Origin: a virus
IMG/VR virus record: IMGVR_UViG_3300044991_000938
Location: 1 to 23,310 of that record
Reading direction: 5' to 3' (one strand)
Length of the DNA stretch: 23,310 nt
How positions within the stretch are numbered: position 1 is the first letter of the stretch; each line of letters starts with the position of its first letter. Shown here in pieces: positions 1-23,310 of this stretch. The notes under the pieces were generated by a model. It searched no databases, had not been told where the DNA came from, and saw nothing but the letters and a program-made list of their open reading frames with translations. The translations under genes and the position numbers were made by a program.

Positions 1-2041
1 TCTGCTGGTCCATCTGCTGCTGTGTCTGGAGCTTCATCTCAAGCTCACGCTCCTTGAGCTGCAACTCACGCTCCTTGAACTCAAACTCCTTGGCCATCTT
101 CTCCAGCTCCAGCTGGTGCTTCTCCTGCGCCATCTGCATCTCCATCTGCATCTTGGCCATCTCACCGCCGTTATCACCCTGCGCAGCCTGCTGCGCCTGG
201 GCCTGCTTGAGCTGTGCGTCAGCCTCAAGCTTGGCGGCTTCACCCTTAAGCTTGACAGTCTCCAGCTGCTGCATCAAGTTCTGCAGCTCCTGCGCCTGCT
301 GAGCCTGCGGGCTGTTCTTCTGCTCCTCCATCTGACGAGCTATGTCAGACTTGTGAAGGAGTCGTGAATTCTCAAGCAGAGTAGCGTCAGGAATCGGCAA
401 ACCGAGTTCCTTGAGCTGCACAGCCTGCTGGAACTGCGAGTCTTCGAGCGTCTCGCGTACTGGTGTGCTAGTAACGACAACATCATACTCCCCAAGTGTG
501 AGGTCATTCAGCAGCTCGCCAGTCTCTTCATCCTGCTGGTTGATGCCGACCTCCTCTGTTTCTCCTGTCATCCGGTCTTTAGTGACGTTGACGACGCGAG
601 GCTCTGTGTAGTACTCCTGAATCAGGTCAAGAATCACGCCAGCCAGGATATGATCTGATCGATTCAGACTATCCGTGATGTTGGCGTTGCTGATAGACCC
701 ACGATTCTGGTTCAGTGCAACAGCTTTGGCGCTTACATCTTCGCGAGCCTGACCTGTCTGGTAATCAGAGACGCCAGAAATCGTCTTGATGTGCTCTTCG
801 GCCTTGTACGTGATCCGGTCCAGACCCTGAGGAGTGGGGTTAGGCTGGATCTTGGCGACTCCCGCCATGTCGTCGACTTCCAGAACCAGACCGGTCTCAG
901 CTCCGCGCTGCTCCAGCTCTTCCAGAGACATGTTCCGAAGCGCGCCGCTCTTAACCGTCCAGCCGGAGTTGGCGGTAGTGTTGATAACGTGTAGCTCCTG
1001 GGAACTGACCTTGTTAAGAAGCTCCTGAGGGCCAATTAAGTTCTCCACCAGACCCAAGGTCTGAGCGTTTCTGAAATGAGGGAAGTACGGCACGATGGTG
1101 AAGTGCTTGTACGGACTGAAGTCGTCGTGCAGCACGCAGTTATCTGCTGTCACCGTCCAGCGAATGCGTCGAGTCAGCTTCTTGATGACCTGCAACCTGA
1201 ACTGATCGCGCACAGCTGCGATCTTGTCTCTACTCCAGTTGTCAGGAATCGCTCGCGTGTCACCAGTAGCCTGATCGAAGAAGTGCTTCTGCTTGTCCAG
1301 CATGCGGTGCTGGCGCTCAATCACGCGCACCTGCCGCATCACCTGCGACTCATCCGTCACGCCCTGGTAGTAAGACCGACCTCCGAAGCGAGAGCCGAAC
1401 CTGTCACGCGCAAAATCAATCGAATCGAACCCGTACGGGAAGAAGCTACCTGCCCGATTGCGCAAATAATCAGCATCGTCCTCGTTGTACAGCACCGCGA
1501 CATCATCTGCGGTGATCCACTTCGTGTGAATCACATCCGCCCAGCTGTCGGGGTTGTACTCTTCAGCGTCTGGATCAATCAACACGTTCTTCGGGTTGAG
1601 CCGCAGAATGCGGATGTCACCCTGCATGTTGTCGTTGAAGTCCATGCGCACGTCGTAGAAGCCACGGCTGGTAATCACACCATCCGCAAACACATCACTC
1701 CGCACCCAATCCAGCATGTTGTCCTGACTGATGTACTTGAACAGCTTCGTCAGCGCGTCTGCGTTACCACTCGGAGCACCTGATCGTGGCTGGAAACTGA
1801 TCTCACTGCGGTTGAACAACTGATCACCAAGCACATTGTTGATCGTACTCATGATCTTGTTGATCGTCAGTGCCGGTCTCCGCTGCGCTTTGAGCAGCGC
1901 CAAGTCCTTGTCATCCCACTGCAGGCCCCGGAAGAACCGGTTGCACTGCTCCGCCTTGGCGATGTAGTCACTATGCCCGTTGTCTCTGACAAACTGGAAC
2001 CTGTACCACTGTTTCGTGCTTATCTCGGTGTCAACTGGCAT
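1..2041 (-). CDS. Portal protein, P22-like (3' end outside window)
   Basis: Dodecameric portals sit at the capsid vertex and form the channel for DNA packaging and tail attachment. I translated 680 residues from the ATG at 2041; the frame stays open to the left edge, so the C-terminus is missing. The N-terminus (MPVDTEISTKQWYRFQF), the early PALTINKI segment and the region around DNMLDWVRSDVFADG resemble P22-type portals (family knowledge, no search run). The last 120 or so residues visible are a Gln/Glu/Lys/Met-rich helical tail with repeated KERELQLKEREL-type heptads, probably coiled coil. The start is supported by AAGG six bases upstream. It lies eight bases after the stop of the upstream small gene, in the same transcription unit as the terminase. 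Confidence 0.85.
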   Translation of the reverse strand, partial: MPVDTEISTKQWYRFQFVRDNGHSDYIAKAEQCNRFFRGLQWDDKDLALLKAQRRPALTINKIMSTINNVLGDQLFNRSEISFQPRSGAPSGNADALTKLFKYISQDNMLDWVRSDVFADGVITSRGFYDVRMDFNDNMQGDIRILRLNPKNVLIDPDAEEYNPDSWADVIHTKWITADDVAVLYNEDDADYLRNRAGSFFPYGFDSIDFARDRFGSRFGGRSYYQGVTDESQVMRQVRVIERQHRMLDKQKHFFDQATGDTRAIPDNWSRDKIAAVRDQFRLQVIKKLTRRIRWTVTADNCVLHDDFSPYKHFTIVPYFPHFRNAQTLGLVENLIGPQELLNKVSSQELHVINTTANSGWTVKSGALRNMSLEELEQRGAETGLVLEVDDMAGVAKIQPNPTPQGLDRITYKAEEHIKTISGVSDYQTGQAREDVSAKAVALNQNRGSISNANITDSLNRSDHILAGVILDLIQEYYTEPRVVNVTKDRMTGETEEVGINQQDEETGELLNDLTLGEYDVVVTSTPVRETLEDSQFQQAVQLKELGLPIPDATLLENSRLLHKSDIARQMEEQKNSPQAQQAQELQNLMQQLETVKLKGEAAKLEADAQLKQAQAQQAAQGDNGGEMAKMQMEMQMAQEKHQLELEKMAKEFEFKERELQLKERELEMKLQTQQQMDQQ

Positions 2042-2049
2042 AGTGCGCC

Positions 2050-2418
2050 TTACGCTAGAAACTTCAGTTTGTAAGCTGTCTGGTTGCACAGCATCACGAT
2101 CAGGTCAATCTGAGACTGACACTGTGAGCTGTCACACACCTTCTTGCGGTTCGCGCCGATCCACGACGCCAAGCCATTTACCAGAGCCAGCGCGTTGGGC
2201 GGGTTCTTGTACCCATCCGGGTGCTCGTTCAGCAAGGTCATGTACTCGCCCTGGTACATCTCGGCAAACGCGTCGGTCAAGTCCACGATCTCGTCGTAAA
2301 AATCGTGCAGCGCCATGTGCTCCGAGTAAGACTTCGATTTGAGGTGCAGCACATGCGCCGCTGTGCGGCTGTGAAAGCAGCGCATCACCAGCTCTGCGGC
2401 TAACTTGTGGTCTGACAT
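2050..2418 (-). CDS. Small helical DUF5856/Dps-like phage protein
   Basis: A 122-residue, largely helical protein. Its N-terminal half (AAHVLHLKSKSYSEHMALHDFYD, split across a His- and Glu-rich helix) resembles phage proteins annotated DUF5856, which have a Dps/ferritin-like helical look. That assignment is from memory of the family pattern and is moderate at best. No catalytic function is known to me. It sits between the large terminase and the portal, a position where such proteins recur in phage packaging blocks, and is followed by the portal start only eight bases later. The start is the ATG at 2418, behind GGAGTGAGT on the minus strand. A frame-shifted minus-strand ORF over the same bases is arginine-rich and is taken as a shadow. 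Confidence 0.65.
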   Translation of the reverse strand: MSDHKLAAELVMRCFHSRTAAHVLHLKSKSYSEHMALHDFYDEIVDLTDAFAEMYQGEYMTLLNEHPDGYKNPPNALALVNGLASWIGANRKKVCDSSQCQSQIDLIVMLCNQTAYKLKFLA

Positions 2419-2435
2419 ACACTCACTCCTGTCAC

Positions 2436-4832
2436 TTACGCGGCCATGTGACCGACTTCGACGCCCATTATGCCACTAATCTTCTCTTTCCACGACTTCA
2501 GCGTGGAATTCTGAGGGGCGTCGACTTTAGGTGGTGCCTTGCTGGTAATCATGTTGCAGTTCCACGCCAGTGAGTCGACGATGTCGTCATGGTCACCTGC
2601 CGGAAACCTCAAAAACTCGCGCTTGAGCGGTATCAGCCAGTCAGCCTCCTGAAACACCACACGCCCCTGCTGCATGCGCCCCTGGAGCGCCCTGGCCCTG
2701 ACCAGCTTGTCAGTCAGCGGCTTCAGCACCTCATACGGCGGAAACACCCCACGTTCTGCACACCTCTGCTTGAACACCGGCTCTATGGCGCGCCAAATCT
2801 GACCATCCTCAACCCCCAGCGCCACAGGTGTATCCGGGTAGAGCGTCCACTTCTGGTAAAAATTCAGCATCTCCTCGATGATCGTGAACGTATCGCCCTT
2901 GAACCTCACCACGTCCAGCACGTGCAGGAAGTTATTCTCGTCCTGCAGGATCGTCGAACCTACGGTGTAGTCATTCTGCTGCTTCTCCCCGATGGCGTAG
3001 TCCCACGCCTGATACAAGTGCCGCTTGCGTATCTGAGGCATGCTCGGCTGAGTCCTGAACCACTCAGTCTTGAAATACATGCCCTCGTCCGGCACGGGAT
3101 TCTGCTGGTAGAGAGCCGACCAGATGCGCGGGTGCATGTTGGCCCTGTAGTTCTCCAGCATCTTCGTCGAGTAGCGCTCTGGGTGCAGCGCCGCTCCTGC
3201 CAGCCTGAGCAGCTTGGCACCCTCTGGCACGTCCTCGCCCTGCGTAGTGGGGCGGAACAAGTCACCCTCCTGCGTGAGGTACTCGTCAAACTCAGCCAGC
3301 GCTGGGTACTTAATCACCACAAACTGATCACCACCAGCCACGTCGCGCATCTGCTTCTGCAGCCGCCCTGCCAGATCGTCGTCGTTCCACCACGTATTGT
3401 GACTTACCAACCCGTTGGCGATGAAGTTCTCAGTGCCCTCTACCTGAAGGTCGAAAACTTCTTCAACACCGCACTCCTCAACACTGACTATCGGGTCCAG
3501 AATGAAGTCTGAGGTACGCAGCAGCGGCAAGTGCAACGGACTCAGATCCAAGATGTCCGATTCCTGCATTACAGTTGTTGCAGAGCAGCCCCCTGACTTT
3601 TCCGGTCTCGTGGCAGTGGTCGACAGCAAGTCGCTCTTTCCAATGACCAGGATTTGCCTCCTGCGAGCTCTTTCCACAAATCGCACAAACACCGCCTTGA
3701 GCCTCGACCATGCGCTCGTAGTCCTCGACAGTAATCCCGTAGTTGTACTTGAGCTTGGCGCTTCGTCGCCCATCCTTGTCCAACGCACTCGGTGACCTGT
3801 GGCCGTCAGCCCACTTACGCTTTCCGTAGTGAGACTGACAGAGTCCTCGACAGACTGCTGGCTTGTCACACACATCTTCCGAGCACGTAACGCCTCGCCA
3901 CTTGCCCCACTGTCCTTTAGCGCCACGATTCTCTGTGCTGTAGTCAGACTTCTTGCTCTCATCCATTTCAGGTCACTCCCAGTATCAACCAAGAACGGGT
4001 GCCTCCCGTTCGACCTGACAATTTTACCTGATTTTGTAGTGATTCTCAAGATAGAATCACTACCACTGGCCTTGACGGCGCTTACAGCAGCTGTGGAAAG
4101 TGCTCCCTGCCAGTATGTAGCAACTCTATCTCCAGCCTTGACGCTTTCAAGACGCCGCTCGGTGCCGTCAGCCATCAGCACCGGCGTATCTCCAGTCATG
4201 CACTGGATAATCAGCACACCTCCACCAGGACTAAGCCGGGTGTACGCCGTAGACCAGTACCAATCCCACAGGCCGTCGCGCACGGTAGAGCTGTCCGACT
4301 CCTCCATGTTCTTGATCGGGTCATCAATAATCAGTACGTGCGCACCTTTTCCGGTGATACCACCACCCACACCCGCCGCTGTAAACCCTCCACCCATCGT
4401 GGTGTTCCACGCCTCAACCGACTGGCTGTCAGGATCGAGCTTGGTGTCAGAAAACATCGCCTGATACGCCTTGTCGCGCATCATTTCGCGCACTTTCCGG
4501 CTGAATTTCATCGGCAAGTCGGTGTTGTACCCGCAATTAATCACCTCATGACTCGGATGATGCCCGAGGTGCCATGCCGGAAACCTGATACTCGCCAACT
4601 CAGATTTTCCATGCCGTGGCGGAACGAGCAGCATCAGTCGCGGAGCCTTCTTGTCCGTAACATCCCTCGAAAACTGTTCCAAGCGACGACAAATGTCCTC
4701 GTGCACCCACCCGGCGTCATAACTCGGATGAAATTTTTTGGTAAAAAACAGCAAATTGCGGCGTGCGAGTACCCGCGCAGCTAATTCTTTGTTGAACGCT
4801 ACCTCTTTCGAGCTACTCCTGGGTGCCGTCAC
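2436..4832 (-). CDS. terL: Terminase large subunit containing an intein
   Basis: The motor ATPase and nuclease that pumps and cuts phage DNA. The precursor is 798 residues; removing the intein (residues 211-479) leaves about 529, a normal TerL size. ATPase: Walker A-like PPRHGKS at 71-77, Walker B HVLIIDD at 165-171, and motif III LIIQ/T interrupted by the intein after Q210. Nuclease (RNase H fold): AWDYA with D611, GVED with E675/D676, and DHDDIVD with D749-D753. The start is GTG at 4832, placed by GAGG six bases upstream; it overlaps the terS end by 20 bases. The frame is open across the whole intein, so both halves are translated as one chain and splicing is needed for a working motor. An HNH gene is nested out of frame within the intein. 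Confidence 0.95.
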   Translation of the reverse strand: MTAPRSSSKEVAFNKELAARVLARRNLLFFTKKFHPSYDAGWVHEDICRRLEQFSRDVTDKKAPRLMLLVPPRHGKSELASIRFPAWHLGHHPSHEVINCGYNTDLPMKFSRKVREMMRDKAYQAMFSDTKLDPDSQSVEAWNTTMGGGFTAAGVGGGITGKGAHVLIIDDPIKNMEESDSSTVRDGLWDWYWSTAYTRLSPGGGVLIIQCMTGDTPVLMADGTERRLESVKAGDRVATYWQGALSTAAVSAVKASGSDSILRITTKSGKIVRSNGRHPFLVDTGSDLKWMRARSLTTAQRIVALKDSGASGEALRARKMCVTSQQSVEDSVSLTTESVSGLTATGHRVRWTRMGDEAPSSSTTTGLLSRTTSAWSRLKAVFVRFVERARRRQILVIGKSDLLSTTATRPEKSGGCSATTVMQESDILDLSPLHLPLLRTSDFILDPIVSVEECGVEEVFDLQVEGTENFIANGLVSHNTWWNDDDLAGRLQKQMRDVAGGDQFVVIKYPALAEFDEYLTQEGDLFRPTTQGEDVPEGAKLLRLAGAALHPERYSTKMLENYRANMHPRIWSALYQQNPVPDEGMYFKTEWFRTQPSMPQIRKRHLYQAWDYAIGEKQQNDYTVGSTILQDENNFLHVLDVVRFKGDTFTIIEEMLNFYQKWTLYPDTPVALGVEDGQIWRAIEPVFKQRCAERGVFPPYEVLKPLTDKLVRARALQGRMQQGRVVFQEADWLIPLKREFLRFPAGDHDDIVDSLAWNCNMITSKAPPKVDAPQNSTLKSWKEKISGIMGVEVGHMAA
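3396..4202 (-). mobile_element. Intein in TerL motif III
   Basis: A protein-splicing element of 269 residues. Block A is CMTGDTPVLMADG with the nucleophile Cys at precursor residue 211. Block B is NGRHPFLVD with His278. Blocks F and G are EVFDLQVEGTENFIANG and VSHN, with penultimate His478 and terminal Asn479. The +1 extein residue is Thr480. All residues needed for class 1 splicing are present. Joining the flanks gives LIIQ-TWWNDDDLAGR, the uninterrupted conserved terminase motif, which fixes the boundaries exactly. There is no DOD (LAGLIDADG) endonuclease in frame. Instead residues of roughly 290-452 are a serine/arginine-rich stretch that is the alternate-frame reading of a nested HNH gene. 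Confidence 0.95.
3478..3966 (-). CDS. HNH (endonuclease VII-type) gene nested out of frame inside the terL intein
   Basis: A 162-residue HNH endonuclease of the recombination endonuclease VII type. The N-terminal Cys cluster is C28, C33, C39, C43 with SHYGKRK. The nuclease core is CAIC (C94, C97), DHCH at 116-119, GKVRGLLCNNCN with C129 and C132. Endonuclease VII-family proteins in phages commonly act as homing endonucleases. The frame differs from terL by two bases, and both frames stay open for 489 bases. The ATG at 3966 has GGGAG nine bases upstream, and a TGA in its own frame nine bases upstream, so it begins independently and is not an in-frame fusion. It stops before the C-terminal splicing blocks. 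Likely role: mobility of the intein (inference). Confidence 0.9.
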   Translation of the reverse strand: MDESKKSDYSTENRGAKGQWGKWRGVTCSEDVCDKPAVCRGLCQSHYGKRKWADGHRSPSALDKDGRRSAKLKYNYGITVEDYERMVEAQGGVCAICGKSSQEANPGHWKERLAVDHCHETGKVRGLLCNNCNAGIGHLGSESVALAAAAYLRLHSGPDSQC

Positions 4833-5307
4833 TTATAACCTCGAAGTCTTCCACCTCAATAATCTCAGTCTCTGCCAATCTGAGCAGCTCCTCGTCGCTC
4901 ATCGTCTCAAACTTGCTAAACAACCGCTTCGCTGAGACAGAAACATCGAGCTGCACCTTGGTGGGCTCGTAATAACCGCACATTTTCGCCACTTCTCGCC
5001 ACCCGGCGATCTGCGTCATGGGCTCAGACATCAATTTCGCGTGCTCAATCGCCTCAAGCATGCCATCCATGACCTTCTTCTTGCTCATGTCAGACACTCT
5101 TTCGGCCCTTTTGAATTCTTTCTGGACCGCAGCGATGATGTTTGGCTTACGAGCGTACTCATACCCGGCCACTTTCGCATATGCGTAGCCGGCTGCTTCT
5201 GCAGCCTCTGGTGGAGCCATGCCTTTTGCCCGTGCAGCGACAAACTTCTTCTGCTGGGGACTCAGCTCGCGTGTACCGTCGTTCGGGACGTAATTCCGCT
5301 TCGCCAT
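4813..5307 (-). CDS. terS: Terminase small subunit
   Basis: TerS recognises the packaging site and delivers DNA to TerL. The protein is 164 residues from the preferred ATG at 5307 (MAKRNYVPNDGTREL), chosen because GAGG sits six bases upstream; an in-frame ATG at 5337 lacks a convincing site. The N-terminal part, LSPQQKKFVAARAKGMAPPEAAEAAGY split around its loop, is the helix-turn-helix expected of Terminase_2-like small subunits. It is followed by KPNIIAAVQKEF and a helical middle, and an acidic C-terminal tail (EEL, EIIEVEDFE) that could contact TerL. Position directly upstream of terL with a 20-base overlap supports the call and suggests translational coupling. Family assignment is by motif reading only. 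Confidence 0.8.
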   Translation of the reverse strand: MAKRNYVPNDGTRELSPQQKKFVAARAKGMAPPEAAEAAGYAYAKVAGYEYARKPNIIAAVQKEFKRAERVSDMSKKKVMDGMLEAIEHAKLMSEPMTQIAGWREVAKMCGYYEPTKVQLDVSVSAKRLFSKFETMSDEELLRLAETEIIEVEDFEVISDGTQE

Positions 5308-5564
5308 TTCAGACCTCGTAATCAGTCCCCTCATCATACACCAAAAATTTTGAGAAAAAATTTCGGACTTCGATCTTGGAAACCAAGAACTTAAGTATCT
5401 CTGAGCTAGGAAACAAAAAACTTTGAAAACTTTGTCTTTGTGGAGCTACGACACCCCCTCCCCTCTTCGCATCCGACCCACCCCGGTTCGGATTCGAGTT
5501 CGGGATCTCGATCCATTTTGGATCAGCGCACGTACGGCGTACCCACGTACACAGGAGATTTACC
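5308..5564. promoter_or_regulatory. Divergent intergenic region between packaging and early genes
   Basis: About 257 bp with no convincing gene. Both transcription units must start here or nearby. Visible elements: a CTTGG-AAA-CCAAG hairpin at 5375-5387, a GATCC-ATTTT-GGATC hairpin at 5510-5524, a pyrimidine-rich tract around 5450-5485, and repeated ACGTAC at 5530-5550 just before the first plus-strand gene. The left third is AT-rich. I could not assign a clear sigma70 -35/-10 pair on either strand, so promoters here are inferred from the gene layout. Confidence 0.5.
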
Positions 5565-5765
5565 ATGGCCATTATTCGTCACCACGCACGTAATAACACC
5601 ACCACTGCCACCACGCTCAACATCGTTGAGCGTGCCACTGCAACCACGATCTCCAAGGTCCTGGAGCAAGCGTCCTTTGTTAAGGGCGTCTGGGACGTTA
5701 GGGACCAAACCGGTCAGGCGGCATACGACCGCGTGACCGCTTACCTGCTCGCGAAGAGCAAGTAA
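5565..5765 (+). CDS. Small orphan protein, MAIIRH paralogue 1
   Basis: A 66-residue protein of unknown function and the first gene of the plus-strand block. ATG at 5565 follows AGGAGATT (5553-5560). It begins MAIIRHHARN, followed by a Thr/Ala-rich linker, then IVERATATTISKVLE and a C-terminal GQAAYDRVTAYLLAKSK helix. The gene at 7581-7829 starts MAIIRHARN and has the same order of IIER, V-x-D and YD-x-V-x-x-Y-x-x-x-K elements, so the two are paralogues. No enzyme motif or membrane segment is visible. Being first in the block and followed by a strong hairpin array suggests a highly expressed, separately controlled transcript (inference). Confidence 0.8.
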   Translation: MAIIRHHARNNTTTATTLNIVERATATTISKVLEQASFVKGVWDVRDQTGQAAYDRVTAYLLAKSK

Positions 5766-5772
5766 GTAGTAG

Positions 5773-5865
5773 CTCAGCCCCGCAGGGGGCTGAGTACTGT
5801 GCACCTAGGTACACAGTACTCAGATCCTTGCCCCGCAAGGATGGTTCCCAGGTAACTGGGTTTTT
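5773..5865 (+). terminator. Array of four hairpins ending in a T-run
   Basis: Four successive hairpins follow the first plus-strand gene. They are CTCAGCCCC/GGGGCTGAG (5773-5794, perfect 9-bp stem, GCAG loop); AGTACTGTG/CACAGTACT (5793-5820) with an ACCTAGGT palindrome in its loop; ATCCTTG/CAAGGAT (5824-5842); and CCCAG-GTAA-CTGGG followed by TTTTT (5847-5865). The last has intrinsic-terminator form though a short stem. The first two share bases and could be alternative folds. Confidence 0.65.
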
Positions 5866-5881
5866 AGCACTAGGAGATTGT

Positions 5882-6031
5882 ATGAACACATTGAAAGTAG
5901 TTGCTGTAACAACGCTGGCTTTGGCGCACTTCGGTGCTGCCATGGCTTTCGGTATCGCTGGTGATACCACAGCTGCCTTGGTGCAGCTGGCTGGCGCTGG
6001 GTTTTGGGCCATTTATGGCATGGCCTCGTAG
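5882..6031 (+). CDS. Small membrane protein
   Basis: A 49-residue, strongly hydrophobic protein starting MNTLKVVAVTTLALAHFG and ending AGFWAIYGMAS, with two likely membrane-spanning helices separated by GIAGDTTAA. ATG at 5882 is preferred over an in-frame upstream ATG at 5828 because AGGAGATT (5872-5879) sits directly before it and the longer form would run back through the hairpin array. Unknown function; the composition would allow a role in membrane modification, but nothing shows it. Confidence 0.7.
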   Translation: MNTLKVVAVTTLALAHFGAAMAFGIAGDTTAALVQLAGAGFWAIYGMAS

Positions 6032-6032
6032 C

Positions 6033-6076
6033 AATGTGACGAAAAACGTCACATTAGGTGACGAAAAACGTCACAT
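6033..6076. promoter_or_regulatory. Tandem inverted repeats GTGACG-N5-CGTCAC, 22 bp apart
   Basis: Two copies of GTGACGAAAAACGTCACAT at 6036-6054 and 6058-6076, identical over 19 bases. Each is a palindrome with an A5 centre; in the first copy the arms extend to AATGTGACG/CGTCACATT. The 22-bp repeat is about two helical turns, which would place two dimeric repressors on the same face of the DNA. The alternative is a pair of RNA hairpins with A5 loops acting as processing or stability elements. Confidence 0.6.
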
Positions 6077-6106
6077 GCGCGTGAGTTAAGCCGCGATAGG
6101 GCACTG

Positions 6107-6129
6107 AGAGCTGCGTGACAGGCAGCTCT
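6107..6129 (+). other. Hairpin in leader of a small gene
   Basis: AGAGCTGC/GCAGCTCT, a perfect 8-bp stem around a GTGACAG loop, ends 36 bases before the ATG at 6166. There is no T-run, so it is more likely an mRNA leader structure than a terminator. Confidence 0.4.
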
Positions 6130-6165
6130 AGGGGCAATGTCGCCCAATTTGAATGGAGATTCAAA

Positions 6166-6276
6166 ATGACTGTTACTTTCATCGATTGGTGGTATTACCC
6201 CGTTCTGTGGAATGGGTTTGCGCCTGCTGGGGCAATGCCCCGTTGTTACATTCCTATTGATCAGTGGAGGTCATGA
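6166..6276 (+). CDS. 36-residue aromatic-rich small protein
   Basis: Reads MTVTFIDWWYYPVLWNGFAP and continues to IPIDQWRS. It is rich in Trp and Tyr, with no membrane helix long enough to be certain. The start is supported by GGAG in GAATGGAGATTC (6151-6162), a 12-base string repeated exactly before the gene at 7400. The stop TGA overlaps the next start (TGATG), suggesting coupled translation. No family recognised. Confidence 0.55.
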   Translation: MTVTFIDWWYYPVLWNGFAPAGAMPRCYIPIDQWRS

Positions 6277-6422
6277 TGCTGATTAAGTCTCGTACGCTGT
6301 ATTTTGTACTGTGGGCTACGTTGCACTGGGTCCCTTGGTGGCCTAGGTTTGAGCATTACCGCGTTGGCATTGTTGCCGTACGTGGGTGCAGGCTGTTTGG
6401 CCTGTTGGTTCTGGATATGTAG
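6276..6422 (+). CDS. 48-residue small hydrophobic protein
   Basis: Starts MLIKSRTLYFVLWATLHW, ends LFGLLVLDM. ATG 6276 is favoured because GGAGG (6266-6270) is five bases upstream; an in-frame ATG at 6273 would be only two bases away. It overlaps the previous stop by one base and is followed by an intrinsic terminator. Hydrophobic patches suggest membrane association. No family recognised. Confidence 0.5.
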   Translation: MLIKSRTLYFVLWATLHWVPWWPRFEHYRVGIVAVRGCRLFGLLVLDM

Positions 6423-6447
6423 TAGGGAGCCATGTGGCTCAAAGTCG

Positions 6448-6472
6448 AAGCCGAGCTAGTCTCGGCTTTTTT
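6448..6472 (+). terminator. Intrinsic terminator
   Basis: AAGCCGAG-CTAGT-CTCGGCTT followed by a T-run, preceded by a small GAGCC/GGCTC hairpin (6427-6440). It closes the transcript of the three small genes upstream, so the gene at 6496 probably depends on read-through or its own promoter. Confidence 0.8.
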
Positions 6473-6495
6473 GTTGTTCTTTTTAGGAGATTGAA

Positions 6496-6951
6496 ATGAA
6501 ACACAATTACTTTGGCAAGTTGTTTTCCAACCTCGTGTTTGACGAAGTTGAGCTCAGTGGCTTCATTGAAGTTCCGCTTAAAAGTGGTACTTCGAAGCTG
6601 TATTTGAAGCACATTAGTTCTGATAAGAACGTGTTTAGTCTCGATGTTGAGACTGGTAAGAAGGTTCGTGGCAACGCCACTGTCACCTTGTTCCCTCAGC
6701 AGGATGAGAACCGGCATGACGGCGTCATGACTATGACGTGGCATAAGGATAATGGTCAGGATCTGACCTATGAGTTTTGCCTTAAGGTCAAGCTTTCCAA
6801 GGATGGGGAGACTGAGTTCTTCGATCTCATGCCCAAGCTCGACGAGCTTGAGCAGGCGGCTGCTAATGAGAGGTATATAGAGCTGCAGGCTAGGAAGGCT
6901 GCGACCAAGAAGCTTAACGCGTCAGAGCTTCGTACTCTGATGTTCAGTTAA
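6496..6951 (+). CDS. Orphan 151-residue protein
   Basis: No family recognised. The first 110 or so residues alternate hydrophobic and polar residues in short strands (VELSGFIEVPL, SLDVETG, NATVTLFP, DGVMTMTWH, FCLKVKLS), as in a small beta-sandwich or OB-like domain. The last 40 residues are helical and charged (LDELEQAAANERYIELQARKAA, read as two helices). A single-stranded DNA-binding role would fit this layout but is speculation. ATG follows AGGAGATT at 6485-6492. It lies directly after a terminator. Confidence 0.75.
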   Translation: MKHNYFGKLFSNLVFDEVELSGFIEVPLKSGTSKLYLKHISSDKNVFSLDVETGKKVRGNATVTLFPQQDENRHDGVMTMTWHKDNGQDLTYEFCLKVKLSKDGETEFFDLMPKLDELEQAAANERYIELQARKAATKKLNASELRTLMFS

Positions 6952-6972
6952 GTAGTCTAGTCGAGGTCTAGC

Positions 6973-7185
6973 ATGCCTGTTCCCCTCGCTCGTAGTCTGT
7001 CTTTGGAAGCGCGCTACGCGCTTCTGGAGCTTGAGAAAGAGAACAACCGACTCCTATGCCGTGCCTTAGCTGCTGAGCACGAAGCTGCGCAGCTACGGCG
7101 TAAGTTGGAGATGGTGGAAATCACGTCTCTGTGTATGAGAGATGTGAGTTTTGTAGTTGTGTGTAAAGGAGATTGTGATGAGTAA
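6973..7185 (+). CDS. Small coiled-coil protein
   Basis: A 70-residue protein. Residues 10-48 form a leucine/alanine/glutamate-rich helix (ARYALLELEKENNRLL onward) with a clear heptad pattern, followed by a short hydrophobic tail with two cysteines. GAGG lies seven bases before the ATG. The stop codon overlaps the start of the following gene by eight bases. Function unknown. Confidence 0.55.
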   Translation: MPVPLARSLSLEARYALLELEKENNRLLCRALAAEHEAAQLRRKLEMVEITSLCMRDVSFVVVCKGDCDE

Positions 7186-7375
7186 TGTAGTTGTGATGAT
7201 GACAGCCACTGGATGGCTGGGAGACAAATCCCAACACACGTGCATTCCGTGTGACTGTGCAAAAACAGCTCAGTATTGGGCTGATAAGTACAAAGAAGCT
7301 GGATGGGATCAAACCTGGGTCGGTGGCTGGACCCATGTTGTAACCATGTTTGACGTTGCAGTGCCCGTACTTTAA
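7178..7375 (+). CDS. Small Cys/Trp-rich protein
   Basis: A 65-residue protein from ATG 7178, chosen over an in-frame ATG at 7157 because AAGGAGATT (7166-7174) lies just before it. It has a CIPCDC cluster near residue 25 and several Trp residues (AGWDQTWVGGWTHVV). The Cys cluster could bind metal, but there is no second pair to complete a zinc site. No family recognised. Confidence 0.6.
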   Translation: MSNVVVMMTATGWLGDKSQHTCIPCDCAKTAQYWADKYKEAGWDQTWVGGWTHVVTMFDVAVPVL

Positions 7376-7399
7376 CCAAACCGAATGGAGATTCGAAAA

Positions 7400-7570
7400 A
7401 TGACCACTATCTATGGAAATCTGCTGGAAAACATGTCCGTTACAGACTCTTGGAACCGTGAGATTCCAATAAGTTGTGCTGATCCGCTGGACATCATGCT
7501 AGCTATGGAAGCCGTCGAAGACGACGAAGAGCGTAATGAGATGTACGAAATTCTGTTTACCACTCACTAA
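7400..7570 (+). CDS. Small acidic protein
   Basis: A 56-residue protein, MTTIYGNLLENMSV to EMYEILFTTH, with an acidic helical C-terminal half (MEAVEDDEERNEMYE). ATG 7400 lies behind GAATGGAGATTC (7383-7394), an exact copy of the 12-base string before the gene at 6166; an in-frame ATG at 7385 overlaps that site and is rejected. Acidic small early phage proteins sometimes mimic DNA or inhibit host enzymes, but nothing specific shows that here. Confidence 0.6.
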   Translation: MTTIYGNLLENMSVTDSWNREIPISCADPLDIMLAMEAVEDDEERNEMYEILFTTH

Positions 7571-7580
7571 GGAGCCAATC

Positions 7581-7829
7581 ATGGCGATCATCAGACATGC
7601 ACGTAACCACCACGAAATCCAAGCCCAAGCACCTGCTACGGGCATGGGCATCATCGAACGCAAGTTCGCGGACGTTGTTGACAGCCTCAACCGCAAGGTT
7701 GGTGTTGTCGCTGGTACGCTGGAAGACGGCGTACGAGACGCATCCCGCCAAAAAGGCTACGACCTCGTAGTCGAGTACATGAAATCCAAAGGATTGGATA
7801 TCCAAACCGCAACCGAAGGAGGTAACTAA
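7581..7829 (+). CDS. Small orphan protein, MAIIRH paralogue 2
   Basis: An 82-residue protein starting MAIIRHARNHHEIQ, related to the product of 5565-5765. Shared features in order: MAIIRH-x-ARN, a variable linker, IIER or IVER, valine-rich middle with V-x-D, and YD-x-V-x-x-Y near the end. ATG 7581 follows AAGGAGCC; a longer in-frame reading from 7536 overlaps the previous gene and lacks a site. Followed after two bases by the 311-residue orphan gene, so probably co-translated with it. Confidence 0.8.
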   Translation: MAIIRHARNHHEIQAQAPATGMGIIERKFADVVDSLNRKVGVVAGTLEDGVRDASRQKGYDLVVEYMKSKGLDIQTATEGGN

Positions 7830-7831
7830 TC

Positions 7832-8767
7832 ATGTCAGCAGATAACATTGACGGCAACATCCTCGAACTGACCAACTTCCGCAAGGAAAAAGACCGCATC
7901 ATCAAGGCCGACAACCCGCAAGGGTTGATCAAAGGCATTGACCAGATCACCTACCGGTTCTGTCTGAACCGGCTGATCAGCGCCATGGCCTTCACATGCG
8001 TGGGCTACGGCAATAGCCAGCTCACGAAGAAGACCACGCTGGACGAAAACAAGGCCGAGATCGACTTCATCGACGGCCAGAACGTCAGCGACATTGAAGA
8101 CTACCTCAATGACAAGTCTGACTATCATGACCACACCGAAGAAGTGGGATTCAGAGAACCTGAGAAAATCAAGCCCAGCGTATTCGGCGGATACAAGCAC
8201 CTGATACGACTGGCCATCGCAGATAAGGCGATGTACGAGCGGTACCCGTTCACCGGTATCAACGGAGCTATCAAGTTCCTGCTTGAGTCAGCTCCGATGA
8301 ACAACACCAATGAGCTTATCGAAGCTACTGATGAGTTCCTCACCACCGAGGAAGAGCAGTACGGCCTCGACACAGAGCTCATCTCGGAGCTGGAGAAAGC
8401 GGTGGTCGTTCAGGACAAGGAGCGCAGCACGAACACACTGCGTGAAAACGCTCCGAAGATCATGGAGATGGTCCAACAAGGTGACAAATGCACCTTCGAG
8501 GATGCGTGGCATGATCTACCTACGCTCAACCAGTTCAAGATCCTCAAGGACTTGATGCTGGTGATCACCAAGAGCATCGCTCGCAAAAAGCTGTATGCGA
8601 AACGGAACATCCGCAACGCTGCAGACAACAGCGGAGCGGAACACGAGGCGCTGTGCCAAGCGTACGCACGCCTCAAGGAGCAGGTTGACGAGATGCGCAC
8701 CAGTTACGGCAAAGCCGTAATCGACGAAGCATTCGACAACTTCGTCCTGGCCGATAAGTACGCCTGA
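7832..8767 (+). CDS. Orphan 311-residue phage protein
   Basis: The largest gene of this early block; no family recognised. It is mostly helical and charged. Visible segments are a basic N-terminus (NFRKEKDRIIKADNP), QITYRFCLNRLISAMAFTC around residues 39-57, a helix-rich middle with EATDEFLTTEEEQYGLDTELISELEKAV (as consecutive helices), and a C-terminal helical region ending FDNFVLADKYA. No Walker, HNH or Cys motif is seen. ATG is preceded by GAAGGAGG within the previous gene, and two bases separate them from its stop. Its size and conserved-looking composition argue it is real. Confidence 0.8.
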   Translation: MSADNIDGNILELTNFRKEKDRIIKADNPQGLIKGIDQITYRFCLNRLISAMAFTCVGYGNSQLTKKTTLDENKAEIDFIDGQNVSDIEDYLNDKSDYHDHTEEVGFREPEKIKPSVFGGYKHLIRLAIADKAMYERYPFTGINGAIKFLLESAPMNNTNELIEATDEFLTTEEEQYGLDTELISELEKAVVVQDKERSTNTLRENAPKIMEMVQQGDKCTFEDAWHDLPTLNQFKILKDLMLVITKSIARKKLYAKRNIRNAADNSGAEHEALCQAYARLKEQVDEMRTSYGKAVIDEAFDNFVLADKYA

Positions 8768-8769
8768 TC

Positions 8770-9042
8770 ATGGACATGCTCGTCGGACTGGCGGGCATGG
8801 GCCTGATCGCTGCAGTAGGTCTGCTCATCCTGATGGGCAACCTACCGTACCGACTGCGCATATGGCTGCTAAACCATATGCTCATCCCCGACACGCTCAT
8901 GACAGTGCTGCTATTCTGGATGCACTGGGGCACATTCTCAGGGATGGCCATGGCCACAATGGGCGCACTCGGAGCATCTGCCATGCTCAGAGTGATGAAG
9001 CTCTGGTATCAAACAAAGGAGCAAGTTGAGTGGGCTGACTAA
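8770..9042 (+). CDS. Membrane protein, two helices
   Basis: A 90-residue protein. The first membrane segment is around residues 3-24 (LVGLAGMGLIAAVGLLILMG); a second hydrophobic stretch covers about 42-73 (LMTVLLFWMHWG through ALGASAML) and could be one long or two short helices. It ends with a charged tail (KLWYQTKEQVEWAD). It follows the previous stop by two bases. Small membrane proteins in phage early operons include holins and superinfection factors; location away from any visible lysin argues against a holin call. Confidence 0.65.
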   Translation: MDMLVGLAGMGLIAAVGLLILMGNLPYRLRIWLLNHMLIPDTLMTVLLFWMHWGTFSGMAMATMGALGASAMLRVMKLWYQTKEQVEWAD

Positions 9043-9054
9043 TCTCCTCTCTCC

Positions 9055-9080
9055 GGCCTCAGAGAAGTCCACACGAGGCC
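9055..9080 (+). other. Hairpin after the early small-gene block
   Basis: GGCCTC/GAGGCC with a 14-base loop, 13 bases after the last stop. No T-run directly follows, so terminator function is uncertain. Confidence 0.35.
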
Positions 9081-9098
9081 ACCAATAATGTATGACTA

Positions 9099-9253
9099 TA
9101 GTACTTATGTACTAGATATGCGCACATCTTCATAGTACATCTGTACTATAAAATAGGTTAAATAAAAAAAGTTGAAAATCCAAATCAATTTTGAGAAAGC
9201 GTAAATGTGTAAACCTAGTACATATGTACTAATTTTATAGTACGTATGTACTA
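9099..9253. promoter_or_regulatory. Four palindromes TAGTAC-N4-GTACTA
   Basis: Sixteen-base palindromes at 9099-9114 (centre TTAT), 9133-9148 (ATCT), 9216-9231 (ATAT) and 9238-9253 (GTAT). All four have perfect TAGTAC and GTACTA arms. Start-to-start spacing is 34, 83 and 22 bp. They lie in AT-rich DNA upstream of the replication gene, as expected for repressor operators or initiator-binding sites. No other copies with both arms were noticed elsewhere in the window; a partial echo is AGTACTGTG/CACAGTACT at 5793-5820. Confidence 0.8.
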
Positions 9254-9535
9254 CTCAATCGTTGAACAACTGCTTAAAAAATAGGCAAAAACACTTCAAA
9301 AACAGCGTTTCGGTTTTAAATTAAGTTCAAAATAAGTGTAAATTGTGTAAATCTGTAAAGATTCATGGAAAAATCTCCACACTGACACTTAAAAACACCA
9401 TTCTGTGGACGTTTCTGAAAACCCACCAACCCAGACCCTACCTAGGTTCCCACCCTCTCTTTACACTTTTACACTATTTTCTTATTTATACTAATAAGTA
9501 GAAGTATATATATACATAAAACATATACATGTCAT
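9201..9535. other. Candidate replication origin: AT-rich region with GTGTAAA repeats
   Basis: This is the rest of the non-coding stretch 9043-9631. GTGTAAA occurs at 9207-9213, 9336-9342 and 9345-9351, with a near copy CTGTAAA at 9353-9359, and in inverse orientation (TTTACAC) at 9460-9466 and 9468-9474. An AT tract (ATATATATACATAAAACATA) follows at about 9506-9525. Iteron-like repeats plus an AT-rich unwinding segment beside the primase-helicase gene are typical of phage and plasmid origins. Function is inferred. Confidence 0.45.
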
Positions 9536-9631
9536 TCCTAGCCTGGAATAGGCCCCCCCGAAAAAGCGTATTTCTGTAATAACCGCTCTGTGCTACCCTC
9601 CCTCCCCTCAAAAAACTACGGGGTTACACGT

Positions 9632-12013
9632 ATGGACATGTACTTCCTCGGCGCTGATATGCGCCTCACAAAGCGCTTCACCATCTCAAGTAAGACCAGC
9701 TACCCCAACGCGTATGAGTTCACGAGCTACCTCGAGAAGATCAACACCATTGAAGATCTGTACACACAGATCAACGCACATGCAGTTCAAGGCCATTGCC
9801 TGCTCAAGGGTGTATTGACCAGACCGCTAGTTAAGGAATCACGTGCAGGAACCACAACGCCTCTGACAACCACTAGCTGGGCTTGCCTCGACTTTGATGG
9901 GTTACCCAAGGGTGTATCAATTGAGTCGATTCTAGACATGTTTCCTGGCTTTGAAGGGGTGGATTACGTCATTCAGTACTCAGCCTCTCACGGCATAATG
10001 GGCCAGAGCGACAAAACCAAGGCGCATGTCTTCATCTTATTCGACTCGCCAGTGAATCCGGCGCTGTTGAAGCACATGTTTGCTCAACTGAACGTGCAGA
10101 TCGAAGCATTGAAGCTGAGCTTGGGCCTGACCAAGAGCCAGATGGCGCTTAGTTACATCCTCGACCCAACCGTAGCGCAGAATGACAAGCTGATTTACAT
10201 CGCACCTCCTGAGTGCACACCACCCTCACTTGACACACTCTCCACCAGAATCCTGCTGGTCAAGCGCACCAAGCGCTACGCGACATTCTTCGTAACAGCT
10301 CTACTCCCACCTGAAGCGCTCAAGACACAGGTAGAGCAGCGTATCAACGAGCTGCGTGTGGCCTCAGGCCTTGAGACACGCAAGAAGTTTGTGTATCGCA
10401 CCGATACAGAATCTGGTGTTCAGTTCATGTCCAAGCCAGACAAAGGCATCGTCACTGATACCAAGCTCGAGCGAGGATTCGCATACCTCAACCTCAACGG
10501 AGGTGATTCCTTCGCGTATTACCACCCTGAAGACAACCCGACCTACCTCTACAACTTTAAGTCAGAGCCGGTGTACAAGCTCAGCGAGATAGCACCTGAG
10601 TATTTCGTCATAGCCAAGGCGCACGCGGCTGCTCTCAAGAAGGCGGCGATTCAATCGCCCTTGACGGCGATAGCAGGTGCCACTCAGAATCTGTACTTCG
10701 TGTTTCGTGACATGAAGTCATCTCTCTACTACAACGGCATTTACAACCAAGCTACTCAGACATGGAACCTCGCACGTGCCACAAGCGAGAAAATGCTGGC
10801 TGATTTCATGACTCAGTATGGACAACCAGCCCCGGACATCATCCCAATCTGGGACCTCGTGTTTGACCCTCAGCTAGCCCCTCTGGACGTCGCACAGCGC
10901 AAGATCAACCTCTACACTGAGTCACCCTACATGAAAGCGGCTAAGGCGCGTAAAACACCTCCTGGTGACTTCTCTACGATCAAGAAAGTCATCTGGTCAG
11001 TAGTAGGATCTGATCAGGTTACATACGAGCACTTCATCAACTGGCTAGCGTTCATCATCCAGAAAAAGAACCGCACTCAGACAGCGTGGCTCTTCCAAGG
11101 TGTGCACGGCACAGGCAAGGGCACACTGATCCACCGCATACTGCGGCCACTGCTAGGTGAGCAGAACACAGCGTACCTTGAGATGAATCAGTTGGAAGAC
11201 CGCTTCAACGAACGCATGGAGAACTCACTGTTGACATTCATCGACGAGATGAGCATCGAAGACCTCGAGCATGGTTCAAAAATACTAGCCACGCTCAAGA
11301 CAATGATCACTGAGCCCATGCTCACCATCCGAAAAATGCGCGCAGCTGGGTACTTGGTGAATAACTTCAACAACTACGTACTGTGCTCCAACAGCAACAA
11401 GCAGGTCACCATCGAGGGCACTGACAGGCGGTACAACGTAGGTCTTTTCCAGACCACCCCTATCAAGCTGTCTGACGAGGAGGTAGACGAGCTGATCCCA
11501 GCTGAGCTTGAGAGCTTCACTCAATTTCTTCAGCAGTACCCACTCAACGAGGCCAAAGCGCGCCGCGTGCTGGAAAATGCGGCACGTCGCGACATCAAGG
11601 ACGCTTCGCTGACATCTATCGACAAGATCAGCAAGAACATCATTGATGGTGATCTGGAGGAGCTGCACTCTTACATCGTGGACATCAACCAAGCGCAGGG
11701 CAAGACGATGATCACAGCTCAGATGTACAAGGAGCTGATGCACAACATCCTACTGAATGAATGGGCTTCACTCAGCAGAGAAGAGCTGCAGCTGATCTTT
11801 GCACACACAGTGGGTGACATACCCACCAGCCCGGCCAAGTTCTCGAGGTTCTGCAACCACCACAACATCAAAATCGTACCGGTGAACAGAGGATCTGCCA
11901 CATTCCGTGGCATGAAGATCAACTGGTCAACGGGCACAGACCCTGCTTGGTACGCAGATGCCAAGGCTGAGATCATAGCGTCCAAGCAGCCCAAACTCAG
12001 GAGCGTAGCGTGA
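9632..12013 (+). CDS. Primase-helicase, AEP plus D5-like SF3 helicase
   Basis: A replication initiator-type fusion that can synthesise primers and unwind DNA. Numbered from a possible GTG at 9590 (subtract 14 for the preferred ATG at 9632): an archaeo-eukaryotic primase-like N-domain has ACLDFDG (DFD 101-103) and SASH 131-134 with KAHVFILFD 144-152. The C-terminal SF3 ATPase (DUF5906/D5-like) has Walker A GVHGTGKGT at 504-512, Walker B LTFIDEM at 548-554, sensor LCSNS at 598-602 and arginine-finger region TDRRYN at 611-616. It is 793 residues from 9632. Neither start has a strong ribosome site; GGGG lies nine or so bases before 9632, and nothing before 9590. It lies immediately downstream of the candidate origin. 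Confidence 0.9.
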   Translation: MDMYFLGADMRLTKRFTISSKTSYPNAYEFTSYLEKINTIEDLYTQINAHAVQGHCLLKGVLTRPLVKESRAGTTTPLTTTSWACLDFDGLPKGVSIESILDMFPGFEGVDYVIQYSASHGIMGQSDKTKAHVFILFDSPVNPALLKHMFAQLNVQIEALKLSLGLTKSQMALSYILDPTVAQNDKLIYIAPPECTPPSLDTLSTRILLVKRTKRYATFFVTALLPPEALKTQVEQRINELRVASGLETRKKFVYRTDTESGVQFMSKPDKGIVTDTKLERGFAYLNLNGGDSFAYYHPEDNPTYLYNFKSEPVYKLSEIAPEYFVIAKAHAAALKKAAIQSPLTAIAGATQNLYFVFRDMKSSLYYNGIYNQATQTWNLARATSEKMLADFMTQYGQPAPDIIPIWDLVFDPQLAPLDVAQRKINLYTESPYMKAAKARKTPPGDFSTIKKVIWSVVGSDQVTYEHFINWLAFIIQKKNRTQTAWLFQGVHGTGKGTLIHRILRPLLGEQNTAYLEMNQLEDRFNERMENSLLTFIDEMSIEDLEHGSKILATLKTMITEPMLTIRKMRAAGYLVNNFNNYVLCSNSNKQVTIEGTDRRYNVGLFQTTPIKLSDEEVDELIPAELESFTQFLQQYPLNEAKARRVLENAARRDIKDASLTSIDKISKNIIDGDLEELHSYIVDINQAQGKTMITAQMYKELMHNILLNEWASLSREELQLIFAHTVGDIPTSPAKFSRFCNHHNIKIVPVNRGSATFRGMKINWSTGTDPAWYADAKAEIIASKQPKLRSVA

Positions 12014-12014
12014 A

Positions 12015-12191
12015 ATGAAGGCTCACTTAGTAACGTGTGAAATTTGTGGTAAGCCCAAAGGCCGCTGGTTTGACCATACTGAGTGCTCAAAAATTAAGCA
12101 GGTACAGCACGCTAACGACAAGCGGGCGAAATCAGATAACAAGTACACAGAGCAGCACATCAGTGGCCTGCTAAAAAACATAGGAGAGTGA
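12015..12191 (+). CDS. Small zinc-finger protein
   Basis: A 58-residue protein, MKAHLVTCEICGKPKGRWFD onward. C8-x2-C11-x9-H21-x2-C24 forms a plausible single zinc site, followed by a basic helical tail (KIKQVQHANDKRAKSDNK). It starts one base after the replication gene's stop, with AGGAG in the end of that gene. Likely nucleic-acid binding; no named family. Confidence 0.65.
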   Translation: MKAHLVTCEICGKPKGRWFDHTECSKIKQVQHANDKRAKSDNKYTEQHISGLLKNIGE

Positions 12192-12192
12192 A

Positions 12193-12363
12193 ATGACTGA
12201 TTACAAACACTTGTACCAAGGATTCTTCGACGAGCTCAAGGACGAGGGTCTATCAGACACTGACGCATCAGAAGCAGCTCACGAGCGCTTCACTGAAGCC
12301 ATCGCAGATCAGATTGACACAGCGTGGCAGCAGTACAAGGACTCTAAATGGGAGAACGGGTGA
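12193..12363 (+). CDS. Small acidic helical protein
   Basis: A 56-residue protein, MTDYKHLYQGFFDELKDEG to QYKDSKWENG. Acidic, predicted helical throughout, no motif. ATG follows TAGGAGAGTGAA, and the stop overlaps the next start in TGATG. It is part of a closely coupled series from 12015 to 13263. Confidence 0.6.
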   Translation: MTDYKHLYQGFFDELKDEGLSDTDASEAAHERFTEAIADQIDTAWQQYKDSKWENG

Positions 12364-12509
12364 TGATCCTGAACATTGTCTACATAATTCTTGGCATAGC
12401 AGCACTGCTGATGATCTGGCTTGTACTGTGCAGCGGCATCAACAACATTGACATCCAGGACAACGACGATCAGATCGTCAAAGATCTGGTCAAAAAGTAC
12501 GGAGGTTAA
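12363..12509 (+). CDS. Small single-span membrane protein
   Basis: A 48-residue protein. Residues 2-23 (ILNIVYIILGIAALLMIWLV) are one membrane helix, followed by an acidic soluble tail (NNIDIQDNDDQIVKDLVKKY). Start overlaps the previous stop by one base. Function unknown. Confidence 0.6.
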   Translation: MILNIVYIILGIAALLMIWLVLCSGINNIDIQDNDDQIVKDLVKKYGG

Positions 12510-12511
12510 AA

Positions 12512-12715
12512 ATGATTGACGAGCTGGAGAGGCTGCAGCTAGAGATTGAGGAGCGCACTCGCGTCTCACGGGAAATCATCAGCTACCTGCGCGGAATGCA
12601 GGCCAGGGTAGACACTCTGAGTCTGAAGAACGACCACCTGAGCGCAGAAAACAGTGCCATGCGGGCCATCCTCACGCGTGAGTTCAGTAACTGGAAAGCA
12701 AAGGTGTACCAATGA
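12512..12715 (+). CDS. Small coiled-coil protein
   Basis: A 67-residue protein made almost entirely of heptad-pattern helix (MIDELERLQLEIEERTR, then VDTLSLKNDHLSAENSAM). GGAGG inside the end of the previous gene supports ATG 12512. It overlaps the next gene by four bases (ATGA). Such proteins are usually dimeric; partner unknown. Confidence 0.65.
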   Translation: MIDELERLQLEIEERTRVSREIISYLRGMQARVDTLSLKNDHLSAENSAMRAILTREFSNWKAKVYQ

Positions 12716-12894
12716 GTAACGAATTAGCGGCCATATTGATCGGCATACTTTTGGCGGTAGCGTTATTTGGGGTAGTGCAATTCCTTCAAGACAATCGTAA
12801 CTTCCAGTCAGAAATTGTCGAAGTCTGCGCGAAGCGTGGGTTCGTCCAAGATGACAACACCCGTGTCCTCTGCCAAGTGGAGGCAAAGAAATGA
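12712..12894 (+). CDS. Small membrane-anchored protein
   Basis: A 60-residue protein with an N-terminal helix at about 5-25 (LAAILIGILLAVALFGVVQF) and a soluble tail with two Cys (VEVCAKRG, VLCQVEAKK). An N-terminal anchor followed by a short periplasmic-type domain recalls i-spanins, but the length and the absence of a lysin nearby make that weak. It overlaps both neighbours by four bases. Confidence 0.6.
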   Translation: MSNELAAILIGILLAVALFGVVQFLQDNRNFQSEIVEVCAKRGFVQDDNTRVLCQVEAKK

Positions 12895-12932
12895 CTGAAA
12901 TCTTTTGGCTCGAAAAATGGGCGAAGCGCTAA
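12891..12932 (+). CDS. Possible 13-residue peptide
   Basis: Reads MTEIFWLEKWAKR. ATG overlaps the previous stop (ATGA) and GGAGG lies eight bases upstream, so ribosomes would initiate here. It could be a coupling peptide for the gene at 12935 or a degraded gene. Too short to judge by composition. Confidence 0.3.
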   Translation: MTEIFWLEKWAKR

Positions 12933-12934
12933 GC

Positions 12935-13045
12935 ATGGCCCTGATCCTCACCATCTTCATGTCCGCCCCGCCCCAGCCCGCACCACCTCAAGGCTGGCTG
13001 GACTGCGGATTTACAAAACAAAACGTCTACAGGTGCAAGCCATGA
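12935..13045 (+). CDS. Small proline-rich protein
   Basis: A 36-residue product, MALILTIFMSAPPQPAPPQG, ending NVYRCKP with two Cys. Hydrophobic start followed by a Pro-rich stretch suggests an exported or anchored peptide; there is no clear lipobox. No strong ribosome site, so translation may depend on the upstream minigene. Overlaps the next start by four bases. Confidence 0.4.
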   Translation: MALILTIFMSAPPQPAPPQGWLDCGFTKQNVYRCKP

Positions 13046-13263
13046 GCACCGCTAACCTAGCAAGACTCGTGATTACCTTAGTAGCGGCATGTTTCTTCGT
13101 GGTGGGCTACGCTTTCGGTGTCAACTCGCACCAACCCTACCACTGCCCCGAAGTCCAGGGCGGCAAGGTCACACAGACCATCGACAGCACGACCGGACAG
13201 ATGTGTATCTACATCCCGAGCAAGACAGTCGGGCAGAAGACCATGAAGGTCACGCTGCGGTAA
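13042..13263 (+). CDS. Small exported or membrane-anchored protein
   Basis: A 73-residue protein with a membrane helix at about 9-30 (LVITLVAACFFVVGYAFGV) and a soluble part with two Cys (YHCPEVQGG and GQMCIYIPS) that could form a disulfide outside the cytoplasm. The start ATG at 13042 overlaps the previous stop; an in-frame GTG at 13033 is the alternative. Function unknown; last gene before the attC-like region. Confidence 0.6.
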   Translation: MSTANLARLVITLVAACFFVVGYAFGVNSHQPYHCPEVQGGKVTQTIDSTTGQMCIYIPSKTVGQKTMKVTLR

Positions 13264-13271
13264 CGATCAAC

Positions 13272-13321
13272 GGGCCGCTCACCTCAACAGGAGAGGTTGA
13301 TGCAGGGATGCTTCGCGGCCC
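13272..13321 (+). other. Nested inverted repeats before the cassette-like genes
   Basis: GGGCCGC (13272-13278) pairs with GCGGCCC (13315-13321); inside, ACCTC (13281-13285) pairs with GAGGT (13293-13297). It ends seven bases before the ribosome site of the next gene. It lacks the R/L box pattern of attC and has no T-run. Confidence 0.4.
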
Positions 13322-13337
13322 ACCAGAGGAGATTGAA

Positions 13338-13535
13338 ATGGAAGATGAATGCGATCAACACCGCCTGGATTGGCTGGAAGAAAAAGCCAGCAAGGGGCAA
13401 GTGCAAATTGCCAAATCCCTGCTTGGAACTGGCTATGAAGTGGCAATTCTCAGAAAAGCCGGGGCGACCACTGTTGATGTGTACAGAGGGACGTTACGAG
13501 ATGCAATCGACGGGGCTATGGGTGACTACGCCTAA
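13338..13535 (+). CDS. Small orphan protein upstream of attC-like site A
   Basis: A 65-residue protein, MEDECDQHRLDWLEEKASKG to DAIDGAMGDYA. GGAGATT at 13328-13334 supports the ATG; it is the same extended ribosome site used in the first early block. The stop codon lies inside GCCTAAC, the outer box of the following attC-like structure. The second half (GYEVAILRKAGATTVDVYRG) looks like a beta-hairpin followed by a helix. No family recognised. Confidence 0.65.
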   Translation: MEDECDQHRLDWLEEKASKGQVQIAKSLLGTGYEVAILRKAGATTVDVYRGTLRDAIDGAMGDYA

Positions 13536-13598
13536 CGCCAGCTTCAGCCGAGAGCCGGAGCGCAGCGGAGGCGAATCGGCTGGAAGCGATAGTTATAA
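13530..13598 (-). other. attC-like site A
   Basis: Read on the minus strand it ends in GCGTTAGGC, matching the integron core GTTRRRY (R', 13530-13536). Inner L boxes GCTTCAGCCGA (13541-13551) and TCGGCTGGAAGC (13576-13587) pair perfectly except for one extra G on the plus strand, the extrahelical base typical of the recombinogenic attC bottom strand. The outer boxes pair TAAC (13533-13536) with GTTA (13592-13595), and unpaired four-base spacers separate the boxes. The loop contains AGCGCAGCGGAG. The 5' outer box (TTATAAC on the minus strand) departs from RYYYAAC. Confidence 0.7.
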
Positions 13599-13609
13599 CT
13601 GGATGAGCC

Positions 13610-13846
13610 ATGAACAGACCTGAACGCTTTTACAACGTGAGCCAGACGCAGTTGAGCATTGCGCGCCATTACGGCGGCATAAAGTTCAACGGCGCGGATT
13701 ACCACTACGACGCAGAAAGCGACACGCTGACGCGCATGGATGTCTGGAAAGCGCGCATCGCAAGTTGCAAGGAAGAAGGCGACAAAGCCGCGCGGGCGGA
13801 ACGTGAGAAATGGACGAAGGCGCAAGACAGTTTCGCTAGGTTCTAA
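13610..13846 (+). CDS. Small orphan protein between two attC-like sites
   Basis: A 78-residue protein, MNRPERFYNVSQTQLSIARH onward. It has a compact first half (YGGIKFNGADYHYDAESDTL) and a charged helical end (AARAEREKWTKAQDSF). It resembles small accessory phage and prophage proteins by pattern only. The stop is inside TTCTAACGC, the start of site B. No strong ribosome site is seen before ATG 13610 (GGATGAG only), so expression may rely on read-through translation. Confidence 0.6.
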   Translation: MNRPERFYNVSQTQLSIARHYGGIKFNGADYHYDAESDTLTRMDVWKARIASCKEEGDKAARAEREKWTKAQDSFARF

Positions 13847-13904
13847 CGCTGGCGTAACCGGCGCGTAGCGAAGCGGAGCGTCCGCGTTGACGCAAATGTT
13901 AGGC
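13841..13904 (-). other. attC-like site B
   Basis: Read on the minus strand: R'' GCCTAAC (13898-13904, perfect RYYYAAC), spacer ATTT, L'' GCGTCAAC, loop, L' GTTACGC, spacer CAGC, R' GTTAGAA (13841-13847, one mismatch to GTTRRRY). The L boxes pair apart from one extra base (C on the minus strand, G on the plus), as in canonical attC. The loop has AGCGAAGCGGAG, 11 of 12 bases shared with site A. This is the better of the two sites. It is about 64 bp, within the usual 57-141 bp range of attC. Confidence 0.75.
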
Positions 13905-13925
13905 AGACAACCGAAGGAGATGGGA

Positions 13926-14150
13926 ATGGCAACCGAACTGGCAAGAGGAAAAGCGGCGCAGGCGTGGTGCAAAGAAGCAACATCACACAAGGAGATGGAC
14001 CCGGACTTGGCGGAGGTGTTCGCTGAAATACTTGACGAAATTTGGTCGCAGCCGTGGCTTGGGAATGCCACAACCGCAGAGATGCTAGACGAGCTAAAGA
14101 CGCGGGCAGAGATGGGCGGATACTCGAACTACCGCACCGTTGATGCCTAA
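13926..14150 (+). CDS. Small orphan protein after attC-like site B
   Basis: A 74-residue helical protein, MATELARGKAAQAWCKEATS, then DPDLAEVFAEILDEIWSQPW and an end GGYSNYRTVDA. The pattern AWC-x5-H-x4-DPDLAE...WLGNATT recalls small uncharacterised phage and prophage proteins. AGGAG (13915-13919) is six bases before ATG 13926. The stop again lies in GCCTAACGC, which is identical to the core before site A. Confidence 0.65.
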   Translation: MATELARGKAAQAWCKEATSHKEMDPDLAEVFAEILDEIWSQPWLGNATTAEMLDELKTRAEMGGYSNYRTVDA

Positions 14151-14300
14151 CGCATGAGACACGTCACTTTTGACGCGTAACCACGTATTTCCAATGTTTT
14201 ACAGCTTGATCGGAGAGCGGTATCGCAAGCTGCCGAAGGCCCGTAAAGGGCGGCACTCTCTTTCGAAGTATCGTAACCGGCACTAATTCAAGGAGATGGA
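14145..14300. other. Solitary attC core and structured non-coding stretch
   Basis: GCCTAACGC (14145-14153) repeats the core of site A, but no matching partner box (GTTRRRY on the plus strand with paired L boxes) was found within about 150 bases, so this is at most a half site. The rest holds several stems: ACGTCA/TGACG at 14161-14175, CAGCTTG/CAAGCTG at 14202-14232, GCCC-GTAAA-GGGC at 14239-14251 and GAGAG/CTCTC at 14213-14260. I could not fold it as a tRNA. Confidence 0.4.
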
Positions 14301-14301
14301 G

Positions 14302-14718
14302 ATGAAACACAGACACGCAGACCTTATCCACGCCTGGGCTGACGGCGCAGAGATTGAATGGCTAGGTGCAGGTGGTAACTGGCACCGTGTTCTCATGCCA
14401 TCATGGGACGTGGATGAGGATTACCGCATCAAGCAGACCGTTGACCCCTACGCAGAACTGAAGGCCGCTGCGGCGGACCCGACGAAGCAAATAAAACTAA
14501 AGGTGCATGAAGACTGGTATGACTCAAACGAAGGATTCTGGGCTTGGGAGCGCCCACCAGAAGATTACGAAATCCGCGACAAACCGAAGCCAAAAAAGCA
14601 GGTCAAGTTGCTTGCGTGGTTCGACGGGACAAGGCTGCTCTTGCGTACCGAAGACTGCAACTACCTATCCTGCCAGCGCGTACCGTCTGAAGACAAAGTG
14701 ATCGAGGTGGAGGAATGA
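14302..14718 (+). CDS. Small phage/prophage accessory protein
   Basis: A 138-residue protein starting MKHRHADLIHAWADGAEIEW, a start shared by many phage and prophage proteins of unknown function (pattern recall). The first half ends DEDYRIKQTVDPY; a second, similar short unit ends PPEDYEIRDKPKPKKQ, so the protein may contain two repeats of a W-x-x-P-x-W/E-DY-x-I motif. ATG 14302 has AGGAG six bases upstream; an in-frame ATG at 14296 abuts that site. The end overlaps the next gene by four bases. Confidence 0.7.
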   Translation: MKHRHADLIHAWADGAEIEWLGAGGNWHRVLMPSWDVDEDYRIKQTVDPYAELKAAAADPTKQIKLKVHEDWYDSNEGFWAWERPPEDYEIRDKPKPKKQVKLLAWFDGTRLLLRTEDCNYLSCQRVPSEDKVIEVEE

Positions 14719-14969
14719 CCGACAAAATCCGAGGCATCCTCTCAGACCTCTGGTATCAGCACCCAACCGGGATCACCACGATGGGGCCATGTGCCAAGGG
14801 CTGCGGCAATTCATCACGCGGCAGCAGGGTGTGCAAGCAATGCCTGGAGAAAGAACTGATAGAAACTGGGTGCAAACCGGCAGATGTGGCGTACTTGATG
14901 CTGGCGCACCAAGCGCTTCAGCAGGCTGTATGGAGCATTGCGGACGCAGAAAAGGAGTTGATGAAATGA
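14715..14969 (+). CDS. Small zinc-ribbon-like protein
   Basis: An 84-residue protein with C26-x3-C30-x9-C40-x2-C43, a plausible zinc site, followed by a long helix (AYLMLAHQALQQAVWSIADA). It overlaps both neighbours by four bases (ATGA). Function unknown; nucleic-acid or protein contact is possible. Confidence 0.65.
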   Translation: MTDKIRGILSDLWYQHPTGITTMGPCAKGCGNSSRGSRVCKQCLEKELIETGCKPADVAYLMLAHQALQQAVWSIADAEKELMK

Positions 14970-15187
14970 GCCGAGAAGTAATGCAGCAGGCGCTTGATGC
15001 GCTAATCCACAACTACCCCACTGAATATCGCCAAGATGCCGTCACAGTACTCCGTGCCGAACTGGCGAAGCCTGAACCGGAGCCGGTTGCCTGGATCAAT
15101 GCGCGTGGTGACTACTGCGAAGTGTCAAGGCCGGATACGGTTTATGGATCACACACGATACCTCTCTACCGCAAGGAGGAAATGTAG
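14966..15187 (+). CDS. Small prophage-type protein
   Basis: A 73-residue protein, MSREVMQQALDALIHNYPTE then LAKPEPEPVAWINARGDY. The KPEPEPVAW linker between a helical N-part and a short C-part is common among small accessory proteins of prophages (pattern recall), with no known function. AAGGAG lies upstream of the ATGA overlap. The gene directly abuts the HNH-AP2 gene. Confidence 0.65.
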   Translation: MSREVMQQALDALIHNYPTEYRQDAVTVLRAELAKPEPEPVAWINARGDYCEVSRPDTVYGSHTIPLYRKEEM

Positions 15188-15670
15188 ATGGCTACACAGG
15201 AACGAATTAACGATCTGTTTTATTACGGGGATGGCGCTCTATACAGAAAGAAAGACGCGGCAAATCAACAAAAGGCAGGAGATCGGGCTGGAGCAGTTCA
15301 CCACACTGGCTACCGGAATATCCAAATAGATGGAGTTATGTATCTAGAACACCGTGTGATATACAAAATGCACTACGGAATAATGCCAGAGCGCATCGAC
15401 CACATTGATGGAAATAAAGAAAACAATCGCATCAATAATCTTAGGGAATGCACGGCAAGTCAGAACAGCCAAAATCGTGGCAGACAATCTAATAACACAT
15501 CCGGGGTAAAGGGTGTGTGTTGGCGCAAAAAATCGGGAAAATGGCACGCTCAGATCATGAGTAAAGGCGTGTTTATGCACCTTGGGTTTTACACCGACAT
15601 AGACGCAGCAGCAGAGGCCGTGCGTGCTGCGCGTGCGGAACACCACAAAGACTTTGCGAGGGGTATATGA
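15188..15670 (+). CDS. HNH homing endonuclease with AP2 domain
   Basis: A 160-residue DNA endonuclease of the HNH-AP2 type, usually free-standing homing enzymes in phages. The HNH part has H55-R56, IDHIDGNKENN at 70-80 and NNLRE at 83-87. The AP2 DNA-binding domain is at about 105-155 (SGVKGVCWRKKSGKWHAQI, then HLGFYTDIDAAAEA). It is complete. It begins right after the upstream stop and overlaps the next gene by four bases, so it has slotted into the operon without breaking neighbours. Confidence 0.92.
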   Translation: MATQERINDLFYYGDGALYRKKDAANQQKAGDRAGAVHHTGYRNIQIDGVMYLEHRVIYKMHYGIMPERIDHIDGNKENNRINNLRECTASQNSQNRGRQSNNTSGVKGVCWRKKSGKWHAQIMSKGVFMHLGFYTDIDAAAEAVRAARAEHHKDFARGI

Positions 15671-15909
15671 CGATAGAGAGCATGTTCATGGTTAAAAAGA
15701 CCGACCACCCAGACCTTGTTGGCGGGATTGTGTGGTCAAACTGCGAACTTGACTGGATCAACGAGCGCATAACCATGGCAATCCTTACAGAGCGCGAAGC
15801 CTGCGCGATGGTGTGCGACAACTACGAACCACTGGGAATGAAGGAAGGCCCGCAAACAGTTGCCTACGAAATCGCGCTTGAAATCCGCGCCCGCAAGGAG
15901 GAGACATGA
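15667..15909 (+). CDS. Small accessory protein
   Basis: An 80-residue protein, MTIESMFMVKKTDHPDLVGG, ending EIALEIRARKEET. The section TEREACAMVCDNY near residue 42 resembles small prophage proteins of unknown function. It overlaps both neighbours by four bases. An internal ATG before AILTEREAC is an alternative start that would remove the overlap with the endonuclease gene, and it may be the original one. Confidence 0.6.
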   Translation: MTIESMFMVKKTDHPDLVGGIVWSNCELDWINERITMAILTEREACAMVCDNYEPLGMKEGPQTVAYEIALEIRARKEET

Positions 15910-16109
15910 ACCTACCCCAAGGCTACGGCGATAAGCCAATGGATTACGGGGACAGCCCCGTCTTTCTTGAGTCGCAGATGAAAGCGCACGGCAAAGCCCG
16001 CGCCCTCGAAGCTGCCCAGCATATCCTTGAAATGTGGAAAGAGCCGTGGCCAGTGACGCAGATGCGGTTCATCGACCGGCTTGAGCACTACGTGGAGAGT
16101 TTGAAATGA
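15906..16109 (+). CDS. Small accessory protein
   Basis: A 67-residue protein, MNLPQGYGDKPMDYGDSPVF, then a helical second half (KARALEAAQHILEMWKEPW). AAGGAGGAGAC precedes the ATG, one of the strongest ribosome sites here. Four-base overlaps on both sides. No family recognised. Confidence 0.6.
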   Translation: MNLPQGYGDKPMDYGDSPVFLESQMKAHGKARALEAAQHILEMWKEPWPVTQMRFIDRLEHYVESLK

Positions 16110-16321
16110 GCCTTGATATTAACGAAGCACGGCAGGTGTTCTCAGAGTACCTGAGAGACAACTACCATAAGAGCAAAAGCCTGGACGCTGGCCTGATGGC
16201 AGCAGTTGAATTCGCATACAGAAAAGGATTTGATGATGGAAACGCAGAAAGACTGGTCAGAATATCACGTCAGCTTACAACCCCTGGCGAGGCAGCTGTT
16301 CGAGCAGCTGAATCGACGTGA
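16106..16321 (+). CDS. Small accessory protein with 3' overlap
   Basis: A 71-residue protein, MSLDINEARQVFSEYLRDNY, with AVEFAYRKGFDDGN at about 32-45, a type of C-terminal motif common in small phage proteins. Residues after this motif (ERLVRISRQLTTPGEAAVRA) are encoded in the 89-base overlap with the following gene and look less constrained. It may once have ended earlier. Confidence 0.5.
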   Translation: MSLDINEARQVFSEYLRDNYHKSKSLDAGLMAAVEFAYRKGFDDGNAERLVRISRQLTTPGEAAVRAAEST

Positions 16322-16412
16322 GTACAACCACGGACTTCGTACCGCCAACGAACTGATTGACATCTTACTCAATATTAAAGGTGTCTGCTTACACCACAGG
16401 GAGCGCGCATGA
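16233..16412 (+). CDS. Small helical protein overlapping the previous gene
   Basis: A 58-59-residue protein, METQKDWSEYHVSLQPLARQ, then RREYNHGLRTANELIDILLN. Two ATGs (16233, 16236) follow AAAAGGATTTG. The LQPLARQLFEQLN-x-R-x-Y pattern recurs in small accessory phage proteins. It ends with a four-base overlap into thyX, which supports it as a genuine operon member. Confidence 0.6.
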   Translation: MMETQKDWSEYHVSLQPLARQLFEQLNRREYNHGLRTANELIDILLNIKGVCLHHRERA

Positions 16413-17104
16413 AAACAGCAGAAATTGACGTAACATTGATTGACCACATGGGCTCCGATTTGAGTGTAGTTAACGCAGCTCGTGTTAGCTTTGCGAAAGA
16501 AAGCGAACTTGAGTGGAGCAACGAAATCCATGATTATTTGCTGAGTCACGCAGATACCAAGCTGATTGACTATCTTGCCACGCACAACCACTGGTCGCCA
16601 TTCGCTCACGCATTCGCAACCTTCAGAATCAAAGCACCGATCTTCGTCGCCCGACAGCTCGTCAAGCATCAAGTTGGTCTGGCATGGAATGAAGTTTCCC
16701 GCAGATATGTTGATGATGAGCCTGAGTTCTTCTTCCCTGAAACATGGCGCGGCAGGCCAGAGGGCTCTATCAAGCAGGGAAGTGCAGGTGTAATCACCAG
16801 CATCACATCTGATGAAAGCGTGGACGTTGACCCGACAGGGGTGATGGAGAATGCAGCGCGAGCAGCATTGAATGCGTACACCTGGGCACTTGAAGGAAGT
16901 ATTGCCCCAGAGCAAGCGCGCATGATTCTGCCGCAGAACATGATGACGGAATGGATTTGGTCAGGCAGTTTGATGGCCTTCGCCCGCGTGTGTAACCTGC
17001 GCCTTGATCCACACGCACAACAAGAAACAAGCGAAGTGGCAGCACAGATTGCTGTAGAAATGGCCGAATTGTTTCCTATTAGCTGGAAGGAGCTGACAAA
17101 ATGA
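16409..17104 (+). CDS. thyX: Flavin-dependent thymidylate synthase
   Basis: ThyX makes dTMP from dUMP using methylene-tetrahydrofolate, NADPH and FAD, feeding phage DNA synthesis. It is 231 residues, the usual length. HWSPFAH (61-66) is the conserved N-terminal His motif. The signature region is RQLVKHQVGLAWNEVSRRY (82-100): it keeps the H, NE-x-S-x-R-Y core, but Lys86 and Gln88 replace the Arg residues of RHRxxSxxExSxR, and it is one residue longer than that pattern. Variants of this kind occur in phage ThyX proteins. It overlaps the previous gene and the DUF3310 gene by four bases each. Confidence 0.93.
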   Translation: MKTAEIDVTLIDHMGSDLSVVNAARVSFAKESELEWSNEIHDYLLSHADTKLIDYLATHNHWSPFAHAFATFRIKAPIFVARQLVKHQVGLAWNEVSRRYVDDEPEFFFPETWRGRPEGSIKQGSAGVITSITSDESVDVDPTGVMENAARAALNAYTWALEGSIAPEQARMILPQNMMTEWIWSGSLMAFARVCNLRLDPHAQQETSEVAAQIAVEMAELFPISWKELTK

Positions 17105-17346
17105 ACGACCAAGTAAAAAATCCTAGTCACTATTACCTATGGCCAGGAGTTGAAGTTATTGACGTCCGAAAAGTGCTACTCGACAAAATGGCAGTAGCCG
17201 GCTGGACACACTACCAGTCAGACTGCTGGTCACGCTCCTGGGAATACCTCACAAGAGCCATGGCTAAAAACGGGCTGGAAGACCTTGAAAAATCACTGAC
17301 GTATCTGACGTGGCTGATTGAGGACATGAAGAATGACGATACTTAA
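17101..17346 (+). CDS. DUF3310 protein
   Basis: An 81-residue protein with NPSHYYLWPGVEVIDVRKVL at 7-26, the DUF3310 opening, followed by a helical part with SWEYLTRAMAKNGLEDLEKS and YLTWLIEDM. DUF3310 proteins are common in phages, often beside nucleotide-metabolism genes, and have at times been labelled nucleotide kinases, but no P-loop is present here. Directly coupled to thyX by ATGA; it overlaps the next gene by 14 bases. Confidence 0.85.
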   Translation: MNDQVKNPSHYYLWPGVEVIDVRKVLLDKMAVAGWTHYQSDCWSRSWEYLTRAMAKNGLEDLEKSLTYLTWLIEDMKNDDT

Positions 17347-17875
17347 ATTAGTCAGCGTCGAGGATATCGATCACATCACAGTCGACGCTCGCTACAACTT
17401 CGTAACTTACGAAAACCAAGCGTGGCATAAGTGCACAGCACGAGTTAACGGGCTGTGTTCACACACAGGCATGCCATACGCAATGGGGTCAGTCGTGTAC
17501 CGTCCAACTGGCAGCCCTGCAAACAGAGCACAGCGTATCATTCCAGAAGTATTAGTCCAGTTTGGGGTGACTGGAATCAATACAGAGCTGGTGCGAACAT
17601 GTGATCAGTGCGGCCTTACACTACCTCTGACAAAGGCACATTTTGCACACCCAAAAAACAAGGCGGAATTTCGCACAACTTGCCGTAACTGCATGAATGA
17701 ACTACGTTACGAAAAAAAGAGGGCTACCGAAATAGCCAAAGCAAGCGTGCCACAAGACGATAAACCAGCTAACACTCGACTTGTAACATTTCCAGACAGC
17801 TGGAGACCAAATCGAGAGGGTATGCGCAGCTCAACCAAAGATTTACTAGGTATCAAATCAAGCATGGGAGATTAA
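17333..17875 (+). CDS. Zinc-ribbon protein with DUF3331-like N-domain
   Basis: A 180-residue protein. Residues 31-58 (WHKCTARVNGLCSHTGMPYA, then GSVVYRP) resemble DUF3331, a small Cys-containing domain known from Burkholderia-type genomes (moderate). A separate zinc site follows: C90-x2-C93, then C117-x2-C120 (RTCDQCG and TTCRNCM), of the kind found in phage HNH or DNA-binding proteins, but without a nuclease His. The C-terminal 50 residues are low-complexity and basic. Probably nucleic-acid binding. Confidence 0.65.
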   Translation: MTILKLVSVEDIDHITVDARYNFVTYENQAWHKCTARVNGLCSHTGMPYAMGSVVYRPTGSPANRAQRIIPEVLVQFGVTGINTELVRTCDQCGLTLPLTKAHFAHPKNKAEFRTTCRNCMNELRYEKKRATEIAKASVPQDDKPANTRLVTFPDSWRPNREGMRSSTKDLLGIKSSMGD

Positions 17876-17876
17876 C

Positions 17877-17954
17877 GTGCGCGATATTGACATTCACCTT
17901 ATGTACTTCTCATTAACAGAAGTTTGTAGCATTAATTGCTCAAACGAAACGTAG
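17877..17954 (+). CDS. Possible 25-residue peptide, GTG start
   Basis: Reads MRDIDIHLMYFSLTEVCSIN and ends CSNET. GTG at 17877 is one base after the previous stop region, with GGGAGATT six bases upstream, the same extended site used elsewhere here. Could be a leader peptide, since hairpins follow or overlap it (17905-17923). Confidence 0.35.
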   Translation: MRDIDIHLMYFSLTEVCSINCSNET

Positions 17955-17983
17955 TACCCACGAATGATGCCGATCTTTGGCAT
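17905..17983 (+). terminator. Two hairpins before the MoxR operon
   Basis: ACTTCT-CATTAAC-AGAAGT at 17905-17923, and ATGCC-GATCTTT-GGCAT at 17967-17983 followed by GTCTATTTTTAC. The second has the form of a weak terminator or attenuator, separating the thyX block from the MoxR block. No promoter could be assigned with confidence. Confidence 0.4.
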
Positions 17984-18005
17984 GTCTATTTTTACGGAGC
18001 GTGAA

Positions 18006-18155
18006 ATGAAGTCAAAAGCTATGAAGCAAGAAGAAGCAAGCGTGCGCGAAGCAATGCGTGCAGTTCTTTCTGCTGAGCAACAATTGAAAATCCTTGCTCA
18101 GCGCCCTGGTAAATCCAAACGTGAAACAACTCGGCTACTCAAGGAGATCAAATAA
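18006..18155 (+). CDS. Small basic helical protein
   Basis: A 49-residue protein, MKSKAMKQEEASVREAMRAV to TTRLLKEIK; basic and helical. ATG 18006 has ACGGAG eight bases upstream; a longer in-frame reading from 17964 would start inside the hairpin. It shares one base with the start of the MoxR gene (TAATG), so likely translationally coupled to it. Confidence 0.6.
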   Translation: MKSKAMKQEEASVREAMRAVLSAEQQLKILAQRPGKSKRETTRLLKEIK

Positions 18156-19138
18156 TGCGCCCGACCCAAGCAGTAAAATGCATCAACGAAGCAATCAGCA
18201 ACAAACACAGCTACATGCTGTGGGGTGCCAGCGGCATCGGCAAGTCACAGATCGTACAACAGATTGCCAAGTCCAAAGGCATCGGCATGATCGACATGCG
18301 CTTGAGCACTTACGATCCGACAGACTTGAAAGGCCTGTTGTATTTCAAAGACGACAAAGCAGTCTGGCTGTCTCTCGGCGAGCTGCCGGATATCATGCGC
18401 GACGGTGAGGAGGGCATTCTCTTCCTGGACGAGATCAATGCAGCGCCTCCAGCCACTGCAGCAGCTGCTTACCGTCTCGTACTTGATCGTGAAATCGGCA
18501 ACTACAAGATGCCAGATGGCTGGAGCATCGTAGCCGCAGGTAACCGTGAGTCAGACAAAGGTGTGACGTACAAAATGCCGGCACCTCTTGCCAATCGCTT
18601 CATTCACGGCGAAGTTGAGACCAGCTTCGATGACTGGATTGACTGGGCGCTGCACGCAGGTATTGATGACAAAACTATCAGCTTCATTCGCTTCCGCCCC
18701 GGCCTGCTCCATGATTTCGATCCGGCACAACGCGCCTTCCCGACACCTCGTTCATGGGAGCGTGCATCAAAGTACAACAAAGTTTCTGATCATCAGACTC
18801 GGCAAGAGCTGTTCAACGGCTGTGTAGGTCCAGGCCCTGGTGTTGAGTACAGCGCATTCATCAAGATGGCAGATGACTTGATTGACCCTGACATGATCAT
18901 CATGAACCCGGAAGAAGCGCGAGTTCCGTCTGATCTCAACGCACTCTACGCTACGGTTGGTGCTCTTGCAGCTCGTGCAACGACCAAGAATTTTGAGGCG
19001 CTTACGACGTACGCCAAGCGCATCAAGAAAGAATTTCAAGTTCTTCTGATTCGTGACAGCGCCATTCGCAATAAAGACATCACTCGCACTCCAGAGTTCG
19101 CCAAGTGGGCTCTGGCTAATAGCTCCATTCTTATCTGA
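18155..19138 (+). CDS. MoxR-type AAA+ ATPase
   Basis: A 327-residue AAA+ chaperone-like ATPase. Walker A GASGIGKS (24-31), Walker B ILFLDEI (88-94), sensor 1 AAGN (127-130), arginine-finger region LANRF (145-149). MoxR proteins typically work with a von Willebrand A partner to remodel or activate a target complex; the vWA partner here is encoded at 20667-21815. Length is normal for the family. It leads the operon after one small gene. Confidence 0.9.
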   Translation: MRPTQAVKCINEAISNKHSYMLWGASGIGKSQIVQQIAKSKGIGMIDMRLSTYDPTDLKGLLYFKDDKAVWLSLGELPDIMRDGEEGILFLDEINAAPPATAAAAYRLVLDREIGNYKMPDGWSIVAAGNRESDKGVTYKMPAPLANRFIHGEVETSFDDWIDWALHAGIDDKTISFIRFRPGLLHDFDPAQRAFPTPRSWERASKYNKVSDHQTRQELFNGCVGPGPGVEYSAFIKMADDLIDPDMIIMNPEEARVPSDLNALYATVGALAARATTKNFEALTTYAKRIKKEFQVLLIRDSAIRNKDITRTPEFAKWALANSSILI

Positions 19139-19145
19139 GGTACTT

Positions 19146-19823
19146 ATGGCTATTCTCAAAATCACACCAACACTGCGTAATGAAATCACGCGAAAAGCAG
19201 CTGAGCCTTTTGAAACGGCAATCACTAACTTACTGACGATCACCAACCCAAAAGATGTTGATCTGCTTTATGCCACTGTCGTACCACCTGACTTAGAGCA
19301 AACATTGTGCTCACTGCCCAAAGAATGGTCTATTAATTTTGGAACAGAAATGCGCATGCGCGTAAAAAACGCAAATATGCATATCATGTCGCTGTATCTT
19401 AAATTCAAACGTCGACCTTGCATGTATAGCTGGACACATGGAGTTTCATATCCGCCAGTTAACAACTGGAAAGAGCCACGACCCATAGGTGTTGAAAGTC
19501 AGTACAACTCTACCTGGCCAAAAATTGAGTTAAGCGTTTTCAACGCTTTGGGATTGAGCGTGAACTATGCAGACAAATGCGCTGAGTTAGCCAAAGACCG
19601 AGACACACTCTTGGCTGGGATTAACAAAGTGCTCGACAGCGCACCTACGATCAACTCAGTAATAAAGATTTGGCCTGCGATTGAAACGTATCTGAGTGAC
19701 GAAAAAAAGACCAAGCTACACGAAGTCATTGAGCGAAAATCGACGAGCAAAATCAAAGAAGAGCTCAATCTAGATGAGCTGAACGTAGCTCATATAACCC
19801 AACGAATGGCAGGAGGTGTGTAA
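19146..19823 (+). CDS. Possible Nmad5-like protein
   Basis: A 225-residue protein, MAILKITPTLRNEITRKAAE onward. The C-terminal part, CAELAKDRDTLLAGINKVLD followed by SAPTINSVIKIWPAIETYL, resembles nucleotide modification-associated domain 5 proteins of phages (pattern recall, moderate to low). No catalytic motif is visible. ATG 19146 follows GAGGTACTT, seven bases after the MoxR stop. It shares one base with the next start (TAATG). If the assignment is wrong it is an orphan of the MoxR/vWA operon. Confidence 0.6.
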   Translation: MAILKITPTLRNEITRKAAEPFETAITNLLTITNPKDVDLLYATVVPPDLEQTLCSLPKEWSINFGTEMRMRVKNANMHIMSLYLKFKRRPCMYSWTHGVSYPPVNNWKEPRPIGVESQYNSTWPKIELSVFNALGLSVNYADKCAELAKDRDTLLAGINKVLDSAPTINSVIKIWPAIETYLSDEKKTKLHEVIERKSTSKIKEELNLDELNVAHITQRMAGGV

Positions 19824-20698
19824 TGAGTCTTGTACAACAAGCGATTCTCATGCGCTGCACAATCTCACAATGGGATGCTACCGTACGAGATAACGATGCG
19901 CTTAAATCGTTTCTCACGCAGGAGCAAATGGCAGCTGACGCCGGCACTCTCAATAAGCACCTGATCGCCAAGTCAGCTCTGAAAGGCATTTCAGACGCAG
20001 CCAAGAAAATCCGTGACTACCACCGCAAGCTTACAATGCCGTGGAACCTCGACGGCGTCGGCCTACTGATGAACGACAAAATCCTGGACTACATGACCGG
20101 CATGAGGCCTCTCAAAGAGGCGTTTGAGGAAACCGTCGATCAGTTCATCAACCACTACGAGATCTACACCAGTGACAGCAAGCTCAGGCTCGGGCATCGT
20201 TACAACGCACTTGAGTTTCCCAGTCTGAGCCAGCTCAAACTTAAGTTTGGCGTAGACATCAGCCCGCTGCCCATTCCCCAAAGCGGGCACATCCTGACTG
20301 ACCTGACCGACACAGGCATTGACGCAAGTGAAGTAGACAAGGCAGTCAAGGCAGCAGAGAACAAGGCGCTGATGCGTCTCTGGCAGCAGGTGTACGTCAG
20401 ACTCAAGCTGCTACACGAGCGCCTCTCGGACACAGAGAGTCGCTTCAAAGCCACAACAATCGAGAAGCTCGAAGAGTTCATCACGAAGCTCCAGGATTTC
20501 AACATCTACCAGAGCAGTGAACTCGAAGCTTTCGTGCAGTTCATCAGAATTCATATCACAAATCAGGAAGCTTCTGAAATACGTAAGTTCCCTGAAGTAC
20601 GCACAGCTCTACTCAACCACTTAGAGCAGGCGATCACTGCGTGCAAACCTTACATCGGAGACATTCATGGCATCCGCAGCATCGAAGAAAGTGATTGA
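19823..20698 (+). CDS. DUF3150-like helical protein
   Basis: A 291-residue, mostly helical protein with LNKHLIAKSALKGISDAAKK and RDYHRKLTMPW near residues 43-75, a region in which DUF3150 proteins also have basic helices. DUF3150 genes commonly sit between MoxR and vWA genes, which is the arrangement here; the assignment rests largely on that. It overlaps the vWA gene by 32 bases. It may be the adaptor or substrate of the MoxR/vWA pair (inference). Confidence 0.65.
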   Translation: MSLVQQAILMRCTISQWDATVRDNDALKSFLTQEQMAADAGTLNKHLIAKSALKGISDAAKKIRDYHRKLTMPWNLDGVGLLMNDKILDYMTGMRPLKEAFEETVDQFINHYEIYTSDSKLRLGHRYNALEFPSLSQLKLKFGVDISPLPIPQSGHILTDLTDTGIDASEVDKAVKAAENKALMRLWQQVYVRLKLLHERLSDTESRFKATTIEKLEEFITKLQDFNIYQSSELEAFVQFIRIHITNQEASEIRKFPEVRTALLNHLEQAITACKPYIGDIHGIRSIEESD

Positions 20699-21815
20699 TG
20701 TAGATACAAAAATTGCCAAGGCTGTCAGCGCACTCATCATCGACGAGCCGTTCTTCGGCTCTCTACTGGTACGGATGAAGCTCGAAGCTGTTGACGGGCT
20801 TGGTACGATGGCTACCGATGGCACAAAAATCTTGTATGACGTCGATTTTGTACGTCAACTGTCCGATGCATCACTCAAAGGCATTTATGTACATGAGTTG
20901 ATGCACTGCATTTTTGTACATCAAGCTCGACGTGGTGATCGCGACCCTCGAAAGTGGAACATTGCGTGCGATTTCGCAGTCAACCCAGTAGTACTTGAGG
21001 CCGGTTACACACTCACGCCTGATGCACTCGTCGATCCTCAATACAAAGACATGAGTGCAGAGCAGATTTATGATCTTCTGCCTGACGACTTTTGCGACGG
21101 TCTTGGTGATGGCTGGGATGTGGGCGGTGTACAGGACGCAGAATCAGAGTCAGGCGCTGATCAGCTAAGCCAGGACGAAGTCAACACCATCGTCCAGGAC
21201 TGGAAGAACAAAGTTGCTGAAGCCGCCAATGCGGCAAAGATGTCTGGTAAGTTGAGCGCTGGTCTTGAACGGCTGGTTCACAATATTCTTGACTCTAAGT
21301 TACCGTGGCAAGAGCTTTTGGCTAGGTTCATGCACGCAGTCGTGAAAAATGACTTCAACTGGGGCAAGCCTAACCGAACCATGATGAACAACCACCACAT
21401 CTACGTGCCTACACTACACAACGAAGCGTGCGGGTCAATTGTCATGGCAATTGACACGTCAGGTTCAATAGGACAACAAGAGCTAGACGAATTTGCAGCC
21501 GAACTCAACGGTGTGCTGGATCAAGTCAGACCCGAGCGAGTGACAGTTCTGTACTGCGATGCATCAATCAACCACGTTGATGAGTACAAACCAGATGACT
21601 ATCCAGTCATGTTACGTACACATGGTGGCGGTGGCACTGATTTCAGGCCTGTGTTTGAGCACACAGACGAGCACAACGAAGACGTGCAATGCTTAATTTA
21701 CCTGACAGACATGATGGGTAAGTTCCCTGATGCGGAACCTGACTACCCAGTTATGTGGGTGAGTAACAGCAAGATTCAAGAAGCTCCATTTGGCCAAGTG
21801 GTGAGTTTGAAATGA
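20667..21815 (+). CDS. vWA-like metallopeptidase (DUF2201 type)
   Basis: A 382-residue two-domain protein. The N-terminal zincin-like domain has HELMH at 76-80 (HExxH) followed by CIFVHQARRGDRDPRKWNIA, with D102 as a possible third ligand. The C-terminal von Willebrand A domain has a complete MIDAS: DTSGS (263-267), GGGTDF (321-326, Thr324) and TDMMG (347-351, Asp348). This is the DUF2201 putative metallopeptidase architecture. It is the expected partner of the MoxR ATPase upstream. Whether it cleaves peptides is not established for the family. ATG 20667 follows GGAGACATTC. Confidence 0.9.
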   Translation: MASAASKKVIDVDTKIAKAVSALIIDEPFFGSLLVRMKLEAVDGLGTMATDGTKILYDVDFVRQLSDASLKGIYVHELMHCIFVHQARRGDRDPRKWNIACDFAVNPVVLEAGYTLTPDALVDPQYKDMSAEQIYDLLPDDFCDGLGDGWDVGGVQDAESESGADQLSQDEVNTIVQDWKNKVAEAANAAKMSGKLSAGLERLVHNILDSKLPWQELLARFMHAVVKNDFNWGKPNRTMMNNHHIYVPTLHNEACGSIVMAIDTSGSIGQQELDEFAAELNGVLDQVRPERVTVLYCDASINHVDEYKPDDYPVMLRTHGGGGTDFRPVFEHTDEHNEDVQCLIYLTDMMGKFPDAEPDYPVMWVSNSKIQEAPFGQVVSLK

Positions 21816-22309
21816 GCGCGCTCATCCCAGACAACTTCTATTACGATAGCCCAAAACTGCACAAGGGTAAAATCAGCATCCCTGGACACATGGTAATCAC
21901 ACCTCCAAAAGAGCTGTCAACGAAAGCTAGCAAAGTCATTCGCACGTACTTAAAAAAGACGCTACCAGTACTTCGTTTGATGGGCGGTGATATTGAGCGC
22001 CCACTACTAAAAGCCAGTGCTCAGCCAACAAAGTATGGCTACTATATTGACGAATCTGATACCGTACTACGGCTTCGTGAGTGCTTCGTAGAACGCAGGC
22101 GCAACTTCAGTGAATTTGAGCGTAAACAAATTGCACTCGATACAATCGAAGCAGGTGATCTCACTCTTGACGGACTAAAGAATGTCTACGCCGTAAATTT
22201 CTGGGGTGCTCAAGACAAGAAAAATTTGTTCAATCGCATCGTATCTGCACTGCGAGAGCATTTGATTATTCGCTACATGGAGCGTGACCAAAATGACAGA
22301 GAGGCCTGA
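21812..22309 (+). CDS. Orphan 165-residue protein of the MoxR operon
   Basis: MSALIPDNFYYDSPKLHKGK onward; no family recognised. A basic middle part (KVIRTYLKKTLPVLRL) and an Arg-rich segment (RLRECFVERRRNFSEFERKQ) precede a helical end. Joined to the vWA gene by a four-base overlap and overlapping the next gene by 17 bases, so it belongs to the same transcript and probably the same process. Confidence 0.7.
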   Translation: MSALIPDNFYYDSPKLHKGKISIPGHMVITPPKELSTKASKVIRTYLKKTLPVLRLMGGDIERPLLKASAQPTKYGYYIDESDTVLRLRECFVERRRNFSEFERKQIALDTIEAGDLTLDGLKNVYAVNFWGAQDKKNLFNRIVSALREHLIIRYMERDQNDREA

Positions 22310-22505
22310 CTGTAAGTTAGAAGCCCTATGTCCATGGGGCATAGCGCCTGTTATGGCCATGTGGGCTAAAGTAGGTGAGCGACAATTTTGGGGCACTGAC
22401 TGTGTACTTTATATCAACTGCCCGCGAAAAAATTGGTCGAAGAAAAAGTGGCTTGTTAATCGGATCGCTAAAAAGTTTGGGGGTACAATCGACACTCCAA
22501 CTTAA
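22293..22505 (+). CDS. Small Trp/Cys-rich protein
   Basis: A 70-residue protein, MTERPDCKLEALCPWGIAPV, with FWGTDCVLYINCPRKNWSKK further on; four Cys in total, Trp-rich and basic at the end. A metal site is possible but spacing is irregular. ATG 22293 has GGAG ten bases upstream; an in-frame GTG at 22284 would be too close to it. Confidence 0.55.
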   Translation: MTERPDCKLEALCPWGIAPVMAMWAKVGERQFWGTDCVLYINCPRKNWSKKKWLVNRIAKKFGGTIDTPT

Positions 22506-22517
22506 GGAGTGCGCAAC

Positions 22518-23219
22518 GTGATCAAGACATTTAGTTTTTCAAGGTTAGGTGATTTCGAGAAGTGCCAGCTGCTGGCGAAACTCAAGTACATCGACAAAAT
22601 CCCTGAACCTGAACGAAAACTAAGGGCTGGTCAGTCAGAGCACGCAAACGACAGAGGCTCACGCATTCACGATGCTGCTGAGCAATATGTACGCAATCCA
22701 GACGCCGGCCTAATTCCAGAACTCAAGCAGTTCACCACGGAATTTGAGCAGCTCAAAGAGCTATTCCAGGCGGGCAAAGTAATTCTGGAGCAGGAGTGGG
22801 CTATCGATAAAGACTGGCAACCTACAGCGTGGAATTCAGAAACTACATGGTGCAGGGCCAAGCTTGATGCATTTATCCGTGTGTCAGAAACCGAAGGTGT
22901 AGCAATTGACTACAAAACAGGCAAGCGCTACGGCAACGAAGTCAAGCACGGCGAGCAGCTGCAGTTCTATCAGCTCTTAAGCTTCTTGCGTTATCCGGAA
23001 CTGCAGAAAATCGACGTTCAGCTCTGGTATTTAGACCTGGGTGAGACACACAGCATGCAATTTACGCGAGAGCAAGGCATGCGTTTCTTCAAGAACTTCA
23101 ACGATAGGGGTTTAGCTATGACAACAGCTACAGAATTTCCCCCTAACCCCAACAAATTCAGCTGTCGCTGGTGTCTATACGGCCCCAAAGGGTCAGGACA
23201 CTGCACAGTAGGGGTTTGA
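22518..23219 (+). CDS. Cas4/RecB-like PD-(D/E)XK nuclease
   Basis: A 233-residue nuclease of the RecB/Cas4-like PD-(D/E)XK superfamily. Motifs in order: FSFSRLGDFEKCQLLAKLKY with a conserved Cys, GSRIHDAAEQYV with the active-site His, CRAKLDAF (Asp), GVAIDYKTGK (D-x-K), QLQFYQLLSF, and a C-terminal CRWC then GHC set. One N-terminal and three C-terminal Cys match the Fe-S cluster pattern of Cas4 and AddB. It probably resects or processes DNA ends in phage recombination or replication. GTG 22518 is chosen because AAGGAG lies eight bases upstream; an in-frame GTG at 22509 overlaps that site. Confidence 0.88.
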   Translation: MIKTFSFSRLGDFEKCQLLAKLKYIDKIPEPERKLRAGQSEHANDRGSRIHDAAEQYVRNPDAGLIPELKQFTTEFEQLKELFQAGKVILEQEWAIDKDWQPTAWNSETTWCRAKLDAFIRVSETEGVAIDYKTGKRYGNEVKHGEQLQFYQLLSFLRYPELQKIDVQLWYLDLGETHSMQFTREQGMRFFKNFNDRGLAMTTATEFPPNPNKFSCRWCLYGPKGSGHCTVGV

Positions 23220-23254
23220 GCGGTAGACACCTCGTAGCTTTCCACATAGTAGAC

Positions 23255-23296
23255 AGCCAGACTTCTGACTTACGTTCTGTAACAGAGGCTCTGGCT
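23255..23296 (+). terminator. Long hairpin after the nuclease gene
   Basis: AGCCAGA-CTTCTG (23255-23267) pairs with CAGAGG-CTCTGGCT (23283-23296), 13 pairs with one bulged base and one or two G-T pairs, 15-base loop. No T-run is seen before the window ends. It may end the operon or lead the next one; 23220-23310 holds no gene I can support. Confidence 0.45.
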
Positions 23297-23310
23297 GCTG
23301 CGCTCATCGA

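Follow-up and report, generated by a model that had tools for sequence, protein, structure and literature searches.

Inteins are sorted either as full-length elements with an in-frame endonuclease or as mini-inteins with none. In canonical large inteins carrying an in-frame LAGLIDADG or HNH endonuclease, such as PI-SceI, the two Hint halves flank the endonuclease, the nuclease lies within the polypeptide that is spliced out and the element is mobile by homing. Dassa et al. reportedly described in 2009 split inteins in which a homing endonuclease gene stands free between the two halves; the nuclease there is a gene of its own, but the host gene is in two parts and the halves splice in trans. 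Nucleases hidden in a second frame are known from phage DNA methylases, where the ShiLan domain and the Pacc40 insertion contain an out-of-frame HNH (Arsenault, Gosselin, Gogarten 2025, PMC11855218). The ShiLan insertion has no stop in the host frame, and its spread resembles that of a homing element; the insertion lacks a splicing domain, is not an intein and remains as a loop in the host protein. For overlapping frames, PMC11855218 cites a preprint on actinobacteriophage inteins of 'non-canonical architecture' (Gosselin et al. 2025, doi 10.1101/2025.01.02.630785).

The closest described relatives of the element reported here are the TerL6-f inteins of cluster B3/B4 mycobacteriophages, represented by Chandler gp6 and named for their insertion site at the TerL C-motif (PMC5050341). 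They are alike in kind of site and in intein family, and Chandler gp6 also in a hidden HNH. Chandler gp6 was rapidly spliced in a reporter (Kelley et al. 2016, PMC5050341); the passages of that study consulted here credit the LAGLIDADG-bearing TerL1-b and TerL1-c inteins alone with an identifiable homing endonuclease and do not mention a hidden HNH. Our literature search found no paper on a hidden nuclease in a splicing-competent intein. The Gosselin preprint may already include TerL inteins with a hidden HNH, and so may report part of what follows. An out-of-frame HNH in an insertion kept open in the host frame is thus known from ShiLan; its presence inside a full Hint intein appears to be new, with the reservation that prior description is not excluded.

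The window, meaning the whole stretch of DNA analysed, comprises the 23,310 bases of IMG/VR record IMGVR_UViG_3300044991_000938. Its terL gene starts with a GTG at 4832 and ends with a stop at 2436, and a single stop-free frame of 798 aa runs through the intein (Table 1); the host gene is therefore continuous through the nuclease gene, unlike that of split inteins, and the insertion encodes a full Hint domain, unlike that of ShiLan. An initial annotation, made from the letters alone, had described one continuous terL frame with complete splicing blocks, Cys1, the block B His, HN and a +1 Thr. We found all of these, and both the Pfam and the NCBIfam intein models match, with Intein_splicing (E 2.9e-15) in the same frame as Terminase_6N. 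Cys1 is located at 4202, block B reads NGRHPF, the intein ends in ...GLVSHN at 3396 and the +1 Thr occupies 3393-3395. The residues of a class 1 intein (C1, H68, H268-N269, +1 Thr) are all present; 58 intein relatives all share C1, H68 and N269, while H268 is almost invariant. Subtracting the 269-aa intein gives a spliced TerL of 529 aa by calculation from the sequence, in agreement with the length of about 529 residues that had been predicted.

Table 1. Coordinates of the terL intein, its nested nuclease gene and the associated loci
Feature	Coordinates or loci	Strand	Support
terL, large terminase gene	2436..4832	-	Terminase_6N 5.2e-12; phrog_38 5.5e-109
Intein, 269 aa, Cys1...HN, at TerL C-motif site GVLIIQ/.../TWW	3396..4202	-	Pfam Intein_splicing; NCBIfam intein_Nterm and intein_Cterm
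N-terminal Hint half, residues 1-97, blocks A and B	3912..4202	-	AlphaFold2 pLDDT mostly >90; PDB DnaB mini-intein matches
C-terminal Hint half, residues 228-269, blocks F and G	3396..3521	-	AlphaFold2; DnaB mini-intein fold match; NCBIfam
Intein linker, residues 98-227, encoding the HNH domain in the other frame	3522..3911	-	pLDDT mostly <50; middle-segment omega of the intein frame 1.18
HNH homing-type endonuclease gene, 162 aa, Endonuclease VII family	3478..3966	-	Pfam Endonuclease_7; offset 2 from terL frame
GGGAG, Shine-Dalgarno-like, 9 nt upstream of HNH ATG	3976..3980	-	Sequence; family-wide test
TGA in HNH frame just upstream of ATG, closing that frame toward the Hint domain	3973..3975	-	Sequence
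5' doubly coding overlap, HNH codons 1-18 / Hint-N residues 80-97	3913..3966	-	omega HNH 0.27, intein 0.16
3' overlap, HNH tail / Hint-C start, Hint frame constrained	3478..3521	-	Last 10 codons: omega HNH 0.94, intein 0.34
Loci of the second, unrelated nuclease class	L154; L412, L413, L415; L420-L496		

An AlphaFold2 model of the intein, built with 58 aligned sequences, gave high confidence for residues 1-97 and 228-269 and mostly pLDDT <50 for residues 98-227. Compared with the PDB, the model matched DnaB mini-inteins, with TM up to 0.88 on the target. Read in the TerL frame, the intein is thereby predicted to fold into a Hint domain whose halves enclose a disordered linker without a folded domain. 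A group I or group II intron with an endonuclease ORF was also considered and was rejected, since an Rfam search of the window returned no RNA family match.

The second frame of the linker region, on the same strand, contains the complete 162-residue endonuclease VII-type HNH that the initial annotation had proposed, running from an ATG at 3966 to a stop at 3478 at offset 2 relative to the intein frame and matching Endonuclease_7 (PF02945) with E 2.7e-23. The GGGAG, the ATG and the upstream in-frame TGA that it had assigned to this ORF are likewise in place. In the alignment of relatives C94, C97, D116, H117, C129, C132 and N133 are invariant and H119 nearly so; the zinc cysteines and the catalytic set D-H...H...N are therefore invariant or nearly so. 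The HNH was modelled confidently by AlphaFold2 (mean pLDDT 85.8). Its nearest solved relative by sequence in the PDB is T4 endonuclease VII (E 2.9e-8), which also tops the fold search, but weakly. The TerL intein thus fails the definition of a canonical intein with an in-frame endonuclease: its HNH lies at offset 2 and would be a separate product rather than part of the spliced-out polypeptide, and its linker has no folded domain.

To place this layout in its family, we scanned viral and bacterial contigs with the N-terminal half of the intein and with the HNH, and counted distinct inteins having both halves. All census figures refer to the matches listed, taken as the best 80 loci per scan, and rarer variants may have been missed. 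The scans detected at least 209 distinct related TerL inteins, and among the matches listed 204 of the 209 have their HNH at offset 2, which answers the proposal that terL homologues be searched for in-frame or out-of-frame HNH genes. Both frames are intact in 201 distinct inteins with an offset-2 HNH; the minority without the standard layout is deleted, frameshifted or unrelated, and the sole sequence with the HNH only in another register is frameshifted between its halves (all among the matches listed). In the first 145 intact inteins among these matches, the HNH starts at intein nucleotide 236 or 239 in 142 cases and stops 55-100 nt before the intein end. The intein host proteins were terminases in every case tested, with exteins down to ~25% identity to the window TerL. 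The two-frame layout is widespread and not a one-off.

The same HNH is present within terL of Gordonia and Mycobacterium phages, at offset 2 in 6/6 records examined. These records are annotated only as terminase or intein, with one stating 'homing endonuclease in intein'. The Chandler intein (254 aa) has the same hidden out-of-frame HNH, with a GTG start at nt 239.

Among the matches listed, the HNH has been lost in three inteins and only part of it is kept in two. Both ends of the HNH gene are still visible in L341, fused in the hidden frame, and L404 retains a C-terminal part. The deletion derivatives, mini-inteins or inteins with a partial HNH, are L288:1775-2206, L341:3001-3453, L369:3001-3399, L404:2738-3229, L405:3001-3507 and L133:3501-4103, some of which keep HNH remnants readable in the hidden frame. 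Four further inteins (L037, L049, L196, L235) have a frameshift or stop in one frame, reflecting real decay or sequence error.

We compared selection on the two frames by simple pairwise counting in 26 disjoint pairs, with each change counted by its effect in both frames, a comparison that the initial annotation had suggested. Relatives differ mainly at the third codon positions of the HNH, and at 20-30% nucleotide divergence identity was 0.74 for the HNH vs 0.50 for the intein frame. The HNH omega was 0.12 (bootstrap 0.10-0.15), vs 0.71 (0.57-0.91) overall for the intein frame; in the middle segment the values were 0.10 and 1.18. Judged by these counts, purifying selection on the HNH frame is strong; its absence would have refuted the proposed layout. 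The segment values further indicate that the intein frame of the middle linker is merely kept stop-free and that both frames truly code only over the ~18 codons at the 5' end and the ~10-15 at the 3' end where the HNH enters the Hint halves (Table 1). This supports the earlier suggestion that the linker is just the alternate-frame reading of the nuclease gene. It also qualifies the statement that the same 489 bases must stay open in two frames: both are open, but they are not equally constrained.

The distribution of the element is patchy. The terL of L005 has an empty C-motif site; its C-extein is 98% identical to that of the window and its N-extein 91-93% in two pieces. Empty C-motif sites were also observed in L007-L013. 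The few mismatches between window and L005 near the C-motif site cluster within ~20 nt of the insertion point, a weak signal that fits co-conversion but is suggestive only. TerLs of Gordonia phages that are 99% identical hold HNHs only 46-48% identical, and some elements that are ~80% identical sit in TerLs ~35% identical. Spearman correlations of intein, HNH and extein identities were 0.62, 0.52 and 0.69; alone they do not separate vertical from horizontal descent, and the argument for horizontal descent rests on the discordant extein and HNH pairs instead. As far as sequence comparison can tell, the empty site and this discordance are the pattern expected of a homing element; cutting and homing themselves are inferred. 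At its Walker A motif (GK/.../S), the L005 TerL (26-2620) has an intein of another kind, with LAGLIDADG in frame.

We consider it very probable that the locus holds a mobile intein and that its homing nuclease is encoded separately, by a gene nested in the other frame of the linker. According to this model, terL mRNA would be translated through the intein, and the Hint halves would fold around the long unstructured linker and splice to yield the 529-aa TerL; splicing of the window intein itself is inferred. The same mRNA, or an internal transcript, would be read from the internal ATG or GTG, two bases off register, producing a free Endonuclease VII-type HNH, as the initial annotation had proposed. 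The free HNH may then cut the C-motif site of intein-free terL alleles that co-infecting phages carry, and through recombination the intein would be copied whole, together with the HNH, into the cut.

Other readings of the locus were weighed against the same data. Sequencing or assembly indels could in principle have shifted an ordinary in-frame endonuclease out of frame, and the initial annotation had named indels at both HNH borders, restoring one frame, as a finding that would refute it. No such indels were found; as more than 200 distinct sequences, from independent contigs and from isolated phages, share the register, we reject an artefact, which retains next to no plausibility. A dead relic, with its two open frames a by-product of base composition, draws some support from the window gene, in which shuffling the codons of the HNH leaves the other frame open ~27% of the time, so that openness of this single copy is not significant. 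The rejection of a chance open frame rests on the family and on free-standing controls, not on the window copy alone. Among the matches listed, the intein frame is stop-free in 38/38 distinct nested HNHs, whereas the same frame is open in 0/33 free-standing HNH relatives, where it contains a mean of 4.05 stops per 100 codons (9.18 in their third frame). These counts, the selection on the HNH, its conserved catalytic and zinc residues and the census refute the relic reading, to which we give hardly any credence.

Two alternatives accept a functional nuclease. One is that the HNH is made as a Hint-N-HNH fusion through a -1 ribosome slip from the terL frame; the HNH frame is indeed -1 relative to terL in every intact case among the matches listed, so that such a slip would reach it. 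However, we noted no slippery heptamer at the window junction on inspection by eye, and stops in the HNH frame lie close upstream of its start, within 15 nt in 69/142 inteins and within 60 nt in 117/142 among the matches listed (the window TGA is 9 nt upstream). The start codon is also conserved beyond what the intein frame requires: in 142/142 inteins among the matches listed it reads (A/G)TGG, overlapping a conserved intein Trp codon, and although the preceding intein residue would also permit T or C in 32/142, neither ever occurs. A GGAG-like motif is usual upstream of the HNH, albeit weak in several actinophages, and the mean Shine-Dalgarno match of 4.28 nt, vs 3.73 under intein-synonymous recoding, is a modest excess. 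The conserved start codon, the GGAG-like motif and the upstream stops favour internal initiation of a free nuclease over a frameshifted fusion, which we regard as very unlikely; this is an inference, as no experiment shows HNH translation. A scan for sigma-70-like promoters upstream of the HNH detected two weak sites vs 0.8 expected and cannot be used as evidence. The other alternative is that the HNH is kept not for homing but because it benefits the phage, for instance as an aid to terminase during DNA packaging. HNH proteins adjoining terminase genes help packaging in some phages (PMC11855218), and HNH_3 relatives of an unrelated second class, described below, stand free beside terS or terL. 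Against this, the close relatives L005 and L007-L013 have empty sites, near-identical TerLs hold very different HNHs and mini-inteins have deleted the HNH; a packaging role is therefore unlikely.

The nested layout is not restricted to the Endonuclease VII-type HNH. In L154, another terL site, located in the nuclease domain (DH/C...HN/C), is occupied by a further intein, which lacks an Endonuclease VII-type HNH. This intein (5124-6041) hides in its linker an HNH_3 ORF (5402-5983) that starts with an ATG at 5402, at offset 2, and gives no meaningful alignment with the window HNH. The same HNH_3 arrangement, annotated as terminase, is present in Tetrasphaera phage TJE1, Acinetobacter phage Highwayman and Rhodobacteraceae phage LS06-2018-MD07. 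Among the matches listed, 56/69 distinct HNH_3 relatives from viral contigs are nested, all in the same register, and the remaining 13/69 all have stops in that frame. We counted zero host-frame stops in 59 nested HNH_3 genes, and pairwise omega was 0.17 for HNH_3 vs 1.09 for the host frame (8 pairs). Both classes probably share a register because that frame of the HNH gene has the fewest stops, as we infer. Free-standing relatives of the second class lie beside terS or terL at L414:1956-2597 and L416:1950-2567, in Acinetobacter phage BP10 and Exiguobacterium phage EauM-23, and free-standing HNH_3 genes so placed are a possible source of the nested copies.

Recurrence of the layout in more than 200 distinct inserts, and with an unrelated nuclease, suggests a stable arrangement by which a mobile element carries the tool of its own spread. 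We lean, with reserve, towards a broader reading: that out-of-frame placement of a homing nuclease is a design general to phage terminase inteins, which came together at least twice with unrelated nucleases (Endonuclease VII HNH at the C-motif, HNH_3 at the nuclease domain), always in the same relative frame and with nuclease expression uncoupled from splicing, and that many long-linker inteins seemingly free of an endonuclease are perhaps active homing elements. The TerL family resembles a mini-intein yet carries a selected nuclease gene, and intein surveys restricted to the host frame would miss the homing engine and misjudge mobility. As expression of the nuclease is separate from splicing in this model, the timing and regulation of homing become testable questions in phage crosses. 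The family also amounts to a large natural collection of nested genes, with selection on one frame, the other kept open and double coding at the edges, which is useful for the study of overlapping genes.

Elsewhere in the window, on the plus strand, we observed a free-standing HNH_3 endonuclease gene with an AP2-like domain (15188-15670), typical of stand-alone homing-type genes, and a ThyX-type thymidylate synthase gene (16409-17104; PF02511, E 1.3e-46). Further downstream, also on the plus strand, 18155-21815 contains an AAA ATPase (AAA_5) gene, two ORFs and then a DUF2201 metallopeptidase/VWA-like gene, an arrangement that resembles MoxR-VWA pairs.

Follow-up and report, generated by a model that had tools for sequence, protein, structure and literature searches.

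A phage integron array without a local integrase, with cassette genes antisense to its attC sites

Integrons have been studied almost wholly as bacterial devices that shuffle resistance and adaptation genes. Inverted-integrase integrons of the Treponema denticola type have a flipped integrase gene, but their cassette genes keep the sense direction relative to attC. Cassettes can also enter sites other than attI or attC, such as attG. These attG insertion sites were named in PMC12901181. Phage attC arrays are already known from Qi et al. 2023 (PMC9892861), which described 17 clusters of attC sites lacking an integrase (CALINs), among them those of the virulent phages Tetrasphaera TJE1, Pseudoalteromonas PH101, and Polaribacter P12002L, and in which five of six phage attC sites were recombined by IntI1. 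The arrays analyzed here resemble those CALINs in being integrase-less attC arrays in phage genomes and in having methyltransferase cassettes. However, the TJE1 genes are sense to attC while those of the present locus are antisense, and neither an antisense class nor natural crossover-bounded variation is part of that study; both are described here. An earlier account of an antisense, phage-specific class was not found in the open-access papers searched, the coverage of which is incomplete.

The window, that is, the whole stretch of DNA analyzed, is an entire IMG/VR virus record of 23,310 bp, classed as linear. It is a fragment of a podovirus-like phage that carries an integrase-less attC array. 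The locus is very probably a small phage integron array with IntI supplied in trans, in which two attC sites are complete, a third R box is accompanied by a candidate attI-like element, and two or three cassettes each hold one gene antisense to attC (Table 1).

Table 1. Features of the phage record and of its attC array. Positions are those of the window; rc, reverse complement.
Feature	Position	Strand	Evidence and details
Portal protein (phage hallmark)	2..2089	-	Pfam P22_portal, E 7.5e-98
Large terminase with intein (phage hallmark)	2436..4832	-	Pfam Terminase_6N, Intein_splicing; phrog_38
Primase/helicase-like protein (DUF5906)	9590..12013	+	Pfam and PHROG profile matches
ORF1, 64 aa, distal array end	13341..13535	+	TAA ends at site A crossover; no Pfam/PHROG match
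attC site A	13530..13598	-	covariance model R1, 31.0 bits, E 6.1e-6, full length 1-67; own detector
Boxes of site A			R' GTTAGGC, rc 13530-13536; R'' TTATAAC, rc 13592-13598; predicted crossover 13535/13536
Cassette gene 2, 78 aa	13610..13846	+	TAA ends at site B crossover
attC site B	13841..13904	-	covariance model R1, 32.9 bits, E 2e-6, full length
Boxes of site B			R' GTTAGAA, rc 13841-13847; R'' GCCTAAC, rc 13898-13904; predicted crossover 13846/13847
Cassette gene 3, 74 aa	13926..14150	+	preceded by AAGGAGATGG; TAA ends at third crossover
Third R box, GTTAGGC on minus	14145..14151	-	sequence; crossover expected 14150/14151; starts first cassette in attC orientation
Conserved element directly after third R box, candidate attI-like	14151..14202	-	position and conservation

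Misbinning of a bacterial integron fragment, or its chimeric joining to a phage contig, is extremely unlikely as the source of this array. Some IMG/VR contigs do carry ordinary chromosomal integrons (L208, for example, with intI and sense genes), but here the terminase, portal, and primase genes lie on the same contig as the array, and the array junctions recur in four records of this phage at 99.2-100% identity. In addition, the cassette-2 protein was not found in 369 sampled bacterial genomes, in a search that had no positive control. Several IMG/VR contigs were 99-100% identical to parts of the window, while a nucleotide search found no close relative among deposited annotated phages, the distant matches being mostly to thymidylate synthase. 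A thymidylate synthase gene is also present in the window, as indicated by profile matches. The large terminase gene (2436-4832) is interrupted by an intein, with the Intein_splicing domain at residues 250-479, and Rfam gave no match for the window. In two relatives, L002 and L004, about 233 bp at about 12697-12928, containing a small gene (ORF 12712-12894), are replaced by about 10 bp. This difference was set aside, its position not being at an attC site.

The attC sites were identified with a covariance model (R1) built for this study rather than taken from IntegronFinder. Eighty bacterial integron loci were fetched with an IntI1 query, 18 attC sites were picked from them by box and stem rules, and these were aligned and their structure set by hand. 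When all 23 kb of the window were searched on both strands with filters off, the two best matches were exactly sites A and B, on the minus strand only. No further attC was found in the whole window below E 0.4, and the next best match scored 11.5 bits. A separate box-and-stem detector also returned only sites A and B from the window, and gave no matches in 550 kb of shuffled sequence. All nine L-stem pairs of each site are Watson-Crick pairs, and the one extrahelical base of each lies on the L'' side, 16 positions in (model column 16), as in the training sites, with the spacers fixed. A 23-nt stretch of the site A loop recurs exactly in both L060 and L072, which are bacterial integron loci, and in the former the match falls inside a candidate attC. 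These results confirmed that sites A and B are genuine integron attC sites.

The first-pass annotation of this DNA had proposed two attC sites at the same coordinates and a covariance-model search as the means of checking them, and both sites passed that check with the model built here from bacterial attC. Its observation of a single extrahelical base on the same strand was confirmed as a minus-strand C in both sites (opposite +13583 in A and +13889 in B), and the central loops do have 11 of 12 bases in common (AGCGCAGCGGAG and AGCGAAGCGGAG). One small gene per interval at a spacing of about 310 bp also agreed with the measured distances: sites A and B are 311 bp apart, and the third R box lies 304 bp beyond the R box of site B. 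Both sites have intact AAC/GTT cores, within the RYYYAAC/GTTRRRY pattern, and R'' of B (GCCTAAC) and R' of A (GTTAGGC) are canonical, but R' of B (GTTAGAA) and, as a divergent box, R'' of A (TTATAAC) depart from the consensus at outer bases. The designation of the array as a CALIN was upheld: at least two attC sites lie no more than a few kb apart with no intI in their vicinity, the profile search of the 23.3-kb record for an integrase having given no match to PF00589 or TIGR02249. A complete integron consists of intI, attI, and an attC array; as this record, itself a fragment, has no integrase, the array is rightly called a CALIN.

It is scarcely credible that the sites are chance palindromes or ordinary rho-independent terminators. 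Their single-strand folding energies are unremarkable (z -0.67 to 0.13), but what defines an attC site is the sequence and spacing of its boxes, not its stability. E values of 2e-6 and 6e-6, set against the absence of matches in shuffled sequence, argue against this explanation, and the covariance matches together with the divergence of three related contigs at an attC crossover (L008-L010, below) refute it. Elsewhere in the window, at 5615-5631, there is a short perfect palindrome, GCTCAACA-N-TGTTGAGC, which is like two facing R boxes and scores 11.5 bits in the attC model.

The orientation of the model is the direction of the cassette gene in bacteria. The first-pass annotation had implied that the attC sites point with the genes, on the plus strand, but the order of the R and L boxes, the extrahelical base, the strand of the model matches, and the crossovers in relatives all place attC on the minus strand, and the genes, which are on the plus strand, are therefore antisense to it rather than in the same direction as in canonical cassettes. 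This orientation had been overlooked, as had the element at 14151-14202 and the presence in some such phages of their own intI. In all three genes, the final base of the TAA immediately precedes the predicted crossover AA^C (13535, 13846, and 14150). Because each gene is antisense to attC, the repeating unit in the direction of transcription is an attC hairpin, a ribosome-binding site, a gene, its TAA, and the crossover. A canonical CALIN, in which the genes and plus-strand attC sites point the same way, is very unlikely. As in classical cassettes, an RYYYAAC box does stand at the end of the genes, and attC sites are imperfect palindromes, but both the model and the detector put the sites on the minus strand, the geometry of intI loci agrees, and in the cases examined the breakpoints fall at the minus-type R' core and never at the other end.

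None of the cassette proteins of the window matched Pfam or PHROG. Homologs of cassette gene 2 were found in L008-L010 (87%) and L011 (82%), in each case within an attC array of another phage. These homologs have different attC neighbors, indicating that gene and attC do not always travel together. Another homolog of cassette 2, in L012 (52%), was rejected as a cassette, as it sits away from the attC sites of that contig. Cassette gene 3 has a homolog (61%) in L017, a 57.6-kb phage contig without attC.

At the third R box, no complete attC was scored by the covariance model. The 56 bp at 14147-14202 are 93% identical to positions 7961-8016 of L008, where they occupy the same place in the array. 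L008 and the window are otherwise unrelated phages which have only this 56-bp element and cassette 2 in common, and no other DNA common to the window and the backbones of L008-L011 was detectable beyond the 56 bp in L008. The exact core of the element was found in only five viral contigs, and neither the bacterial integron loci (L018-L097) nor the viral intI loci (L329-L404) contained the element. The variable cassette of L008-L010 adjoins it. Judged by its place in the two arrays, the element at 14151-14202 appears to sit at the attI position and may act as an attI. In comparison with attG, it is conserved in two phages at the array end, which would be nearer to the position of attI.

Relatives of the array showed variation bounded by attC crossovers. 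L008, L009, and L010 come from three samples and are up to 99.99% identical over 7.7 kb. They match through 7,698 bp, save one or two substitutions, and then split after GGCTAACGC. The point of divergence, after GACGGCTAACGC, is a minus-type crossover, and from it each contig enters a different attC. A fourth contig, L102, has the same version as L008. In L011, a 61.9-kb contig, the cassette 2 homolog is flanked on both sides by attC in an array of six sites. Across about 200 viral loci, 18 of the 36 independent breakpoints among the matches listed were no more than 10 bp from an attC crossover, compared with 0.6 expected, and 200,000 simulations gave at most seven. In the cases examined, the breakpoints sat close to the attC-strand R' core, at 1-10 bp, but at least 40 bp away from the alternative core. 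A 332-bp cassette was 100% identical in L186 and L286, with both of its ends at the core. In these alignments, recombination at attC cores in the relatives is shown by the crossover-bounded variation. The cassette variation at the G/TT core that had been anticipated for this locus was thus found in L008-L010 and in the clustering of viral breakpoints, but not in the array of the window itself, which was the same in the four records covering it; no recombination was therefore seen in this phage.

That invariance could also mean that the sites are remnants, once real attC that have become inert and persist between early genes as hairpins or terminators. The R'' sequence of site A, the incomplete third site, and a contig without intI are likewise in keeping with decay. 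However, both A and B still have intact AAC/GTT cores, their extrahelical base, and all nine pairs of the L stem, and close relatives of the array recombine at the same core, so that loss of function is rather unlikely. Beside the array of L008, at 8022-12237, are a small gene (possibly an excisionase), a 378-aa phage-type integrase, and a reverse transcriptase, and repeated coding segments near the latter resemble a diversity-generating retroelement. The 378-aa integrase had no match in NCBIfam, including the integron-integrase model, and was therefore treated as an ordinary phage integrase.

Antisense cassette genes were common in other viral contigs. The covariance model identified at least 300 and at least 264 attC sites in the loci from two pattern scans of viral contigs. 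From the matches listed, 55 records were tested: 24 had one terminase family, seven had one portal family, and four had an integron integrase over the cut-off. Strand calls based on ORF length proved too noisy, and the coding strand of each interval was decided with a codon model instead. Among the matches listed, viral CALIN-type loci had 229 antisense and 30 sense intervals, with 165 of 424 ambiguous in orientation and many of the contigs being fragments. The bacterial controls, which included 40 regions from a class-wide genome sample, had three antisense and 73 sense intervals. Loci chosen by viral integrase alone had 44 antisense and five sense intervals, indicating that the antisense tally is no artifact of the attC pattern, and the published case of Tetrasphaera phage TJE1 was correctly called sense. 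By these calls, cassette genes antisense to attC are the rule in a large phage group to which the window appears to belong.

Eighty antisense cassette proteins (alignment A3, loci L107-L403) were compared with protein families, and these matches fixed the coding strand without recourse to the codon model. Fourteen matched N6_N4_Mtase, three RNA ligase, three the Acb2/Tad1 hairpin family, two C5 methylases, two Dam-type methylases, and one a Tad2-like family. Antisense viral cassettes thus often encode DNA methyltransferases, and some encode relatives of counter-defence proteins (Acb2/Tad1, Tad2).

Integron-type integrases were found in 76 viral contigs (L329-L404), and the strand of attC was canonical relative to intI in 109 of 112 viral sites. 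In a phylogenetic tree, 29 viral integrases formed one fully supported virus-only clade and 20 formed another (93/84 support). The viral label required four changes on this tree, compared with 34 in shuffles, with bootstrap support not fully settled and a partial bacterial sample. On this tree, viral intI appear to fall mostly in virus-only clades. The viral loci are like class 1 integrons and the chromosomal integrons of Pseudomonadota in their attC boxes, spacing, extrahelical base, G^TT core, and canonical intI-attC geometry. They differ in that cassettes of the latter were sense in 73 of 76 intervals, whereas viral cassettes are mostly antisense and viral IntI mostly in virus-only clades. 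As in the Treponema denticola type, intI and the cassette genes have the same direction, but here the intI-attC geometry is canonical and it is the cassette genes that are flipped. It is likely that tailed phages have an integron kind of their own, with virus-only intI lineages, arrays that are systematically antisense and join phage operons end to end, and a common stock of genes for DNA modification and counter-defence that passes between unrelated phages whether or not an intI is present locally, the window being an integrase-less member.

In the proposed mechanism, an IntI from outside the contig, provided by the host or by another phage, would act in trans on sites A and B, folding the plus strand, which here is the bottom strand of attC, and cutting at the plus-strand AA^C. 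Cassettes would enter at the element at 14151-14202, and their genes would be expressed from the phage operon. A cassette swap of this kind would keep every reading frame whole and the genes collinear with the phage operon. One possibility for the reversed polarity is that the genes must follow the phage operon while the folded attC strand would have to be the coding strand, exposed during transcription. If phages do have integrons of their own, they would possess a site-specific route for rapidly exchanging counter-defence genes with one another, recombination junctions would be expected immediately behind stop codons, and the phage cassette pool would be open to bacterial integrases, and vice versa. 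It would also raise the question of why the polarity of genes relative to attC is reversed in viruses.

Two of the viral loci had further features near the integrase gene. Positions 1-4254 of L250, a temperate phage with its terminase elsewhere on the record, contain in order a methyltransferase, an attC, a small gene, an attC, a Mom-like protein, an integron integrase, a short gene, and a phage-type integrase. In L187, two direct repeats of GTTAGCGGACAGGT (minus strand) at 10735-10830 lie just before the phage integron integrase gene and are possible attI repeats.
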